Below, in pieces: positions 1 to 64,000 of a stretch of 64,000 bases of DNA. The stretch covers positions 62,001-126,000 of the forward strand of contig NZ_QZWF01000011.1 in assembly GCF_004187715.1 (NCBI RefSeq), read 5' to 3'. Origin of the DNA: Streptomyces sp. F001. Its GTDB lineage: Bacteria; Actinomycetota; Actinomycetes; Streptomycetales; Streptomycetaceae. A program made the position numbers and the translations under genes. Under the pieces are notes generated by a model. The model worked only from the letters and a program-made list of their open reading frames with translations, ran no database searches and had not been told where the DNA came from. The first letter of the stretch is position 1. Each line of letters starts with the position of its first letter.

Positions 1-214
1 GCCAGTCCGCTGTCGCAGTAGCGCGCTTCTGCCACTGCCGCACACCCGGACCGTTCGGCTCCCACCGGTCGCAGAACTGCCGCAGCACCTCGCATCTGGT
101 CAGCATGGCGGCCCTGCGGACCGGCCAGGGCGGCACCTCCCCGCCGTAGGCCCGGAAGAAGTGGCCGAGTGCGTGGCAGTACTCGGGGTGGTGCATCCCC
201 CGATCATCGGACAC
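1..214 (-). CDS. Unrecognised protein, N-terminal part only (runs off left edge)
   Basis: An open frame enters from the left edge on the minus strand and starts at a GTG at 214, preceded by a GGAG-type ribosome binding site about eight bases upstream. A second in-frame GTG lies three codons further upstream. The visible 71 codons encode a basic, Trp- and Cys-containing segment that includes HHPEYCHALGHFFRAYGG. The family was not recognised. The helical pattern resembles the C-terminal part of small actinobacterial phosphotransferase-like proteins, but this is only an impression. The remainder of the gene lies outside the window. Confidence 0.45.
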   Translation of the reverse strand, partial: MSDDRGMHHPEYCHALGHFFRAYGGEVPPWPVRRAAMLTRCEVLRQFCDRWEPNGPGVRQWQKRATATADW

Positions 215-361
215 GGGCAGCACTCCGGCTACGCGCTGGCGCCCATAGTCACTTGACTGATGCTTCAGGTCTCAACAGGCCCCCAGACTTATAGCGACCC
301 GGTGTACCGGTCGGATACCGATCAGTAATCCTCGGGGCAGGAAGTGGAAAGGGGTAAATCG

Positions 362-868
362 ATGACCGGCAAGGCCTCCGACACCGATGACGAGCGTGGG
401 TTTGCTCACATGGAGCACAGATACCCACAGGCTGTCCGGGCGGGGTGGGTGGACAATCAACCCGAGCCTGTGACGTGCCGGACGATCGTGCATCTCCTCA
501 GAGGGCAGGAGTATCTGCCGGTCGTAACAGAATTCCACTACGACGGTACCGATCCGTATTCAGTGTGCGTGATATTCAATGCGCACACCGACATGACCGT
601 CGAGTGGACATTTGGACGCGAGCTCCTGCTGTCCGGCCAGAAGGGGCTCAGCGGTGCCGGCGACGTCCAGATCTGGCCTTCCGAAATCTACGGTTTCGGC
701 GTGGTTTTCATCTCGTTGCGCTCGGGTGCAGAAATGGAAGTTGCGGCCGCGCCGGCAAAGATGATCGACGTATTCCTCGAGCGCACTCTGAAAGTTGTAC
801 CTCTGGGTGAAGAAGAACGTCACTTGGGTATCGACAGCCCCGTCAGTCAGCTGCTGGACGAAATATGA
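362..868 (+). CDS. SsgA-family sporulation/cell division regulator (SALP)
   Basis: This 168-residue protein matches the SsgA-like family of sporulating actinomycetes, whose members help position septum formation and peptidoglycan remodelling. Typical sequence features are the TCRTIVHLLRG start of the core, the DPYSVCVIFNAH strand and the W-T-F-G-R-ELL motif followed by a GAGDVQIWPS segment. ATG at 362 was chosen because a GGAAAGGGG ribosome site sits eight bases upstream; ATG at 409 would still leave the core intact. The gene stands alone, with the large LAL regulator following in the same direction after a 150-base gap. Which SsgA paralogue it is cannot be told from the sequence. Confidence 0.88.
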   Translation: MTGKASDTDDERGFAHMEHRYPQAVRAGWVDNQPEPVTCRTIVHLLRGQEYLPVVTEFHYDGTDPYSVCVIFNAHTDMTVEWTFGRELLLSGQKGLSGAGDVQIWPSEIYGFGVVFISLRSGAEMEVAAAPAKMIDVFLERTLKVVPLGEEERHLGIDSPVSQLLDEI

Positions 869-1022
869 CGAGACCATCTGCGTGACTTCGTGTCGTGCAC
901 GATCACTCACCATGCGACGAGTCGTCGTGCACCACTCAAACCGAGGGTGAACACCCCTCTGCGGCGAGAAGTCGCCGGACGGGTAGCATGTGGCGCGTAA
1001 GCCGTTGCGGAGGAATCTCCAC

Positions 1023-1088
1023 ATGCTCAGCCCACTGCCCGTCGTGCCGACGACCGGACACCCGGCGATACCCGCACGCGCACGATGA
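1023..1088 (+). CDS. 21-residue leader ORF translationally coupled to the LAL regulator
   Basis: A short ORF starts at ATG 1023, with a good GGAGG site at 1010-1014, and encodes 21 residues beginning MLSPLPVVPTTGH. Its TGA stop (1086-1088) overlaps the ATG of the downstream regulator (1085-1087) in the sequence ATGA. The downstream gene has no ribosome site of its own, so ribosomes finishing this ORF could re-initiate there. A different explanation is a missing base joining the two frames into one longer N-terminus. The peptide matches nothing recognised. Confidence 0.4.
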   Translation: MLSPLPVVPTTGHPAIPARAR

Positions 1089-3802
1089 TCGGCCGTGACG
1101 AGGAGCTGCGCAGCCTGCGCAGGCTGCTGACGGACGCGGCGGCCGGACAGGGCGGCGCGCTGTTGGTCCACGGCACCGCCGGTGTCGGAAAGTCGGCTCT
1201 GTTGCGCACGGTCGGCACCGAGGCGGCCGACAGCGGTTTCAGGGTGCTGCGCACATCCGGGGTGGAGACCGAGCAGTGGCTGCCGTTCGCCGCACTGCAG
1301 CTGCTGCTGCAACCGGTCGCCGACGGTATCGAGAACCTGCCGGACCCACAGCGGGAGACGCTGACCGACGCGTTCAGCGCCACGGAGACCGAGCCCCAGA
1401 CATTCCGGGCCGGACTGGCCGTACTCGAACTGCTCGCCGACGCAGCCGACCAGCAGCCACTCCTGCTGCTGCTCGACGATCTGCAGTGGTTCGATTCGTC
1501 CAGCCGGGACGTGCTGAGGTTTGTCTCCCGGCGCACCGGCGACCTTCCCATCCTGTTCATCGCTGCCGTCCGGATCCCCTCCATCGACGAGTTCAGCCCG
1601 GGCATGCACCCGGACCTCCATCTGGAACCGCTCAGCCGGACGGCGGCCGCCGAGCTGCTCGATGCCGGCGCGCCCGGCCTGGCCGCGCCGCTGCGAGCGC
1701 TCGTCCTGGAGCGTGCCGCAGGTAATCCGCTGGCCCTGATCGAGCTGCCCAAGGCGGTGCAGGGCATGTCCGCGCAGTGGGACGACCTGCCGCTGACCCA
1801 GCGACTGGAGGCCACGTTCGCCGCGCGTACCGACTCTGCGAGCCTGGAGTGCCGCACCTTCCTCCTGGCCCTGGCTGCCGAGCCGACCGCACCGCTGAGC
1901 CGACTGCTGGAGGTGTCGAGTCGTCTCTGCGGCTCCACCGTTTCCGTGGACTCGCTGCAGGAGGCGGTCGACGCGGGCCTGGTCACCCTGGTCGGCCGTA
2001 CCGCCGAGTTCCGGCATCCGCTGATGCGCTCGGCGATCTACACCCGCGCCACGGTCGCCGACCGGCTGGCCACCCACCGCGCCCTCGCAGCGGCGTTGGC
2101 GGACACGCCCGGGCTCCAACTCGCCCACGAGGCAGCTGCCACGCTCGGCCCGGACGAGGAACTGGCCGTCCGGCTCGAGCAGTTCGCCGACGCGTCGCAG
2201 GCCCGGGGCAAGGTGGCGGCGGCCGTCCCCGCCCTGCGCCAGGCGGCCGAGCTCGTCCAGGACGCGCGCCGCCGCACCGGCATCCTGGTCCGGGCAGCCG
2301 AGCTGTCCGCCGAGATCAACGACCGCTTCAACGCCCAGATGCTGCTGGACCGTGCCGACCTGAGCGTGCTCGGCCCGGTGGAGCAGGCCCGCCTCATGGT
2401 GGTGTCCGACCGGGCCGCATTCGAACCGGACGAGCCGCACCGACGGATCCACGACATGGTCACCGCAGCGGGCGGAGCGATGGATGCGGGAGCCGCGGGC
2501 ATCGCCGAGAACCTGCTGTGGCGGGCCGCCGCACGATGCTTCTTCCAGGACGGCGACGCACAGGTGCGCGCTCAGACCGCAGCCGAACTCGATCGCTGGA
2601 ACCCCGATCCGAACGCCCCCCACGTGCTGGTGGTGCGGGCATACACCGAACCGTACCGACACGGGGCCGACGTGATCGCGCGGCTCCGCAGCATCGAGCC
2701 GAACCGCCAGGACGGCCGGATCCTGCACTTCCTCGGCAGCGGCGCAATGGTCGTGGGCGAGATGAGCCACGCCGCCCGGTACCTGTCGCTGGCGGCTGCA
2801 TCATGGCGGTCGCAGGGCAGGCTCGGGCTGCTCGCCCGCTCTCTGGCCGGCAGCTGGTCGCGGGTGTACCTCGGTCAGCTGGACCGGGCTCGAGAGGAGT
2901 CCGGCGAGGGGATCGCCCTGGCGGAGGAGACCGGCGAACAGATCGTCTGGCTGGGGGTGAAGGCGACAGCCGGCCTGGTGGCAGTGCTGCGCGGGGAGAC
3001 CGAGGCCGCGGCGCGGATGGTCCGCGAACTGCGCACTCACAGCCTGTTCCCCGGGATGCCGTTCGTCACGGTGGTAGCGCAGCAGATCGACGGTCTGCTC
3101 GCTCTTTTCGACAGTCGCGCCACCGAGGCGTACGACATTCTCGCGCGCGCCTTCGATCCGGCCGACCCGCACTACCACTCCGTGAGCCGCTGGCTGCTCG
3201 CGCCGGACCTGGCGGACGCAGCGGTGGCCGCGGGCACCGTCGAGCAGGCCCGGGGCCTGCTCACCGAACTTCCGGAGCTGGCCGACCGGTTGCCCTCGGA
3301 AATGATGGTGGTCGCGCGGGCCTACACCGACGCGGTGCTGGCACCCGACGACACAGCTGAGGAGCGATACGCCGCGGCGCTCACCGCGCTGCCGGCGGAC
3401 TGGACGCCGGCGCGTGCCCGGCTGCATCTGCACCACGGCCGCCGACTGCGCCGGCAACGCCGCAACGTGGACGCCCGGCACCCGCTGCGACTGGCCCGCG
3501 ACGAGTTCGAACGGGCCGGCGCGAAGCCCTGGGCGGAGATGGCCCTCGAGCAGCTGCGCGCCGCCGGTGAGTCGAGCGGTCGGCGTCACCCGTACGAGAG
3601 CGAGCAGTTGTCGGCTCAGGAGATGCAGATAGCCGTGCTGGCGTCGCAGGGGCTGAGCAACCGGGAGATCGGCCAGCGCCTGTTCATCTCGCACCGCACC
3701 GTCGGGGCCCATCTGTACCGGATCTATCCACGCCTGGGCATCACCAGCCGGGGCAAGCTCGCCACCGCGCTGGCCGCCCTCCACGAAGAACCCGCGGAAT
3801 GA
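1085..3802 (+). CDS. LAL-type LuxR-family transcriptional regulator with N-terminal AAA ATPase
   Basis: This 905-residue protein has the architecture of the large ATP-binding LuxR (LAL/MalT-like) regulators. The N-terminal P-loop is GTAGVGKSALL (about residues 30-40) and the Walker B is LLLLLDDLQWFD (about 126-137). A long helical TPR-like middle follows, and a C-terminal LuxR helix-turn-helix (LSAQEMQIAVLASQGLSNRE and following residues, about 845-900). Such proteins usually activate secondary metabolism or sugar genes in response to an effector. No biosynthetic cluster adjoins it, so the target is unknown. The start overlaps the stop of the upstream leader ORF. A TCGTGCACGA palindrome and a repeated GTCGTGCAC (892-900 and 924-932) lie upstream and could be operator sequence. 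Confidence 0.88.
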   Translation: MIGRDEELRSLRRLLTDAAAGQGGALLVHGTAGVGKSALLRTVGTEAADSGFRVLRTSGVETEQWLPFAALQLLLQPVADGIENLPDPQRETLTDAFSATETEPQTFRAGLAVLELLADAADQQPLLLLLDDLQWFDSSSRDVLRFVSRRTGDLPILFIAAVRIPSIDEFSPGMHPDLHLEPLSRTAAAELLDAGAPGLAAPLRALVLERAAGNPLALIELPKAVQGMSAQWDDLPLTQRLEATFAARTDSASLECRTFLLALAAEPTAPLSRLLEVSSRLCGSTVSVDSLQEAVDAGLVTLVGRTAEFRHPLMRSAIYTRATVADRLATHRALAAALADTPGLQLAHEAAATLGPDEELAVRLEQFADASQARGKVAAAVPALRQAAELVQDARRRTGILVRAAELSAEINDRFNAQMLLDRADLSVLGPVEQARLMVVSDRAAFEPDEPHRRIHDMVTAAGGAMDAGAAGIAENLLWRAAARCFFQDGDAQVRAQTAAELDRWNPDPNAPHVLVVRAYTEPYRHGADVIARLRSIEPNRQDGRILHFLGSGAMVVGEMSHAARYLSLAAASWRSQGRLGLLARSLAGSWSRVYLGQLDRAREESGEGIALAEETGEQIVWLGVKATAGLVAVLRGETEAAARMVRELRTHSLFPGMPFVTVVAQQIDGLLALFDSRATEAYDILARAFDPADPHYHSVSRWLLAPDLADAAVAAGTVEQARGLLTELPELADRLPSEMMVVARAYTDAVLAPDDTAEERYAAALTALPADWTPARARLHLHHGRRLRRQRRNVDARHPLRLARDEFERAGAKPWAEMALEQLRAAGESSGRRHPYESEQLSAQEMQIAVLASQGLSNREIGQRLFISHRTVGAHLYRIYPRLGITSRGKLATALAALHEEPAE

Positions 3803-3906
3803 GCCGTCGGGGTCCGGCTCGGCGCGGATGATCGCCGCGGGCGGGCGTGGAGTCCGGCGGTGGCTCGCACGGGGTTGATCGCCGCACCGGCGCGTCTGCC
3901 GTCCGA

Positions 3907-4533
3907 CTAGGCGTTTTCCGGGAGTTCGTACGAGCCGTACTCCGGGCGACCCGCCAGGTCGTACGTCTGGATGGACACGCCTGCCGCGGTGATCCGGCCG
4001 CCGGTGTGCCGGAAGGCGGTCGGGACGGTTCCCTCCGCGAACAGGCGGCGGCCGGCGCCGAGCACGACCGGGAAGGTCAGCAGGTGGACCGTGTCGATCA
4101 GGCCGAGCGCGAGCAGCGACCGGGCCAGCGCTCCGCTGCCGTGCACCTGAAGCTCGCCGTCGGTGCGCTCCTTGAGGTCGGCGACCTCCTTGGCGAGGTC
4201 ACCGCCGATCACGGTCGTGCCGGCCCAGTCGGGGTCGGTGAGGGTGCTGGAGGCGACGTACTTCGGCAGGGCGTTCAGCGGGGCGGCGATCGGGTCGTCG
4301 GGGTCGGTCACCTTCGGCCAGTACGCGGCGAAGATGTCGTAGGTACGGCGGCCGAGGAGGAACGCGCCGACGCGTTCGAAGACCTCGTTGACGAACCGGC
4401 CGAAGTCCTCGTCGGCGTACGGAACGGTCCAGCCGCCCTGCTCGAAGCCGTCGCGGGTGTCTTCCTGGGGGCCGCCGGGGGCCTGGTGGACGCCGTCGAG
4501 GGTGACGAAGGAGGTGAGGACGAGCTTGCCCAT
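3907..4533 (-). CDS. Dihydrofolate reductase-like protein (RibD C-terminal domain family)
   Basis: A 208-residue protein of the RibD C-terminal/DHFR-fold family. The N-terminus MGKLVLTSFVTLDGVHQAPG, the LLGRRTYDIFAAYWP helix and the HGSGALARSLLALGLID and FPVVLGAGRRLFAEG segments are typical. These proteins are predicted NADPH-dependent reductases of unknown substrate, common in actinobacteria and not necessarily linked to riboflavin or folate. ATG at 4533 follows an AGGAAGAAGG ribosome site. The gene is divergent from the SDR gene at 4696, and the 160 bases between them should hold both promoters. Confidence 0.85.
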   Translation of the reverse strand: MGKLVLTSFVTLDGVHQAPGGPQEDTRDGFEQGGWTVPYADEDFGRFVNEVFERVGAFLLGRRTYDIFAAYWPKVTDPDDPIAAPLNALPKYVASSTLTDPDWAGTTVIGGDLAKEVADLKERTDGELQVHGSGALARSLLALGLIDTVHLLTFPVVLGAGRRLFAEGTVPTAFRHTGGRITAAGVSIQTYDLAGRPEYGSYELPENA

Positions 4534-4695
4534 GACGGGTGCCTTCTTCCTGGGTCTGCGTGGGCGGACCCTGCTGTCATCAGGTCGGACCCCACCGGCG
4601 CCCGCAACTCATCGGTGAGTGGGAAGTTCCGGCCGTGCGACCTCGGTGTCCGTTCGCCGCCAGCACGCTCGTGGGGCCGTCGCTGGAATGGACGC

Positions 4696-5439
4696 ATGAC
4701 TTCTCGAGGAATGCTCAACGGCAAGGTGGCCCTGGTGACCGGGGGCAGCCGCGGTATCGGAGCGGCGACGGCGGTGCGGCTGGCGCGGGAGGGCGCCGAT
4801 GTGGCGATCACCTACGTGAACGGCAAGGAGGCGGCGGACGACGTCGTACGGGCCGTCGAGGCGCTGGGGCGCCGGGCCGTGGCTCTGCGGGCGGACTCCG
4901 CCGACGCGGACGAGGCGGCGGGAGCGGTGCAGCGGACGGCGGAGGCGCTCGGCGGCCTCGACGTACTGGTGAACAACGTGGGCGTCGGGCTGCTCGGGCC
5001 ACTGGACAGCATCGCGCTCGCCGATGTGGACCGAGTGCTGTCCGTGAACGTACGCGGCGTGTTCCTGGCCTCCCAGGCGGCCGCGGCGCGCATGACGGAC
5101 GGCGGACGGATCATCACCATCGGCACCTGCATGACCCAGCGGGTGCCGGGACCCGGCGGGACGCTCTACGCGACCAGCAAGTCGGCGCTGATCGGTCTGA
5201 CGAAGGCCCTGGCGAGGGAGCTGGGCGGACGCGGGATCACCGCGAACATCGTCCATCCCGGACCGATCGACACCGACATGAACCCGGCCGACGGCCCGTA
5301 CGCGGCCGGCCAGGCGGCGATGACCGCGTTGGGACGCTTCGGGACGGCCGAGGAGGTGGCGTCGACGGTCGCCCACCTGGCGGGGGCGTCGTACGTCACC
5401 GGGGCCGAGTTCCGCGTCGACGGCGGGCACGCGGCGTGA
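4696..5439 (+). CDS. Short-chain dehydrogenase/reductase (3-oxoacyl-ACP reductase type)
   Basis: A 247-residue classical SDR. The cofactor motif TGGSRGIG is near the N-terminus, followed by the NNVGVG strand and the active-site YATSK motif (Tyr and Lys, in the order Y-x3-K). The catalytic Ser position after the beta-5 strand appears to be Thr or Cys in ITIGTCMTQR, which departs from the usual Ser. The end AGASYVTGAEFRVDGG is typical. ATG 4696 is used; ATG 4711 (MLNGKVALVTGG) is an equally plausible start because neither has a strong ribosome site. The natural substrate is unknown. It is convergent with the allantoicase gene. Confidence 0.87.
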   Translation: MTSRGMLNGKVALVTGGSRGIGAATAVRLAREGADVAITYVNGKEAADDVVRAVEALGRRAVALRADSADADEAAGAVQRTAEALGGLDVLVNNVGVGLLGPLDSIALADVDRVLSVNVRGVFLASQAAAARMTDGGRIITIGTCMTQRVPGPGGTLYATSKSALIGLTKALARELGGRGITANIVHPGPIDTDMNPADGPYAAGQAAMTALGRFGTAEEVASTVAHLAGASYVTGAEFRVDGGHAA

Positions 5440-5490
5440 GCCACGCGGGCGCACCGGTGCGGCCCGGTGCGCTCCGCGGGTCGGGTGAGG

Positions 5491-6621
5491 TCAGCCGCCC
5501 AGTTCCTGGTACCGGGCCGCGAGCCGCGTCGCGCCCTCCTGCGTCAGGGAGCCGAACAGGCGCAGGCGGGAAATGCCTCCGTCCGGGAAGATGTCCACGC
5601 GCGCGTGCGTGCCGACGGCGGGCGTGGGCAGGACGAAGCGGTGGTTGGTGTCGGGCTGGAGCCGGGTGCGCGGCAGGATCTGCGTCCACTCGCCGTCCTC
5701 GCCGTCCCGTACCGACACCGACGCCCAGCCCGCGCTGTTGCCCTTCAGGTACGCGGTGTCGATCTCGATCGCACGGATCCGGGACCGGTCGACGAGCCGG
5801 TAGCGGATCCAGTCGTTGCCCCGGTCGCGGCGGCGGCGCGTCTCCCAGCCGTCGTCCATCTTGCGGGAGCGGCCCGGCTGGATGGTGTTGGTGGCCGGCG
5901 AGTAGAACAGGTTGGAGGCGTCCTCGGCCTGGCCGCCGTTCTCCAGGGCCACCACGTCGAAGGTGCCCAGCACCGACAGCCACTCGGGGTCCGGGACCAC
6001 CTCGCCGTACACCCGCAGGCGGGCGATTCCGCCGTCGGGGTGCTGATTGACGCGCAGGTGGGTGAAGCGCTGCTCCACCGACACGGGGAAACCGTTCGCC
6101 GCGTGGCCGCCGACCGGGGTGCGCGGGAGAAGCGTCGTCCACTTCACATCGTCGGCCAGCAGTTCCTGCGGGGACGGGGAGCCGGGCACCGAGGCGCCCT
6201 CGATCGAGACCGCCTGGGGGTAGTTGCCGCGGAAGTGGGCCGTGTCGACCACGATGCCCCGGACGATGCCTGGCGCGCCGAGCCGGACCAGCGCCCAGTC
6301 GTGGTCGTCGGGCGCGGGCCAGGGGTGCTCGGCGGAGACGCCGCGGCGGCGTCGGGTCTCCCAGCCGTCCATGATCTTGCCCTTGTGCCCGAAGTGCTCG
6401 GGGTCGAACTCGGCGCGCTCGGGCACCAGCAGGTTCTCGCGCTGGGCGAAGAACTCGTCGTTGGCGGCGATGACTCCGGCACCGAGTCGGCGGTCGGCGA
6501 GGTTGGCGTACTGGGTGAAGGGGAAGTCGGCGGTGCGGTAGTCCGCGTAGGGGTCGCCGCCTGCGTAGGGGTTGGCGTCGCCGGTGAAGGTCGCCAAAGG
6601 GAATTGATGCTGCGCCGTCAC
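5491..6621 (-). CDS. alc: Allantoicase
   Basis: A 376-residue allantoicase (allantoate amidinohydrolase), which splits allantoate into ureidoglycolate and urea in the cytoplasm. The protein contains two homologous allantoicase repeats, visible as duplicated segments: KIMDGWETRRRRG and KMDDGWETRRRRD, then IVVDTAHFRGNYP and IEIDTAYLKGNSA. The GTG start at 6621 (VTAQHQFPLATFTGDANPYA) has an AAAGGAAG ribosome site. An open frame continues far upstream but overlaps the allantoinase gene and is out of family. It lies 32 bases downstream of allB on the same strand, so the two are almost certainly one operon controlled from the allB-allR intergenic region. Confidence 0.95.
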   Translation of the reverse strand: MTAQHQFPLATFTGDANPYAGGDPYADYRTADFPFTQYANLADRRLGAGVIAANDEFFAQRENLLVPERAEFDPEHFGHKGKIMDGWETRRRRGVSAEHPWPAPDDHDWALVRLGAPGIVRGIVVDTAHFRGNYPQAVSIEGASVPGSPSPQELLADDVKWTTLLPRTPVGGHAANGFPVSVEQRFTHLRVNQHPDGGIARLRVYGEVVPDPEWLSVLGTFDVVALENGGQAEDASNLFYSPATNTIQPGRSRKMDDGWETRRRRDRGNDWIRYRLVDRSRIRAIEIDTAYLKGNSAGWASVSVRDGEDGEWTQILPRTRLQPDTNHRFVLPTPAVGTHARVDIFPDGGISRLRLFGSLTQEGATRLAARYQELGG

Positions 6622-6653
6622 GGGGATCAGGGCTTCCTTTCGGGAGTCGGGAT

Positions 6654-7988
6654 TCAGGGGGTGCGGGTGAGCAGGCGCCCCTTCGGTGCGGTGAACTCGC
6701 CGTCCGCCACGATGCGTTCGCCGCGCAGCCAGGTGGACTTCACGACGCCGCTGAGGGTCTTGCCGGCGTACGCCGTGACGCGGTTGCGGTGCTGGAGGGC
6801 CGCGGGGTCCACGGTGAAGGTCTCGTCGGGTGCGAGGACGGCGAAGTCGGCGTCCCGGCCGGCCTCGATGGCGCCCTTGTGCCCCAGTCCGACCAGTTCC
6901 GCCGTCCGCGTGGACATCCAGCGGACGACGTCCTCCAGGGTGTGCCCGCGTGTGCGGGCCTCGGTCCACACCGCCGCCAGGCTGAGCTGGAGGCCGGAGA
7001 TGCCGCCCCAGGCGGTGGCGAAGTCGTCGGTCTTGAGGTCGGCGGTCGACGGCGAGTGGTCGGTGACCACGCAGTCGATGGTGCCGTCGGCCAGCGCCTG
7101 CCAGAGCAGGTCCTGGTTGGCGGCCTCGCGGATGGGCGGACAGCACTTGAACTCGCTGGCCCCGTCCGGGACTTCCTCGGCCGTCAGGGTCAGGTAGTGG
7201 GGACACGTCTCGACGGTGAGCCGGACGCCCTCGGCGCGGGCCTCGGCGATCAGCGGCAGGGCGTCACTGGAGGAGAGGTGCAGCACGTGCACGCGCGCGT
7301 GGAGGCGCCCCGCCTGCGCGATGAGGTGGGCGATCGCGGTGTCCTCGGCGTCGCGGGGCCGCGAGGCGAGGAAGTGGGCGTACTTCGGTCCGCCCTGCTG
7401 CGGGGCGGCGGCGAGATGGTGCGGGTCCTCGGCGTGCACGATCAGCAGGCCGTCGAAGGCGGCGATCTCGGCCAGGGACCGGGCGAGTTGCTCATGGTCG
7501 AGGTGGGGGAACTCGTCCACACCGGACGGCGACAGGAAGGCCTTGAAGCCGAAGACGCCGGCGTCGTGCAGCGGGCGGAGGTCCTTGACGTTGCCGGGCA
7601 GGGCGCCGCCCCAGAAGCCGACGTCTATGTGGGCCTTGTCGGCGGCGGCCTTCTGTTTCGTACGGAGGTTCTCGACCGTGGTCGTCGGCGGGAGGGAGTT
7701 GAGCGGCATGTCGACGAGGGTGGTGATGCCGCCGGCCGCCGCTGCGCGCGTGGCGGTCCAGAAGCCCTCCCACTCGGTGCGGCCGGGGTCGTTGACGTGC
7801 ACGTGGGTGTCGACCAGGCCGGGCAGCAGGACGTGGTCGCCGACGTCCTCCACGCGGACGCCCCCGACGGGAGCGTCGTACGGCAGTACGGCTGCGATCC
7901 TGCCCCCGGCGACCGCGACCGACGCGGCGCGCGTTCCCTCGGGTGTGATGACGCGCGTCGAGCGCAGCACCAGTTCAGCGTCGGACAC
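6654..7988 (-). CDS. allB: Allantoinase
   Basis: A 444-residue cyclic amidohydrolase that opens the hydantoin ring of allantoin to give allantoate. Metal-binding residues are visible: the HVHVND motif after the first strand, the Lys of [11 protein letters not shown] that is carboxylated in this family, the His residues of IVHAEDPHH and HVLHLSSSD, and the Asp of [12 protein letters not shown] at 7988 is preferred because an AGAGAGGGG ribosome site precedes it. Twelve further in-frame codons upstream are basic and overlap the operator. It is the first gene of allB-alc and is divergent from allR. Confidence 0.96.
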
Positions 7989-8014
7989 CCGGACCCCTCT
8001 CTGCCGCCGTTGAC

Positions 8015-8029
8015 TTCCGCGCAACGGAA
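8015..8029. promoter_or_regulatory. Predicted AllR operator upstream of allB
   Basis: TTCCGCGCAACGGAA is an inverted repeat (TTCCG and CGGAA, five-base centre) in the leader of allB, 26 bases upstream of its start codon. The same TTCC-N7-GGAA pattern recurs at allR, aceB and gcl in this window. AllR is known in Streptomyces coelicolor as the regulator of allantoin genes; assigning this exact sequence to it is inference. Confidence 0.65.
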
Positions 8030-8046
8030 TTCAACTTTCTGTTGAA
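8030..8046. promoter_or_regulatory. Second palindrome upstream of allB, shared with the urate operon
   Basis: TTCAACTTTCTGTTGAA is a perfect inverted repeat (six-base arms, five-base centre) directly abutting the predicted AllR site. A related TCAAC-N5-GTTGA palindrome occurs at 38487-38501 upstream of the urate-degradation operon, which suggests a second regulator common to both or a variant AllR site. Confidence 0.45.
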
Positions 8047-8048
8047 GG

Positions 8049-8077
8049 AGTCTTCACCTCCGTTCCCGCACCGTCAA
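8049..8077 (-). promoter_or_regulatory. Candidate allB-alc promoter
   Basis: Read on the minus strand, TTGACG (8077-8072) is followed after 17 bases by AAGACT (8054-8049). The -10 match is weak. Transcription would start around 8042, placing both palindromes at 8015-8046 just inside the transcribed region, a position suited to repression. Confidence 0.35.
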
Positions 8078-8115
8078 GGGCCCACTTCTCCACGGTGCAC
8101 CCGACGCCCACTCTC

Positions 8116-8144
8116 TGGACGTTTCCACAAAGCGGAATTAGTAT
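8116..8144 (+). promoter_or_regulatory. allR promoter with AllR operator in the spacer
   Basis: TGGACG (8116-8121) and TAGTAT (8139-8144) are separated by exactly 17 bases. The spacer contains TTCCACAAAGCGGAA (8123-8137), a TTCC-N7-GGAA palindrome. The arrangement is the same as at aceB (10213-10241) and implies autorepression by occluding RNA polymerase. Confidence 0.65.
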
Positions 8145-8247
8145 TCCAACACGCAGAACGTAGCTACGCACAAGCGGGGAGTCAACCGACTGCCGGGTAG
8201 GCTGCTGCCTTTCCCGCCCGTTCTGCCTGTGCCGAAAGGAACGCGCC

Positions 8248-9045
8248 GTGCCGACGTCCAGCGCCAGCACCACCGACTCCGCCAAGCCCGCAGGCGGCGG
8301 CGGTGTCCAGTCCCTCGAGCGCGCCTTCGATCTGCTGGAGCGGATGGCGGACGCGGGCGGTGAGGTCGGCCTGAGCGAGCTCTCCGCGAGCAGCGGGCTG
8401 CCGCTGCCCACCATCCACCGCCTGATGCGCACCCTGGTGGCGTGCGGTTACGTCCGCCAGCAGCCCAACCGCCGCTACGCGCTCGGCCCACGGCTGATCC
8501 GCCTCGGCGAGTCCGCCTCCCGGCTGCTCGGCACCTGGGCCCGCCCCTACCTCGCCCGACTGGTCGAGGAGACCGGCGAGACGGCCAACATGGCACTGCT
8601 CGACGGCGACGAGATCGTCTACGTGGCCCAGGTGCCGTCCAAGCACTCGATGCGCATGTTCACCGAGGTCGGCCGGCGCGTCCTGCCGCACTCCACGGGC
8701 GTCGGCAAGGCGCTGCTCGCCGGCTTCCCGGACGACGAGGTGCGCTCCCTGCTCTCGCGCACCGGGATGCCCGCCGCGACGGAGAAGACGATCATCACGC
8801 CGGACGGTTTCCTCGCCGCCCTCGACGATGTGCGCCGCCTCGGTTATGCCGTCGACGACAACGAGCAGGAGATCGGTGTGCGCTGCCTGGCGGTGTCGGT
8901 GCCCGACTCCCCCACCGCCGCCGCGATCTCGATCTCGGGCCCGGCGGGACGGGTGACGGAGGCGGCCACGGACCGGATCGTGCCGGTGCTCCAGCAGGTG
9001 GCGACGGAACTGTCCCAGGCGTTGGCGAGTTCCGGCACCCAGTGA
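8248..9045 (+). CDS. allR: IclR-family regulator of allantoin catabolism (AllR)
   Basis: A 265-residue IclR-type regulator. A winged helix-turn-helix lies near the N-terminus (VQSLERAFDLLERMADAGGE, then LSELSASSGLPLPTIHRLMR), followed by the IclR effector domain with HSTGVGKALLAGFPDDEV and GVRCLAVSVPD. In this family a small molecule releases the protein from DNA; for AllR-type proteins glyoxylate pathway metabolites are the known class of ligand. GTG at 8248 has a GAAAGGA site seven bases upstream. The gene is divergent from allB-alc, which together with the shared palindromes identifies it as AllR rather than another IclR member. Confidence 0.9.
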   Translation: MPTSSASTTDSAKPAGGGGVQSLERAFDLLERMADAGGEVGLSELSASSGLPLPTIHRLMRTLVACGYVRQQPNRRYALGPRLIRLGESASRLLGTWARPYLARLVEETGETANMALLDGDEIVYVAQVPSKHSMRMFTEVGRRVLPHSTGVGKALLAGFPDDEVRSLLSRTGMPAATEKTIITPDGFLAALDDVRRLGYAVDDNEQEIGVRCLAVSVPDSPTAAAISISGPAGRVTEAATDRIVPVLQQVATELSQALASSGTQ

Positions 9046-9048
9046 GGA

Positions 9049-9336
9049 TCAGCGGCGCGGCGGCGGGCCGAACAGCTCCACCGCGCTGCGTACGTCCGAC
9101 AGCCCTCGCGACAGCGCGCTCACGGAGCCGATCGCGCCGGCGATCAGCAGCAGGGAGCGGCGCAACCGGGGGATCTCGGGGGTGCCGTCGGAGGTCATCG
9201 CGGCGAGCGCCGCAAGCTCGTCCTCGGCAACGGCCCGGTCGGGGAACTCGGCAGGGTGCGCGGCGAGTTCGCGACGCAGCCGGGACACGGCGGTCCGCAG
9301 TTCCGCCACCCTCGGATCCTCGTCGCTGCCGGTCAC
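9049..9336 (-). CDS. Conserved actinobacterial protein of unknown function (DUF5955-like)
   Basis: A 95-residue protein, convergent with allR and ending four bases from its stop. The sequence is helical: an N-terminal charged coil (VAELRTAVSRLRRELAAHP) and a C-terminal hydrophobic stretch RSLLLIAGAIGSVSALSRG. From memory it resembles a small Streptomyces family annotated DUF5955; this is not verified. GTG 9336 was chosen because the frame upstream of it becomes low-complexity and basic. An AGAGG sequence lies close to this start, at unusually short spacing. No function can be assigned. Confidence 0.6.
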   Translation of the reverse strand: MTGSDEDPRVAELRTAVSRLRRELAAHPAEFPDRAVAEDELAALAAMTSDGTPEIPRLRRSLLLIAGAIGSVSALSRGLSDVRSAVELFGPPPRR

Positions 9337-9549
9337 TGACCTCTGCCCCAAGCTCCGCAACACAGCTCTCCCCCTGGCACGCCGTTGTGCGCAGTGATGT
9401 CCGATCCCGCCGTGCGGCCCCGTGGCGTTGGTCGGGCGCCGGGGGACGCGGGCCAGTAAACGCCACCCGGTACGGATGCGCCACCGCGGGGACCGAAATT
9501 CAGTCCGTGGAGACCGCCGAGTCCACCTGGGGTCAGGTATGCAGGACCC

Positions 9550-10152
9550 ATGACGGATCGCAACGAACAGCCTGTCGCGGGACTGCTCCTCGCCGCGGGC
9601 GGCGGACGCCGGCTCGGCGGACGGCCCAAGGCACTGCTCGAACACCGGGGCCGGCCGCTGGTCGAACACGCGGTGGCGGTGCTGCGCGCGGCCGGGTGCA
9701 CCCGCGTTCATGTGGTCCTGGGGGCCGGCGCGGACGCCGTACGGGAGCGGGCGGAGCTGCCCGGCTGTGTGCTCGTGGACAACCCGCGCTGGGAGCAGGG
9801 CATGGGCACCTCACTGTGCGCCGGGCTGGACTCGCTCGCCGGGACGACGGCGCGGGCCGCGCTGGTCTCGCTGGTCGACCAGCCCGGCATCGGCCCGGAA
9901 GCGGTGGCCCGGGTGCTCGCCGCCCACCGGGGCGAGTCGTCGCTGGTGTCGGCCGCATACGACGGGGTGCGCGGTCACCCCGTCCTCCTGGGCGCCGCCC
10001 ACTGGGCGGGCATCGCCGCGACTGCGACCGGCGACCGGGGGGCACGCGCCTATCTGGAGGCCCATGAGCAGGAGATCACGCTCGTCGAGTGCGGGGACGT
10101 GGCCCGTGCCTTCGACATCGACACCGAGGCCGACCTGGTCCACCTTGAGTGA
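9550..10152 (+). CDS. MobA/MocA-like nucleotidyltransferase
   Basis: A 200-residue NTP-transferase of the MobA-like family. The nucleotide-binding start is GLLLAAGGGRRLGGRPKALL, with VDQPGIGPEAVARVL, and the RGHPVLLGAAHW and ARAYLEAHE segments are as in MocA-type molybdenum cofactor cytidylyltransferases. In many bacteria such enzymes mature the molybdenum cofactor of xanthine dehydrogenase. Its place among purine-catabolism genes therefore suggests service to an xanthine dehydrogenase encoded elsewhere, which is inference. A sugar-nucleotide or other NTP-transfer role cannot be excluded. A small hairpin follows at 10157. Confidence 0.8.
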   Translation: MTDRNEQPVAGLLLAAGGGRRLGGRPKALLEHRGRPLVEHAVAVLRAAGCTRVHVVLGAGADAVRERAELPGCVLVDNPRWEQGMGTSLCAGLDSLAGTTARAALVSLVDQPGIGPEAVARVLAAHRGESSLVSAAYDGVRGHPVLLGAAHWAGIAATATGDRGARAYLEAHEQEITLVECGDVARAFDIDTEADLVHLE

Positions 10153-10156
10153 GCGG

Positions 10157-10175
10157 GGTGGCACCGAGCGCCACC
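10157..10175 (+). terminator. Weak hairpin terminator after the nucleotidyltransferase gene
   Basis: GGTGGC and GCCACC arms enclose a seven-base loop just after the stop codon, followed by only two T residues. It is a short stem, so termination may be partial. Confidence 0.35.
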
Positions 10176-10212
10176 TTGCCTCGATCCGGAGAATCTCGAC
10201 ATCAACAAACCA

Positions 10213-10241
10213 TTGAACTTCCACCATGAGGAAACTAGTAT
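10213..10241 (+). promoter_or_regulatory. aceB promoter with AllR operator in the spacer
   Basis: TTGAAC (10213-10218) and TAGTAT (10236-10241) are spaced by 17 bases. The spacer holds TTCCACCATGAGGAA (10219-10233), the same TTCC-N7-GGAA palindrome and the same -10 sequence as in the allR promoter. The start codon of aceB lies 134 bases downstream, so a long leader is predicted. Confidence 0.65.
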
Positions 10242-10374
10242 CCACTGACCAGAAGCGCCCGACCCGTTCTACGGGCGTCCACCGCCCCCCTTCGTGCCCC
10301 TGACACCCGGTGCCACGGCACGGCGGTGATGCACCTGGTTCGCTGAAGTAGCCCGCTGAAGGAAGTGACAGCTC

Positions 10375-12000
10375 ATGTCCGCACCAGCGCCGTCTCCGCT
10401 GGCCATCGTCGACGCCGAGCCCCTGCCCCGGCAGGAGGAGGTCCTCACCGACGCGGCGCTCGCCTTCGTGGCCGAGCTGCACCGCCGGTTCACGCCCCGG
10501 CGTGACGAACTCCTCGCCCGCCGCGCGGAACGCCGCGCCGAGATCGCCCGCACCTCCACGCTCGACTTCCTCCCGGAGACCGCACAGATCCGCGAGGACC
10601 CCACCTGGCGCGTCGCGCCCGCCCCGGCCGCGCTGAACGACCGCCGGGTCGAGATCACCGGCCCCACCGACCGCAAGATGACCATCAACGCCCTGAACTC
10701 GGGCGCCAGGGTCTGGCTCGCGGACTTCGAGGACGCATCCGCCCCGACCTGGGAGAACGTCGTCCTCGGCCAGCTCAACCTGATCGACGCCTACACCCGC
10801 AGCATCGACTTCACGGACCCCGCCTCGGGCAAGTCGTATGCACTCAAGGCCGATGAGGAGCTGGCGACCGTCGTCATGCGGCCCCGCGGCTGGCACCTGA
10901 ACGAGCGGCACCTCACCGACCCGGACGGCCGTCCCGTCCCCGGCGCCCTCGTCGACTTCGGCCTGTACTTCTTCCACAACGCCCAGCGCCTGCTCGACCT
11001 CGGCAAGGGCCCGTACTTCTACCTCCCGAAGACGGAGTCGCACCTGGAGGCCCGCCTCTGGAACGACGTCTTCGTCTTCGCGCAGGACTACGTCGGCATC
11101 CCCCAGGGCACCGTCCGCGCGACCGTCCTGATCGAGACGATCACAGCGGCGTACGAGATGGAGGAGATCCTCTACGAACTCCGCGACCACGCCTCCGGGT
11201 TGAACGCCGGCCGCTGGGACTACCTGTTCTCCATCGTCAAGAACTTCCGGGACGGCGGCCCCAGGTTCGTCCTGCCGGACCGCAACGCGGTGACGATGAC
11301 CGCCCCCTTCATGCGCGCGTACACCGAACTCCTCGTCCGCACCTGCCACAAGCGCGGTGCGCACGCGATCGGCGGCATGGCGGCGTTCATCCCGTCCCGC
11401 CGGGACCCCGAGGTCAACAAGGTCGCCTTCGAGAAGGTCCGCGCCGACAAGGACCGCGAGGCGGGCGACGGCTTCGACGGCTCCTGGGTCGCCCACCCCG
11501 ACCTGGTCCCCCTCGCCATGGAGTCCTTCGACCGGGTACTGGGCGACAAGCCCCACCAGAAGGACCGCCTGCGCGAGGACGTCGACATCAAGGCGGAAGA
11601 CCTCATCGCCATCGACTCCCTCGACGCCAAGCCCAGCTACGCGGGACTGGTCAACGCCGTGCAGGTCGGCATCCGCTACATCGAGGCCTGGCTGCGCGGC
11701 CTCGGCGCGGTCGCGATCTTCAACCTCATGGAGGACGCGGCCACCGCGGAGATCTCCCGCTCGCAGATCTGGCAGTGGATCAACGCGGGCGTCGTCCTCG
11801 ACAACGGCGAGCAGGTCACCGCCGGCCTCGCCCGCAAGATCGCCGCCGAGGAACTCGCGAAAATCCGCGCGGAGATCGGCGAGGAAGCCTTCGCGGCCGG
11901 CACCTGGCAGCAGGCCCACGACCTGCTGCTGACTGTCTCCCTCGACGAGGACTACGCGGACTTCCTGACGCTGCCCGCGTACGAGCAGCTCAAGGGCTGA
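10375..12000 (+). CDS. aceB: Malate synthase A
   Basis: A 541-residue malate synthase A, which condenses glyoxylate with acetyl-CoA to malate. Family signatures include the substrate-binding [14 protein letters not shown], the [16 protein letters not shown] segment with its catalytic acidic residues, [20 protein letters not shown] and the [16 protein letters not shown] motif. Length is as usual for the A isoform. ATG 10375 follows a GAAGGAAG ribosome site. No isocitrate lyase is nearby, so in this setting the enzyme probably handles glyoxylate derived from allantoin; the predicted AllR operator in its promoter supports that. Confidence 0.96.
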
Positions 12001-12010
12001 GCCTCACGCG

Positions 12011-12286
12011 TCACGCCGTTTTGTCCGAGTGGCCCAGGGACTTCTCCGGGGCCACTCGGTCGCGTACGAGCCGCTTGACCGCCGTCGGCTCGGGGAAGCC
12101 CTGCTCACGGCGGTCCCACACCACCTCGTCGTTCACCCGCACGACGAAGACCCCGCCGGTGCCCGGCTTCAGCGACAGCTCGGTCAGCTCGGCCTCGAAC
12201 GTCGTCAGCAGCTCCTGCGCCAGCCAGGCGGCGCGGGGCAGCCACCGGCACTGGGTGCAGTACTCGATCTGGACTCGGTGGGTCAT
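12011..12286 (-). CDS. SelT/SelW/SelH-family thioredoxin-fold protein
   Basis: A 91-residue member of the Rdx (SelT/SelW/SelH) family. The redox motif is IEYCTQCRWLPRA, a CxxC with Cys in the place occupied by selenocysteine in eukaryotic relatives, and a GGVFVVRVNDEVVWDR strand pair follows. A small cytoplasmic redox role is likely, but the partner is unknown. The ATG overlaps the TGA of the upstream HipA-family gene (ATGA, 12283-12286), so the two are translationally coupled and probably work in the same context. Confidence 0.85.
   Translation of the reverse strand: MTHRVQIEYCTQCRWLPRAAWLAQELLTTFEAELTELSLKPGTGGVFVVRVNDEVVWDRREQGFPEPTAVKRLVRDRVAPEKSLGHSDKTA
12025..12059. terminator. Hairpin terminator between aceB and the convergent SelT-like gene
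   Basis: CCGAGTGGCC (12025-12034) and GGCCACTCGG (12050-12059) form a perfect ten-base stem with a 15-base loop. It overlaps the last codons of the convergent minus-strand gene and probably ends aceB transcription. Confidence 0.6.
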
Positions 12287-13197
12287 CCCAGGTGCACCGA
12301 CCAATCCTGTTCCGCCGCCGGTTTGCCGTGCAGGTCGGGAACCCGCTTGAGCCACTTCGGGCGGCCCTGCTGTGTCCTCGCCGCGCGCAGCGCCTGCTCG
12401 GCGGCGAGTTCCTCCCGGGTGGGGAAGTCCGTGGGCAGCCAGGCCTCGGACGCCGCCACGCGCGCGTGCAGGTAGTCGACGTACGCGCGCCGCGCCTCGT
12501 CGGGCGTCGCGAAGCCGGGCTCCTCCGCCAGCCAGGCGTCCGGCACCTCCGCCAGCACCTCGCGCAGCAGCTCCTCGGTCACCCGGGGCGCCAGTTCGGC
12601 ATCGGCGGCCCGTACGTCGGGCCCGTAGTGGCCGAGGGCGTGATGGCGGAAGTCGTACGCCTTGTCGGGCGCGGAGGTGTCCCAGCGGTGGTGGAAGACG
12701 AGGGCGGCGCCGTGGTCGATCAGCCACAGACGTGGGGGTGCGATGCCGAGCGTGGGCCAGACCATCAGGTTGGAGCTGTGCACCGTGCGGTCGACGTTCA
12801 CGGTGAGCGCGTCGAGCCAGACGATCCGGCCGGCCTCCAGCGGGTCGACCGGGAAGGTCCCGGCGAGCTCCGGCGTGAAGTCCTTCGCGCCCGGCAGGTA
12901 GTCCATGCCCAGGTTGACGCCGGCGCTGGCCGAGTGCAGGTTGCGCACCTCCTGGTGCGGCTCGTGATCGGCGATGGCCGGGTCGAAGTGCACCAGGACC
13001 AGTTCGGGGAAGCGCAGGCCGAGGGCGCGGGCCAGTTCACCGACGATCACCTCGGCGACCAGCGCCTTGCGGCCCTGTGCGGAGCCGGTGAACTTCACGA
13101 CGTACGTCCCCAGGTCGTCGGCCTCGACGACTCCGGGCACGGAGCCGCCGGACCTCAGCGGGGTCACGTATCGAACGGCAGTCACGTCGCGCAGCAC
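12283..13197 (-). CDS. HipA-family kinase-like protein
   Basis: A 304-residue protein of the HipA-like kinase fold. Seen are a Gly-rich N-terminus, a nucleotide-binding Lys in TYVVKFTGSAQGRKALVAE, a catalytic-loop-like NVDRTVHSSNLM (Asp with downstream Asn) and a metal-binding-like LWLIDHGAALVFHH. It lacks the HipB-binding architecture and no HipB antitoxin gene is adjacent, so this is not an ordinary hipBA toxin module. GTG 13197 is the upstream start; an in-frame GTG four codons later (MTAVRYVTPLRSGG) is the likelier one in relatives. The substrate is unknown. Confidence 0.75.
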   Translation of the reverse strand: MLRDVTAVRYVTPLRSGGSVPGVVEADDLGTYVVKFTGSAQGRKALVAEVIVGELARALGLRFPELVLVHFDPAIADHEPHQEVRNLHSASAGVNLGMDYLPGAKDFTPELAGTFPVDPLEAGRIVWLDALTVNVDRTVHSSNLMVWPTLGIAPPRLWLIDHGAALVFHHRWDTSAPDKAYDFRHHALGHYGPDVRAADAELAPRVTEELLREVLAEVPDAWLAEEPGFATPDEARRAYVDYLHARVAASEAWLPTDFPTREELAAEQALRAARTQQGRPKWLKRVPDLHGKPAAEQDWSVHLG

Positions 13198-13239
13198 ACC
13201 GGCCAGCGTACGGCAGGTGACTTCCGTGCCGATCGGTGA

Positions 13240-14769
13240 TTACGCGCTGACCAGCGGGTTGGGCAGCGGCCGGTAGCGGGCGGCGGCGCCGTCCGCGCCG
13301 GTCCAGCGCAGCAGGAGGTTGGTCTTGGCGGGGAGCGTGGGCGAGGTGAGCAGGCTGCTGACCTCCGGGAGCTCGTGCCGGGACAGTTCGCGGCGGGCGG
13401 CCGGCCACGGGTCGAGGCCGGCGTGACGCTCGGCGAGGGCCTCGGCGAGCTCCACCAGATGGTTGACGACCAGGCAGTACACCAGCCGCTCCCAGCCGGC
13501 TGCCCGTGACACGTCCGGCAGCAGCTTCACGCCCTCGGCGTCCCGGAACAGCGCCTGCACCGGGGTGCCGTCGGCGGCGCAGGCGACCAGCGAGTTCTGC
13601 AGGTGCGCCTCCAGTACGACGCCATGGTCGGCGAAGGCCGACAGGACCGGGGGCACGACCTGGCGCAGATACGCCTCCCACCAGCCCGCCGGGTCGACCG
13701 GACCGTCCAGCGGGCTGCCCGCGAAGCCCTCCACGAGCCCGGCGGCCAGGAACGGGGTCGCACCGGGCAGGACATGGCCGCGCACTCCGTCACGGACGAG
13801 GACCGCGAGTTCCTCGAAGGCGAAGCCGGCGGTGCGGTAGCCGCGGTCGGTCAGCCAGGCCGCCGGGCCGCCCGCGAAGGCCCTGGTCACCGCGGTGTCG
13901 ATGCGGCGCAGCTTCAGCAGGTCGTGCCGCCACAGCCGCCGTACGTCGTTGGTGATCCGCACATCGAGGCTGAACTTCAGGAACAGGTCGCGCTCGGGGG
14001 CGTACACCGTGCGGATCGCGGCCGTCGGCCAGGCGGGCCACTCGGTGGTGCCGAGGCGGATCAGACGGCCGTCGGCGAAGGCCGGGGCGAGGTCGCGGGC
14101 GGTCAGGTCGAGCTGCCAGGGGTGGGCGGGCAGCAGCCGGTAGCCGGGCGGGCCTGCCCGAGTGCGTCGAGCGCCGAGGTGTCGCCCTCCTCGACGACGG
14201 TGTCCTCGCGCAGCCCGAGCAGGACCAGCGGAAAACAGGCGTGGGCCTCGGGCGCGTACGGCAGCCAGCCGGCCACCGGCCGCCGCCGCGGGCCTTGGGG
14301 GCGGGGTGGTGGGGGTGGCCGGTGACGAGGGACTGTTCGGAGCGCAGGTAGGGGTCGTCGGGCGGGGGGCGCGGGCGCGGGCGGCGAGCAGGGCGGCGAG
14401 GGCGTTGCGGCTGTCGAGCATTTCCGCGGGCAGCTCGTGGTTGGGCAGACCCGTGTGGCGGCGCAGTTCCTCGGCCACGAGCTTGACGAGTTCCGTGTGG
14501 TCGAGGCGATGCCAGCGGCCGGCCGCGTACAGCTCCGGTTCCACGGGCCGCCGCCCGCCACGCACTCGCAGCAGCCGGTCCACGCCGGGCAGCCGGTGGA
14601 CCCCCGGCCGGCCCGGAAGCGGCAGCGCCACCTCGCGCAGCAGGCAGTTGAGCAGCGGCGCCGCCGCATACGCGTCGGCCCGGTCGGCGACGTCGTCACG
14701 TGCTGGGGCGGCTGCGCCGACGGGCGGGAGGATGGGGTCCACGCGTTCCACTCGTTCCCTACGGTTCAT
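13240..14769 (-). pseudogene. IucA/IucC-family siderophore synthetase, frame-disrupted three times
   Basis: This encodes an NRPS-independent siderophore synthetase, which would join a carboxylate to an amine using ATP. ATG 14769 opens the frame (MNRRERVERVDPILPP). The coding sequence leaves that frame near 14365, runs in a second frame (DDPYLRSEQSLVTGHPHHPA), and switches to a third near 14285 (VAGWLPYAPEAHACFPLVLL). It returns to the first frame near 14153 at GYRLLPAHPWQLDL. Each switch equals one missing base in a GC-rich run. The rest is intact, including KFSLDVRITNDVRR and EAHLQNSLVACA. Restored, the protein would be about 510 residues. It is divergent from a second synthetase. Either a broken gene or an assembly fault; see findings. 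Confidence 0.82.
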
Positions 14770-14854
14770 ATGTGCGGAGACGATCAGTATCGCTGTCGTC
14801 ACAGCCCGCCGTGACCGCCCTGTCCGCGCCCGACCCGTTTCGAGGAGCCCGCCC

Positions 14855-16348
14855 GTGCACCGTTCCCCCACCGCCGAGGCCGAGGTCGCCGACGAGCTGT
14901 CCGTCCTGCGCCCGGACCTCGCCGCGCGGTACGCGGCCGAGCTGCCCGGCGCCCGGGCGGCCGTGCTGACCCGGCTGTGGCGGGCGCTCACCCATGAGCC
15001 GCTGACCTGGGTCGAGGACCGCACCCCCGACCGGGACGGCCTCACCCTGCGCCTCCGGGACGGCCGCCGGCTGCACGGACCGGCCCCGGATCCGTACGCG
15101 ACCGCCGCGTACGTCACCGCCGTACGGCTGGACGACGTGACGTACGAGCGTCCGGCACGGCTGATGACGGACCTCGCGGTACCGCACGGAGCCGACCTCG
15201 TGGCCGAACTCGACCACAGTGTCGCGTCGTTGGCGCTGTCGCGGGCCGGGCGGCCGTCGCACCCTAAAGAGTGGCCCGCGAGTGACTGGGAGTGGGAGCA
15301 GCGGGTGGTGGACGGTCATCCGTTCCACCCCAACTGCCGTTCCCGGCCGGGTTTCTCGGTGGCCGAGCAGCTCGCCTACGCGCCCGAGCACGGGCCGCAC
15401 GTGGGGCTGGGTCTGGTGCCGGTCCCGGCTCAGGCGTGCCTGGTCACCGGTGAGTGGCCGCACGCCCTGCGGGAGGGGCGACGGGTGCTGGTCCCGGTGC
15501 ACCCGTGGCAGGCGGCACATGTGCTGAAGCGGCCGTGCGAGGCACGGCTCACCGGACACCCGCTGATGTCGCTGCGCACGCTCGCCCTGGACGGCGGACC
15601 GCACGTCAAGACCGCGCTGAGCGCCCGCCTGACGTCCTCGGTGCGGGACATCTCGGTCGGGTCGATCGCCGCCTCCATGACGCTGTCCGCGTTCGCCAAG
15701 GACATGGCGGCGCACGCGGACGGCCTGCTGCACGTCACCCGCACGCTCGGCGCGGTCACGGACGGGTCAACCGATCTCGCGGCCGTCCTGCGCGAGTCGC
15801 CGCAGGAGTATGCCGGGCCGGGCGAGCAGGTGCTGCCGGTGGCCGCCCTGGCGACCACCGAGCTGCCGGAATCCGCCGCCTGGCTCGGCGAGTTCACCCG
15901 ACTGGCCGTCACGGTCGGGCTGCGGCTGCTGGAGCTGGGCGTGGCCCTGGAGGCGCACGGCCAGAACCTCCTGGTCGTGCTGTCCGCGACGGGCGCCCCG
16001 CTGCGGCTGGTGTACCGCGACCTCGCCGACATCCGGGTCAGCCCGGCCCGGCTGGCCCGGCACGGCATCCCGGTCCCGGAGCTGCCCGCCCGCATCCTCA
16101 CGGACGACGTGCCGGCCCTGCGCCGCAAACTGTTCGGGTCGCTGGTGGCGGGCGCACTGGCCGGGACGGCGGGGTCCGGGCCGGCCCTGCGGGCCGCGCT
16201 GGAGACCGCCGTACGGGATCTGCCGCGCACCCCGGATCTCGTCGCACTGTGCGAGGAACCCCTGCCGGCGAAGGCGTTGACGCTGATGCGGCTGTCGCCG
16301 GGCCGGCCCGGGGACCAGTGGGCGGAGCTGCCCAATCCCCTTCTGTGA
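14855..16348 (+). CDS. IucA/IucC-family NRPS-independent siderophore synthetase
   Basis: A 497-residue intact synthetase of the IucA/IucC family. Conserved segments are HPFHPNCRSRPGFS, VPVHPWQAAHVLK, KTALSARLTSSVRD (ATP-binding region), LEAHGQNLLVVL and LVYRDLADIRVS, with the C-terminal AKALTLMRLSP. GTG 14855 has a GAGGAG site nine bases upstream; the longer open frame to 14162 is spurious because it overlaps the divergent gene. No lysine decarboxylase, monooxygenase or acyltransferase (the partners in desferrioxamine or aerobactin pathways) is visible. The product therefore cannot be predicted. No iron-box-like operator was noticed in the 85-base divergent promoter. Confidence 0.9.
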   Translation: MHRSPTAEAEVADELSVLRPDLAARYAAELPGARAAVLTRLWRALTHEPLTWVEDRTPDRDGLTLRLRDGRRLHGPAPDPYATAAYVTAVRLDDVTYERPARLMTDLAVPHGADLVAELDHSVASLALSRAGRPSHPKEWPASDWEWEQRVVDGHPFHPNCRSRPGFSVAEQLAYAPEHGPHVGLGLVPVPAQACLVTGEWPHALREGRRVLVPVHPWQAAHVLKRPCEARLTGHPLMSLRTLALDGGPHVKTALSARLTSSVRDISVGSIAASMTLSAFAKDMAAHADGLLHVTRTLGAVTDGSTDLAAVLRESPQEYAGPGEQVLPVAALATTELPESAAWLGEFTRLAVTVGLRLLELGVALEAHGQNLLVVLSATGAPLRLVYRDLADIRVSPARLARHGIPVPELPARILTDDVPALRRKLFGSLVAGALAGTAGSGPALRAALETAVRDLPRTPDLVALCEEPLPAKALTLMRLSPGRPGDQWAELPNPLL

Positions 16349-16393
16349 CCTTCCGTTTTGGTGCGGGACACCACTGCTCCATAAGATCCGCCG

Positions 16394-17665
16394 ATGATCA
16401 CAAGACAACGGCGGGCGGCAGGAGTCTGCGTCCTGCTCGCCGCGCTGACGGCCGGGATCGCTCTCCCGTCCGCGGCGCTCGCCGACGAGACCACGGCCGC
16501 CGCGCCGAAGGTCAACCTGGTACTGGACGTCAGCGGTTCGATGCGGGAGCGGGACATCGACGGGCAGTCGCGGATGGCCGCGGCGAAGCAGGCGTTCAAC
16601 GAGGTGCTGGACGCCACGCCCGAGGACGTACAGCTCGGCATCCGCACCCTCGGCGCCAATTATCCGGGCGACGACCAGAAGACGGGCTGCAAGGACACCG
16701 CGCAGCTCTACCCGGTCGGCCCGCTGGACCGCACCGAGGCCAAGGCGGCCGTGGCCACCCTGGCGCCGACCGGCTGGACCCCGATCGGGCCGGCGCTGCT
16801 GAAGGCGGCCGACGACCTCGACGGCGGCACCGGCTCCAAGCGCATCGTGCTGATCAGCGACGGCGAGGACACCTGCGCCCCGCTCGACCCGTGCGAGGTG
16901 GCCCGCGAGATCGCGGCCAAGGGCATCGGTCTCACCATCGACACCCTGGGCCTGGTGCCCAACACCAAGATGCGGCAGCAGCTCAGCTGCATCGCCGAGG
17001 CGACCGGCGGCACGTACACCTCGGTGGAGCACACCGACGAACTCACCGACCGGGTCAACCAGTTGGTGGACCGCGCCGCCGATCCGGTGGTGACGCCGGT
17101 GGCGACGGAGGGCGCCCCGGAATGCGCGAAGGCGCCGACGCTGGAGTCCGGCCTGTACACCGACCGCGCGGAGTTCGGGCAGCAGCGCTGGTACCGGGTG
17201 GACGTACTGCCGGGCCGGGAGCTGCGCGCCTCGGTGAGCGCGTCGGCGGACCGGGACGTGAATCCCGGCTACGGGGTGCTGTTGCGTGCGGTCACGGTGC
17301 ACGGCCGGGAGATCGTGCGCGGCGAGGCGGCGGGCAACGGCCGTACGGATGTGATCTCGACAGGACTTCGCTACCCGAAGCGGGAGGGCGACGACGATGA
17401 CGCCGACAAGCCCGCCGCCGAGACCGTGTGCCTCCAGCTCACCCACTCCTTCTCGGCGGCCGCCGGCGTCAAGACCACGCCGGGTCTGCCGCTGGAGCTG
17501 ACGATCGACGTGGTGGACGGACCGTCGCCGTCGAGCGACGTGGCCGCCTTCGGCCTCGGGCGCGGCTGGTGGCTGCTCGGCATCCTGGTGCTGACCGGCT
17601 TCGTCGGGGGTCTGCTGTGGGGCTGGCTGTCGCGCTGGCGGGTCGCGGTCTGGAGGACCAACTGA
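16394..17665 (+). CDS. Secreted/membrane-anchored von Willebrand factor A domain protein
   Basis: A 423-residue exported protein. An N-terminal signal peptide ends near LPSAALA. A VWA domain follows with the metal-ion site DVSGSMRERD, the Thr in TGWTPIGPALL and the Asp in VLISDGEDTC. The middle domain is beta-rich, and the C-terminus has a membrane helix (GWWLLGILVLTGFVGGLLWG) and a short basic tail. It should be displayed outside the membrane, binding an unknown partner through the metal site. The stop overlaps the start of the next gene by one base, so the two are coupled. Confidence 0.85.
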   Translation: MITRQRRAAGVCVLLAALTAGIALPSAALADETTAAAPKVNLVLDVSGSMRERDIDGQSRMAAAKQAFNEVLDATPEDVQLGIRTLGANYPGDDQKTGCKDTAQLYPVGPLDRTEAKAAVATLAPTGWTPIGPALLKAADDLDGGTGSKRIVLISDGEDTCAPLDPCEVAREIAAKGIGLTIDTLGLVPNTKMRQQLSCIAEATGGTYTSVEHTDELTDRVNQLVDRAADPVVTPVATEGAPECAKAPTLESGLYTDRAEFGQQRWYRVDVLPGRELRASVSASADRDVNPGYGVLLRAVTVHGREIVRGEAAGNGRTDVISTGLRYPKREGDDDDADKPAAETVCLQLTHSFSAAAGVKTTPGLPLELTIDVVDGPSPSSDVAAFGLGRGWWLLGILVLTGFVGGLLWGWLSRWRVAVWRTN

Positions 17666-18441
17666 TGCGTACTACGAGGATGCTGGGCGCAGCCCTGCTG
17701 ACGCTCGGACTGGCCGCGGCTCCCGCGGTGGCCGACTCCACACCGTCCCCTTCGGGCGACAGCTCGGCCCCGACCGAGGCGGGCACGTCGTTCCGTACCG
17801 CGACCGAGGTCGACCAGGGTCAGACGGCCACGGCGAACGCCTCGGCGGGCGACTACCTGTACTGGTCGTTCCCGGCGGACGCCGGACAGCGCCCGACCGT
17901 CAAGGCCACGGTGAAGCTGCCGGACACGCACGCCGCCGAGACCTGGCAGATCGACGTGTACGACGGGCTGCGCCGCCGCCAGGCCTGCCAGTACGGCCCA
18001 CAGACGCGCACCGCCGCATCGGGCGCGGCCTCCGTCGATCTGGCGTGCACGCTGCGCACGATCCGCGCCTGGTCCGAGCCGTGGGCCAACGACCCGCTGC
18101 CGGGCACGTACTACCTCCGCCTGACCGCGGTGGGCCTGCCGACGTCCGACCTGGGTCTGCCCGTGAGCGCCGAGGTGCGGGTGGACGCCAAGGACATAGG
18201 CGGGTCGGCGGCGGTGGACGGTTCGCTGGCCGAGCCGCTGGTGCCCGGGGCCGCCGCCCAGCCCGAGGAGGATGCGTCGGCGTCGGCCGTTCTGTCGAGC
18301 ATCGAGCCGGAGGACGGCTGGGCGTCGGGCTGGTGGTCCGACCGGTGGGTGTGGACGGCGGTGGGCGGTGCGCTGGCCGCGCTCGCGGGTGTCGGCGGGT
18401 ATGCGCTGACGCGCGGGTCGGGGCGGCCCCCGAGGGTCTGA
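17665..18441 (+). CDS. Exported single-pass membrane protein, partner of the VWA protein
   Basis: A 258-residue protein of unrecognised family. It has a signal peptide (LGAALLTLGLAAAPAVA), a Ser/Pro/Thr-rich linker, then a beta-sandwich-like domain that begins SFRTATEVDQGQTATANASA, similar in pattern to bacterial pre-peptidase or galactose-binding modules. A C-terminal membrane helix (WVWTAVGGALAALAGVGGYAL) is followed by a short basic tail. The start ATG shares its A with the preceding TGA. The layout mirrors that of the VWA protein, and the pair probably forms an extracytoplasmic complex; that is inference. Confidence 0.7.
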   Translation: MRTTRMLGAALLTLGLAAAPAVADSTPSPSGDSSAPTEAGTSFRTATEVDQGQTATANASAGDYLYWSFPADAGQRPTVKATVKLPDTHAAETWQIDVYDGLRRRQACQYGPQTRTAASGAASVDLACTLRTIRAWSEPWANDPLPGTYYLRLTAVGLPTSDLGLPVSAEVRVDAKDIGGSAAVDGSLAEPLVPGAAAQPEEDASASAVLSSIEPEDGWASGWWSDRWVWTAVGGALAALAGVGGYALTRGSGRPPRV

Positions 18442-18453
18442 CCCATGACGTCG

Positions 18454-18487
18454 AGGCCCGCTGCACCCACCTCGGTGCAGCGGGCCT
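18454..18487. terminator. Strong bidirectional terminator
   Basis: AGGCCCGCTGCACC and GGTGCAGCGGGCCT form a perfect 14-base stem with a six-base loop, followed by TT. It separates the VWA operon from the convergent HxlR gene that stops at 18492. Confidence 0.8.
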
Positions 18488-18491
18488 TTCG

Positions 18492-19136
18492 CTACACGTC
18501 GCGCAATGCCTTGGCGAGCGTCCCGTCGCCGGTCACGGTGATACGCCCGTCCCGCACCGCGTCGGCCACGCTCAACTCCCCCCGCGCCAGGGCCGTACAG
18601 GTGCCGGTGTCCAGCACCAGCCGCACGTCGGGCTCGGCGGGGGCGGGCCCGTCACCGTAGACGGGACCGTCCACGGCACCGGCGTACACGTGGAAGTCCC
18701 CCTCCTCCAGCCGCACCTCGACGAGCCCCTCACCCTCCAGAGCCCGCAGCAGGGGCAGCGCGAACCAGTGCGCCCGCACCGCGTCCGTCGGCCGCCGCTC
18801 CCCCAACTCGGCCTGACCCCACCCGCCCAGCGCCTGCAGCACCGGCAGCAACTCACGCCCACGTGCGGTGAGTTCGTACACGTAGGCCGCACCGGGCGGC
18901 GACAGCCGGCGGCGCGTCGACAGCCCGTCCCGTTCCATGTCCTTCAGCCGCGAGGCGAGTACGTCCGTGCTGACGCCCGGCAGATCCGCGTGCAGGTCCG
19001 TGTAGCGGCGGGGGCCGGCGAGGAGTTCGCGGACGATCAGCAGGGTCCAGCGGTCGCCCACGACGTCGAGCGCGCGGGCTGCGGAACAGTACTGGTCGTA
19101 GCTTCGGCGAGGTGACATACGACGCAGTCTAGACAT
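18492..19136 (-). CDS. HxlR-family regulator with C-terminal SCP2-like domain
   Basis: A 214-residue regulator. The HxlR winged helix-turn-helix occupies roughly residues 10-110 (YCSAARALDVVGDRWTLLIV, RRYTDLHADLPGVSTDVLAS). It is followed by an SCP2-like sterol-carrier-type domain ending ARGELSVADAVRDGRITVTG, a combination seen in actinobacteria that may bind a hydrophobic ligand. ATG 19136 has a GGAAAG site ten bases upstream; ATG 19118 (MSPRRSYDQYCS) is an alternative. It is divergent from an aminotransferase gene, with an inverted-repeat operator candidate between them. Confidence 0.82.
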   Translation of the reverse strand: MSRLRRMSPRRSYDQYCSAARALDVVGDRWTLLIVRELLAGPRRYTDLHADLPGVSTDVLASRLKDMERDGLSTRRRLSPPGAAYVYELTARGRELLPVLQALGGWGQAELGERRPTDAVRAHWFALPLLRALEGEGLVEVRLEEGDFHVYAGAVDGPVYGDGPAPAEPDVRLVLDTGTCTALARGELSVADAVRDGRITVTGDGTLAKALRDV

Positions 19137-19149
19137 GTCGTTGGACTTT

Positions 19150-19175
19150 CCAAGCTGAAACTTGGTAAAACCAAG
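19150..19175. promoter_or_regulatory. Candidate operator between HxlR-SCP2 and aminotransferase genes
   Basis: Overlapping inverted repeats: CCAAG (19150-19154) with CTTGG (19161-19165), and CTTGGT-AAA-ACCAAG (19161-19175). They sit in the short divergent promoter region, suggesting control of both genes by the HxlR-type protein. Confidence 0.5.
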
Positions 19176-19199
19176 CAACACCAGATACCGGAGGGGCGC

Positions 19200-20408
19200 A
19201 TGGAGTTCCGGCAGTCGAGCAAGCTCAGCGAGGTCTGTTACGAGATCCGCGGCCCGGTGATCGAGCAGGCCGACGCGCTGGAGGAGGCGGGGCACAGCGT
19301 GCTGCGCCTCAACACCGGCAACCCCGCCGTCTTCGGCTTCGAGGCGCCGGAGGAGATCCTCCAGGACATGATCCGGATGCTCCCGCAGGCGCACGGCTAC
19401 ACCGACTCGCGCGGCATCCTCTCCGCCCGCCGCGCCGTCGCCCAGCGCTACCAGACCCTGGGCCTGGACGTCGGCGTCGACGACGTCTTCCTCGGCAACG
19501 GCGTCTCCGAGCTGGTCTCCATGGCCGTACAGGCGCTGGTGGAGGACGGCGACGAAGTCCTCATCCCGGCCCCCGACTTCCCGCTGTGGACGGCGGTGAC
19601 GACCCTCGCGGGCGGCAAGGCGGTCCACTACCTGTGCGACGAGCAGGCCGACTGGTACCCCGACCTGGACGACATGGCGTCAAAGATCACGGACCGCACC
19701 AAGGCCGTGGTCATCATCAACCCCAACAACCCCACCGGCGCGGTCTACCCGAAGGAGATCATCCAGGGCATCCTCGACCTCGCCCGCCGGCACGGACTGA
19801 TGGTGTTCGCCGACGAGATCTACGACCAGATCCTCTACGACGACGCCGTGCACCACTCGACCGCCGCGCTCGCGCCCGACCTGGTGGTCCTGACCTTCTG
19901 CGGGCTGTCGAAGACGTACCGGGTGGCGGGCTTCCGCTCCGGCTGGCTGGTCGTCACCGGCCCGAAGCAGCACGCGAAGGACTACCTGGAGGGCCTCACG
20001 ATGCTGGCCTCCATGCGTCTGTGCGCCAACGCGCCCGCCCAGTACGCCATCCAGGCCGCGCTCGGCGGCCGCCAGTCCATCCACGAGCTGACCGCGCCGG
20101 GCGGACGGCTGCGCGAACAACGCGACGTGGCCTGGGAGAAGCTCAACGAGATCCCCGGCGTGTCGTGCGTGAAACCCAAGGGTGCGCTGTACGCGTTCCC
20201 GCGCATCGATCCCAAGGTGCACAAGATCCACGACGACGAGAAGTTCGTCCTGGACCTGCTGCTGCGGGAGAAGATCCAGGTCGTCCAGGGCACTGGCTTC
20301 AACTGGCCGACGCCTGATCACTTCCGGATCCTGACGTTGCCGCACGCGGATGATCTGGAGGCGGCGATCGGGCGGATCGGGCGGTTCCTGAGCGGGTATC
20401 GGCAGTAG
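19200..20408 (+). CDS. Class I/II aminotransferase (alanine-transaminase type)
   Basis: A 402-residue PLP-dependent aminotransferase of the AlaA-like group. It shows LNTGNPAVFGFEAPEEI, GYTDSRGILSARRAVA, NPNNPTGAVYPKE, the DEIYDQILYD loop and the PLP-lysine motif CGLSKTYRVAGFRSGW. Such enzymes usually transfer amino groups between alanine and glutamate or related keto acids. ATG 19200 follows GGAGGGG. A histidine phosphatase gene starts 20 bases downstream. The HxlR regulator is divergent and shares its promoter region. Confidence 0.92.
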   Translation: MEFRQSSKLSEVCYEIRGPVIEQADALEEAGHSVLRLNTGNPAVFGFEAPEEILQDMIRMLPQAHGYTDSRGILSARRAVAQRYQTLGLDVGVDDVFLGNGVSELVSMAVQALVEDGDEVLIPAPDFPLWTAVTTLAGGKAVHYLCDEQADWYPDLDDMASKITDRTKAVVIINPNNPTGAVYPKEIIQGILDLARRHGLMVFADEIYDQILYDDAVHHSTAALAPDLVVLTFCGLSKTYRVAGFRSGWLVVTGPKQHAKDYLEGLTMLASMRLCANAPAQYAIQAALGGRQSIHELTAPGGRLREQRDVAWEKLNEIPGVSCVKPKGALYAFPRIDPKVHKIHDDEKFVLDLLLREKIQVVQGTGFNWPTPDHFRILTLPHADDLEAAIGRIGRFLSGYRQ

Positions 20409-20428
20409 CAGGCTCCTAGCCTTGCCGC

Positions 20429-21028
20429 ATGGGTGATCTCTTTCTCGTCCGGCACGGGGAGACCGAGTGGTCGCGGTCCGGGCGGCATACCGGGCGGACC
20501 GATGTGCCGCTGACCGAACACGGGCGGGACGAGGCACGCGCGCTGGTGCCGCTGATCCGCTCGCACCGGATCGGGGCCGCGTTCGTCAGCCCGCTGCAGC
20601 GGGCGCGGGAGACGGCGGAGCTGATCGGGCTGCACGGCCCACGGGTCGACGCGGATCTCGCGGAGTGGGACTACGGCGGCTACGAGGGGATCACCACCGT
20701 CGAGATCCAGCGTGAGCGGCCCGGCTGGTTCCTGTTCGCGGACGGGGTGCCGCCCGGGCCGCCGGAGCATCCCGGGGAGAGCGTGGAGCAGGTCGGGGAG
20801 CGCGCCGACCGGATGCTGGCCAAGGTGGACGCCGCGCTCGCCAACACCGAGGGGTGTGTGGTGCTGGTGTCGCACGGGCACTTCCTGCGGGTGCTGACGG
20901 CGCGGCGGCTCGGGCTGTCGCCGGCGGCCGGCGCGCTGTTCCAGCTGGCGACGGGCACGCTGTGCCGGCTGAGCACGGAGCACGGGCGGCCGGTGATCGC
21001 CGGGTGGAATGTCAGACCCTCGTCGTAA
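20429..21028 (+). CDS. Histidine phosphatase family protein
   Basis: A 199-residue phosphoglycerate-mutase-fold phosphatase. The catalytic LVRHGETEWSRSGRHTG motif is at the N-terminus, the second Arg is in SPLQRARETAEL, and the C-terminal catalytic His is in VLVSHGHFLRVLTAR. The substrate is not predictable. The 20-base spacing suggests cotranscription with the aminotransferase. Confidence 0.9.
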   Translation: MGDLFLVRHGETEWSRSGRHTGRTDVPLTEHGRDEARALVPLIRSHRIGAAFVSPLQRARETAELIGLHGPRVDADLAEWDYGGYEGITTVEIQRERPGWFLFADGVPPGPPEHPGESVEQVGERADRMLAKVDAALANTEGCVVLVSHGHFLRVLTARRLGLSPAAGALFQLATGTLCRLSTEHGRPVIAGWNVRPSS

Positions 21029-21075
21029 CCTTCGAAGCGATGGGGACAGTGACCAGCGCCGGGGAGGAGTACGTC

Positions 21076-21711
21076 ATGACGCGACCGCCGACCGCCGCCC
21101 AGCGGCGTGTCATCGACGCCGCCGATCCCGTCACCGGGCGGCTGCGCGGTACGGAGGCACAGCTCGCGGCGCTGGTGAAGCGGGGGCTCGCTTTCCGGCA
21201 TCCGCGGCCGCCGCACGATCACTTTCTGACGCCGGCGGGGCATCGAATACGGGAGGCGGCGCCCGAAGCCCCCGAGCCTGCAGCGGAGGCTCCCGCCGCC
21301 TCCGGTGTGTTCGCCGCCCGTATCGGCGGTGAGGAGGGCGCCCCGGAGATGGGTCCGGCGCGCGTCCGTGAGGTGCACAGCGCCTGGCAGGGGCTGCTGG
21401 AGCTGCGCCGGATGACCAATCCGGACGGTGCCATGGACCGGCCGTGCGGGTGGGAGCGTAAGCATCTGGTGCAGGCCGCCGCGCTCGCCCTGGAGGCAGC
21501 CGGGCACCTCCCGGCCGGGCCGGAGCCGGATGCCGCGGGCCACCGGGTTCGGGCGACCCCGCAGCCGGAGGCGGTGGCCGTCCGCGAACCGGATCCCGAG
21601 GGGCTGCGGGCCTGCGCGGCCACGCTGGAGAAAGCGGGCTGGCAGGTCGGCGAGTACACGGAGCCACGGACGAGGGCGCGCTATCTCCTGGCTTCTCCGC
21701 GACGGATGTAA
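21076..21711 (+). CDS. Conserved hypothetical protein, helix-rich
   Basis: A 211-residue cytoplasmic protein with a strong GGGGAGGAG ribosome site six bases before ATG 21076. The N-terminal part (AAQRRVIDAADPVTGRLRG, LVKRGLAFRH, HDHFLTPAGHRIR) has the look of a winged helix with a beta hairpin. A Pro/Ala linker follows, then a second domain (REVHSAWQGLLELRRMTN) and a C-terminal EKAGWQVGEYTEPRTRARYL. No family was recognised. A DNA-binding role is possible but unsupported. It lies between the phosphatase and the thioesterase genes on the same strand. Confidence 0.7.
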   Translation: MTRPPTAAQRRVIDAADPVTGRLRGTEAQLAALVKRGLAFRHPRPPHDHFLTPAGHRIREAAPEAPEPAAEAPAASGVFAARIGGEEGAPEMGPARVREVHSAWQGLLELRRMTNPDGAMDRPCGWERKHLVQAAALALEAAGHLPAGPEPDAAGHRVRATPQPEAVAVREPDPEGLRACAATLEKAGWQVGEYTEPRTRARYLLASPRRM

Positions 21712-21766
21712 GGGGCACATGTCAGGATCGGTTGAACCACCAACTGCGGCAGGAAAAGGGGAAGTC

Positions 21767-22189
21767 GTGACCGAGCCGTTTTCCGTTCCGGTGACCGTCC
21801 GTGGGTACGAAACGGATGTGCAGGGGCACCTCAACCAGGCCGTGTACCTCAACTACGCGGAGCACGCCCGCTGGTCGCTGCTGCAGGCCGCCGGTATCAG
21901 CCAGGCCGGTCTCATCGGCAAGGGCGTGGGCCCGGTGGCCCTGGAGACGACGATCCGCTACAAGCGTGAGCTGCTCGCGGGCGACGAGGTCGAGGTGACG
22001 TGCGCCTTCGACTGGGGCAGCGGCAAGACGTTCCGCATCGAGCAGACGATCCGCAAGACGGACGGCACGGTGGCGGCCGAGGTCACCGCCGTCGGCGGGC
22101 TGCTGGACCTCAAGGAGCGCAGGCTGGTCGCCAATCCGCGGGAATACTTCAAGGAACTCGCCTCCGACCCCGCCCTGTTCGGCCTGTAG
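21767..22189 (+). CDS. Hotdog-fold acyl-CoA thioesterase
   Basis: A 140-residue 4HBT-type thioesterase. The motif RGYETDVQGHLNQAVYLNYA carries the conserved Asp and the GHxN pattern, and the two-strand PVALETTIRYKRELLAGDEV follows. Members hydrolyse acyl-CoA or acyl-carrier thioesters; the chain preference is unknown. GTG 21767 is preferred (AAAAGGGGAA site with good spacing). ATG 21719 would add 16 residues of low conservation. It converges on an HxlR gene two bases away. Confidence 0.87.
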   Translation: MTEPFSVPVTVRGYETDVQGHLNQAVYLNYAEHARWSLLQAAGISQAGLIGKGVGPVALETTIRYKRELLAGDEVEVTCAFDWGSGKTFRIEQTIRKTDGTVAAEVTAVGGLLDLKERRLVANPREYFKELASDPALFGL

Positions 22190-22190
22190 G

Positions 22191-22586
22191 TCACACCAAC
22201 TCCGGCGCGTGATCCTCGTCATAGGCCGCGCGCGACTCGGCGATGTAGACCCTGTTCTGCTCGGCCCAGTCGGTCAGGCGCTGCAGGGTCTCGTGCAACT
22301 CCCGGGCCACCGGCGTGAGTTCGTACTCCACCTTCGGCGGCACCGTCGGATGGACCGTACGCGTGACGAGGCCGTCGCGCTCCAGATTGCGCAGGGTGAG
22401 GGTCAGCATGCGGCGGCTGATGCCCTCGATGCTGCGCTCCAGCTCGGTGAAGCGGATGGGTCCGTGGGCGGCCGCGACGAGAATCTGGACGCTCCATTTT
22501 CCGGAGACCCTGTCAAGAACTTCGCGGACGGGGCACGCGTGCGCGTTCACGATCTGCGAGGTAACACCGGTGTTCCTCTGGGACAT
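22191..22586 (-). CDS. HxlR-family transcriptional regulator (copy 1)
   Basis: A 131-residue HxlR winged-helix protein: HACPVREVLDRVSGKWSVQI, RFTELERSIEGISRRMLTLT, then the wing PTVPPKVEYELTPVARELHE. The single N-terminal Cys is typical of members that sense electrophiles. It is divergent from an MFS efflux gene that it probably represses. It is a close paralogue of the regulator at 29650-30048, and both divergent regions contain an identical 13-base sequence (see 22635-22647). Confidence 0.92.
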   Translation of the reverse strand: MSQRNTGVTSQIVNAHACPVREVLDRVSGKWSVQILVAAAHGPIRFTELERSIEGISRRMLTLTLRNLERDGLVTRTVHPTVPPKVEYELTPVARELHETLQRLTDWAEQNRVYIAESRAAYDEDHAPELV

Positions 22587-22634
22587 TGAACTGCCTCCTT
22601 ACGCCGCTCTCCATGGTCACCCACGATGTTTCCC

Positions 22635-22647
22635 GTTACAAGTCGTG
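22635..22647 (+). promoter_or_regulatory. Predicted HxlR operator upstream of the MFS gene
   Basis: GTTACAAGTCGTG, ending 31 bases before the MFS start codon. The identical 13-mer, in the same orientation relative to the target gene, lies upstream of the oxidoreductase gene controlled by the paralogous HxlR (29589-29601). Confidence 0.65.
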
Positions 22648-22678
22648 CACCTATGGAGAATCCGGAGGCAGCGCCGCC

Positions 22679-24115
22679 ATGACGGCCATCGTCGAGTCCC
22701 CGACACGGACACCGCACCGAACGCAGCGAACGTACTCCCGCTGGGCGTCCCTCGTCGTCCTGTGCGCGGGAACGCTGATGACGATCCTGGACGGCAACAT
22801 CGTCACGGTCGCCATGCCCGCCATCCAGAGCGACCTCGGCTTCTCGGCACCGGGCCTCGCCTGGGTCGTCAACGCCTACCTGATCCCGTTCGGCGGGTTG
22901 CTGTTGCTGGTGGGCCGACTCGGCGATCTGATCGGCCGCAAGCGGATGTTCACGGCGGGGCTCGCCGTGTTCACCGCGACCTCGGTACTGTGCGGGGTGG
23001 CGATCGACCAGGGCGTGCTGATCGCGGCGCGTGCCCTGCAGGGCGTGGGCGGGGCGATGACCTCGGCCGTGGTGCTCGGCATGCTGGTCGCGTTGTTCCC
23101 CGAGCCGCGGGAACAGGCCCGCGCCCTCGCGGTGTTCAGCGCGGTCGGTGCGGCGGGCGGAGCGCTCGGTACGTTCCTCGGCGGAGCGCTGACGGAGGCC
23201 CTGAACTGGCACTGGATCTTCCTGATCAACCTGCCCATCGGGGTCGTGGCGTGGCTCGCGGCCGTGCGGGTGCTGGAGCCGGACCGCGGCGCGGGGCTGG
23301 GCAAGGGCGCCGACTACCCGGGCGCGGCGTTCGTGACCAGCGCCCTGATGCTCACGGTGTACGTCATCGTCGGCGCCGGCGACCGCGGCCTCACGGCCAC
23401 CCTGCTGCTGGCGGCCCTCGCCCTCGCCCTGTTCGTGGCGTTCACGCTCCGCCAGGCGCGGGCCACGCGTCCGCTGCTGCGGCTCAGGTTGTTCGGATCC
23501 TGGCTGCTGAGCGGTGCGAACGCCGTTCAGATGCTGATGATCGCGACGATGTACGGCTTCCAGTTCATCGGCGCCCTGTACATCCAACGCGTCCTGGGAT
23601 ACGGCGAGTTGCTCACCGGCACGGCCTTCCTGCCGGCGCCGGTCGCGATCGGGGTGCTGATGCTGGGCCTGTCGGCCCGTGCCGTCGGCCGGTTCGGGGC
23701 GTACCGGGTGCTGCTGGCCGGGCTGATGCTCATCGTCGCGGGCATGGCCTTGCTGAGCCGAGCCCCGGTGAACGGCTCGTACGTGACGGACGTACTTCCA
23801 CCCCTGCTCCTGCTCGCCACCGGCTTCGCCGCCGCGATGCCCGCGCTGACCGGGCTCGCGATGTCGGGGGCCCGCGAGGAGGACGCCGGGCTGGCGTCGG
23901 GACTCTTCAACACCACGCAGGTGGTGGGCGGTTCGCTGGGGCTCGCGGTGCTCTCGGTCCTGGCGGCGAGTCACACCGACGACCTGCTCGCCGGGGGCGC
24001 CGATCCGGTGACGGCCACGGCGGAGGGTTACCAACTGGCCTTCCAAGTAGGGACGTTGATGGCGGCGGGGGCGCTGGTGCTGGCGGCCGCGGTGCTGCGG
24101 AAGCGGCAGAACTGA
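22679..24115 (+). CDS. MFS multidrug efflux transporter (DHA2/14-TMS type)
   Basis: A 478-residue major facilitator with about 14 hydrophobic helices. Visible motifs are LDGNIVTVAMPAI in helix 1, the loop motif GRLGDLIGRKRMF between helices 2 and 3, and the antiporter-type motif around GALGTFLGGALTE. This is the profile of proton-coupled drug exporters. ATG 22679 has GGAGG ten bases upstream; the frame extends to 22586 but would cross the promoter. It is divergent from its probable HxlR repressor. Confidence 0.92.
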   Translation: MTAIVESPTRTPHRTQRTYSRWASLVVLCAGTLMTILDGNIVTVAMPAIQSDLGFSAPGLAWVVNAYLIPFGGLLLLVGRLGDLIGRKRMFTAGLAVFTATSVLCGVAIDQGVLIAARALQGVGGAMTSAVVLGMLVALFPEPREQARALAVFSAVGAAGGALGTFLGGALTEALNWHWIFLINLPIGVVAWLAAVRVLEPDRGAGLGKGADYPGAAFVTSALMLTVYVIVGAGDRGLTATLLLAALALALFVAFTLRQARATRPLLRLRLFGSWLLSGANAVQMLMIATMYGFQFIGALYIQRVLGYGELLTGTAFLPAPVAIGVLMLGLSARAVGRFGAYRVLLAGLMLIVAGMALLSRAPVNGSYVTDVLPPLLLLATGFAAAMPALTGLAMSGAREEDAGLASGLFNTTQVVGGSLGLAVLSVLAASHTDDLLAGGADPVTATAEGYQLAFQVGTLMAAGALVLAAAVLRKRQN

Positions 24116-24188
24116 GCACAACCATTCGCATACCCCGTGGGTCAGACCATGCAGGAGCAACCACCTCCAATGGAGACCAGGGGGAAAT

Positions 24189-24638
24189 ATGCGATACGCG
24201 CGTTCTGTCCTGTCCGCTGCCGCGTTGGCGGCCCTGACGGTGGGCACCACGGCCGCCCTGACGGCGCCCGCCTCCGCCGCACCCAACACCACCCCGCAGA
24301 AGGTCTGCGGAAGCGGCTACAAGACCGTGAACTCGGCACCCGTCGGCTCGCTGGGCACCGTCTACCTGACGTACAACGCCACCAACGGCGAGAACTGCGT
24401 GGCGACCATCCGCAACAACCCGGGCACCGCCCTGGGGATGTCCGCGTGGATCTACGTCCCGGACACCGACGAGTACCACGAGGACAACGGTTTGTTCACC
24501 TCGTACGCCGGACCGACCTACGTCTACGGCAAGGCCCACTGCGTCGACTGGGGCGGTCACATCAAGAACGTGTACGTGCAGGTGACGGGCTCCAACTGCG
24601 GCGCCCTGAAGGAGCACCGGGTGACCTTCACCCGCTGA
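24189..24638 (+). CDS. Secreted spore-associated-protein-like (SapA-like) protein
   Basis: A 149-residue exported protein. The signal peptide ends near TAPASAAPN. The mature part contains four Cys residues (KVCGSGY, ENCVATI, AHCVDWGG, SNCGALK) that could form two disulfides, plus the YLTYNATNGENC and YAGPTYVYGKAHC segments that resemble the spore-associated protein A of Streptomyces. Function of the family is unknown. A perfect hairpin terminator follows. Confidence 0.78.
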   Translation: MRYARSVLSAAALAALTVGTTAALTAPASAAPNTTPQKVCGSGYKTVNSAPVGSLGTVYLTYNATNGENCVATIRNNPGTALGMSAWIYVPDTDEYHEDNGLFTSYAGPTYVYGKAHCVDWGGHIKNVYVQVTGSNCGALKEHRVTFTR

Positions 24639-24655
24639 CCCGGCACAGGGGTACG

Positions 24656-24696
24656 GCTCGCCCTGGCAGGACTCGCGGAGTTCTGCCAGGGCGAGC
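24656..24696. terminator. Hairpin terminator after the SapA-like gene
   Basis: GCTCGCCCTGGCAG and CTGCCAGGGCGAGC form a perfect 14-base stem around a 13-base loop, 17 bases after the stop codon. Confidence 0.75.
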
Positions 24697-24845
24697 GCGT
24701 GTCGCTGTGCGGCGCGCCTGGGGCCTGTCCGGCGGAGCTTGTGACTGATACGAGGCCGGTGCTTGGTTCAGGGCGAGGAGCTCAGGCCGTACGTCGCCGA
24801 AAACCTGGCGACAGCCGGAGACCCGACACAGTAGCGTCCGCAGGC

Positions 24846-25361
24846 ATGTCTCCTTCACTTGAACGTCCCCCGTTTCAGGCCGACGAGCGCACCGCGCTCA
24901 TTGGCTGGCTGGACCTTCAGCGGCAGATCCTGCGATGGAAGTGCGAGGGCCTCAGCGAGGCGGATGCGCACCGCTCCGTCATCCCGACCTCGCCGGCGAT
25001 GACGATGGCCGGGCTCATCAGCCATATGCGGTGGGTCGAGCACACCTGGCTGGAGGTGCTGTTCCTTGGTGGAGACGAAACGCAGAGCCCGTCCTTCGAC
25101 GAGACGGACGAGGACGCCGACTGGCGCACCGACGGCGTCACGCTGAAGCAGCTGCTCGAGGATTACGAGACCCAGTGCGCCCGAAGCAACGAGATCGTGG
25201 CCGCAGCCTCTCTGGACGACGTCGGTCGCCACCATGGCTACCGCTCCGGCAAGGCCAACCTCCGATGGATGCTCATCCACCTCATCGAGGAGACCGGACG
25301 GCATGCCGGACACGCGGACATCGTGCGGGAGCTGCTCGACGGGGCGAAGGGGTACTACTAA
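24846..25361 (+). CDS. DinB-family metal-dependent protein
   Basis: A 171-residue four-helix DinB/YfiT-type protein. The three metal-ligand histidines are visible: one in LISHMRWVEHTWLEVLF and two in HLIEETGRHAGHADIV. Members are thiol transferases or hydrolases, or of unknown function. The stop lies 15 bases from the convergent stop of the TnpB-like gene, so the mobile element's right boundary is very close to this gene's end. Confidence 0.88.
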   Translation: MSPSLERPPFQADERTALIGWLDLQRQILRWKCEGLSEADAHRSVIPTSPAMTMAGLISHMRWVEHTWLEVLFLGGDETQSPSFDETDEDADWRTDGVTLKQLLEDYETQCARSNEIVAAASLDDVGRHHGYRSGKANLRWMLIHLIEETGRHAGHADIVRELLDGAKGYY

Positions 25362-25376
25362 GACTTGATCCGCAAT

Positions 25377-25554
25377 TCACCAAAGGGTGAGCTGTGGACT
25401 GCACGCGGGGCGGGGTCCGGGCTTTCCGGCGTGGTCACGCACGAGGCGCGGCTCATCCGGGGTTGCTCGGTCCCGCCGTCCGGCGGTTCGGTGAGCAGAG
25501 GCCCCGTGCTGTCGCGGGACTGCCACGCGACCAGCACCCCGAGGGGTGTTCTGG
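25377..25554 (-). ncRNA. Candidate omega-RNA-like region overlapping the 3' end of the TnpB-like gene
   Basis: Three hairpins fall in the last 180 bases of the coding sequence. CCAGCACCCC pairs with GGGGTGTTCTGG (25531-25554, two mismatched T), CCGCC pairs with GGCGG (25473-25486), and TCACC pairs with GGTGA at the very end (25377-25390). In known TnpB systems the guide RNA scaffold overlaps the tnpB 3' end and the guide is the flanking DNA. Here that flank would be the dinB 3' end. This is inference; no RNA data are available. Confidence 0.3.
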
Positions 25555-27380
25555 CACGGTGTGGTTGACTCACCCAGGGCTTCTTCCAGCCCTTGATCGA
25601 AGATGATTTGTGCGTGCCGCGACCGGGTGGAGTCCAGGGCCGCGGTCTTCGGGTCGTCGGGATCGGTCAGGTTCACGAAGGCGGCCAGGGCGGCGGATAC
25701 GAGATCCCGCTTGCCGACGAGTCCGCACGCGATGCACTTGTGCTCCCGGTCCCGCAGCGTCTTGTGTACGCGCTCACCGCACAGGCAGTGCTGTGATAGA
25801 GCCGTGGACCAGGTGGAGGCCCGCACGAGCCTGCCCCCGGCGGCCTTGCACTCGATCTCCAGGGCGGAGATCAGCATGCCGGGCGTCGTCTGCGACAGGC
25901 GTTTGCCCCACAGTCGGTACCAGGTGCGGATGTCGCAGTCCTCCACCGTGAGGTGGGGTCCGTGGGTGGCGATGATGTCGCGGGCCACGGCGCGGGCGCG
26001 GTGGCGCCGGTACTCGGCTGCGGACGCGGCGGCTTCGGCCTGACGGGCGCGCATCTTGCGGTAGTTGGCGGACAGCCGATCGCGCCGGTATGCCTGCTTC
26101 GGCACCCCATCGGATCGTGCGTCGCGGGCACCGCCCGGCACGGTCACGGTCTTGGCCTTGAGGCCGTTGGCGGCTCGGCGCTCGGCCCGCTCACGCTGCC
26201 TCTTGGACATCCCGTACTGGGCGGTGTTGGTGGCCCGGCGGGAGCGCTCAAGGGCGCGGGCGCGGCCCCGCTTCTTCTTCGCCTCCTTCTCCAGCCGTGC
26301 CTTCTCCTCCTCGGTCAACACGATCTCCGAAGACGCCGGGGTACTGTCGGCGGGGTCCAGGGAGGCGGGGAAGGACACGATCGACAGGTTGGAGACGTTG
26401 CCGTCCACCCCGCCGATCCGCTCCAGCGTGGCGGCCTGCTGACGCATCTGCCGGATGGCTGGGGAGGCGTAGCCGGAGCCGAGGATCAGCAGGTGCGCCT
26501 CATACACCCAGCCTCCAGGGGCGGATGCCTTACGGCGGCGTACGAGGTCCACCTTGTGCCAGCGGCGCGGGTCGGCAAGGAAGTGCCGAACACGCTCCTC
26601 CTGCCCCGGCCCCTGCGGGATGCGGACGGGGAGCACGAGGTCACCGCGTTTGCTGTCCGGGCCTCCGGTGAACACCACGGCGAGCGGCCCGGTGTAGTCC
26701 CACCAGTTCGCCTTCCGCATCGAGGGCTTGCCCGAGGCGGCGACCTTGCCAGTGGCCACCTTGCCCGTGGGCATCTGCGGCTTCGGCATCCGGTGCGGCT
26801 GCATCAGGGTGTGCTGGCCGCCGTCGGTGAAGGGCATGACATGGCCGTGGAGGGTGCCGACGAGGCGGAAGGTCTCCCACTTGTTCTCGGTCGTGTGGGA
26901 GCGGGCGCGGCCCGGAATCCGGGTGAAGTCGTGCCGCCGGCCGACGCGGGGGCGACCGTGGCGCTTGCCAGTTGAGTCGGCGAACAGGTGTCGGGAGACG
27001 CCGTTCCACGCCTCGTCCGCGATGTGCATGGCGAGGGCCTTGGTGGCGTGGTGCTTGAGGTGCCCGGCGTCCTCCAAGTGCTTGTACGCGCAGCGCTCCA
27101 GGGCCTCACGGCTCAGGTCGAGGCGCTGTCGTACGGCCTTCGCCCCATCGCGGTCCCGCTCGTGCTTCGCGGCCCAGTACGCGTCGACCTTGGCGCGGGC
27201 ATCGCGCTGGACGGCCCGCTTGATCGACCACATCGCGCCGAACAGCTTCTCCAGCCGGGCCAGGTCGGCGGGGTCGGTGACGGCCAGCGGCAGCACCATC
27301 ACCGACACCGTCCCCTCGTCGGGCTTGGTCCACTTCGGGGCCTTGTTCTTCCCCCGGAACTTCCTTTGCGGGCTGGACAT
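25377..27380 (-). CDS. TnpB-like RNA-guided nuclease family protein, 667 residues
   Basis: A large member of the TnpB family encoded by IS200/IS605- and IS607-type elements. The RuvC-type catalytic residues are present: Asp326 in GGVDGNVSNLSIVSF, Glu480 in HLTVEDCDIRTW and Asp559 in GKRDLVSAALAAF. The zinc ribbon lies between the last two (Cys532 and Cys534 in HCLCGERVH, Cys549 and Cys552 in HKCIACG). It is much longer than the usual 350-450 residues because of an N-terminal region of about 300 residues. The last 65 residues are basic and low in complexity. No TnpA transposase is adjacent; instead a small HTH gene is divergent. The enzyme is predicted to be active, but it may now serve a host role. 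Confidence 0.8.
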   Translation of the reverse strand: MSSPQRKFRGKNKAPKWTKPDEGTVSVMVLPLAVTDPADLARLEKLFGAMWSIKRAVQRDARAKVDAYWAAKHERDRDGAKAVRQRLDLSREALERCAYKHLEDAGHLKHHATKALAMHIADEAWNGVSRHLFADSTGKRHGRPRVGRRHDFTRIPGRARSHTTENKWETFRLVGTLHGHVMPFTDGGQHTLMQPHRMPKPQMPTGKVATGKVAASGKPSMRKANWWDYTGPLAVVFTGGPDSKRGDLVLPVRIPQGPGQEERVRHFLADPRRWHKVDLVRRRKASAPGGWVYEAHLLILGSGYASPAIRQMRQQAATLERIGGVDGNVSNLSIVSFPASLDPADSTPASSEIVLTEEEKARLEKEAKKKRGRARALERSRRATNTAQYGMSKRQRERAERRAANGLKAKTVTVPGGARDARSDGVPKQAYRRDRLSANYRKMRARQAEAAASAAEYRRHRARAVARDIIATHGPHLTVEDCDIRTWYRLWGKRLSQTTPGMLISALEIECKAAGGRLVRASTWSTALSQHCLCGERVHKTLRDREHKCIACGLVGKRDLVSAALAAFVNLTDPDDPKTAALDSTRSRHAQIIFDQGLEEALGESTTPCQNTPRGAGRVAVPRQHGASAHRTAGRRDRATPDEPRLVRDHAGKPGPRPACSPQLTLW

Positions 27381-27472
27381 GCTGTATGACCGTCACCTCC
27401 CTTCGAAATTAGTTGACTTACTACATATTGCATGAGTAGTTCACCTATGACAATCGAGATAGAATAGTGTTT
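27381..27472. promoter_or_regulatory. AT-rich divergent promoter region between TnpB-like and HTH genes
   Basis: This 92-base segment is markedly AT-rich compared with the rest of the window and contains TTGACTTACTACATATTGC-like promoter sequence. A related TTGACCTAATG follows the HTH gene at about 27699. The composition marks recently acquired DNA; the small HTH protein may bind here. Confidence 0.45.
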
Positions 27473-27670
27473 ATGAGCGCTCAGATTCCCGGATATGCAG
27501 ACGCTCGGCAGGCAGCGGAACGACTCGACGTCACCGCGCAGCACGTCTACAACCTCAACAGCAGCCGCACCGACTTCCCGGCCCCCATCTACGTCGGCCG
27601 CACCCCCTTGTGGCCGGTAGACCGGCTGGACGCCTGGAGGCAGGCCCACCCCAAGCCAGGGAAGCGGTAA
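27473..27670 (+). CDS. Small helix-turn-helix DNA-binding protein (excisionase/AlpA-like)
   Basis: A 65-residue protein with a MerR/excisionase-type winged helix: DARQAAERLDVTAQHVYNLN is the HTH, and FPAPIYVGRTPLWPVDRLDAW is the wing and recognition region. It ends in a short basic tail. ATG 27473 is used; GTG 27467 is also in frame. It is divergent from the TnpB-like gene and shares an AT-rich promoter region with it. It probably regulates that element or acts as a recombination directionality factor; which one cannot be told. Confidence 0.75.
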   Translation: MSAQIPGYADARQAAERLDVTAQHVYNLNSSRTDFPAPIYVGRTPLWPVDRLDAWRQAHPKPGKR

Positions 27671-27725
27671 GCCACCTATCCCATATTCGGGAAGTAATTG
27701 ACCTAATGTGCCGTTCTGTCCGTTC

Positions 27726-28463
27726 GTGTCAAAGATCAACGTCGCCAGCCTGCGGCTTCGCTCCCTGCTGCGCTGGACCGGACTGCCCGTCAAGGCGTTC
27801 CTCGTGCTGGTCGCCCGCGTCGCCGCCCTCCTGCCGGGGCCGGGGCGCGAGCGCCCGTGAACGCTCCTGCTGGGCAACCGCGTTCTGCTGGCCGCCATCG
27901 CATGGCGCACGAACCTGACCCACCGCCAGCTTGCCGACTTCTTCGGCGTCGGCGTCGCCACCGTCCATCGCGTCATCGACCGCCTCACCCCCGTAATCGC
28001 CCGGCTCCTCGGACCAACCGAAAAAAGCCGGGCCGATCTATGGGTGGTGGACGGGACCTTGATCCCCGTGGAGGAGCACAAGGTGACGGCCTGTTCCAAG
28101 AACTACCGGCGCTCGGTGAACATCCAGATCACCATCCGCGCCAAGAACCGGCGCGTGATCGCCGTGGGCGACTCCTGGCCCGGCAACCGCAACGACATCG
28201 TCGTCTTCCGCGCCACCATGGCCGATCAGGTCGCCGGACACCGGCTGCTGATCGATGACGGCGCATACCGCGCCGCGCCGGAGGTCATCACCAGCAAGGC
28301 CAAGAGCAAGCCGTTCGCCAAGCGGCGTGCACGGGCCGAACACGCCATCGCCCGCCTCAAGGACTTCAAGGTCCTACGGCAGCACCGCAGGCGCGGCGAC
28401 ACCATCAACGACACCGCCCGCGCCGTCGCTGTGCTCCACAACCTCAAGATTGACTACGCGTAA
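27726..28463 (+). pseudogene. IS5-type (DDE_Tnp_4) transposase with internal stop
   Basis: One reading frame from GTG 27726 to 28463 encodes a transposase of about 245 residues, interrupted only by TGA at 27858-27860 (after GPGRERP). The N-terminal part has the HTH THRQLADFFGVGVATVHRVI. The catalytic part shows the first Asp in LWVVDGTLIPVEEHK, the second in GNRNDIVVF and the Glu in RAEHAIARLKDFKVLR. Apart from the nonsense codon the gene is intact, so it is either a recently inactivated insertion sequence or one with a base-call error. Clear terminal inverted repeats were not found. Confidence 0.8.
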
Positions 28464-28477
28464 ATACGGAACACCAC

Positions 28478-28618
28478 TTAGCTCTGTCCGGCATCTCGAG
28501 ACCGGAGCCAGAGTCGGATCGAGGCCACGGTGACGGTGCCGTGTAAGATGTAGGCGCGTTTGTCGAACCACGTCGCCACTGCCCGGAAGTTCTTGAGGGC
28601 GTTGATCGGTTGGCCGGG
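28478..28618 (-). pseudogene. C-terminal fragment of a second IS5-family transposase
   Basis: The minus strand encodes 46 residues (NALKNFRAVATWFDKRAYIL, then TVASIRLWLR) ending in a stop. This is the standard C-terminus of a different IS5-family transposase group. The upstream part is missing: the frame ends in a stop right at the end of the oxidoreductase gene. It is a relic of an earlier insertion next to the broken transposase. Confidence 0.75.
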
Positions 28619-29572
28619 TTAGTCCTGCGGAGAAGGTCCCGGGGCGTGCAGCTCACCGGATGCCGTCTCCAGGACCGCTTTTCCGGAGATCCGACGTCCG
28701 CGAAGCGCCTCGGCCGCCTCGTCGAAGCGGTCCCAGGATCCTTGCCAGCCGATCTCGACGGTGAGGGCCCCCTCAGCGGCCAACTCGGCAAGAATGGCCA
28801 GGTCAGCGCCGGTGTCGCCCTCGATGACGAAAGAGGTCAGCGACTTGGCCGGGCCGACGGTCGCATACGGCGGAAAGACCGCCGGTTCCCCGGATGTCCA
28901 GCCGACGCTCTGCACGCTGCCCCCGGGAGCGAGCAGGTCCCAGGCCGCGACCAGCTGGGGGCCGCCGACGCTGTCGATGACCACGTCGACCGGTCGCTGG
29001 AGTCCCTCCAGTCCGATCAGCACCTCGTCGGCGCCGGTCTCGGCCAGCCCCTCTCCACGGGCTGTCGAGCCCACGGACGCGATCACGTGGGCACCGGCCC
29101 GCGCCGCCAACTGGACGGCGAACCGGCCGACTCCCCCGGAGGCACCGGTGACCAACACCCTCTTGTCGGGTCCGATCCCGGCGGCCCGCAGCGAGCGCAG
29201 TGCGGCCACTCCGGCGACCGGCAGGGCCACCGCCTGCGCCAAGTCCAATCCCTTCGGCACCTTCGCAAGCGCACCCACGTCGATCGCGACGCGCTCGGCG
29301 AACGCCCCCGAGGTCAGGGCCACCACCCGGGTGCCCACCACCGGGCCGGTTCCGTCGGCGGCGGCTTGAACCACCACCCCGGCAGCGTCCGAACCGAGCA
29401 CCGCGCCCACGGGGACCCGACCGGAGCGGGCGTCGTTGAGGTCGCCGTAGTTCAACGAGGCGTGGGAGACGTCCACCAGGACCTGGTTCGGCCCGGGCAC
29501 GGGGTCAGGCACCTCGGCGAGACGGACGGCGGCGGGTGCGGACGGATCGACGACGAGAGCCCGAACAGGCAT
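28619..29572 (-). CDS. Zinc-independent medium-chain dehydrogenase/quinone oxidoreductase
   Basis: A 317-residue MDR-family protein of the quinone oxidoreductase type. It has the GroES-like N-terminus (VSHASLNYGDLNDARSGRVP), the NADPH-binding LVTGASGGVGRFAVQLAAR and VIDSVGGPQLVAAWDLLAPG, and lacks the zinc-binding cysteines of alcohol dehydrogenases. It probably reduces quinones or enones with NADPH. It is divergent from an HxlR regulator and carries that regulator's predicted operator 16 bases before its start codon. This suggests induction by reactive quinones. Confidence 0.88.
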   Translation of the reverse strand: MPVRALVVDPSAPAAVRLAEVPDPVPGPNQVLVDVSHASLNYGDLNDARSGRVPVGAVLGSDAAGVVVQAAADGTGPVVGTRVVALTSGAFAERVAIDVGALAKVPKGLDLAQAVALPVAGVAALRSLRAAGIGPDKRVLVTGASGGVGRFAVQLAARAGAHVIASVGSTARGEGLAETGADEVLIGLEGLQRPVDVVIDSVGGPQLVAAWDLLAPGGSVQSVGWTSGEPAVFPPYATVGPAKSLTSFVIEGDTGADLAILAELAAEGALTVEIGWQGSWDRFDEAAEALRGRRISGKAVLETASGELHAPGPSPQD

Positions 29573-29588
29573 GTCTTCCCCCTTGGTT

Positions 29589-29601
29589 CACGACTTGTAA
29601 C
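29589..29601 (-). promoter_or_regulatory. Predicted HxlR operator upstream of the oxidoreductase gene
   Basis: On the minus strand this reads GTTACAAGTCGTG, identical over 13 bases to 22635-22647. Both copies face the regulated gene and lie between it and a nearly identical HxlR gene. Confidence 0.65.
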
Positions 29602-29649
29602 AGCAGTAATCATCAATAACGTTGCTGCTCATCGGAAGGAGGCACTTTC

Positions 29650-30048
29650 ATGTCACGCAGTCACACCCGTGTTACCGAAGCGCTCAGGGAGGAAGCCTGC
29701 CCGGTCACCGAGGTGCTCGACCGCGTGGCGGGCAAATGGAGCATCGGGATCCTGATCGCCGCCGCCCATGGCCCGGTCCGCTTCACCGAACTCGAACGCT
29801 CCATCAACGGCATCAGCCGACGAATGCTCACCCTCAACCTGCGCAGGCTGGAGCGGGACGGACTGCTCGTTCGCACGGTGTATCCGACCGTGCCGCCCAA
29901 GGTCGAGTACAGCCTCACGCCTATGGCCCGAGAACTCCACGCCTCGCTGACCGGGCTGGTGGGCTGGGCCGAGCGTCACCGGTCCGCCATCGCCGAGGCC
30001 CGGGCCGCCTACGACACCGCGGCGGAGCAGGAACCCCACGCCGACTGA
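29650..30048 (+). CDS. HxlR-family transcriptional regulator (copy 2)
   Basis: A 132-residue HxlR protein: EEACPVTEVLDRVAGKWSIG, RFTELERSINGISRRMLTLN, then PTVPPKVEYSLTPMARELHA. The match to the regulator at 22191-22586 is close across the whole HTH and wing, including the lone Cys before the PV(R/T)EVLDRV motif. ATG 29650 has a GGAAGGAGG site. It is predicted to repress the divergent oxidoreductase and probably itself. Confidence 0.92.
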   Translation: MSRSHTRVTEALREEACPVTEVLDRVAGKWSIGILIAAAHGPVRFTELERSINGISRRMLTLNLRRLERDGLLVRTVYPTVPPKVEYSLTPMARELHASLTGLVGWAERHRSAIAEARAAYDTAAEQEPHAD

Positions 30049-30110
30049 ACGGGCCCGGACCGGCTCTCGGGCTTCCGCGATTCAACGGCAGCCAGCGGGG
30101 AGCGAAGGGC

Positions 30111-30490
30111 TCACCCTGGCGTCAAGAGACCTGCATACTCGCAAGGACAGGTCCTAGATGATCTCGATGGGGGCGTACGGCGGCGGGATCCGCTCCCCGC
30201 CGCCGTACGCCCGTCCACGCGAACGCCGTTACGTGGTCCTCGGTCCTTTCCCGGTACGGCCGCGTCAACCAACCTCCGTGACGGCGAGGGCATGGCCAGC
30301 AGTCCGCCAATGGCCACCGTGGACCACACCACCGCCCCCAGCACGAGAGCGGTCACCGCCTTGAGTGCCTGGGTGTCCCGGTCCGGCAGGGTACGGCCGG
30401 CTCGACGGTGTACGTCTCCTGCACGTCGTGCGCCTTGCCGTGGAGGACCTTGAGCACCGTGCAGGTGCGGATCTCCTGCTCGATCTTCAT
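30111..30490 (-). pseudogene. Remnant of a Spd-like small membrane protein of a Streptomyces integrative element
   Basis: ATG 30490, with GGAGG eight bases upstream, opens a frame encoding IEQEIRTCTVLKVLHGKAHD and QETYTVEPAVP. The frame then breaks. One base over, it continues as LPDRDTQALKAVTALVLGAV with VWSTVAIGGLLAMPSP, a hydrophobic segment like those of Streptomyces plasmid-spread (Spd) proteins. Beyond that the sequence is not recognisable and the usual second half is missing. One lost base in a CCC run explains the frame switch; the truncation seems real. The Spd assignment is tentative. Confidence 0.45.
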
Positions 30491-30646
30491 CGGTCTGCCT
30501 CCGGGGCGGTGGTGTGCGAGCCCGTACAGAACCCAACTTGAGCTGGGCGGGCCGACGATTGAGCCAAACCGCCGGCGAGGACGATCCGGCCCGTCCCGCG
30601 CAACGAAGAGCCCCGGGCGGGAGGACCAGGGGCTCGTCTGTGGGTG

Positions 30647-30826
30647 TCAGTTCCGCTGGGCGAGCCGGCGGCGTGTTCCTCCCCTTGGCGGAGCGCAGGC
30701 GGCGGGGTCGGCGCAGACGACGATGCGCACGTCGGCCGCCGACGCTCGGGGGATCCAGTGGGCGACGCCGTCATCCGTCCAGCGACCGCAGTGGGCACAG
30801 TGGCCGGAGGCTCGCGGACTGACCAT
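30647..30826 (-). CDS. Small zinc-ribbon-like protein of the integrative-element remnant
   Basis: A 59-residue protein with a CAHCGR motif near the N-terminus and a second cysteine pair in VVCADPAACAPP, a likely zinc site. Small Cys-rich proteins of this type accompany Streptomyces integrative elements. ATG 30826 is used; the upstream extension to 30889 lacks a better start. Function unknown. It lies 17 bases downstream of another small Cys-containing gene on the same strand. Confidence 0.5.
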   Translation of the reverse strand: MVSPRASGHCAHCGRWTDDGVAHWIPRASAADVRIVVCADPAACAPPRGGTRRRLAQRN

Positions 30827-30843
30827 GTCCCAGCACGGCGGGC

Positions 30844-31035
30844 TCACCGGGTTCCCCAGGGGCGGGTCCCGCAGCGCGGGCACTCGCATGGGGGAAACTC
30901 CAGGGAGTACACCGGCGCATCGGAAGGGGCGAACCTGACGGACCGTACGGGCGTCCGCTCCAGGGTTTCCGGGTTGATGCGGTACACCTCGATGGTCAGA
31001 CCGGGATGTGTGGACTCACTGTCTGTAGTTGGCAT
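30844..31035 (-). CDS. Small conserved protein of integrative elements, C-terminal Cys motif
   Basis: A 63-residue protein: a beta-rich LTIEVYRINPETLERTPVRS segment and a C-terminal PPCECPRCGTRPWG zinc-knuckle-like motif. ATG 31035 is preferred over the in-frame ATG seven codons upstream. Similar small proteins occur in actinomycete integrative and conjugative elements. The function is unknown. It is divergent from the XRE-type gene at 31155. Confidence 0.5.
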   Translation of the reverse strand: MPTTDSESTHPGLTIEVYRINPETLERTPVRSVRFAPSDAPVYSLEFPPCECPRCGTRPWGTR

Positions 31036-31154
31036 GTGACTTACCATCGGGCTCACCGGACCCGGTGCGCGGCGGCGAGGGTGGCGTCATTCCGGCGGCA
31101 GAGGGGGCGTCATTTCGGTGTCGTCAGCCAGCCTTGGTGGGTAGCGTGATCCGT

Positions 31155-31919
31155 ATGAGCACACCGAACGCAACGCTCCGGGCCGTACGGCTCGGTTTAC
31201 TGATGAGCCAGGACGAGTTCGCCAGGGCGGTACGTGACGCCGGACAGCGCTCGGGCCAGCCGAACGAAGCTACGAAGCGGCTGGTGCAGCGCTGGGAGAG
31301 CGGTGAGACGGCGGCGCCCCGGCCGGTGTACGCCCGGGCGCTGGAGATGGTGACTGGCCTGCCGATCGAGTCCCTGGGCTTCGCGGCCCCGGTGCCGCAG
31401 GTCCGCGTGACCGACGACGGCCACGGCGGGCACGACCTACAGGACTCCCCGGTGGGCATCCCGGCTGCCGGCGGCCAGTCCACGGCCCAAGCCGCACCCC
31501 GGGGTAACTACTCCGGCATCTGGCTGAGCACCTATGAGTACTTCTCCAGCGGCCGGGACTCGACCTTCACGGGCAAGCACTACGTGGTGCTGCTCCAGCA
31601 CGGCAACCGGCTGACGGGCCGCAGCCTGCCCCAGGGCTCACTGAACCCGGACAGCCCGCTGACGCTGGACCTCCAGGTGGACGGCGGCATCATCACCGGC
31701 ACATGGACCGAGCAGACCGCGAGCGAGGGCTACTACCGGGGTGCGCGGTACTTCGGTGCCATCCAGATGCTGGTGGAGCCGACCGGCCGCCGCATGGCGG
31801 GCAAGTGGGTCGGGTTCGGCAAGGAGTTCGACGTGAACACGGGTCCGTGGGAGCTACGGTTCATGGACGCCGACACCAGCAAGGCCACCATCGCCAAGTA
31901 CAACAAGGCGCCCGAATGA
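31155..31919 (+). CDS. XRE-type DNA-binding protein of the integrative element
   Basis: A 254-residue protein. The N-terminal XRE helix-turn-helix (LRAVRLGLLMSQDEFARAVR, then TKRLVQRWESGETAAP) is followed by a linker and a beta-rich C-terminal domain (GNYSGIWLSTYEYFSSGRDS through GKWVGFGKEFDVNTGPWELR). This two-domain form is frequent in Streptomyces integrative elements, where it is thought to regulate the element. No integrase, excisionase, replication or FtsK-like transfer gene accompanies it here, so it survives from a decayed element. A strong terminator follows. Confidence 0.75.
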   Translation: MSTPNATLRAVRLGLLMSQDEFARAVRDAGQRSGQPNEATKRLVQRWESGETAAPRPVYARALEMVTGLPIESLGFAAPVPQVRVTDDGHGGHDLQDSPVGIPAAGGQSTAQAAPRGNYSGIWLSTYEYFSSGRDSTFTGKHYVVLLQHGNRLTGRSLPQGSLNPDSPLTLDLQVDGGIITGTWTEQTASEGYYRGARYFGAIQMLVEPTGRRMAGKWVGFGKEFDVNTGPWELRFMDADTSKATIAKYNKAPE

Positions 31920-31935
31920 CCTGGGACCAAGCAGC

Positions 31936-31968
31936 ACTGAGCCCCTGCCGGATTGTCAGGGGCTCAGT
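31936..31968. terminator. Strong hairpin terminator after the XRE-type gene
   Basis: ACTGAGCCCCTG and CAGGGGCTCAGT form a perfect 12-base stem with a nine-base loop, 16 bases after the stop. The following 237 bases to 32205 hold no recognisable gene. Confidence 0.75.
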
Positions 31969-32205
31969 CCTAGGCGCAGCAGGGCGCTGATCGCCTTGGC
32001 CGTCTATTAACTGGTCTCAATGCGTCGGTAGTTGTGCGCTCCTCCGTTGTCGGCGGCTGTCACAATTTCGTGCATCGCATCTGCTCAGGACAGCCGCTCG
32101 TGGGCCTGCCTGGGCGCACGCCAGAAGGCCTGGGCCATGATGCCGGTCCCCGACCGAACCGACTCCCGGCCGTAACATCCGTGCTGGCTACCGTGAGCGT
32201 GGTGC

Positions 32206-32694
32206 TCAGCAGCCCTGCGTGATGGGCTCAAACACCCCCATGTTCATCTTCCCCACATCGGGGTTGGGGTGCTCCCAAGTGATCCAGCCTATCGCCGCGA
32301 CGCAGTAGTTCGCCGTGCCGGTCACACCAACGGGACCAGCGTGGTAGGCGAAGTTGCCGCTGTCACTATCGGGAGCGGTGGTGCTGGTACATCCCTGTCC
32401 CTCGCCCGATTTCTGCGCGCATCGCATGATCATGACCTCGGTATGGGCGGCGACACCGTAGGAGGGGCCGCGGTGGTAGAAGCAGGCGCTGTTGGTACCG
32501 CCGTTGCTGCTGTTGTAGTAGATGGTCAGCTCGCCGATGATGGTGTCGCGGCCGGGAATCCGGATGGGCTGACGGTGGGTAACGGTTCCGGAGCAGGAGG
32601 TGGCGGCCTGTGCGGGGGTGGAAGCGAGCAGGTTGGCGCCTATGAGAGTGGCCAAGGTGGTGAGCAAGACCAGGACGCGACGGCGGAAGTGCAT
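32206..32694 (-). CDS. Secreted protein of unknown function
   Basis: A 162-residue exported protein with a signal peptide ending near LLASTPAQAAT. The mature part contains six Cys residues (SCSGTV, SACFYHRG, MRCAQKS, QGCTST, NYCVAA, and a final Cys), so up to three disulfides are possible. It is beta-rich, with an IYYNSSNGGTNSACFYHRG segment reminiscent of, but clearly different from, the SapA-like protein at 24189. ATG 32694 has an AGAAGGGAA site. No function is known. Confidence 0.72.
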   Translation of the reverse strand: MHFRRRVLVLLTTLATLIGANLLASTPAQAATSCSGTVTHRQPIRIPGRDTIIGELTIYYNSSNGGTNSACFYHRGPSYGVAAHTEVMIMRCAQKSGEGQGCTSTTAPDSDSGNFAYHAGPVGVTGTANYCVAAIGWITWEHPNPDVGKMNMGVFEPITQGC

Positions 32695-32869
32695 GGGGTT
32701 CCCTTCTGGGGCCAGTGATCAACGAGGGTGACCGTGGGTCAGGGTAACGGTTCGCGCATCGCGGGGCCCTCCTCTATCGGAGCCTCTGATCTATGTGTGC
32801 GACAGGTAGACCCGGCCGGAGCGGAATTCGGATGCGGGAAGCCCCGGCCACCTGGGATGCTCCCCCTCC

Positions 32870-33478
32870 ATGGCCGCACGACGCATCAAACCCAGCCTCT
32901 ACATCTCCGTCGACATCGAGGCCGACGGCCCGATCCCAGGGCCGTACTCCATGCTGAGCTTCGGCGCGGCGGTCGCCGGGATCCAGGACGCCGACGGATT
33001 CACCGCGGCCGACCCGGAGGAGCACACCTTCTACCGCGAACTGCGGCCGATCAGCGGGGAGTTCGTGCCGGAGGCCCTGGCCGTGAGCGGCCTGGATCGG
33101 GAGCGTCTGGAGCGGGAGGGCAGCGAACCGGCCCTCGCACTCGCCGAGTTCACCGACTGGGTCCGCGAGGTGAGCGCGGGGGCCCAGCCGGTGATGTGCG
33201 GCTATCCGGCTTCGTACGACTGGACGTTCCTGTACTGGTACCTGATCCGCTTCACCGGTTCGAGCCCCTTCGGCCACTCCGGCTGCATCGACATGAAGAC
33301 GCTGTACGCGACGAAGGCAGGGCTGCCGCTGCGGGCTGTCGCCAAGGGCACGATGCCGCGCGAGCTGCTGTCGAGGCGTCGCCACACCCACCATGCACTG
33401 GACGACGCCGTCGAGCAGGCCGAGCTGTTCGCCAACCTCATGAAGTGGCCGGGGCCCGGGTCGTCGCCGCCCTGGTGA
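32870..33478 (+). CDS. DEDDh-type 3'-5' exonuclease domain protein
   Basis: A 202-residue exonuclease-fold protein. The acidic residues are visible in SVDIEADGPIPGPYSMLSFG (first Asp and Glu), GYPASYDWTFLYWYL (second Asp) and HHALDDAVEQAELF (His and last Asp), the DEDDh pattern. A full-length RNase T/oligoribonuclease-like nuclease acting on DNA or RNA ends is likely; the substrate is unknown. The last 41 bases overlap the convergent permease gene, and the C-terminal GPGSSPPW looks unconserved. Confidence 0.82.
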   Translation: MAARRIKPSLYISVDIEADGPIPGPYSMLSFGAAVAGIQDADGFTAADPEEHTFYRELRPISGEFVPEALAVSGLDRERLEREGSEPALALAEFTDWVREVSAGAQPVMCGYPASYDWTFLYWYLIRFTGSSPFGHSGCIDMKTLYATKAGLPLRAVAKGTMPRELLSRRRHTHHALDDAVEQAELFANLMKWPGPGSSPPW

Positions 33479-34847
33479 TCTCCTCCCCCGCCTCCATCGG
33501 ATGGGTCACGTCCTGCGCGTCCCGGCCTTTGCCGAGGTGGTTGAAGACCAGGTTCAGCAGGACCGCCACCACACACCCCGTCGAGATGCCCGAGTCCAGG
33601 ACGATCCTCGCCGTCTCCGGGAAGGCGTGGTAGAACTCCGGCGCCGCGATCGGGATGATGCCGACGGCCAGTGACACGGCGACGATCAGGACGTTGTTGT
33701 CCTTCTCCAGGCCGGCCCGGACCAAGGTCTGGATGCCGCTGGCCGCGACCGAGCCGAACAGGACCACGCCCGCGCCGCCGAGCACCGGGCGCGGTACGAC
33801 CGCGATGAGCGACGCGGCCATCGGGCACAGGCCCATCAGCACCAGGAAGGCGCCGCCCGTGGCGACGACGTACCTGCTGCGGATCTTCGTCATCGCGACC
33901 AGGCCGATGTTCTGGGCGAAGGCGCTGCACATGAAGCCGTTGAAGAGGGGGCTGATCGCCGATCCGAGTGTGTCGGCGCGCAGGCCCGCCGCGATGGTCT
34001 TCTCGTCGGCCGGGCGCTGGACGATCTCACCCAGCGCCAGCATGTCGGCGGTCGATTCGGTCATCGACACCACCATCACCACGCACAGCGAGATGATCGC
34101 GGCGAGCTGGAACTGCGGGGCTCCGAAGTGGAACGGGGTCGGGAAGCCGATGACGTCCGCGTCCGCCACCGGGCCGAAGTCCGTGACGCCGAACGGGATC
34201 GCGACCAGCGTGCCGGCGACCAGGCCGAGCAGCACGGCGATCTGTTTGACGAAGCCCCGGGTGAAGCGGCGCAGGAGCAGCACGATCAGCAGGGTCCCGG
34301 CCGCCAGGCCCAGGTTCGTCGCCGAACCGTAGTCGTCCGCCGCCGGGTTGGGACCCTGCGCCCAGCCGAAGGCGACCGGGAGAAGGGAGATGCCGATCAG
34401 GGTGATGACCGTACCCGTCACCACCGGTGGGAAGAAGCGGACCGCCTTGCTGAAAAAGGGAGCGGCCAGGAAACCGAGGAGACCCGCCACGATCACCGCG
34501 CCGAAGATGATCGGCAACGCATCCGACTTGTCCTCGGTGGAGGCGACGATCGCGGTCATGGGGGCGACACCCGCGAAGGTGACGCCGTTGACGAACGGCA
34601 GCCGGGCGCCGATGTTCCAGATGCCCAGGGTTTGGAGGAAGGTGGCCAGGCCCGCGGTGAACAGGCAGGCGCCGGTGAGGAAGGTCAGGTCGGTGGCGGT
34701 CAGGCCTATGGCCGCGCCGACGATCAGGGGTGGGGCGACGACGCCCGCGTACATGGCGGCCACGTGCTGCAGGCCGGTGGTCGCCATTTTCAGGGCGGGG
34801 AGTTTCTCGTCGACGGGGTGGGTCGCGTCGACTGGCTGATCGGACAC
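33438..34847 (-). CDS. NCS2-family purine permease (xanthine/urate type)
   Basis: A 469-residue nucleobase:cation symporter of the NCS2/NAT family with about 14 membrane segments. It has the QH motif of helix 1 (TGLQHVAAMYAGVVAP), the conserved acidic SMTESTADMLALGEI and the NAT signature QNIGLVAMTKIRSR. The Ser-Met-Thr-Glu context fits xanthine or urate carriers rather than uracil carriers. GTG 34847 follows a perfect GGAGGAG site. It sits immediately downstream of the purine deaminase and urate genes, so it presumably feeds them. Confidence 0.9.
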   Translation of the reverse strand: MSDQPVDATHPVDEKLPALKMATTGLQHVAAMYAGVVAPPLIVGAAIGLTATDLTFLTGACLFTAGLATFLQTLGIWNIGARLPFVNGVTFAGVAPMTAIVASTEDKSDALPIIFGAVIVAGLLGFLAAPFFSKAVRFFPPVVTGTVITLIGISLLPVAFGWAQGPNPAADDYGSATNLGLAAGTLLIVLLLRRFTRGFVKQIAVLLGLVAGTLVAIPFGVTDFGPVADADVIGFPTPFHFGAPQFQLAAIISLCVVMVVSMTESTADMLALGEIVQRPADEKTIAAGLRADTLGSAISPLFNGFMCSAFAQNIGLVAMTKIRSRYVVATGGAFLVLMGLCPMAASLIAVVPRPVLGGAGVVLFGSVAASGIQTLVRAGLEKDNNVLIVAVSLAVGIIPIAAPEFYHAFPETARIVLDSGISTGCVVAVLLNLVFNHLGKGRDAQDVTHPMEAGEEITRAATTRAPATS

Positions 34848-34948
34848 GGCGGCTCCTCCGAGCGGCTGACACGTCGGCGTTGACGTGGGTTTCATGGAGG
34901 TGATGCGTGTGGTCGTGCGGGACCGGGACGGACCCGTTCTCAGGGAGG

Positions 34949-34965
34949 GGAACGGTGACCGTTCC
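34949..34965. promoter_or_regulatory. Palindrome upstream of the purine permease gene
   Basis: GGAACGGTGACCGTTCC has perfect eight-base arms around a single central base. It lies about 100 bases before the permease start, in the 253-base gap after the deaminase gene, and is a candidate operator of unknown owner. Confidence 0.45.
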
Positions 34966-35100
34966 GGGGCGCACGCGTCCGACGCGCGCCCCGGAGACGG
35001 CCGCCATGGACCCCGCTCGGGTCCACGGCTGCCGACCGGGAGCCGTCCCTCCCGGCCGGAGATCAAGTGCCGTATGCAGTAAGGAGATTCAGTACGGCGA

Positions 35101-36480
35101 TCAGGCCTGCGCCGAGATCCGCGCCAGGCGCTGCGCTTCCGCCCGCGTCGAGCGCGCGATCGCGTCCTCGTCGACGTGCAACAGGCGGTTGTCCTCGACG
35201 ATCTGACGGCCGTTGACGAAGGAGGCCGTGACCGGGGCGGCAGCACCGAAGACCAGCGCCGTCACCGGGTCGGCGATCGAGGCGTGGGCCAGCGTGTCCA
35301 GCTTCCACAGCACCAGGTCGGCCAGCTTGCCCGGCTCCAGCGAGCCGATCTCCGCGGCACGGCCCAGGACTTGGGCGCCGCCGTACGTCCCGAGCCGCAG
35401 CGCCTGCCGTGCGTTCAGGGCGGCCTCGCGATGGGCGCCGAGGCGGTTGATGAGCAGGGCGTTGCGCAGCTCGGTGTGCAGCTCGCCGGACTCGTTGGAC
35501 GCCGTACCGTCGACGCCGAGGCCCACCGGGACGCCGGCCGCGAGCATGTCGGGGACGCGGGCGATGCCGGCCGCGAGGCGTGCGTTGGACGACGGGCAGT
35601 GAGCGACACCCGTCTTCGTGCGGGCGAAGGCGGCGATGTCGGAGTCGTTCATATGGACGCAGTGCGCCATCCACACGTCCTCGCCGAGCCAGCCGGTGGA
35701 CTCGAAGTACTCGGTCGGCCCCATGCCGAACAGCTCGTGGCAGAACTTCTCCTCCTCGACCGTCTCCGAACCGTGGGTGTGCAGCCGTACGCCGAGACGG
35801 CGGGCCAGCTCGGCGCCCTCCCGGAGGAGTTCGGTGGAGACGGAGAACGGTGAGCAGGGCGCGACGGCCACCTGGGTCATGGCGTCGAAGGAGGCGTCGT
35901 GGTGCTTGTCGACGGTCTCCTCGGTCGCGGCCAGCGCGCCCTCGAGGGTCTCGACGGCGAAGTCCGGCGGCAGCCCGCCGTCCTTCTCGCTGCGGTCCAT
36001 GGAGCCGCGGGCCAGGGTGAAGCGGACGCCCGTCTCGCGGGCGGCGCGGATGATCGCGCCGGACAGGTCGCCGGAGTCGTGCGGGTAGACGTAGTGGTGG
36101 TCCATGGCGGTGGTGACGCCGCCGCGGGCCATCATCGCGAGCGAGCCCTGGGCCGCCGCGTACACCATCTGCTCGTCGATGCGTGCCCAGGTCGGGTAGA
36201 GGGCGACGAGCCAGTTGAAGAGGTTGTGGTCCGTGGCCAGGCCCCGGGTGATCCACTGGTAGAAGTGGTGGTGGGTGTTGACCAGGCCGGGGGTGACCAG
36301 GTGCCCGGTGGCGTCGATACGGCGTACGACGTTCTCCAGGCCCTCGGGGGCCTTGCCCGCGCCGACCGCCTCGATGCGGTTGCCGGCGACGACGACGTAA
36401 CCGTTCGCGTACTCGGTGTCGTTCGCGTCGACGGTCGCGATCGCACAGTTCTCGATGACGATGCGCCGGTCTGCTGCCAT
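35101..36480 (-). CDS. 8-oxoguanine deaminase-like amidohydrolase
   Basis: A 459-residue amidohydrolase of the cytosine/guanine deaminase (AtzA/TrzN-like) group. Metal-binding motifs are LVNTHHHFYQW (HxH), LHTHGSETVEEE, MAHCVHMNDSD and the Asp of VGLGVDGTASNES. The VNTHHHFYQWITRGLA and GVDGTASNES segments are typical of bacterial 8-oxoguanine deaminases, which convert 8-oxoguanine to urate. That activity would feed directly into the neighbouring uricase. ATG 36480 has an AAAGGA site. A hairpin separates it from uricase, so it may be transcribed partly by read-through. Confidence 0.85.
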   Translation of the reverse strand: MAADRRIVIENCAIATVDANDTEYANGYVVVAGNRIEAVGAGKAPEGLENVVRRIDATGHLVTPGLVNTHHHFYQWITRGLATDHNLFNWLVALYPTWARIDEQMVYAAAQGSLAMMARGGVTTAMDHHYVYPHDSGDLSGAIIRAARETGVRFTLARGSMDRSEKDGGLPPDFAVETLEGALAATEETVDKHHDASFDAMTQVAVAPCSPFSVSTELLREGAELARRLGVRLHTHGSETVEEEKFCHELFGMGPTEYFESTGWLGEDVWMAHCVHMNDSDIAAFARTKTGVAHCPSSNARLAAGIARVPDMLAAGVPVGLGVDGTASNESGELHTELRNALLINRLGAHREAALNARQALRLGTYGGAQVLGRAAEIGSLEPGKLADLVLWKLDTLAHASIADPVTALVFGAAAPVTASFVNGRQIVEDNRLLHVDEDAIARSTRAEAQRLARISAQA

Positions 36481-36538
36481 GGTTCGTCCTTTGCGCTGAT
36501 GTGGAGAGGGCACGGCAGGACCCCGGGAGTTTTGAGTG

Positions 36539-36580
36539 CCGCGGCCGGGAGCCTTCTGAAATCCGTGTCCCCGGCCGCGG
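36539..36580 (-). terminator. Hairpin between uricase and the downstream deaminase gene
   Basis: CCGCGGCCGGG and CCCGGCCGCGG form a perfect 11-base stem around a 20-base loop, 20 bases past the uricase stop. It may attenuate rather than end transcription into the deaminase gene. Confidence 0.6.
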
Positions 36581-36600
36581 GTGCCGAAATATGGAGTTGA

Positions 36601-37497
36601 TCAGAGGTTGGTGAGGTCCACCGGGATCCTCGCCTCACAGCCGTCCCGCAGGATCGTGCCCTCGATCAGGCCGTACGGACGGTCGGCGGCGAAGTACACC
36701 TCGTTGTCGTTCTTCAGCCCGAACGGCTCCAGGTCGACGAGGAAGTGGTGCTTGTTCGGAAGGGAGAAGCGGACCTCGTCGATCTCGCTGCGGTTGTCGA
36801 TGATGCGCGCGCCCATCTGGTACAGGGTCTGCTGGAGCGACAGCGAGTACGTCTCGGCGAAGGCCTGGAGCATGTGCTTCTTGGTCTGCTCGTAGGACTC
36901 GTCCCAGTGGGGCATCTCCTGCTCGTCGTCGGTCCAGTTGAACCGCCAGCGGCCGGAGACCTGGGTGGCCAGGATGCGGTCGTGGGCTTCCTGGAGCGTC
37001 GTGTACTTGTCCTTGACGTAGCCCCAGAACTCGGAGTCGGTCGAGTTCATCACGACGAGGTCCTTGAGGCCGGAGACGACCTCCCACCGCTCGCCGTCGA
37101 AGGTGATCTGGGCGAGGCGGGTCTCCTGGCCCTTGCGTACGAAGGAGTGCCCGGCCTCGCCTGAGGTCTCGATCCGCTCCCAGGAGTACTCCTCGATGCG
37201 GATACGGGCCGTCCTGATCGGCTCCTGCGAGGTCACGAAGTGCCGGGCCAGGTGGATGCCGAACTGCTCGGCGGACTCGATGCCGTGCTCCTTGGCGAAC
37301 GCGTACACCGTGTTCTTGGTGGTGTCGGTCGGCAGGACGTTGGCGTTCGAGCCGGAGTAGTGGACCTCGTCCATGTCGCCGGAGAGCGACACGGATACGT
37401 TCAGGTCCTTGATGTGGTGGGTGGCGCCGTCCCGCGTGATCTTGACGACTCGGTTCTCGGCCTTGCCGTACTGGTTCTGTCCCAGGATCGTGGGCAT
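36601..37497 (-). CDS. Urate oxidase (uricase)
   Basis: A 298-residue cofactor-free uricase that oxidises urate to 5-hydroxyisourate. Signatures are LGQNQYGKAENRVVKI, the active-site Thr in LPTDTTKNTVYAFAKEHGI, QITFDGERWEVVSGLKDL, and the C-terminal NKHHFLVDLEPFGLKNDNEV. Length matches the family. It is the third gene of a minus-strand operon after uraD and uraH, eight bases from uraH. Confidence 0.96.
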   Translation of the reverse strand: MPTILGQNQYGKAENRVVKITRDGATHHIKDLNVSVSLSGDMDEVHYSGSNANVLPTDTTKNTVYAFAKEHGIESAEQFGIHLARHFVTSQEPIRTARIRIEEYSWERIETSGEAGHSFVRKGQETRLAQITFDGERWEVVSGLKDLVVMNSTDSEFWGYVKDKYTTLQEAHDRILATQVSGRWRFNWTDDEQEMPHWDESYEQTKKHMLQAFAETYSLSLQQTLYQMGARIIDNRSEIDEVRFSLPNKHHFLVDLEPFGLKNDNEVYFAADRPYGLIEGTILRDGCEARIPVDLTNL

Positions 37498-37505
37498 GGT
37501 GTCTG

Positions 37506-37898
37506 CTAGCTCCCTCGGTATACGGAGTAGCCGAACGGGTTGAGCAGCAGCGGTACGTGGTAGTGCTCACCGGCCTTCACGGCGAAGGTGATGGCCACCT
37601 CCGGAAAGAAAACGGCACCGCTGTCCCGATTCGCGGGGGCGTCCTGCTGCGCATCGGCTTGCTTCTTCTCGAAGTACGGCTCCACAAAGAAGTCGAGCCG
37701 TACATGGGTCGTCCCTTCCGGCAGCGCCGGCAGGTCCTTGCACCGCCCGTCCGCGTCGGTCGCCGAGCCGCCGAGCGCCTGCCAGTCCGCATCGCGCCCG
37801 CCGCGGGCGGAGAGGTGGACGGCGACGCCCTCGGCGGGGCGGCCGATGCTGGTGTCCAGGATGTGGGTGGACACGGAGGCGGTGGTGCTCGTGCTCAT
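37506..37898 (-). CDS. uraH: 5-hydroxyisourate hydrolase
   Basis: A 130-residue transthyretin-related protein that opens 5-hydroxyisourate to OHCU. The N-terminal STHILDTSIGRPAEGV and the diagnostic C-terminal YRGS tetrapeptide are both present, as are the active-site His and Arg positions (THVRLDFF, HYHVPLLLNPFGYSVYRGS). The start ATG overlaps the stop of uraD (ATGA, 37895-37898). Confidence 0.96.
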   Translation of the reverse strand: MSTSTTASVSTHILDTSIGRPAEGVAVHLSARGGRDADWQALGGSATDADGRCKDLPALPEGTTHVRLDFFVEPYFEKKQADAQQDAPANRDSGAVFFPEVAITFAVKAGEHYHVPLLLNPFGYSVYRGS

Positions 37899-38410
37899 GT
37901 CTGATCTTCCTCTACGAGGTCGGCCAGTCGGATGCGGTTGATCTTCCCCAGCTCGGTGCGGACGATCTCCCGCTCCTGCTCCGGCGAGTTGCCGGTCCGC
38001 TCCTTGACCGCGTCCCGCATCTGCTCACCGGTCCGGCCGGTCGCGCAGATCAGGAAGACATGGCCGAACTTCTCCTGGTAGGCCAGGTTCAGTTCGAGCA
38101 TCTCCGCCTTGAGCTCGTCGGAGGCGCCGGCCATGCCGCGCTGCTCCCGGGCCGAGGTCGGGTCGCCCGGCTTGGGGCGGCCGATCGGCGGGTGCCCGGC
38201 CATCGCCTCTTCCAGGTCCACGGCGGTCAGCTCGGCCATCGCGGCGTCGCTGGCGGCGTAGAGGTCGTCGGAGGTGGCGTAGGGGCGGGCGGCGAGCAGC
38301 CGCTTGGCCCATGTGGTGGAGGCGCACGCCTCGTGGAGAACGGCGTAGGCCGCGTGCTCCTCCAGGGCATTGAACCGGGCCAGGCCCGGGGGCGTGGAAT
38401 TCGACGTCAC
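37895..38410 (-). CDS. uraD: OHCU decarboxylase
   Basis: A 171-residue 2-oxo-4-hydroxy-4-carboxy-5-ureidoimidazoline decarboxylase, giving S-allantoin stereospecifically. The catalytic His lies in EEAMAGHPPIGRPKP, and the KFGHVFLICATGRTGEQM segment is conserved. ATG 38410 is followed by a short variable N-terminus. First gene of the operon uraD-uraH-uricase; its promoter region carries a TCAAC-N5-GTTGA palindrome also found before allB. Confidence 0.95.
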   Translation of the reverse strand: MTSNSTPPGLARFNALEEHAAYAVLHEACASTTWAKRLLAARPYATSDDLYAASDAAMAELTAVDLEEAMAGHPPIGRPKPGDPTSAREQRGMAGASDELKAEMLELNLAYQEKFGHVFLICATGRTGEQMRDAVKERTGNSPEQEREIVRTELGKINRIRLADLVEEDQT

Positions 38411-38486
38411 GGGAGCCTCCGTGGCCGCGCAGGGCCTTCGTACTGAACGGGCGTGCCGACAGCTAACGCCCTGCGACGACGAGACG

Positions 38487-38501
38487 TCAACGGTTTGTTG
38501 A
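38487..38501. promoter_or_regulatory. Palindrome in the urate operon promoter
   Basis: TCAACGGTTTGTTGA, an inverted repeat with five-base arms, overlaps a minus-strand TTGACG -35 candidate (38489-38484). It matches the arms of the 8030-8046 palindrome before allB. Confidence 0.45.
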
Positions 38502-38534
38502 AAATTCGCGGTAACGGAACCCGCGCAGGCTGCC

Positions 38535-38897
38535 TCAGACGTTCTTCTCGCGGTTCAGGTAGTTGTAGACCGTGAAGCGGCTCACCCCGAGCGCGCTCGC
38601 CACGGTCTCCACACCGTGCCGCACGGAGAAGGCGCCCCGCGCCTCCAGTATCCGTACGACCTCCTGCTTGGACTTGCGGTCCAGCTCGGCCAGCGGCTTG
38701 CCCTTCTTGCGCTCCATGGCGGCAAGGATGTGATCGAGGGAGTCGGCGAGCTGCGGGAGGCGTACGGCGACGACATCGGCACCCTCCCAGGAGAGCACGA
38801 CGTCGTCGGGGCCGGCCTCGTCCGGCGGGAGCATCTCGCCGCCCATCGCGTCGACCAGCGGTTTCACGGCCGTGATGAAGGGCTCGTCCCCGCTCAC
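38535..38897 (-). CDS. HTH regulator (DauR/YheO-like C-terminal helix-turn-helix)
   Basis: A 120-residue protein. The C-terminal third is a helix-turn-helix of the DauR/YheO type (RGAFSVRHGVETVASALGVS, then RFTVYNYLNR). The N-terminal part (VDAMGGEMLPPDEAGPDDVV, VVLSWEGADVVAVRLPQLAD) looks like a shortened sensor region. It lies upstream of the urate operon on the same strand and could control it. Its start overlaps the stop of the preceding small gene (ATGA). Confidence 0.75.
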   Translation of the reverse strand: MSGDEPFITAVKPLVDAMGGEMLPPDEAGPDDVVLSWEGADVVAVRLPQLADSLDHILAAMERKKGKPLAELDRKSKQEVVRILEARGAFSVRHGVETVASALGVSRFTVYNYLNREKNV

Positions 38898-39145
38898 TTC
38901 TCGTCCTCCGCGATCACGTTGACCTGGAGCGAGACCCGGGTGGCGCCCGCCTCCAGAGTCTTGCGCAGCAGCGCGTCCACGGCGGTGAGCACGGCGTCGG
39001 CCCCGCCCTCCGCGGTGTTGCCGAACGGACCGACGTCCACCGCGTCCAGCTCCGCCGCCTCCACCACCTCACGGGCCACCAGCGCGTGCGCGGGTGCCTC
39101 GTCGAGGTCGAAGGGCTCGGTCGTGAATTCCACTCTCAGTCGCAC
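38894..39145 (-). CDS. MTH1187/YkoF-like (thiamine-binding fold) small protein
   Basis: An 83-residue ferredoxin-like protein of the MTH1187/YkoF type: LRVEFTTEPFDLDEAPAHAL, VDVGPFGNTAEGGADAVLTA, and the final TRVSLQVNVIAEDE strand. Some members bind thiamine or related small molecules. It is coupled by an ATGA overlap to the HTH regulator, so it may act as that regulator's ligand-sensing partner; that is inference. Confidence 0.7.
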   Translation of the reverse strand: MRLRVEFTTEPFDLDEAPAHALVAREVVEAAELDAVDVGPFGNTAEGGADAVLTAVDALLRKTLEAGATRVSLQVNVIAEDEK

Positions 39146-39357
39146 TGTGCCCCCAGAAAATACCTCTGACCTGCACTTTTACCCAGATCACCCACCGTGA
39201 GGGCACATCAGGGCACAAGGAGGATGCATCAGTCGACTCCTTCACAGCCGCGACGCACCCCAGGCCAATCAATTTCACCGGGACGGAGCCGCTTCGTCCG
39301 CCACGAGGCGACCCTAACCGACCATGGCCTCCCTCCGCCCTACACGTGACCAGCCCC

Positions 39358-39564
39358 TTAGGGCAGTGGGGGAGCGTGCCGGACGGCGCGGGTGGTCTCG
39401 GCTATGCGCGGGCCGACCAGCGGAAGGACGAAGCCGAGGGCGCCGAGGACGCATGCGACGGCGGTCGCGGGGGTCGGGCACGTGATGGCGAAAGGCGCGC
39501 AGGCCGTCGAGCGGGAGGCAGTGGTGTTGCCGGACGGGTGTATGGCGCCGGGTTCAGCTCCCAT
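39358..39564 (-). CDS. Possible small membrane protein
   Basis: A 68-residue ORF with a GGAG site seven to eight bases before ATG 39564 and one hydrophobic segment (ATAVACVLGALGFVLPLVGP) near the C-terminus. No family was recognised, and the opposite strand is open too, so coding is uncertain. It follows the Pycsar-effector-like gene on the same strand after 37 bases. Confidence 0.35.
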   Translation of the reverse strand: MGAEPGAIHPSGNTTASRSTACAPFAITCPTPATAVACVLGALGFVLPLVGPRIAETTRAVRHAPPLP

Positions 39565-39601
39565 CAGTGGCTCCGTGAACGGACCATGTGGGGCTGCGCT
39601 C

Positions 39602-40078
39602 CTACAGGAGCAGGGACAGGACTGCGGCCGTAAACAGCAAGCCGACTCCGGCCTGAATGAAGTTGACCCCATGCTGCAGTCGCCGGAACTTGTCCCTCAC
39701 CAGGCGAGCCAGAGCTGCGACTCTCTTGGCCCGCAGATCCGCCCGCATGTGCTCACCCAGCGCATCCGGTTCCAACGTGGCCCAGCGCGTCCAGTCCTCC
39801 AGGTCAGGGTTGTCGATCTGCACGGGACGGACAGTCATCAGCAGAAGCACGGTGGCGATCAACAGGCAGGCGGTCCCAGCAGCGCCCACTGCCAAGACGG
39901 CGGGCGGTTGGGCGTCGTAGCCACCACGTGTGGCGAGGAAGACCAGGCCTAAGCTGGTCAGCGCGAGAACGGTGTTGGCCTTGGCATCCGCTCGAACGAG
40001 TTCGCTCATGAGTGTGGCTAACGCGTCGTCCAGATTCTTCGACATACGATCATTGCTGTTACTCGGCTCCTGCGTCAT
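39602..40078 (-). CDS. Pycsar-effector-like membrane protein (DUF5706-like)
   Basis: A 158-residue membrane protein resembling PycTM-type effectors of the Pycsar anti-phage system, in which a cyclic pyrimidine nucleotide triggers membrane damage. The helix ADAKANTVLALTSLGLVFLA is characteristic. A second hydrophobic span (VGAAGTACLLIATVLLLMTV), a cytosolic segment with DLRAKRVAALARLVRDKFRR, and a C-terminal hydrophobic helix follow. ATG 40078 has GGAGG upstream. No pyrimidine cyclase gene is adjacent, so it is an orphan; it may instead be one of the many non-defence relatives in Streptomyces. Confidence 0.7.
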   Translation of the reverse strand: MTQEPSNSNDRMSKNLDDALATLMSELVRADAKANTVLALTSLGLVFLATRGGYDAQPPAVLAVGAAGTACLLIATVLLLMTVRPVQIDNPDLEDWTRWATLEPDALGEHMRADLRAKRVAALARLVRDKFRRLQHGVNFIQAGVGLLFTAAVLSLLL

Positions 40079-40321
40079 AAGGCCTCCGTCCCAGGAAGCA
40101 AGACGCCAAGAAGCAGCCGTCGGTTTCCCTGAGGTGCCCCGAGTCGGACCCCGGCTCCGCCGACCGCACAGACCACGCAGAACTCGCCTCCTCGCACGCG
40201 CTCGACCTAACGCCCTGCACGGATTTTCGGGCAGCCCTCGCTGGCGCCGGATCTCCGCGACGGACCCTGCTTCCTGCCCCGTAGAACAGACGAGAAGAAA
40301 CCGCAGGGAGGGGACCGCGAC

Positions 40322-41410
40322 GTGGCAGGGCACAGGGTCAGAGGTATCAGGGGTACGGCACTCGCGGCGGCGGCCATGGCGGCGCTGACCGCGTCCCAGG
40401 CGCCTGGGACGACATCGGCGCGGGCGGCGGCGCCTGCGGAACCGGCCGCCGGGCGCGGGCCGAGCGTGTCCGGGGACACCCCGTACCGCACCGAGCTGCC
40501 GCCGCTGCGAACGGCGCGGGAGCGGAAGGCGAAGACGTCACCGGCGGGTGGCACGCTCCCGGCGAGCATGTTCGCCGCCTACCGGCGGGCCGAGACACGG
40601 CTCGCGCACTCTGCGCCAGGCTGCCGGCTGCGATGGCAGCTGCTGGCCGCCATCGGGCAGGTGGAGTCCGGGCAGGCGGGCGGCGGACGGGTGGACGCGG
40701 AGGGTACGACCCTGACGCCGATTCGCGGCCCCCGGCTGGACGGCGTCGGCTTCGCCCTCATCCGGGACAGCGACGGCGGGGCGTACGACGGGGACACGGT
40801 GTACGACCGCGCGGTCGGCCCGATGCAGTTCATCCCGTCGACCTGGGCGGTCTGGGGCGTCGACGGCAACGGGGACGGCCGGGCCGACCCGCACAACGTC
40901 TTCGACGCGGCGCTCGCCGCCGGGCGCTACCTGTGCGCCGGCGGACGCGACCTGTCCGTGCCGGGCGACCTGGACGCGGCGATCCTCGGCTACAACCACT
41001 CCAGGGCCTATCTGCGGACGGTGCGGGCGTGGTTCGCGTACTTCCTGGAGGGACACCGGGTGGTGCCGGACGCGGTGGCGGCGGGCGGCGCGCGCCCGGA
41101 GCCCGAGGCCGACCGGCCGGTGCGGCGCGAGCCGTCGCCGACGCCGAGTGCCCGCCCGGCGGGCGATGGTTCCGGTACGCCGTCCCCCTCCCCGACCCCG
41201 TCCGAGCCACGGCCGACGCACAGTACCCGTCCGCCGAACCGTCGGCGGCTCCCTTGGTACCGCTCCCCGACCCCGAACTCGCCCCGCCGCCGAGGACATG
41301 CTGCCCAGCACGGCTCCGCTCCCCGGCAACGAGAAGAACCCCATGGTCGCCGCCCCCTCCACAACCGCGACTACCGGGCGGTAATGTCGCCCCTCGCCGG
41401 GCGCACATGA
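40322..41410 (+). CDS. Secreted lytic transglycosylase, C-terminal tail frameshifted
   Basis: An exported peptidoglycan hydrolase. GTG 40322 has GGGAGGGG upstream, and a signal-peptide-like region precedes a SLT/MltB-type domain. That domain has the catalytic Glu in LLAAIGQVESGQAGG, then AVGPMQFIPSTWAVWGVDGN and GDLDAAILGYNHSRAYL. From about residue 300 the annotated frame becomes Arg-rich. The natural tail appears to continue in the other two frames (PSAEPSAAPLVPLPDPELAP, then AEDMLPSTAPLPGNEKNPMV), ending at a TAA at 41382-41384. Two single missing bases in the proline-rich tail explain this. The catalytic domain is intact. Confidence 0.85.
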   Translation: MAGHRVRGIRGTALAAAAMAALTASQAPGTTSARAAAPAEPAAGRGPSVSGDTPYRTELPPLRTARERKAKTSPAGGTLPASMFAAYRRAETRLAHSAPGCRLRWQLLAAIGQVESGQAGGGRVDAEGTTLTPIRGPRLDGVGFALIRDSDGGAYDGDTVYDRAVGPMQFIPSTWAVWGVDGNGDGRADPHNVFDAALAAGRYLCAGGRDLSVPGDLDAAILGYNHSRAYLRTVRAWFAYFLEGHRVVPDAVAAGGARPEPEADRPVRREPSPTPSARPAGDGSGTPSPSPTPSEPRPTHSTRPPNRRRLPWYRSPTPNSPRRRGHAAQHGSAPRQREEPHGRRPLHNRDYRAVMSPLAGRT

Positions 41411-41437
41411 CCGGCGGGTGAGCGCAAAGGGGCCCTG

Positions 41438-42484
41438 ATGGCGACGACGGACATGCCCGCGGAGATACAGGCGGCCCACGACCGGTGGGAACGTATGTGG
41501 AGCCACCGCGAGCACCTGCTCAAGGTGGCCCGCCGCAGGTCGATGTCCCTGGAGGACGCCGAGGACGCCGTGCACGAGGCGATGCTGCGCGCGGCCGAGC
41601 GCCCCGACCTGGACGACGAGCGGCTGGCCGGCTGGCTGACGACGGTGACGATCCGGCTGTGCGTGGACCGGTACCGGCAGGTCAACCGCGAGGCCGAGGT
41701 GCGCACCAGCCCGATGCTGATCGCCCCCGGCCCGGTGCCGGTCGAGGAGGCGGTGTGCGACCGGGCCGAGGCCAGGTGGCTGGCCGTGCGCAGCAGTGAG
41801 CTGCCCACGCGCCAGGCGGAGGCACTCCGGCTGAAGTCCGAGGACCTGGATGTCGGCCAGGTCGCCGTACGGATGGGCCTGAGCTACCGGACGGTCGAGT
41901 CGCTGCTGGCCCGGGCCCGCCGGACACTGCGCAACTCGCTGGCCGGCACGCTCGGTCTCGCCCTGTTCCTGTGGGGCCGGGGCAGACCGCGCGGGGCCTC
42001 GCACGCGCAGGCCGTGGCCGTGGCCGGGACGGCGGCGACACTGGCGGTGGCGGGGTTCGTCCTGCCGTACGCCCACGACTGGGACGGGCAGGGCACGGCG
42101 CCGCGGCCCTCCGTCTCCCCGGTCCCGGAGGCGTGGCAGCGGGCGGACAGCGAGGGCGGGGAGACGTCCCCGGACGCGCGTGAAGTGCCGACCGCATCAA
42201 GGACCGGCGCCCCTGAGGCAAGGCGGACCCCCGGCGACCGGCCGCTGCTGCCGCTGTCCGTGCCGTCCCTGCCGGAGGTCCCCCTCTCCTCGGGGCCGGC
42301 ACTGCCGGCTCCCGACGTGCCCGCGGTGCCTGAGGTGCCCGCGGTGCCTGAGGTGCCCGCAGTGCCCGACGTACCCGAGCTGCCAGGCATCTCGGCGGCC
42401 CCGGACGTGCCGGATCTTCCAGAGGTGCCGGACCACCCCGCGGCTTCCGACACGCTCGAAGCACCCGTGAGCCCCCTGCCGTAA
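41438..42484 (+). CDS. ECF-type sigma factor fused to a membrane helix and proline-rich extracytoplasmic tail
   Basis: A 348-residue sigma factor. Region 2 spans about residues 15-85 (SLEDAEDAVHEAMLRAAERP, GWLTTVTIRLCVDRYRQVNR). Region 4 spans about 115-165 (LPTRQAEALRLKSEDLDVGQ, MGLSYRTVESLLARARRTLR). A hydrophobic helix follows (AVAVAGTAATLAVAGFVLPY) and then about 140 residues rich in Pro, Ser and acidic residues with PAVPEV repeats. The helix would anchor the protein with the tail outside, so release by proteolysis or an internal anti-sigma function is plausible. It lies 121 bases before the mce operon on the same strand and may control it. Confidence 0.85.
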   Translation: MATTDMPAEIQAAHDRWERMWSHREHLLKVARRRSMSLEDAEDAVHEAMLRAAERPDLDDERLAGWLTTVTIRLCVDRYRQVNREAEVRTSPMLIAPGPVPVEEAVCDRAEARWLAVRSSELPTRQAEALRLKSEDLDVGQVAVRMGLSYRTVESLLARARRTLRNSLAGTLGLALFLWGRGRPRGASHAQAVAVAGTAATLAVAGFVLPYAHDWDGQGTAPRPSVSPVPEAWQRADSEGGETSPDAREVPTASRTGAPEARRTPGDRPLLPLSVPSLPEVPLSSGPALPAPDVPAVPEVPAVPEVPAVPDVPELPGISAAPDVPDLPEVPDHPAASDTLEAPVSPLP

Positions 42485-42605
42485 CCCCCTCTCAAACCCG
42501 TCCGCAAAAAAAATCGCCTCCGCCGCGACGGACGCCCCGCCCCTCCCCGTAGAGCAGATGTCGGAGCTGCTCCACGGGTGACTTCACGGGCGAAGGGTGG
42601 ACCGG

Positions 42606-43520
42606 ATGGGTGTCGAGATCTGTGTGGAAGGGCTGACCAAGTCCTTCGGTCACCAGGTCATCTGGCAGGACGTCTCGCTGACCCTGCCCGCCGGGGAGGT
42701 CTCGGTCATGCTCGGCCCGTCGGGCACGGGCAAGTCGGTGTTCCTCAAGACGCTCGTCGGACTGCTCAGGCCGGACCGCGGCTCGGTCCTGGTGGCCGGC
42801 CGGGACATCACCAAGCTCCGTGAGCACGAGCTGTACGAGGTGCGGAAGCTGTTCGGCGTGCTGTTCCAGGACGGCGCGCTGTTCGGCTCGATGAACCTGT
42901 ACGACAACATCGCCTTTCCGCTGCGCGAGCACACCCGCAAGCCGGAGAGCGAGATCCGGCGGATCGTCCTCGAGAAGATGGACATGGTCGGTCTGATCGG
43001 GGCCGAGGAGAAGCTGCCCGGAGAGATCTCCGGCGGTATGCGCAAACGTGCCGGGCTGGCGCGGGCGCTGGTCCTCGACCCGGAGATCATCCTGTTCGAC
43101 GAGCCGGACTCGGGGCTCGATCCGGTGCGCGTCGCGTATCTCAACCAGCTGATCGTCGACCTCAACGCCCAGATCGACGCAACCTTCCTGATCGTCACCC
43201 ATGACATCGCCTCGGCCCGCCAGGTCCCGGACAACATCGGGCTGCTGTTCCGCCGCGAGCTGGTGATGTTCGGACCCCGCGACCAACTGCTGACCAGCGA
43301 CGAACCCGTCGTACGGCAGTTCCTGAACGGCCGGATGCAGGGGCCCATCGGTATGGCGGAGGAGAAGGACGCCGCCCAGGTCGAGCAGGAACTGGCCCAG
43401 ATCGGCGAGACCACCGACCCCGAGCACCTCACTCCCCGACTGCTGCCCAGCCCCGGCATCTCCCGGCCACCCCGCTGGCAGGCCATCGCCAAGCGGGAGG
43501 AGAAGGTGGCACGCGCATGA
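42606..43520 (+). CDS. Mce transporter ATP-binding protein (MlaF/MceG-like)
   Basis: A 304-residue ABC ATPase of the lipid-transport (Mce/Mla) type, energising import of lipids or sterols. Walker A is GPSGTGKSVFLKTL, the signature is EISGGMRKRAGLARAL, Walker B is IILFDEPDSGLDP and the switch is IVTHD. The C-terminal extension of about 50 residues is typical of MceG-type ATPases. Start ATG 42606 (GTG three codons upstream is possible). First gene of a nine-gene core followed by two accessory genes; the stop overlaps the first permease (ATGA). Confidence 0.93.
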   Translation: MGVEICVEGLTKSFGHQVIWQDVSLTLPAGEVSVMLGPSGTGKSVFLKTLVGLLRPDRGSVLVAGRDITKLREHELYEVRKLFGVLFQDGALFGSMNLYDNIAFPLREHTRKPESEIRRIVLEKMDMVGLIGAEEKLPGEISGGMRKRAGLARALVLDPEIILFDEPDSGLDPVRVAYLNQLIVDLNAQIDATFLIVTHDIASARQVPDNIGLLFRRELVMFGPRDQLLTSDEPVVRQFLNGRMQGPIGMAEEKDAAQVEQELAQIGETTDPEHLTPRLLPSPGISRPPRWQAIAKREEKVARA

Positions 43521-44287
43521 GCCTCAACCCCGTCGGCGCGCTGCGCCACTCCGGCAGCCTCTTCGCGATGGCCCTGGACGTCGTGCGGACCGTCCCCAAG
43601 CGGCCGTTCCAGGTGCGGGAGTTCATCCAGCAGGCCTGGTTCATCGCCAGCGTCACGATCCTGCCGACCGCCCTGGTCTCCATCCCCTTCGGTGCGGTCA
43701 TCGCCCTGCAGATCGGCAGCCTGACCCGGCAGTTGGGCGCGCAGTCGTTCTCGGGTGCGGCCTCCGTCCTCGCGGTGCTGCGCGAGGCCTCGCCGATCGT
43801 CACGGCGCTGCTGATCGCGGGCGCCGGCGGGACGGCGATCTGCGCGGACCTCGGGGCGCGGAAGATCCGCGAGGAGATCGACGCGATGCAGGTGCTGGGC
43901 ATCGACCCCATCCACCGGCTGGTCGTGCCGCGGGTGCTGGCCTCGATGCTGGTGGCGGTGCTGCTCAACGGCCTGGTGTCGGTGGTCGGGGTGGCGGGCG
44001 GCTACTTCTTCAACGTCGTCCTGCAGGACGGCACTCCGGGCGCGTATCTGGCCTCCTTCACCACCCTCGCCCAGCTGTCCGACCTGTGGGCGGCCGAGAT
44101 CAAGGCACTCGTCTTCGGCGCGATCGCGGCGATCGTCGCCTCGTACAAGGGACTCACCGCGAAGGGCGGCCCGAAGGGCGTGGGCGACGCGGTGAACCAG
44201 TCGGTGGTGATCACCTTCATGTTGCTGTTCGTGACGAACTTCGTGATGACCGCGGTGTACTTCCAGGTCGTTCCGCAGAGGGGCTAG
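43517..44287 (+). CDS. Mce/MlaE-family permease, first subunit (YrbE1A-like)
   Basis: A 256-residue integral membrane permease of the MlaE family. It has the conserved SIPFGAVIALQIGSLTRQLG, EASPIVTALLIAGAGGTAIC and ARKIREEIDAMQVLGIDPIH segments, the last being the coupling region that contacts the ATPase. About five membrane helices are predicted. It is coupled by ATGA to the ATPase gene and pairs with the next gene as a heterodimer. Confidence 0.93.
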   Translation: MSLNPVGALRHSGSLFAMALDVVRTVPKRPFQVREFIQQAWFIASVTILPTALVSIPFGAVIALQIGSLTRQLGAQSFSGAASVLAVLREASPIVTALLIAGAGGTAICADLGARKIREEIDAMQVLGIDPIHRLVVPRVLASMLVAVLLNGLVSVVGVAGGYFFNVVLQDGTPGAYLASFTTLAQLSDLWAAEIKALVFGAIAAIVASYKGLTAKGGPKGVGDAVNQSVVITFMLLFVTNFVMTAVYFQVVPQRG

Positions 44288-44290
44288 CCG

Positions 44291-45106
44291 ATGAGACTTC
44301 TCGACCGCCCCCTGAAGTCCCTCGAGGACCTGGGCGCTCAACTCTCCTTCTACGGCCGCTCGCTCGCCTGGACGGGCCGGACCCTGCGCCGCTACAAGAA
44401 GGAGATCCTGCGGCTGCTCGCCGAGGTCAGCTTCGGCCGGGGCGCGCTCGCCGTGGTGGGCGGCACGGTCGGCGTGATCGCCTTCCTGTCGTTCTTCACC
44501 GGCACCGAGGTGGGACTGCAGGGGTACGCCGCGCTCAACCAGCTCGGCACCTCCAACTTCGTGGCGTTCCTGTCGGCGTACTTCAACACCCGGGAGATCG
44601 CCCCGCTGGTGGCCGGGCTCGCGCTGTCCGCGACGGTCGGCGCCGGGTTCACCGCGCAGCTCGGCGCGATGCGGATCAGCGAGGAGACCGACGCCCTGGA
44701 GGTCATGGGCGTGCCGTCGCTGCCGTTCCTGGTGACCACCCGGATGATCGCCGGGTTCGTCGCCGTGATCCCGCTGTACGTGGTCGGGCTGCTGTCCTCG
44801 TACCTCGCCGCCCGCACCATCACCACCGGCTACTACGGGCAGTCGGCGGGCACCTACGACCACTACTTCCAGCAGTACCTGCCCCCGGTCGACGTGCTCT
44901 GGTCCTTCGGCAAGGTACTGGTGTTCGCCGTCGTGATCATCCTTGTGCACTGCTTCTACGGCTACTACGCGAGCGGCGGCCCGGCGGGCGTCGGCGTCGC
45001 GGTCGGACAGGCCGTGCGGACCTCGATCGTGGCGATCAACGTCCTGGACTTCTTCCTGAGCCTCGCGATCTGGGGCGCCAACACGACCGTACGGATAGCG
45101 GGGTGA
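44291..45106 (+). CDS. Mce/MlaE-family permease, second subunit (YrbE1B-like)
   Basis: A 271-residue second MlaE-type permease. Segments matching the family are REIAPLVAGLALSATVGAGF, AMRISEETDALEVMGVPSLP (coupling helix) and a C-terminal GVAVGQAVRTSIVAINVLDF. It starts three bases after the first permease ends. The stop overlaps the GTG of mceA. Confidence 0.93.
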   Translation: MRLLDRPLKSLEDLGAQLSFYGRSLAWTGRTLRRYKKEILRLLAEVSFGRGALAVVGGTVGVIAFLSFFTGTEVGLQGYAALNQLGTSNFVAFLSAYFNTREIAPLVAGLALSATVGAGFTAQLGAMRISEETDALEVMGVPSLPFLVTTRMIAGFVAVIPLYVVGLLSSYLAARTITTGYYGQSAGTYDHYFQQYLPPVDVLWSFGKVLVFAVVIILVHCFYGYYASGGPAGVGVAVGQAVRTSIVAINVLDFFLSLAIWGANTTVRIAG

Positions 45107-46347
45107 GCGCGGTGAGCCGAGTGAGAGTGATGAGACTGCGGGTGTACGGGCTGGTGTTCCTCGCCGTGCTGGCCCTGCTGCTGTCCCTGTCCGTCGCCGT
45201 CTACCGGCAGGCGTTCACGCCGGTCGTGCGGATCACGCTGGAGGCGGACAGCCTGGGCAACCAGCTCGACCGGCGTGCCGACGTCAAGCTGCGCGGGCTG
45301 CTGGTCGGCGAGGTGCGTGAGGTGCGCGCGGACGGGACGAAGGCGACCCTCGACATCGCGCTCAAGCCGGAGCACGTCGCGTACATCCCCGCCGATGTGC
45401 ACGCCCGGCTGCTGCCCAAGACGCTGTTCGGCGAGAAGTACGTCGACCTGGTCGTGCCCGCCGGCTCGTCCGCCCGGGCGATCCGCGCCGGGGACGTCAT
45501 CACTCAGGACCGCACCCGCGTCGGCATCGAGCTCCAGCAGCTGATGAACGACCTGCTGCCGCTGCTGCGGACCGTGAAGCCGGGCGAACTCAACGCCACA
45601 CTCTCCGCGTTCGCCACGGCCCTCGAAGGGCGCGGCGACCGGATCGGCGACAACCTCACGCGCGTGGAGGCCTATCTGCGCAAGCTCAATCCGCATCTGC
45701 CGTCCCTGAAGGAGGACATCGCGCGGTTCGCGGACGTCGCCGAGGTGTACGGCGACGCGGCGCCCGACCTGATGAAGATCCTCCGCAACACGGTCACGAC
45801 CAGCCGCACTCTGGTGGAGAAGAAGGAACAGTTGGCCGCAGCGCTCACCTCGACCACGACCACCGCCCGCACGGCGGACGACTTCCTCGCCACGAACGGC
45901 GACCGGCTGATCACCCTGGGCCGGGTCTCCCGGCCCACGCTGGAGCTGTTCGCCCGCTACTCACCCGAGTACCCCTGCCTCCTGGACGGCCTGGTCCGGC
46001 AGGAGGAGGCCTCCGAGGAGGCGTTCCGAGGCGGGAAGATGCGCATCACGCTCGAAGTGGTGCGGCAGCAAGGGGCGTACGAACCCGGTGAGGAGCCCCG
46101 CTACGGCGAACGGTCGGGGCCCAACTGCCGCGACATGCCCCACCCTCCGGTGCCCGGGCCCAAGCCCCACCTCAACGACGGTACGGCCGCGGCGAGTTCG
46201 TCCGGGGTGTCCGGTACCCGGGCCGAGCAGCGCGCCGTCGGCTCGCTCGTGGCACCCGTGCTCGGCGTGCCCGCCGACGAGGTGCCGCCGGTCGCGACGC
46301 TGCTGTTCGGGCCGATGGCACGCGGGACGGCGGTGAGCGTCGCATGA
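45103..46347 (+). CDS. MceA-family substrate-binding protein
   Basis: A 414-residue MCE protein. A membrane anchor (LVFLAVLALLLSLSVAVYRQ) precedes the MCE domain (NQLDRRADVKLRGLLVGEVR), which ends with the KTLFGEKYVDLVVP motif. A long helical region and a disordered C-terminus follow. MCE subunits assemble as a hexameric tunnel for hydrophobic substrates between membrane and envelope. GTG 45103 overlaps the previous stop; GTG 45112 is a possible alternative. Confidence 0.9.
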   Translation: MSAVSRVRVMRLRVYGLVFLAVLALLLSLSVAVYRQAFTPVVRITLEADSLGNQLDRRADVKLRGLLVGEVREVRADGTKATLDIALKPEHVAYIPADVHARLLPKTLFGEKYVDLVVPAGSSARAIRAGDVITQDRTRVGIELQQLMNDLLPLLRTVKPGELNATLSAFATALEGRGDRIGDNLTRVEAYLRKLNPHLPSLKEDIARFADVAEVYGDAAPDLMKILRNTVTTSRTLVEKKEQLAAALTSTTTTARTADDFLATNGDRLITLGRVSRPTLELFARYSPEYPCLLDGLVRQEEASEEAFRGGKMRITLEVVRQQGAYEPGEEPRYGERSGPNCRDMPHPPVPGPKPHLNDGTAAASSSGVSGTRAEQRAVGSLVAPVLGVPADEVPPVATLLFGPMARGTAVSVA

Positions 46348-47387
46348 GCAGCAGCACGACGAAGGCGCGCCGGACCGCCGGACCGCTGATCAGGTTCAGC
46401 CTCTTCGCGCTGGTGACGATCCTGGCGACGGCCCTGCTGGCCGCCACCATCGGCAACCTCTCCTTCACGCCCAAGGACACGTACCGCGCGGTGTTCAGCG
46501 ACGTCACCGGCCTGGAGGAGGGCGACGACATCCGGGTGGCCGGGGTGCGGGTCGGTGAGGTCGAGGGCATCCGGATCAAGGACCGGACCCGGGCGGAGGT
46601 CACCTTCACGGTGACCGAGAAGCGCCCGCTGCTGACCGGCACCGGCGCGGTCATCCGCTACCGGAACCTCGTCGGGCAGCGGTACGTCGCGCTGACGGAG
46701 GGTGCGGGCGACGGCACCCGGCTGCGGCCCGGCGCCACGATCCCGCTGTCGCGGACGCAGCCCGCGCTGGATCTGAACGCGCTGCTGAACGGCTTCAAGC
46801 CGCTGTTCGCCGCGCTCAGCCCCCAGGACGTCAACCAGCTCGCCACCGAGATCATCAAAACGCTGCAGGGCGAGGGCGGCACGGTCAACAGCCTGCTCGC
46901 GCACACGGCGTCGCTCACCACCACACTCGCCGGCCGCGACCAGCTGATCGGTTCCGTGATCGACAACCTCAACACCGTGCTGGAGACGCTCGACAAGCGC
47001 GGCGCCCGCTTCTCCGGGCTGCTCAAACAGTTGCGCCGGGTGATCTCGGGGCTGTCCGCCGACCGCAAGCCCATCGGGAAGTCGCTGGTGAGCATCGGCG
47101 ACCTGACGGAGGCGACGTCGGGGCTCCTCGCGGACGCCCGCCCGCCGCTCAAGGACGACATCGCCGAGCTGACCGAGCTCACCGGAACGCTGAACAGGAA
47201 CGAGAAGACCGTGGAGGGCGTGCTGAAGCGGCTGCCGAACAAGCTGGGCGAGCTGACCGGGACGGCGTCCTACGGCTCGTGGTTCAACTTCTACCTCTGC
47301 GACTTCGACGGCCGGATCGTGCTGCCGAAGACACGTGAGGTGCTCACTCCGGAGCTGCATGTGGCGAGGGCGAGGTGCGCCGGATGA
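46344..47387 (+). CDS. MceB-family substrate-binding protein
   Basis: A 347-residue MCE protein: N-terminal membrane anchor (LFALVTILATALLAATIGNL), MCE domain (GLEEGDDIRVAGVRVGEVEG, YRNLVGQRYVALTEG), helical tunnel-forming region, and a C-terminal domain with GSWFNFYLCDFDGRIVLP. Both ends overlap neighbours through ATGA, so translation is coupled across the operon. Confidence 0.92.
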   Translation: MSSSTTKARRTAGPLIRFSLFALVTILATALLAATIGNLSFTPKDTYRAVFSDVTGLEEGDDIRVAGVRVGEVEGIRIKDRTRAEVTFTVTEKRPLLTGTGAVIRYRNLVGQRYVALTEGAGDGTRLRPGATIPLSRTQPALDLNALLNGFKPLFAALSPQDVNQLATEIIKTLQGEGGTVNSLLAHTASLTTTLAGRDQLIGSVIDNLNTVLETLDKRGARFSGLLKQLRRVISGLSADRKPIGKSLVSIGDLTEATSGLLADARPPLKDDIAELTELTGTLNRNEKTVEGVLKRLPNKLGELTGTASYGSWFNFYLCDFDGRIVLPKTREVLTPELHVARARCAG

Positions 47388-48457
47388 CCGTCCTCCTGCG
47401 CAGGAAACAAAGGCCCCAGCCGCTGGTCAAGGTGCGCATCGACCCGCCGCGGCTGCCGCGCATCCGGCTTCCGCACCTGCCTCCCTTCCGAGAGCGCAAC
47501 CCCGTGACGATCGGCGCCGTCGGTCTGACCACTCTCGCGCTGCTCACCGTGGCGGCGTTCAACGCCGACTCCCTTCCGGTGATCGGCGGCGGCGAGACAT
47601 ACAGCGCGGCGTTCGCGGAGGCGGGCGGTCTCAAGCCCGGCGACGAGGTACGGATCGCCGGCGTCAAGGTCGGCAAGGTCGAGGAGGTCGACCTGGACGG
47701 CGACCATGTCAAGGTCACCTTCAAGGTCAAGGGCGACCCGGACTTCGGCACCGCGACCGGGGCCTCGATCCGGGTGCAGACCATCCTCGGCGCCAAGTAC
47801 CTCGCGCTGCACCCCAAGGGGCCGGGTCAGCTGGAGCCCGGCAGTGAGATCCCGCTGACGCGGACCGTCCCGGCGTACGACGTGGTGCAGGCGTTCAGCG
47901 ATCTGACCACCACGACCGAGGAGGTCGACACCGACCGGCTGGCGACGGCCCTGGACACCATCTCCACCACGTTCCAGGACTCGCCCGCCGAAGTGCGGGC
48001 GTCCATCAAGGGCCTGTCGAAGATCTCCCGGACGGTCGCCTCGCGCGACAAGGCGCTGCGCGAGCTCCTCGACCACGCCAACGGGGTCACCGGCGTACTG
48101 GCCGAACGCTCCGATGACTTCACCGCCCTGGTCGACGACGGCGACAAGCTGTTCAAGGAGATCAGCAAGCGGCGCAAGGCCATCAGCAAGCTGCTGAAGT
48201 CCTCCGCCGCGCTCGGCGTCGAGCTCTCCGGCCTGGTCGAGGACAACGACAAGGAGATCGGGCCCGCGCTCAAGGGCCTGAACCGGGTGGTCGAGATGCT
48301 CGAACGCAACCAGTCGAGCCTGGACCGCAGCGTCCAGCTGCTCGCGCCCTACGTCCGGGTCTTCACCAACACCCTCGGCAACGGCCGCTGGTTCGACTCC
48401 TACGTCCAGAACCTGGTCGCCGCCCCGGTGGTGCCGCGCACGGGAGGCTCGCGATGA
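47384..48457 (+). CDS. MceC-family substrate-binding protein
   Basis: A 357-residue MCE protein with a basic cytosolic N-terminus rich in Arg and Pro, a membrane helix (TIGAVGLTTLALLTVAAFNA), an MCE domain (GGLKPGDEVRIAGVKVGKVE, QTILGAKYLALHPKG) and the helical domain ending GNGRWFDSYVQNLV. It overlaps mceB and mceD by ATGA. Confidence 0.92.
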   Translation: MTVLLRRKQRPQPLVKVRIDPPRLPRIRLPHLPPFRERNPVTIGAVGLTTLALLTVAAFNADSLPVIGGGETYSAAFAEAGGLKPGDEVRIAGVKVGKVEEVDLDGDHVKVTFKVKGDPDFGTATGASIRVQTILGAKYLALHPKGPGQLEPGSEIPLTRTVPAYDVVQAFSDLTTTTEEVDTDRLATALDTISTTFQDSPAEVRASIKGLSKISRTVASRDKALRELLDHANGVTGVLAERSDDFTALVDDGDKLFKEISKRRKAISKLLKSSAALGVELSGLVEDNDKEIGPALKGLNRVVEMLERNQSSLDRSVQLLAPYVRVFTNTLGNGRWFDSYVQNLVAAPVVPRTGGSR

Positions 48458-49569
48458 GGAAACGTCTGGCGCTGCTGCTCACCCTGGCCCTGGTCGCCGG
48501 GCTCGCCTTCGTGCTGTGGCCCCGCTCCGAGAAGGTGCAGGTCACCGCCTACTTCCCGCGCACCGTCGGTATCTACCCCGGCTCGGACGTCCGCGTCCTC
48601 GGGGTCCGGATCGGCGAGGTCCGGAAGATCACGCCGGAGGGCGGCCGGGTGCGGGTGGAGCTGGAGTACGACGAGGGGCGCAGGGTGCCGGCCGACGCGC
48701 AGGCCGCGATCATCAACTCCTCGGTGGTCAGCGACCGTTACGTGCAACTGCTGCCCGTGTACCGGAGTGGTCCGGTGCTGCGGGACGGCGCCGTCATCCC
48801 CGAGTCGCGTACGGCCGTACCGGTCGAGCTGGACCGGATCTTCGACAGCCTGCACACCACGGCCGAGGCGCTCGGTCCCGACGGCGCCAACAAGGAGGGC
48901 TCCCTGTCGCGGCTGCTCGGGGTGAGCGCGGACAACCTTCAGGGCCAGGGCGGGAACATCCACCAGACGGTGAAGGACCTCTCGGAGGCGGTCACCACGC
49001 TGTCCGACGGGCGCGGGGACCTGTTCGGCACCGTGCGGAACCTGCAGGTGTTCACGGCGGCGCTGGCGGCCGACGACAAGAGCGTGCGGTCGTTCAACAC
49101 CAGCCTCGCCAAGGTGGCGGAACAGCTCGCCGGGGAGCGCAAGGACCTCGCGGCGGCGCTGCGCAACCTCGGCACGGCACTCGGCGACGTGTCCGCGTTC
49201 GTGAAGAAGAACAAGAAATCGCTGACCTCGAACGTAAAGGGCCTCAGCAAGGTGACGAAGGTGCTCGTCACCCAACGCGCCGCGCTGGAGGAGCTGTTGG
49301 AGGTCGCCCCGACGGGTCTGTCGAACCTGCAGAACGCCTACAACGCCTCCTCCGGCACCCTCGACACCCGCAACAACGCCCAGCACCCGCAGGATCCGGC
49401 CGCCCTGCTGTGCTCCGTGCTGCGGACGACCGGCGACGAGGGCGGCGCGAACCCCGACTGCGCGGAGCTGCAGAAGCTCTTCGACTCGCTGCCCGAGGTG
49501 CCGAGCGAGCCCGCGGTGTCGGGCACGGTCGACCGGACCCTCGGCGGAATCCTGGAGGGCGAGGCATGA
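48454..49569 (+). CDS. MceD-family substrate-binding protein
   Basis: A 371-residue MCE protein: membrane anchor (LALLLTLALVAGLAFVLWPR), MCE domain (VGIYPGSDVRVLGVRIGEVR, NSSVVSDRYVQLLPVY) and a long helical segment. Near the C-terminus lie two Cys residues (LLCSVLRTT, NPDCAELQ), which could form a disulfide outside the membrane. Coupled on both sides by ATGA overlaps. Confidence 0.92.
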   Translation: MRKRLALLLTLALVAGLAFVLWPRSEKVQVTAYFPRTVGIYPGSDVRVLGVRIGEVRKITPEGGRVRVELEYDEGRRVPADAQAAIINSSVVSDRYVQLLPVYRSGPVLRDGAVIPESRTAVPVELDRIFDSLHTTAEALGPDGANKEGSLSRLLGVSADNLQGQGGNIHQTVKDLSEAVTTLSDGRGDLFGTVRNLQVFTAALAADDKSVRSFNTSLAKVAEQLAGERKDLAAALRNLGTALGDVSAFVKKNKKSLTSNVKGLSKVTKVLVTQRAALEELLEVAPTGLSNLQNAYNASSGTLDTRNNAQHPQDPAALLCSVLRTTGDEGGANPDCAELQKLFDSLPEVPSEPAVSGTVDRTLGGILEGEA

Positions 49570-50825
49570 GCGGGCTGCGCAGATGTGCGTGGGTGGCGGT
49601 CGGTTCGCTGCTGCTGTCCGGCTGTGAGTTCAACGGCTGGTACGACGTCGAGCTGCCCGGCGGGGCGGCCTCGGACGGACGCGCGTACCGCGTCACCGTC
49701 GAGTTCCGCGACGTCCTCGACCTGGTGCCGCAGTCGGCCGTCAAAGTCGACAACGTGACCGTCGGCGCCGTCGAGAAGGTGGAGCTGGAGGGCTGGCATG
49801 CGCGCGTACGGCTGCGGGTCGCCGACTCGGTGAAACTGCCCGGCAACGCGGTCGCCGAGCTGAGGCAGACCAGCATGCTCGGCGAGAAGTACGTGGCGCT
49901 GTCGGCCCCGCCCGGCACCGCCCCCGTGGGCCGGCTCCGCGACGGCGACCGCATCCCGCTCAGCCGCAGCGGCCGCAACCCGGAGATCGAGGAGGTGCTG
50001 TCGGCCCTGTCCGCACTGCTCAACGGCGGCGGGGTGGCCCAGCTCAAGACGATCACCGTGGAGCTGAACAAGGCCCTGGAGGGCCGCGAGAACCGGGTCA
50101 GGTCCCTGCTCAAGGAGCTGGACACGTTCCTCGGCGGCCTGGACGACCAACGGGGGGACATCGTCCGCGCGCTCAAGGCCGTCGACCGGCTCGCCAAGCG
50201 GCTCGGGAAGGAGAAGAAGACGATCGCCAAGGCCGTCGAGACGATGCCGCCCGCGCTCAAGGTGCTCGCGGACCAGCGGCGCGACCTGACCAGGATGCTT
50301 ACCGCTCTGTCGAAGCTGGGCAAGACGGGCACGAAGGTGGTCAACGCATCCCGGGACGACACGGTCGCCAACCTGAAGCAGCTGCGGCCGATCCTGCAAC
50401 AGCTGAACAAGGCGGGTGACGACCTGCCCAACTCCCTCGAACTGCTCACCACTTACCCCTTCCCGCGCAACGCGGTCGACGCCATCAAGGGCGACTACGT
50501 CAACCTCAGCATCACCGCGGACCTCGATCTGGCGGGCCTCTACGGCAACCTCACGGAGGAGCCGGATGACAAGGGCGACACCCCCAGCGCACCGGACCTT
50601 CCAGATACTCCGGACCTTCCCGACGTCCCCGATCTCCCCGACCTGCCGAGCCTGCCCACGCCCTCACCCGGCCTGCCCGACGCGCCCGCCACCCCCTCCG
50701 CACCGTCCGGCGGTGACCTGCTGTGCCCGCCGGTGTGCACCGCCGGATACGGCACCCACCAGGGTCTGCCCCCGGGGATCGACCTCGAGCTCGCGGAGCT
50801 GATGCTGAAGGGGATACAGCCGTGA
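49566..50825 (+). CDS. MceE-family lipoprotein
   Basis: A 419-residue MCE lipoprotein. The lipobox is LLLSGC, with Cys about residue 20 as lipidation site, in line with MceE being the lipoprotein subunit of Mce systems. The MCE domain contains VPQSAVKVDNVTVGAVEKVE and TSMLGEKYVALSAP. After the helical region comes a disordered, repeat-like stretch of the form PDLPDTPDLPDVPDLPD and then a short CPPVCTAGYGTH motif. The stretch resembles the proline repeats of the upstream sigma factor tail. Confidence 0.92.
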   Translation: MSGLRRCAWVAVGSLLLSGCEFNGWYDVELPGGAASDGRAYRVTVEFRDVLDLVPQSAVKVDNVTVGAVEKVELEGWHARVRLRVADSVKLPGNAVAELRQTSMLGEKYVALSAPPGTAPVGRLRDGDRIPLSRSGRNPEIEEVLSALSALLNGGGVAQLKTITVELNKALEGRENRVRSLLKELDTFLGGLDDQRGDIVRALKAVDRLAKRLGKEKKTIAKAVETMPPALKVLADQRRDLTRMLTALSKLGKTGTKVVNASRDDTVANLKQLRPILQQLNKAGDDLPNSLELLTTYPFPRNAVDAIKGDYVNLSITADLDLAGLYGNLTEEPDDKGDTPSAPDLPDTPDLPDVPDLPDLPSLPTPSPGLPDAPATPSAPSGGDLLCPPVCTAGYGTHQGLPPGIDLELAELMLKGIQP

Positions 50826-52099
50826 TCACACGTACGGTCAAGGCCCAACTGCTCGCCTTCGCCACGGTCACCGCCGTCGGCGTGTCCTATGTCGGCGCCG
50901 AGTACACGGGCCTGGTGGACAGCGTCCTCGGCCGCGGCTACACCGTGCAGGCCGACTTCGCCGACTCCGGGGGCATCTTCACCGGCGCCGAGGTCACCTA
51001 CCGCGGCGTCCCGGTGGGGCGGGTCGGCGCGCTGCGGCTGACCGGCGCCCGCGGGGTCTCGGTCTCGCTCGACATCGAGGACGGGGCGCCGCGCATCCCG
51101 GCGGACACCCTCGCCGTGGTCGCGAACCGCTCGGCGGTGGGCGAGCAGTACGTCGACCTCCAGCCGCGTACCTCCGGCGGGCCGTATCTGCTTCAGGGCA
51201 GCACGATCCCCCGCGGCCGCACGCGCGTGCCGCTGCCCACGACGGACCTCGTGCTCAGCCTCGACCGGCTGGTCAACTCGGTCGGCAAGGACGATCTGCG
51301 GGTCACCGTCGACGAGCTGGGCAAGGCCTTCTCCGGCACCGGACCGCACCTGCGCAGGCTGGTCGATTCCGGCAACGCGCTCGTCGAGTCCGCGTCGGAA
51401 TCGCTGCCCGAGACGATCTCGCTGATCGAGGACTCCCGGAAGGTGCTGAAGACGCAGGCCGACCAGGGCTCGTCCATCAAGGCGTTCTCACGCGATCTGG
51501 CGTTGCTCACCGAGGAGTTGAAGTCGAGCGACGGGGACCTGCGCAAACTCATCGGCAACGCGCAACCCGCGGCGGTCGAGCTCAACTCGCTGCTGAAGTC
51601 GATCGAGCCGCGGCTGTCGGTCCTGCTGGCCAACCTGATCAGCGGCGGGCAGGTCACGCTCGCCCGGCTGCCCGGCGTGGAGCAGGCCCTGGTCACCTTC
51701 CCGGTGGTCGTCGCGGGCAGCTACACCGTCATCCCCGGCGACGGCACCACCCACTTCGGCCTGGTGGTGAACGCCGACGACCCGCCGCCCTGCACCCAGG
51801 GATACGGCACCACCCGGCGCGACCCGGCGGACACCAGCACACGTGAGGCGAACACCGACGCGCGCTGCACGGCCCCGCGCGGCAGCGCCACCTCGGTGCG
51901 CGGCGCGCAGAACGCCCCGGGCGCCTCGTCCCCGGGCGGGGCCACCGACCAGGCGGCGTACGTCACGCCGTACGACCCGGAGACCGGAACGTTCACCGGC
52001 CCGGACGGAACGCCCGTCGAGATCGGCTCGACGGGCGGCCAGCAGACCGTCTTCGGAAAGGAGTCGTGGCAATGGCTGCTCGTCGGACCGATGGCATGA
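50822..52099 (+). CDS. MceF-family substrate-binding protein
   Basis: A 425-residue MCE protein: membrane anchor (LLAFATVTAVGVSYVGAEYT), MCE domain (IFTGAEVTYRGVPVGRVGAL, RSAVGEQYVDLQPR), helical region and a C-terminal domain with PPPCTQGYGTTRRDP and a final VFGKESWQWLLVGPMA. GTG 50822 overlaps the mceE stop. Last of the six MCE subunits. Confidence 0.92.
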   Translation: MITRTVKAQLLAFATVTAVGVSYVGAEYTGLVDSVLGRGYTVQADFADSGGIFTGAEVTYRGVPVGRVGALRLTGARGVSVSLDIEDGAPRIPADTLAVVANRSAVGEQYVDLQPRTSGGPYLLQGSTIPRGRTRVPLPTTDLVLSLDRLVNSVGKDDLRVTVDELGKAFSGTGPHLRRLVDSGNALVESASESLPETISLIEDSRKVLKTQADQGSSIKAFSRDLALLTEELKSSDGDLRKLIGNAQPAAVELNSLLKSIEPRLSVLLANLISGGQVTLARLPGVEQALVTFPVVVAGSYTVIPGDGTTHFGLVVNADDPPPCTQGYGTTRRDPADTSTREANTDARCTAPRGSATSVRGAQNAPGASSPGGATDQAAYVTPYDPETGTFTGPDGTPVEIGSTGGQQTVFGKESWQWLLVGPMA

Positions 52100-52623
52100 G
52101 GGGGCTCGTGATCCAGGCGACCCGGAGCTTTTTCACCCGAGCCGGACGCTCCAGGGCCCTGTCCGTGGGGCTCGTCGTGGCGACCGTCTTCTGCACGGCG
52201 TCGGCGCTCTGGCTGAGCAGCCGGCTCCACGACCAGCGCGCGGCGGAGCAGCGCCGGCAGGACATCCTGGCGGCGGCCCGGCAGTCGGCGCTGAACTTCA
52301 CCTCGCTCGACTACCGGCGCTACGACCGGGACAGCGCCAATGTGCTCAAGGGGGCCACCGGCGACTTCAGGAAGGAGTTCGCCGCGCAGACCGAGGAGCT
52401 GACCGAACTCGTCGCGCAGAACAAGTCCGTGTCCGAGGGCCAGGTCCTCGACGCGGGCATCGTCCGCTCCGACGAGCGCTCGGCCCGGGTGCTCGTGGTC
52501 GCCGACAGCAAGGTGACCAACACGGCCGTGCCCAAGGGGGAGGCGCGCACCTACCGGCTGCAGCTCGACCTCGTCCACGAGGGCGGCCGCTGGCTGACCT
52601 CCGACGTCGATTTCGTGGGCTGA
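52072..52623 (+). CDS. Mce-associated membrane protein 1
   Basis: A 183-residue accessory protein with one N-terminal membrane helix (LSVGLVVATVFCTASALWLS) and an extracytoplasmic NTF2-like domain (RRYDRDSANVLKGATGDFRK, then RLQLDLVHEGGRWLTSDVDF). Such Mas proteins follow mce genes in actinobacteria and are thought to stabilise the complex. ATG 52072 is favoured by an AAAGGAG site eight bases upstream; ATG 52096 forms an ATGA overlap with mceF and is the main alternative. Confidence 0.82.
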   Translation: MAARRTDGMRGLVIQATRSFFTRAGRSRALSVGLVVATVFCTASALWLSSRLHDQRAAEQRRQDILAAARQSALNFTSLDYRRYDRDSANVLKGATGDFRKEFAAQTEELTELVAQNKSVSEGQVLDAGIVRSDERSARVLVVADSKVTNTAVPKGEARTYRLQLDLVHEGGRWLTSDVDFVG

Positions 52624-52658
52624 CCCCCTCCCCGTATCACCCAGTGAGGAGTAAGACC

Positions 52659-53411
52659 GTGGCGAAAACCACCACCCGAGGCCGCGGCTCCGGTTCCCCG
52701 ACCCGGCACACGATGACGGCCGCGGCCCGCGCCGCAGCCAAGCGCGCGGAACGTGCGGAGGGGGGCCCGGCGACCGCCGTCGCAGAGCTGAGGCCGCTCG
52801 CCGGACGCACCGTCGTCATCGACCCCCCGGACGGCTGGGACGATCCGCCGGAGCCGTCACCGGAGGACTTCGACGAGGACGCCCCGGAGGAGACGGCGGC
52901 CGTGCGCGGCTCCCGGCGGGGGCTGCTCACCGCGATCCTGTGCGTGCTGCTGGTGGCGGGACTGGTCGCCGTCGCCGTACTCGGCGTGCACTACCGGGAG
53001 GGCGTGCAGGCCGAGCAGGCACGCGCGCAGGCGCTCTCGGCCGCGCGGAAGGCGGCACCCGTCGTGCTCTCGTACGACCACCGGCATCTGGACCGTGACT
53101 TCGCCGCGGCGCGCGCCCACCTCACCGGCAAGTTCCGCGACGAGTACGGGAAGACGACGCGGACGGTGGTCGGGCCGACGGCGAAGAAGTACGACGGGGT
53201 GGTGAAGGCAACGGTCGCGGAGCCGGCCGGCGGCGCCGCGGCGGCCTCCGTGGTGTCGGCCTCGGCGGACGAGGCGGTGGTCCTGCTCTTCGTCAACCAG
53301 GTGACCAGAAGCACCCAGGTGACCGGTTCCCGGGTGGACCTGAACCGGGTGCGGATGACGATGACCCGCACGTCCGAGGGGTGGAAGGTGAGCGCCGTCG
53401 ACGCCCTCTGA
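52659..53411 (+). CDS. Mce-associated membrane protein 2
   Basis: A 250-residue accessory protein: about 90 cytosolic residues rich in Arg, Ala, Pro and acidic residues, one membrane helix (LTAILCVLLVAGLVAVAVLG), and an NTF2-like extracytoplasmic domain (RHLDRDFAAARAHLTGKFRD, ending EGWKVSAVDAL). GTG 52659 follows GTGAGGAGTAAG. It has the same plan as the preceding gene and closes the operon before a strong terminator. Confidence 0.85.
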   Translation: MAKTTTRGRGSGSPTRHTMTAAARAAAKRAERAEGGPATAVAELRPLAGRTVVIDPPDGWDDPPEPSPEDFDEDAPEETAAVRGSRRGLLTAILCVLLVAGLVAVAVLGVHYREGVQAEQARAQALSAARKAAPVVLSYDHRHLDRDFAAARAHLTGKFRDEYGKTTRTVVGPTAKKYDGVVKATVAEPAGGAAAASVVSASADEAVVLLFVNQVTRSTQVTGSRVDLNRVRMTMTRTSEGWKVSAVDAL

Positions 53412-53427
53412 GCCACCGCCTCCGCAA

Positions 53428-53462
53428 CGCCCCCGCGCCCTCCGCGCGGGGGCGCCTTTTTT
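53428..53462 (+). terminator. Intrinsic terminator of the mce operon
   Basis: CGCCCCCGCGC and GCGCGGGGGCG form a perfect 11-base stem with a five-base loop, followed two bases later by a run of six T. This is the clearest canonical terminator in the window. Confidence 0.9.
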
Positions 53463-53474
53463 GGCTGGTCGCTC

Positions 53475-53540
53475 TTGACAGCCCTCAGCCATCCCGGGCA
53501 GGCTTTCCATTAAGCAGAAACAAACTTCCGCAATGCGAAA
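53475..53540 (+). promoter_or_regulatory. hyi promoter region with two degenerate AllR-like sites
   Basis: A perfect TTGACA (53475-53480) is followed by no convincing -10. Downstream lie TTCCATTAAGCAGAA (53505-53519) and TTCCGCAATGCGAAA (53526-53540), each one arm-base away from the TTCC-N7-GGAA pattern of the allB, allR, aceB and gcl sites. Confidence 0.5.
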
Positions 53541-53565
53541 TAACAGGAAAGGGAGCGCCGACCCC

Positions 53566-54387
53566 ATGGGATTCACAGAGCAGCGCTTCACCGTCAACCT
53601 GTCGATCCTCTTCACGGAACTCCCGCTCCTGGAGCGCCCGGCGGCGGCCGCCGCGGCCGGTTTCACCGCGGTCGAGCTGTGGTGGCCCTGGGTCGACTCC
53701 CCCACCCCCGAGCAGTCCGAGCTCGACGCCCTGAAGAAGGCGATCGAGGACGCGGGCGTCCAGCTCACCGGCCTGAACTTCTACGCCGGACAGCTCCCCG
53801 GCCCGGACCGCGGCGCCCTGTCCCTGCCCGGCGAGGAGTCGGAGAGGTTCCGCGCGAACATCGACGTGGCCGCCGGCTTCGCCGCCTCCCTGGACTGCAG
53901 GGCGCTCAACGCGCTCTACGGCAACCGGGTCGAGGGCGTCGACCCCGCCGAGCAGGACGCCCTCGCGTTGGAGAACCTGGTCCTCGCGGCCCGCGCCGCC
54001 GACCGGACCGGCGCGATCCTGCTGATCGAGGCCCTGAACAAGCCCGAGTCGCCGCTGTATCCGCTGGTGTCGGCGTCGGCCGCCGTCGGGATCGTCGACA
54101 AGGTCAACGACGCGACGGGGCTGGGCAACGCCCGCTTCCTCATGGACCTCTACCACCTGTCCATGAACGGCGAGGACCTGCCGTCGGTGATCGAGGAGTA
54201 CGCGGCGAAGACCGGCCACGTCCAGATCGCGGACAACCCGGGACGCGGAGCGCCCGGCACGGGCTCGCTGCCCCTCGATGACCTCCTCGGCCAGCTGACG
54301 AAGGCGGGTTACGACGGCTGGGTCGGCCTCGAGTACAAGCCGGGCGACCGTCCGAGCGCCGAGGCCTTCGACTGGCTGTCCCGCTGA
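53566..54387 (+). CDS. hyi: Hydroxypyruvate isomerase
   Basis: A 273-residue TIM-barrel sugar isomerase of the Hyi family, interconverting hydroxypyruvate and tartronate semialdehyde. Metal-site segments are ILLIEALNKPESPLY (Glu), NARFLMDLYHLSMNGED (Asp), and the C-terminal GWVGLEYKPGD (Glu). ATG 53566 gives the standard start MGFTEQRFTVNLSILFTELP; the ribosome site AGGAAAGGG is somewhat distant. It precedes glxR by 24 bases on the same strand, and together with gcl forms the glycerate branch. Confidence 0.93.
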   Translation: MGFTEQRFTVNLSILFTELPLLERPAAAAAAGFTAVELWWPWVDSPTPEQSELDALKKAIEDAGVQLTGLNFYAGQLPGPDRGALSLPGEESERFRANIDVAAGFAASLDCRALNALYGNRVEGVDPAEQDALALENLVLAARAADRTGAILLIEALNKPESPLYPLVSASAAVGIVDKVNDATGLGNARFLMDLYHLSMNGEDLPSVIEEYAAKTGHVQIADNPGRGAPGTGSLPLDDLLGQLTKAGYDGWVGLEYKPGDRPSAEAFDWLSR

Positions 54388-54411
54388 CCCCGTACTGAGA
54401 GGCACCTACTT

Positions 54412-55328
54412 ATGAGCAGCACACTTGCAGATTCTTCCCACCGACCCGCCCGGCGATTGCCTGGATCGGCCTCGGCATCATGGGCTCCCCCATGTCCGAG
54501 AACCTGATCAAGGCGGGCTACGACGTCACCGGCTACACCCTGGAGCAGGAGAAGCTGGACCGGCTGGCCGCCGCCGGCGGTACCGCCGCCGCCTCCATTG
54601 CCGAGGCGGTCCGGGACGTCGACGTGATCATCACGATGGTGCCCGCGTCCCCGCAGGTCGAGGCCATCGCTTACGGCCCGGACGGCATCCTCGAGAACGC
54701 ACGGTCCGGCGCCCTGCTGATCGACATGTCCTCGATCACGCCCCGGACGTCGGTCGACCTGGCCACCGCGGCGAAGGACAAGGGCATCCGCGTCCTGGAC
54801 GCCCCCGTGTCCGGCGGTGAGGCCGGCGCCATCGAGGCCGTGCTGTCCATCATGGTCGGCGGCGAGCAGGCCGACTTCGACCAGGCGAAGCCGATCTTCG
54901 AGGCGCTCGGCAGGACCATCGTGCTGTGCGGTCCGCACGGCTCCGGCCAGACCGTGAAGGCCGCCAACCAGCTGATCGTCGCCGTGAACATCCAGGCGTG
55001 CGCGGAGGCCGTGGTCTTCCTGGAGAAGTCGGGCGTGGACCTGAAGGCGGCACTGGACGTCCTGAACGGCGGCCTCGCGGGCTCGACCGTACTGACCCGC
55101 AAGAAGGACAACTTCCTCAACCGGGACTTCAAGCCGGGCTTCCGTATCGACCTGCACCACAAGGACATGGGGATCGTCACGGACGCGGCCCGCACCGTCG
55201 GCGCGGCCCTGCCGGTCGGTGCGGTGGTCGCCCAGCTGGTGGCCTCCCTGCGCACGCAGGGCGACGGCGGCCTGGACCACTCCGCGCTGCTGCGCGCCGT
55301 CGAGCGCCTCTCCGGGGCCCAGATTTGA
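54412..55328 (+). CDS. glxR: Tartronate semialdehyde reductase, N-terminal frame disrupted
   Basis: A 2-hydroxy-3-oxopropionate reductase of the beta-hydroxyacid dehydrogenase family, reducing tartronate semialdehyde to glycerate. The body is intact: IAWIGLGIMGSPMSENL (nucleotide motif), RVLDAPVSGGEAGA, and the catalytic Lys in GSGQTVKAANQLIVAVN. The natural start is ATG 54412 (AGAGG upstream), but that frame (MSSTLADSSHRPA) is one base out of register with the conserved sequence that begins near 54456. A start at ATG 54480 would delete the GLGIMG motif. One missing base between about 54430 and 54456 best explains this. Restored length is about 306 residues. Confidence 0.85.
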
Positions 55329-55667
55329 GACCTCCGGGCGGCGCCGCCGCCGACACCTGTCCTGTCGCGCCCAGGCGACGGCGCCGCCCGGATCTCTGGA
55401 CAGCGTCCAGCACCTGACAGTAAGTCAGGAGCGGACGCACAGCCCGCCCAGGCCGAGCGACCCGAATGAGGGGTGGCCGCTCGGACGAGGCGGGCAAGGC
55501 GAGGACCGCGGCGGCGTGCGAGCCAGTGCGGTGGTGAAGGTCCCGAGGTTCCCTTCTCGACCTGAGGGAAGGAGCCCCGGTTCCGTCGCACCGCCGCGGT
55601 CCCAGCCCCACCGACCCCGTCCGGCGGCGCGAATGTCCTGTCGCGCCCAGCCTCGCGCCGCCGGACG
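55327..55667. other. Highly structured non-coding region with six hairpins
   Basis: The 409-base gap after glxR (55329-55737) holds no gene but a run of stem-loops. TCCGGGCGGCGCCG pairs with CGGCGCCGCCCGGA (55333-55392), CTGGAC with GTCCAG (55396-55410), and CCTGAC with GTCAGG (55413-55429). GCCCGCC with GGCGGGC encloses CCGAGCG with CGCTCGG (55442-55495). GGACCGCGGCGG pairs with CCGCCGCGGTCC (55503-55602), and CGTCCGGCGGCGCGA with TCGCGCCGCCGGACG (55618-55667). The first and last loops share TGTCCTGTCGCGCCCAG. The first hairpin probably ends hyi-glxR transcription; the rest is unexplained. Confidence 0.7.
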
Positions 55668-55737
55668 GCCACAACCTCACACCCCGGCGCCCTCCGGCTG
55701 ACGTGCGGATTCCCCCCGCCCGCAGCAACCTGGAGGC

Positions 55738-55986
55738 ATGGCACACCCCACACAGCCCCCGCACGTCGTCGTGCACCCCCCTGCCCTCGACGGCTCTCGC
55801 CGGGTCACCTCGGGCGACGAGACCCTCGGCATCGCCACCCACCTGGACGACGTCGTCGAGATCCTGCGTCTGGCCGATCTGGACACGATCGAGGTCGAGG
55901 AGAGCGACCTCGTCGAATGGCAGGGCGGCGGCCCGGACGACTGGCCCGGACTGTCGGAGCATCACGAGCAGCCCGGCACCGAATGA
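55738..55986 (+). CDS. Small conserved hypothetical protein
   Basis: An 82-residue acidic protein (VTSGDETLGIATHLDDVVEI, LADLDTIEVEESDLVEWQGG) with a His-rich N-terminus and no membrane segment. A GGAGG lies unusually close to ATG 55738. Family not recognised. It stands alone between the hairpin region and the TIGR04222-like gene. Confidence 0.5.
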   Translation: MAHPTQPPHVVVHPPALDGSRRVTSGDETLGIATHLDDVVEILRLADLDTIEVEESDLVEWQGGGPDDWPGLSEHHEQPGTE

Positions 55987-56144
55987 CGCGTGTACGTCAG
56001 GGGACGTACACCGGCTACGGCACCCTCAAATCAACCTCTGAACCCGCCCCGGAATGCTTCACCCCCGCACCGACGCGGGCAGATACCCCTCACACGGGAC
56101 CCGCCGGCACGGGGGTGGCGGGCCCCGTGGATCGGGGGTGTGAC

Positions 56145-56762
56145 ATGAACGCGGACACGACGATCCGGCTCCAGCCGCACGAGGTCGCACTGCTGCGGGG
56201 CGGCCCTCGCGCCGCCGTCACGGTGGCCGTGGTGGGCCTTCATCTGCGGGGTGCGGCGGAGGCCGGCCGGCCGGGGACGATACGGGCGCGGGAGGCGGTC
56301 ATCGCCGACGCGGTCCCGGGGCAGCCGCCGTCCCCGCTCCCACCGCTGGAGAGCGCGGTGCGCGCGTCCCTCCACGAACCCTGCGGGCTGCGGAAGCTGG
56401 TGAAACGGTCGGACGTGCGCCTGGCGGTGGCCCTGATGCGCGTCCCCCTGGCCGAGGCCGGTCTGCTGCGCTACCCCCTGCTCGGCCCGACCCGCGCCGC
56501 CCGCCGCCATGTGCGGGCCCTGCGGGAGCGGCACGCCCTGCCCACGGGCAGGCGCGGCCTGACGGACGACGACATACTGCTCCTCGTCGCGCTGCACGGC
56601 GAGGCGGCCCTGCGGGCGCTCGTCCCGCGCTTCGCCCTGCGGGCGGGCCTGCTCGCCCGGGCGAAGGTGGCGGACAAGGGGTTCCACGGATCCCCCCGGG
56701 GCGGCGGCACGGGCGGCGTCGGACACCACTACTGCGGCAGCGGGGGCGGCGGCTCGGACTGA
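56145..56762 (+). CDS. TIGR04222-like protein with Gly/Cys-rich C-terminus
   Basis: A 205-residue protein resembling the cytosolic part of actinobacterial TIGR04222 proteins. It begins RLQPHEVALLRGGPRAAVTV and has a helical core (RKLVKRSDVRLAVALMRVPL, ARRHVRALRERHALPTGRRG, then TDDDILLLVALHGEAALRAL). The C-terminus is GGVGHHYCGSGGGGSD. The usual membrane helices and loop of the family are absent, so this is a soluble variant. No function is known. Confidence 0.65.
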   Translation: MNADTTIRLQPHEVALLRGGPRAAVTVAVVGLHLRGAAEAGRPGTIRAREAVIADAVPGQPPSPLPPLESAVRASLHEPCGLRKLVKRSDVRLAVALMRVPLAEAGLLRYPLLGPTRAARRHVRALRERHALPTGRRGLTDDDILLLVALHGEAALRALVPRFALRAGLLARAKVADKGFHGSPRGGGTGGVGHHYCGSGGGGSD

Positions 56763-56770
56763 CCGCGCGA

Positions 56771-56808
56771 GAGGGGGCGGCCCCTCCCCCGACGGGCCGC
56801 CCCCTCTG
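56771..56808. terminator. Bidirectional terminator between TIGR04222-like gene and gcl
   Basis: AGAGGGGGCGGCCC and GGGCCGCCCCCTCT form a perfect 14-base stem with a ten-base loop, placed between two convergent genes. Confidence 0.85.
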
Positions 56809-56822
56809 GCTGACGTGCCGTG

Positions 56823-58607
56823 TCAGGCCTTCAGCGTCCTGATCGCCGTCGGGGCGTGCCCCGGCTCGGTCGCGATCTCCTCGAACTCCACGACGTTGCC
56901 GATGTCGTTGGTCGTGGACATCGAGATGTTGGTGACCCGCTCCAGAATCGCCTCCACGACGACCGGGACCTGGAACTCGGCGGCGAGCTTCTTGGCCTGT
57001 TCGAAGGCCGCGCCCAGCTCGTTCGGGTCGGTCACCCGGATCGCCTTGCAGCCCAGGCCCTCGGCCACCTTGACGTGGTCGACGCCGTAGCCGCCCAGCT
57101 CGGGCGAGTTGACGTTCTCGAACTCCAGGTTGACCTGGAAGTCGATCTCGAACGCCCGCTGCGCCTGGCGGATCAGGCCGAGGTAGGAGTTGTTGACGAG
57201 GACATGAACATACGGGATCTTGTGCTGCGCCCCGACCGCCAGCTCCTCGAGCATGAACTGGAAGTCGTAGTCCCCGGACAGCGCAACGACGGACGCCTCC
57301 GGGTCGGCCTTGGCGACGCCGAGTGCGGCCGGGACGGTCCAGCCGAGCGGGCCGGCCTGTCCGCAGTTGATCCAGTGCCGCGGCCGGTAGACGTGCAGCA
57401 TCTGGGCGCCGGCGATCTGCGAGAGTCCGATGGTGGTGACGTACCGGGTCTCCGGGCCGAAGGCCTTGTTCATCTCCTCGTAGACGCGCTGCGGTTTGAT
57501 CGGGATGTTGTCGAAGTGCGTACGGCGCTGGAGCTTCGCCTTCTTCTCCTGCGCGGCGGCGGCCCAGCCGGAGCGGTCGGGCAGCGCGCCCGCCGCCTTC
57601 AACTCCCGTGCCACCTCGACGAAGAGGCGCAGTGCGGCCTTCGCGTCGGAGGCGATGCCGTAGTCGGGGGCGAAGATCCTGCCGATCTGGGTCGGCTCGA
57701 TGTCCACGTGGACGAACTTCCGCCCGGCCGTGTAGACGTCCAGCTTGCCGGTGTGGCGGTTGGCCCAGCGGTTGCCGATGCCGAGGACGAAGTCGGACTC
57801 CAGGAAGGTCGCGTTGCCGTAGCGGTGCGAGGTCTGCAGGCCGACCATGCCGGCGTTCAGCTCATGGTCGTCGGGGATGACGCCCCAGCCCATCAGGGTC
57901 GGGATCACCGGAGTGCCCGTCAGTTCGGCCAACTCCACGAGGAGTTCGGCGGCGTCGGCGTTGATGATGCCGCCGCCGGCGACGATCAGCGGCCGCTCGG
58001 CGGCGTTCAGCATCCCGATCGCTTTCTCGATCTGGGCGCGGGTCGCGGCGGGCTTGTAGACCGGGAGCGGTTCGTACGTCTCCGGGTCGAACTCGATCTC
58101 GGTGAGCTGGACGTCGATCGGCAGGTCGATCAGGACCGGGCCGGGGCGGCCGGAGCGCATCAGATGGAAGGCCTGCTGGAAGACGCCGGGAACCTGCGCG
58201 GCCTCCAGCACGGTGACCGCCATCTTGGTCACCGGCCCCGCGATGGAGGCGATGTCGACGGCCTGGAAGTCCTCCTTGTGGATCACGGCAGTGGGGGCCT
58301 GACCGGTGATGCACAGGATCGGGATGGAGTCGCCGGTCGCGGAGTACAGGCCGGTGATCATGTCGGTGCCGGCAGGGCCGGACGTGCCGATGCAGACGCC
58401 GATGTTGCCGGGGTGGGTGCGGGTGTAGCCCTCGGCCATGTGCGAGGCGCCCTCGACATGCCGGGCGAGGGTGTGGGTGATGCCGCCGGAGGCCTTGAGC
58501 GCGGCGTAGAAGGGGTTGATCGCCGCACCGGGGACACCGAACGCGTCGGCGACGCCCTCACGTTTGAGGATCTCAACTGCCGCGCGGGCAGCGGTCATTC
58601 GAGCCAT
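56823..58607 (-). CDS. gcl: Glyoxylate carboligase (tartronate-semialdehyde synthase)
   Basis: A 594-residue thiamine-diphosphate enzyme that joins two glyoxylate molecules to tartronate semialdehyde and CO2. The segment [18 protein letters not shown] has Val where almost all other ThDP enzymes have the catalytic Glu, which is diagnostic of Gcl. The ThDP-binding [17 protein letters not shown] with [15 protein letters not shown] is intact. ATG 58607 has GGAG seven bases upstream. It is transcribed separately from hyi-glxR but acts in the same pathway and carries its own predicted AllR site. Confidence 0.96.
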
Positions 58608-58663
58608 CTCGTACTCCAGCTTCGGCTGTCGGATTCGCACTCCCGTCGCGCCCCGCGGTGAGC

Positions 58664-58742
58664 ACTTCCAGATTTTTCCGTATCTCGGAATTAAACTTCT
58701 ACTATCTGGAAGTAATGTAGGTCGGTGGCCGCGGCCCGTCAA
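58664..58742 (-). promoter_or_regulatory. gcl promoter with nested palindromic AllR site
   Basis: On the minus strand TTGACG (58742-58737) and TACATT (58719-58714) are 17 bases apart, a good promoter. Directly downstream lies TTCCGTATCTCGGAA (58676-58690), a full TTCCG-N5-CGGAA site, enclosed by a larger inverted repeat ACTTCCAGAT (58664-58673) and ATCTGGAAGT (58704-58713). Confidence 0.65.
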
Positions 58743-58794
58743 GAGACGGACGAAGCGGCGGACAGGCAAGGGTGTGCTGAAGGACGATGGGTTC

Positions 58795-59451
58795 ATGTCC
58801 GTGAGCGTGTCGGTGCGCTGTCCGGCCTGTCGGAGTGCGCATCTCTACTCGGCGCCGTCCTATCCGTGCCCGTGCGGTGCGTCCGTGACGGCTCCGCTCG
58901 ACCGGGACGGCACCCCGACGCCCGTCACCCACCGCTCCTGGGACGACGAGTGGGTCACCGTACGCTGTCCCGCCTGTGACCGCGCCGGTCAGTGGCCGCG
59001 CCCGGAACTGGGCTGCCCCTGCGGGACGGTGCTGCGGATCCCGGTCGCGAGGGCGGGCACCGCCCCACGCCCCGCCGAGGGCTCGGTGACCATCCGTACC
59101 GCCCTCGACGCCGTCACCGCCGCCGCCCTCCACCTCCGCCGGCTCGGCCACCGGGACCTCCGCCGCGCCGACCAGCGACCCCCGTCCGGCATCGGGCTCG
59201 CCGCCCCCGGCCTGCTGGCCCAGGTCGATCCGTCGGCGCGCCCGGCCACCCTCCGCGACGTGGAGTGCCTGTGGCTCACGGCCATGACGGAGTCGGCGGA
59301 CTGTGTGTACTTCTCCGTCTGCGGATACGCCGAGGACGCCCGCGCACGCGCGGACGCCCTCGGGATCGCACTGTTCGTCCTCGACCTGACGGGCACCCCA
59401 CGGCCGGTCAACGCCGTCGCCGACGAGCTGAACGCCGCCGCGGGCGGCTGA
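58795..59451 (+). CDS. Double zinc-ribbon protein with Mrr-like C-terminal segment
   Basis: A 218-residue protein. The N-terminal half has two zinc-ribbon units, each a CPAC followed by [17 protein letters not shown] with PCPCGASV, and [13 protein letters not shown] with GCPCGTVL. The C-terminal half ([40 protein letters not shown]) recalls the end of Mrr-type restriction endonuclease folds, but the catalytic core is not evident. It may bind nucleic acid. Its promoter region adjoins that of gcl. Confidence 0.6.
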
Positions 59452-59484
59452 CCGCCCACGGCGACGTCGGCCCGGCGTGGGTTG

Positions 59485-62400
59485 CTAGGCGGCGTCGACC
59501 ACCTGGGTGTCCGTCGCGGTGTCCCCGGCGAAGTTCGCATCCCCGCCGTAGGTCGCCGTGATGGTGTACGGGCTCCCCGCCGAATCCGTGTAGATGTGCG
59601 TGGCCGTGGCCACCCCGCCTGTCAGCGTCGCGGAGGTCGTCCCCGTCCCGTCGCCGAAGTCGAAGATGACCGTCCCCGTCGGCGTCCCCGCACCCGGAGC
59701 ATCCGCGGTCACCGTCGCCATCACAGTGACCTCCTCGCCGACCACCGACGGATCCGGCGCCGACGTCACCGACGCCGTGGTCGCGGCCTGGTTCACCGTC
59801 TGAGTGTCCGTCGCGGTGTCCCCGGCGAAGTTCGCATCCCCGCCGTAGGTCGCCGTGATGGTGTACGGGCTGCCCGAGGCCTCCGTGTAGATGTGCGTGG
59901 CCGTGGCCACCCCGCCTGCCACCGTCGCGGAGGTCGTCCCCGTCCCGTCGCCGAAGTCGAAGATGACCGTCCCCGTCGGCGTCCCCGCACCCGGAGCGTC
60001 CACAGCCACCATCGCCGTCACCGTCACGGACTCGCCGACCACCGACGGATCCGGTGCGGACGTCACCGACGCCGTGGTCGCGGCCTGGTTCACCGTGTGG
60101 GTGTCCGTCGCGGTGGTCCCGGCGAAGTTCGCGTCCCCGCCGTACGAGACGCTGATGGTGTACGGGCTCCCAGACAGGTCCGTGTAGACGTGCGTGGTCG
60201 TCACGGTTCCTCCTGCGAGGGTTTCGGTGACGGCCGGCGACCCGTCGCCGAAGTCGACGGTGACCGTGCCTGTCGGCGTCCCCGCACCCGGAGCATCCGC
60301 GGTCACCGTCGCCGTCACCGTCACCTCCTCGCCGACCACCGACGGATCCGGCGCCGACGTCACCGACGCCGTGGTCGCGGCCTGGTTCACCGTCTGGGTG
60401 TCCGTCGCGGTGGTCCCGGCGAAGTTCGCATCCCCACCGTAGGTCGCGGTGATGGTGTACGGGCTGCCCGACGTGGTGGCGTACGGGTGCGTGACCGTGG
60501 CCACGCCGCCCACCAGGGTTCCCGTCCCGGCAGGGCTGCCGTCACCGAAGTCGAAGGTGACCGTCCCCGTCGGCGTCCCCGCACCCGGAGCATCCGCGGT
60601 CACCGTCGCCGTCACCGTCACCTCCTCGCCGACCACCGACGGATCCGGCGCCGACGTCACCGACGCCGTGGTCGCAGCCTGGTTCACCGTCTGGGTGTCG
60701 GTTCCGGTGGACGAGTTGAAGTCGCCGGTCCCGGCATAGGTGGCGGTGATGGTGTACGGGCTGCCCGACGTGGTGGCGTACGGGTGCGTGACCGTGGCCA
60801 CGCCGCCCACCAGGGTTCCCGTCCCGGCAGGGCTGCCGTCACCGAAGTCGAAGGTGACCGTCCCCGTCGGCGTCCCCGCACCCGGAGCATCCGCGGTCAC
60901 CGTCGCCGTCACCGTCACCTCCTCGCCGACCACCGACGGATCCGGCGCGGAGACCACTGTGGTCGTGGTGTCCGCCGCGCCGACGGTGTGGGCGTCGGTG
61001 TCCGAGGAGCCTGCGAAGCTGGTGTCTCCGCTGTAGGTGGCCGTGATGGTGAACGGGCTGCCGGTCGCCGTGGTGTAGCTGTGGGTGGCCGTGGCCGTCC
61101 CGCCCACGACGACTCCGATGACCGGCGTGGAGCCGTCGCCGAAGTCGAAGGTGACCGTGCCCGTCGGCGTCCCCGCACCCGGGGCGTCCGCAGTCACCGT
61201 CGCCGTGGCCGTCACCTGCTCACCGACCGAGGACGGGTCGGGCGCCGACGTCACCGCGGTCGTCGTGGGCGACTGGTTCACCGTGTGGGTGTCAGTGCCC
61301 ACCGACGGGCCGAAGTTGCTGTTGCCGGTGTAGATGGCGGTGATGGTGTGGGGGCCTGTCGTCATGGCGGCAGTGGTGACGGTGGCGGTGCCGCCCGTGA
61401 CGGGAGCGCTGAGCACCGGTCCGCCGCTGATGACGAAGAACACCGTCCCGCCGGGCGTACCGGCTCCGGGCGGGGTGGGTGTCACCGTGGCGGTGATCGT
61501 CACCTGCTCGCCGAAGACCGACGGATCGGGAGTCGACGTGACGGTGGTGGTCGTCCCGGCGACGCCGACGGTCTGGGTGTCGGTGCCGGTGGAGGTGCCG
61601 AAGTCGGCGTTCCCGGCATAGGTGGCGGTGACGGTGTACGGGCTGCCCACGGCGCTGGTGTAGGTGTGGGTGACCGTCGCCGTCCCGCCCACGAGTGTCA
61701 CGGTCTCGGTGGGTGAGCCGTCGCCGAAGCTGACGGTCACGTTACCGGTCGGTGTTCCGGTGCCGGGTGCCTCGGTGGACACCACCACGGTGATGTCGAC
61801 CGGTTGTCCGACCACCGAGGGATCGGGGCTGGTGGTGACCTCGGTGGAGGTTGCCGCCGCTTCGACGGTCTGGGTGTCGGTGCCGGTGGAGGTGCTGAAG
61901 TTGGCGTCGCCGCTGTAGGTGACGGTGACGGAGTAGGGGCTGCCGGAGGTGCTGGTGTAGGTGTGGGTGGAGGTGGCCGTAGCACCGACGAGCGGCACCG
62001 TCTGAGTGGGGCTGCCGTCACCGAAGTCGAACGTGACCGTCCCCGTCGGAGACCCCGCACCCGGCGCGACGGCAGCGACCGTCGCAGTGAACGACACCTG
62101 CTCCCCCACCACCGACGGATCCGGATCCGAGACCACGGTGACCTCCGTCCCGGCCGCGGTCACCGTGTGCGTGTCGGTACCCGTCGAGCCGGTGAAGTTG
62201 CCGTCACCGCTGTAGACCGCCGACACCGCGTACGGACTGCCGGACGTACTGGTGTAGGTGTGCGTCACCGTCGCCGTACCACCGGCCACCGCCACCGTCT
62301 CAGTGGGGCTGCCGTCACCGAAGTCGAACGTGACCGTCCCCGTCGGAGACCCCGCACCCGGCGCGACGGCAGCGACCGTCGCAGTGAACGACACCTGCTC

Positions 62401-64000
62401 CCCCACCACCGACGGATCCGGATCCGAGACCACGGTGACCTCCGTCCCGGCCGCGGTCACCGTGTGCGTGTCGGTACCCGTCGAGCCGGTGAAGTTGCCG
62501 TCACCGCTGTAGACCGCCGACACCGCGTACGGACTGCCGACGTACTGGTAGGTGTGCGTCACCGTCGCCGTACCACCGGCCACCGCCACCGTCTCAGTGG
62601 GGCTGCCGTCACCGAAGTCGAACGTGACCGTCCCCGTCGGAGACCCCGCACCCGGCGCGACGGGAACAACCGTCGCAGTGAACGACACCTGCTCCCCCAC
62701 CACCGACGGATCCGGATCCGAGACCACGGTGACCTCCGTCCCGGCCGCGGTCACCGTGTGCGTGTCGGTACCGGTGGCGGACTGGAAGTCGGCGTCGCCG
62801 CTGTAGTCCGCGGTGACGGTGAACGGGCTGCCGGTTGTGGTGGTGTAGGTGTGCGTCACCGTCGCGGTACCGCCGGCGACCGGCACCGTCACCGGTGCGC
62901 TGCCGTCACCGAAGTCGAACGTGACCGTCCCCGTCGGAGACCCCGCACCCGGCGCGACGGGAACAACCGTCGCAGTGAACGACACCTGCTGCCCCACCGC
63001 CGACGGATCCGGATCCGAGACCACGGTGACCTCCGTCTCCGCCGCGGTCACCGTCTGCGTGTCGGTACCGGCCGAGCCCGTGAAGTTGGCGTCCCCGCCG
63101 TAGGAGGCGGTGATGGTGAACGGACTGCCGCTCGTGGAGGTGTAGGTGTGGGACACCGTCACCGTGCCGCCCACCAGGGTGACCGTCTCGGCCGGGCTGC
63201 CGTCACCGAAGTTGATGGTGACGGCACCCGTGGGCGTGCCCGTCCCCGGTGCCGCTGGTGCCACGGTCGTGGTGATGGTCACCTCCTCGCCGACCGTCGA
63301 CGGATCCGGCGTGGACGTGACCGTCGTGGTCGTGGCCGAGGGGATGACGGCGTGGGTGTCCGTGTCCGTCGAGCCGGTGAAGTTGGCGTCGCCGCTGTAG
63401 GTGGCCGTCACCGTGAACGGGCTGCCGCTCGTGGAGGTGTAGGTGTGGGACACCGTCACCGTGCCGCCCACCAGGGTTCCCGTCCCGGCCGGGCTGCCGT
63501 CACCGAAGTCGAAGGTGACCGTGCCCGTCGGCGTGCCGGCGCCCGGCGCAACCGGCGCCACCGTCGCGGTGAAGCTCACCGGCTGGCCCACCACCGACGG
63601 ATCCGGCGAAGAGGTCACGGTCGTGGTGGTGTCCGAGGCACCCACGAGGTGGGTGTCCGTGCCCGACGACGGGGTGAAGCTCCCGCTGCCGCTGTAGGTG
63701 GCCGTCACCGCGAACGGGCTGCCCGTGGTGCTGGTGTAGGCGTGCGTGGTCGTGGCCGTGCCACCGGCCAGCGGCACGGTCACCGGCGGCGACCCGTCCC
63801 CGAAGGTGAAGGTGACCGTCCCTGTCGGCGTCCCCGCACCGGGCGCCACCGGCGCCACCGTCGCGGTGAAGCTCACCGGCTGCCCCACCACCGACGGATC
63901 CGGCGAAGAGGCCACCGTCGTGGTCGTCGTGGCCGGCAGCACGGTCTGGGTGTCGGTGCCCGTGGAGGGGTCGAGGTTGGCGTTCCCGCTGTAGGTCGCG
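59485..64000 (-). CDS. Giant Ig-like-repeat surface/secreted protein, C-terminal part (5' end outside window)
   Basis: The open frame runs from the right edge to a TAG at 59485-59487 and encodes about 1,504 residues, made of some 15 tandem Ig-like (Big_3-type) domains of about 99 residues. Each has the pattern SAPDPSVVGEEVTVTATV, GAGTPTGTVTFDFGDGS, then GSPYTITATYGGDANF. No Cys, LPXTG sorting signal or membrane helix follows the last repeat, which ends DTATDTQVVDAA. The protein is probably exported by an N-terminal signal outside the window. The GTG at 63942 is only an internal codon. Confidence 0.85.
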   Translation of the reverse strand, partial: ATYSGNANLDPSTGTDTQTVLPATTTTTVASSPDPSVVGQPVSFTATVAPVAPGAGTPTGTVTFTFGDGSPPVTVPLAGGTATTTHAYTSTTGSPFAVTATYSGSGSFTPSSGTDTHLVGASDTTTTVTSSPDPSVVGQPVSFTATVAPVAPGAGTPTGTVTFDFGDGSPAGTGTLVGGTVTVSHTYTSTSGSPFTVTATYSGDANFTGSTDTDTHAVIPSATTTTVTSTPDPSTVGEEVTITTTVAPAAPGTGTPTGAVTINFGDGSPAETVTLVGGTVTVSHTYTSTSGSPFTITASYGGDANFTGSAGTDTQTVTAAETEVTVVSDPDPSAVGQQVSFTATVVPVAPGAGSPTGTVTFDFGDGSAPVTVPVAGGTATVTHTYTTTTGSPFTVTADYSGDADFQSATGTDTHTVTAAGTEVTVVSDPDPSVVGEQVSFTATVVPVAPGAGSPTGTVTFDFGDGSPTETVAVAGGTATVTHTYQYVGSPYAVSAVYSGDGNFTGSTGTDTHTVTAAGTEVTVVSDPDPSVVGEQVSFTATVAAVAPGAGSPTGTVTFDFGDGSPTETVAVAGGTATVTHTYTSTSGSPYAVSAVYSGDGNFTGSTGTDTHTVTAAGTEVTVVSDPDPSVVGEQVSFTATVAAVAPGAGSPTGTVTFDFGDGSPTQTVPLVGATATSTHTYTSTSGSPYSVTVTYSGDANFSTSTGTDTQTVEAAATSTEVTTSPDPSVVGQPVDITVVVSTEAPGTGTPTGNVTVSFGDGSPTETVTLVGGTATVTHTYTSAVGSPYTVTATYAGNADFGTSTGTDTQTVGVAGTTTTVTSTPDPSVFGEQVTITATVTPTPPGAGTPGGTVFFVISGGPVLSAPVTGGTATVTTAAMTTGPHTITAIYTGNSNFGPSVGTDTHTVNQSPTTTAVTSAPDPSSVGEQVTATATVTADAPGAGTPTGTVTFDFGDGSTPVIGVVVGGTATATHSYTTATGSPFTITATYSGDTSFAGSSDTDAHTVGAADTTTTVVSAPDPSVVGEEVTVTATVTADAPGAGTPTGTVTFDFGDGSPAGTGTLVGGVATVTHPYATTSGSPYTITATYAGTGDFNSSTGTDTQTVNQAATTASVTSAPDPSVVGEEVTVTATVTADAPGAGTPTGTVTFDFGDGSPAGTGTLVGGVATVTHPYATTSGSPYTITATYGGDANFAGTTATDTQTVNQAATTASVTSAPDPSVVGEEVTVTATVTADAPGAGTPTGTVTVDFGDGSPAVTETLAGGTVTTTHVYTDLSGSPYTISVSYGGDANFAGTTATDTHTVNQAATTASVTSAPDPSVVGESVTVTAMVAVDAPGAGTPTGTVIFDFGDGTGTTSATVAGGVATATHIYTEASGSPYTITATYGGDANFAGDTATDTQTVNQAATTASVTSAPDPSVVGEEVTVMATVTADAPGAGTPTGTVIFDFGDGTGTTSATLTGGVATATHIYTDSAGSPYTITATYGGDANFAGDTATDTQVVDAA
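59485..64000. repeat. Tandem ~297-bp repeat array encoding the Ig-like domains
   Basis: Near-identical DNA segments recur every 297 bases, for example around 62849, 63146 and 63443. One unit is shortened to 294 bases near 62535-62550. Blocks of well over 100 identical bases are shared by the units at 62030-62200, 62330-62500 and 62620-62765, pointing to recent gene conversion or unequal crossing-over. Confidence 0.9.

Follow-up and report, generated by a model that had tools for sequence, protein, structure and literature searches.

According to the accessible parts of two reports, the partners of bacterial TnpB nucleases are Y1 or serine transposases, and it is for the eukaryotic Fanzors that an association with a DDE transposase has been described (PMC3627910, PMC10711439). 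In the available portion of the first, Fanzors are found in eukaryotic and viral DDE transposons with inverted repeats, some of which show putative TA duplications (PMC3627910). The second indicates, in the text open to consultation, that the target duplication of Fanzor elements forms part of the guide RNA scaffold and that, in IS607, a fixed right-flanking nucleotide is counted in the scaffold (PMC10711439).

The locus considered here lies in a 64-kb window (the whole stretch of DNA that was analysed). Its best reading is that of a bacterial DDE transposon into which TnpB was captured, in parallel to the eukaryotic capture of Fanzor; CTAG would be the target of the transposase and is also the predicted TAM. 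It is probable (about 0.8) that the window copy belongs to an Actinomycetota family of DDE cut-and-paste transposons with TnpB as second gene, and with a small HTH regulator in one clade. The nuclease activity, the TAM and the RNA of the element are predictions made from sequence.

Ends, target site and transposase gene

The transposon measures 3118 bp (25361-28478) and holds tnpB, the HTH gene and a divergent DDE transposase gene (Table 1). TnpB and the small HTH gene are cargo in this single 3.1-kb unit, the probable mover of which is a DDE cut-and-paste transposase missed by the earlier note. That note had confined the feature to 25377-27670, leaving out the DDE gene at 27708-28463 and both transposon ends, and had taken it for a pair without TnpA; a divergent DDE gene is present within the same ends in the window copy and in relatives. 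That the locus is a mobile element is borne out by its matching ends and by unoccupied sites in relatives.

Table 1. Features of the element and its immediate flanks, in window coordinates
Feature	Position	Strand	Remarks
Host flank, predicted guide segment	25338..25357	-	First 20 nt past the tnpB-side terminus; putative guide role
TA target duplication, tnpB side	25359..25360	.	Within CTAAG; unoccupied CTAG in L072, L084
tnpB-side terminal inverted repeat AGACTTGATCCGCAATTCAC	25361..25380	+	CTTAG in 38 of 39 sequences including the window (anchor 20 bp inside the end)
Predicted omega RNA scaffold	25361..25593 (approximate)	-	Overlaps the tnpB 3′ end; ends in the transposon end
tnpB	25377..27380	-	667 aa; folded part to ~605; D326, E480, D559; C532, C534, C549, C552
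Imperfect palindrome TAGTTGACTTA, possible operator	27410..27420	.	Divergent promoter; 10 intergenic regions aligned
Imperfect palindrome TAGTTCACCTA, possible operator	27437..27447	.	Divergent promoter; 10 intergenic regions aligned
65-aa HTH protein, possible regulator	27473..27670	+	Excisionase-like by PHROGs; homologue at 14 of 65 loci
IS5-like DDE transposase gene	27708..28463	+	In-frame TGA at 27858-27860; more complete in L060, L034, L136
DDE-side terminal inverted repeat, degenerate copy	28463..28478	-	Inverted match to the tnpB-side end
TA target duplication, DDE side	28479..28480	.	Within CTTAG

The ends are inverted (CTAAG.../...CTTAG) and the TA is duplicated at a CTAG target; the terminal inverted repeats and the short target duplication of IS5-like DDE transposons were thus both found. 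On the tnpB side, CTTAG was observed in 59 of the 61 loci whose end was located with a fuzzy pattern (65 searched). On the other side, a CTAAG-like end with at most 3 mismatches was detected in 24 of 65 loci, being exactly CTAAG in 15 of these, and the inverted repeat of one relative (L136) is perfect over 19 bp. Once joined, the flanks of the window copy match relatives reading CTAG (L072, L084) or CTCG (L085). Among six insertion junctions, spanning matches were fetched and aligned for L057, L051, L037 and L060, L017 and L044 being left out. The L057 site is an unoccupied CTAG in L107 and the L037 site in L131 (one of three aligned loci in each case); CTAG was read by none of the 22 relatives aligned at the L051 site and not by the single one at the L060 site. 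At the level of sequence, comparison with relatives shows the element boundaries and the CTAG target. TA duplication is the preferred parsing, others being possible, because the ends are palindromic around TA and an insertion without duplication would look the same. CTAG is a rare tetranucleotide: it occurs 9 times in the window, where base composition by itself would predict 174 occurrences.

The Pfam domains DDE_Tnp_1 / DDE_Tnp_4 exceed their cut-offs in the window copy (3′ part), L060 and L136; the NCBIfam IS5 equivalog cut-off was missed (57.7 bits for L060, against 140). The window copy can no longer produce its own transposase in one piece. From the former description as a minimal non-autonomous element, "non-autonomous" can be retained for this copy, because its transposase gene has an in-frame stop, and "minimal" has to be abandoned, since a DDE gene lies inside the ends. 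An element reduced to TnpB was ruled out as well, the DDE gene being included in the matching ends and in the unoccupied sites.

It may be asked whether tnpB belongs to a conventional element, IS1341-like or left over from IS605/IS607, in the flank of which an unrelated IS5-like element simply inserted. Upstream of tnpB, the divergent strand carries DDE-homologous DNA at 31 of 65 loci, over at least 600 bp in 12 of these, and such DNA is annotated in three plasmids. At the other 34 loci, none was counted within 1.9 kb (at L056 and L064, the contig extends there over less than 1 kb), so that many copies have lost, or never possessed, the transposase. A fortuitous insertion would agree with this count and with the existence of stand-alone DDE relatives without tnpB, such as an 873-bp IS in the same genome (G000:C21, L095). 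However, both genes are bracketed by one matching pair of ends and are jointly absent from the unoccupied site. Moreover, the identical divergent layout recurs in other Streptomyces and in Mycobacteriaceae and Euzebya plasmids (the above count took the divergent strand only and is therefore in itself no test of orientation). Finally, the sequence identities of DDE and of TnpB vary together (r=0.92, Mantel p=0.0001; 66 pairs from 12 loci with readable DDE parts, some of them partial with 88-256 aligned residues, and including L044 TnpB and L012 DDE, each with its stop masked). An accidental IS adjoining tnpB was ruled out by the common ends, the covariation and the plasmid loci; this explanation is largely refuted and must be regarded as very unlikely.

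The earlier view that the partner is not a tyrosine or serine transposase holds. In a search of seven genomes, neither a Y1 (HUH) TnpA nor a serine recombinase (Resolvase) was matched on the contig of the window (C11 of G000), and Resolvase was also absent from the contig of L057 (C32 of G178). The nearest Y1 matches in these genomes lie, by coordinates, about 17 kb from L057 and 35 kb from L060.

The TnpB protein, its predicted RNA and the HTH gene

The tnpB reading frame is still open in the window copy. The C-terminus of the protein matches Cas12f1-like_TNB above the Pfam cut-off (5e-7), and guided_TnpB (NCBIfam) is matched at 5e-12 with 45.7 bits, under the curated cut-off of 100 bits. The RuvC triad and zinc ribbon noticed earlier were confirmed: all 45 of the proteins aligned have Asp326, Glu480, Asp559 and cysteines 532, 534, 549 and 552. 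This alignment comprises the window and 44 of the 48 loci checked, from which L005, L015, L035 and L044 were omitted for in-frame stops; 17 of the 65 loci, set aside as truncated or frameshifted or on other grounds, stood outside the check. The first zinc knuckle has the form C-x-C, which is a point against the preferred reading. A PDB sequence search with the window TnpB gave no match at E up to 1, and PADLOC and PHROGs gave distant Cas12f/transposase and DNA-binding matches only.

The predicted model (AlphaFold; pLDDT 68 and pTM 0.47, which is middling) has the TnpB/Cas12f fold with WED, REC and RuvC. Foldseek related it to Cas12f (E 3.5e-9) and to ISFba1 TnpB (1e-6), and its top structural matches are Cas12f, TnpB and Fanzor2, with Z about 11 (VIA). 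The earlier note had counted about 250 extra N-terminal residues and proposed structure prediction of this region. Model residues 23-299 align to residues 2-173 of ISDra2 TnpB (8ex9_A; 160 residues, rmsd 3.9), and there are therefore, by range, about 105 extra residues, scattered inside WED/REC. A separate 250-residue domain was ruled out by this alignment; as far as the model goes, the N-terminal part consists of WED/REC in an expanded form. More of the additional length is found between the RuvC motifs, where D326 and E480 are 154 residues apart, the equivalent distance being shorter in ISDra2 TnpB, and in the final ~65 codons.

These last codons would behave mainly as non-coding RNA. A structured, covarying RNA overlaps the final ~70 codons of tnpB and ends in the transposon end, and in a codon test the coding signal drops past about residue 570-600 (23 near-clade sequences, namely the window and 22 loci, and 9 from the other clade). 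The structure has 51 pairs, with 98.4% of cells paired, and its covariation score, computed on the same alignment from which the structure was derived, was matched by 0 of 500 shuffles. Two RNA alignments were used. The first contains the window and 34 of 37 located loci (all but L016, L065 and L066; L019 was not located; L020, L025, L026, L028 and L047 not tried), and the second 16 of 18 located loci (all but L045 and L049; L050, L052, L054 and L064 not tried). The predicted RNA, of ~230 nt, would extend from the GGGCTGGAAGAAGCCC hairpin through CTTAG into the flank. On the codon signal and the structure model, the idea that the last ~65 residues serve mainly as protein was rejected. Two upstream tnpB blocks, with third-position ratios of 1.5 and 1.6, as low as in the RNA part, count against the preferred reading, and the enrichment for one stop-codon register in the flanks is modest (38 of 58, versus 29 and 13 of 58 when the frame is shifted). 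An Rfam scan at E up to 5 gave two sub-threshold matches, neither of them at the RNA region, where no family matched.

As for the small gene facing tnpB, the 65-residue reading frame and the AT-rich gap reported earlier are present. Constant partnership is not: only 14 of 65 loci gave an HTH match, three of these copies being broken or partial (L026, L028, L065), and no locus of the second clade did so. On this count, the HTH was ruled out as the defining partner of TnpB.

Distribution and domestication

The DDE-TnpB pairing, with an adjacent predicted guide RNA, occurs in several actinobacterial groups. The element was found in at least 8 of 91 Streptomyces genomes and, in another set, in at least 2 of 61 genomes (own genome included in both), with multiple copies in some genomes. 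Because limited numbers of first-look candidates were scored per genome (at most 14 in the set of 91 and 19 in the set of 61), these counts are lower bounds.

A domesticated RNA-guided system, in which the host would keep HTH and TnpB for regulation or defence, had also been put forward. In three Streptomyces, an HTH-TnpB pair without DDE does lie at a single, colinear locus (L025, L028, L047), and tnpB dN/dS values of 0.22-0.24 point the same way. The predicted guide at this locus would span the start of a gene which, from a motif, looks TetR-like. The idea is therefore alive for those loci only, which agree better than the window copy with a conserved locus, vertical inheritance and loss of transposition functions. 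For the window copy, the patchy distribution, the unoccupied sites in relatives and the several copies per genome argue against domestication. In addition, tnpB of L028 carries a frameshift, and the nuclease triad is intact, in contrast to that of dead-TnpB regulators. Altogether, domestication is an unlikely explanation.

Proposed mechanism and comparison with known systems

In the mechanism that we propose, the DDE transposase would act on the inverted ends and move the unit into CTAG with duplication of TA. A tnpB transcript would read out across the tnpB-side end; its 3′ part would fold into an omega RNA scaffold ending in CTTAG, a structure supported by covariation, and the host sequence just past the transposon end would become the guide. 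From what is known of TnpB biology, the TnpB-RNA complex would then cut the unoccupied site, where CTAG precedes the guide sequence, in sister or incoming DNA, and repair of the cut would copy the element back into the site. With TTAG-guide at the occupied site and CTAG-guide at the empty one, self-protection would need a TAM in which the C of CTAG is read. The HTH protein may act as a repressor at the common divergent promoter.

Could TnpB instead lead the DDE transposase to its target? The two genes co-diverge, and type V-K CAST, a CRISPR-guided, Tn7-like system, joins a TnpB-descended effector to DDE transposition. However, that effector is nuclease-dead and the triad is intact here, host flanks past CTAG differ among most insertions, the unit has room for three genes (ORF listing), and a guide copied from the flank would address the old site, not the new one. 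RNA-guided transposition is thus very unlikely. Returning to TnpB as captured cargo, evenly balanced odds are given to a wider proposal. An Actinomycetota-wide DDE-TnpB family would be an independent bacterial counterpart to Fanzor capture, where one sequence serves twice at each step: the omega RNA scaffold has its 3′ terminus in the inverted end of the transposase, and the target CTAG is the TAM, so that the nuclease is matched to the mover. In some Streptomyces, an HTH-TnpB pair derived from it would have become fixed as a locus of the host.

Large TnpB surveys were made in 2021-2023. No report of a bacterial DDE-TnpB element was found in a literature search, which is weak evidence of novelty since most subscription journals and supplements lay outside its scope. 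Together with the stand-alone DDE relatives of the same genome, such a family would allow testing how a guide-RNA nuclease adapts to a new transposase, and whether capture brings a renewed matching of end, scaffold, target and TAM. A further prediction is that of a large, divergent TnpB whose TAM is of CTAG type.

Among known systems, the simple IS5-like IS of the same genome (L095) has a related DDE transposase (37-44%) and similar ends (TAAGGGCTGTCCCGTAA); neither tnpB nor HTH was matched in the stretch retrieved. TldR proteins are TnpB-derived dead repressors; TnpB descent is common to both, but the triad is intact here. IS607 and IS200-IS605 resemble the present element by an RNA, predicted here, that overlaps the TnpB 3′ end and reads into the flank, whereas they use a Y1 or serine recombinase instead of a DDE transposase with inverted repeats and target duplication. 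With Fanzor transposons, as described in the accessible parts of the reports cited above, the element shares a TnpB-type nuclease and a DDE transposase within inverted repeats; it differs in being bacterial, with an IS5-like DDE transposase, a CTAG target and an extra HTH gene in one clade. This likeness is one of layout and fold, and does not imply membership of the Fanzor1/2 clades.

A DDE transposase gene beside tnpB

Both open reading frames of the earlier note, a large TnpB-like one and a small divergent helix-turn-helix (HTH) one, are present (see table). In profile searches, the former matches Pfam Cas12f1-like_TNB above the cut-off and NCBIfam guided_TnpB below it. As claimed, the RuvC triad (Asp326, Glu480, Asp559) and the zinc-ribbon cysteines (532, 534, 549, 552) are kept, being invariant in 45/45 aligned proteins. 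With an AlphaFold model of middling confidence (pLDDT 68.3, pTM 0.47; residues 606-667 disordered) as query, Foldseek matches below 0.001 include Cas12f, Cas12m, ISFba1 TnpB and Fanzor2, and the top VIA-align matches are Fanzor2, Cas12f and TnpB (Z about 11). Since residues 23-299 superpose on residues 2-173 of ISDra2 TnpB (8ex9_A; Z 8.9, rmsd 3.9 over 160), the N-terminus, previously described as extra residues, is in this model an enlarged WED/REC region.

The pair had also been described as lacking TnpA, of either the tyrosine or the serine type. A tyrosine or serine partner is indeed missing, as profile searches of the window's contig gave no match to a Y1 transposase or a serine recombinase. 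An IS5-like DDE transposase gene had, however, been overlooked. Its 3' part matches Pfam DDE_Tnp_1 (4.5e-12) and DDE_Tnp_4 (4.8e-9), and the window's copy is interrupted by an in-frame TGA (27858-27860).

Coordinates of the element, its genes and the DDE-less loci
Feature	Position	Strand	Basis or remark
tnpB ORF, 667 aa	25377-27380	-	open reading frame
HTH ORF, 65 aa	27473-27670	+	open reading frame
IS5-like DDE transposase gene	27708-28463	+	3' of HTH gene; Pfam match to 3' part
Inner unit of element, 3118 bp	25361-28478		follows from target parsed as CTAG with TA duplication
DDE-less HTH-tnpB in L025, L028, L047	around 5700-8000 of each locus

Among 65 related tnpB loci drawn from species genomes, 43 belong to a near clade and 22 to a more distant one (about 50-59% identity). 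DDE-homologous DNA lies on the divergent strand, at most 1.9 kb upstream of tnpB, in 31 loci (18/43 near, 13/22 distant), with stretches of at least 600 bp in 12 of them and of 78-528 bp in the remainder; none was found within that distance in the other 34. An HTH homologue beside tnpB was detected at 14/65 loci, all of the near clade (three with partial or broken HTH genes); no HTH gene was detected in the 22 distant loci, where the DDE gene, if present, directly faces tnpB. Where both genes could be read at least in part (12 loci, 66 pairs), TnpB identity rises and falls with DDE identity (Pearson 0.92, Mantel p 0.0001); as judged from sequence, the two are one unit, long associated.

The element is patchy, being found in at least 2/61 relatives and 8/91 Streptomyces (own genome counted in each), and tnpB has one copy in the 9.72-Mb genome (E up to 0.001). 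Plasmids of Mycobacteroides abscessus, Mycobacterium intracellulare (DDE gene partial) and Euzebya pacifica carry the DDE-tnpB pair too, the DDE gene being annotated as 'transposase family protein' and tnpB as 'transposase'. The own genome further has stand-alone DDE relatives (37-44% identity); one, an 873-bp simple IS whose ends read TAAGGGCTGTCCCGTAA, could plausibly represent the ancestral type. Elsewhere in this genome, inverted TAAGGCTTGTCCCG ends flank 1.4 kb of DNA (L101 1425-2835, G000:C19) that includes a relative of the DDE gene plus some 600 bp of additional sequence.

Transposon ends and target site

The tnpB-side end reads ...GGATCAAGTCTTAG in most near-clade loci; the distant clade has ...GATGACTCTTAG or a close variant. 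A fuzzy pattern located it in 61/65 loci (CTTAG 59, CTTAA 2). With the anchor placed inside the element, and the terminus itself therefore left free, CTTAG was found in 38/39 sequences, window counted, and CTTAA in one. Visual inspection adds L052 and L054 with CTTAG and L050 with CTGAG; the end of L026 is cut off by its contig (7757 bases). A CTAAG-like DDE-side end (at most 3 mismatches) occurs in 24/65 loci, exactly CTAAG in 15. The two ends match each other over at least 15 bp in L057, L017 and L051, and the plasmid locus L136 has a 19-bp perfect inverted repeat. Contigs L034 and L038 start and stop exactly at the termini, the pattern expected of collapsed multi-copy repeats.

The joined flanks of the window's element match relatives, with junction CTAG in L072 and L084 and CTCG in L085. 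At other sites, aligned relatives carry CTAG in 1/3 cases for L057 (unoccupied; L107), 1/3 for L037 (L131; L128 has TAG, L126 CTAA), 0/22 for L051 (mostly ...TCAG, like a TGA stop on the opposite strand) and 0/1 for L060 (TCGG). Insertion without duplication would also fit the palindromic ends; the parse preferred on these sequences is a CTAG target with TA duplication, which gives the inner unit. The window contains few CTAG sites (9 observed vs 174 expected from base composition). At 25350-25360 the insertion falls on the stop codon that closes a mycothiol-S-transferase/DinB-like gene; compared with L072 and L084, insertion changed TAG to TAA, and the product is therefore unchanged.

The tnpB-side flanks of L057 and L037 are 81% identical over 322 bases, elements from the two clades lying at the 3' end of apparently the same gene in different species. 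The right flank of the window's element (28502-28608) matches short repeats of which other Streptomyces genomes have up to three copies each; it is probably a piece of another insertion sequence.

A predicted omega RNA at the tnpB 3' end

The near clade has a third-position excess of 1.5-4.7 along tnpB, against 1.4-2.1 past about residue 570; two blocks further upstream are equally low (1.5, 1.6). Its nucleotide divergence past that residue (0.14-0.20) does not exceed the upstream level. The other clade has 1.9-9.6 along tnpB and 0.8-1.5 past about residue 600, with divergence of 0.14 in the first block, no higher than upstream, and 0.25-0.45 towards the end. An alignment of 35 near-clade sequences gives a 51-pair fold for the final ~240 nt; 98.4% of its cells pair, and changes on both sides occur in 13 pairs/103 cells vs 10.4/30 in shuffles. 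The covariation score, favoured by sequence relatedness and by a structure derived from the same alignment, is 0.195 vs 0.079 +/- 0.005, is reached by 0/500 shuffles and falls to 0.01-0.05 in slid versions. The other clade shows a partly similar fold (46 pairs, 5 compensatory); in several of its copies the tnpB stop is a TAG formed by the target's TA plus G. The predicted RNA matches no Rfam family.

Possible domestication, proposed mechanism and known systems

Domestication, one of two options envisaged for the window's pair, is not supported there. Three Streptomyces (L025, L028, L047) offer a candidate case, with HTH-tnpB at the same colinear locus in each and no DDE gene. This tnpB is under purifying selection (dN/dS 0.22-0.24), though the L028 copy is frameshifted. 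The predicted guide would overlie the start of a neighbouring gene, which we take from a motif to be TetR-like. L007 and L031 (frameshifted) also occupy a common site, with a pair dN/dS of 0.37. In the window, two regulator genes with similar translations, presumably HxlR-like, lie about 7 kb apart (22191-22586 and 29650-30048).

Comparative data support the ends, the target, the unit, the structured RNA and the conserved active site. The DDE protein would move the whole unit, and two imperfect palindromes in the divergent promoter, TAGTTGACTTA and TAGTTCACCTA, are possible binding sites of the HTH protein. The wider literature proposes TnpB cutting of empty sites followed by element restoration. 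Here, TnpB with a read-through RNA would cut empty CTAG-guide sites, and repair would then restore the element. Such cut-and-repair retention is likewise proposed for other TnpBs (PMC10278001, PMC11870625). According to PMC10711439, a fixed flanking nucleotide forms part of the IS607 RNA scaffold, and TSDs are incorporated in the scaffold in eukaryotic cases. By analogy, CTTAG would be scaffold and CTAG the predicted TAM, whose C would be required given the TTAG of the occupied site; for Fanzors, TAMs such as TAG and CATA are reported (PMC10432273). No bacterial DDE-TnpB element was found in the literature searched; in eukaryotes, Fanzor1 inside DDE transposons is already known (PMC3627910, PMC10711439).
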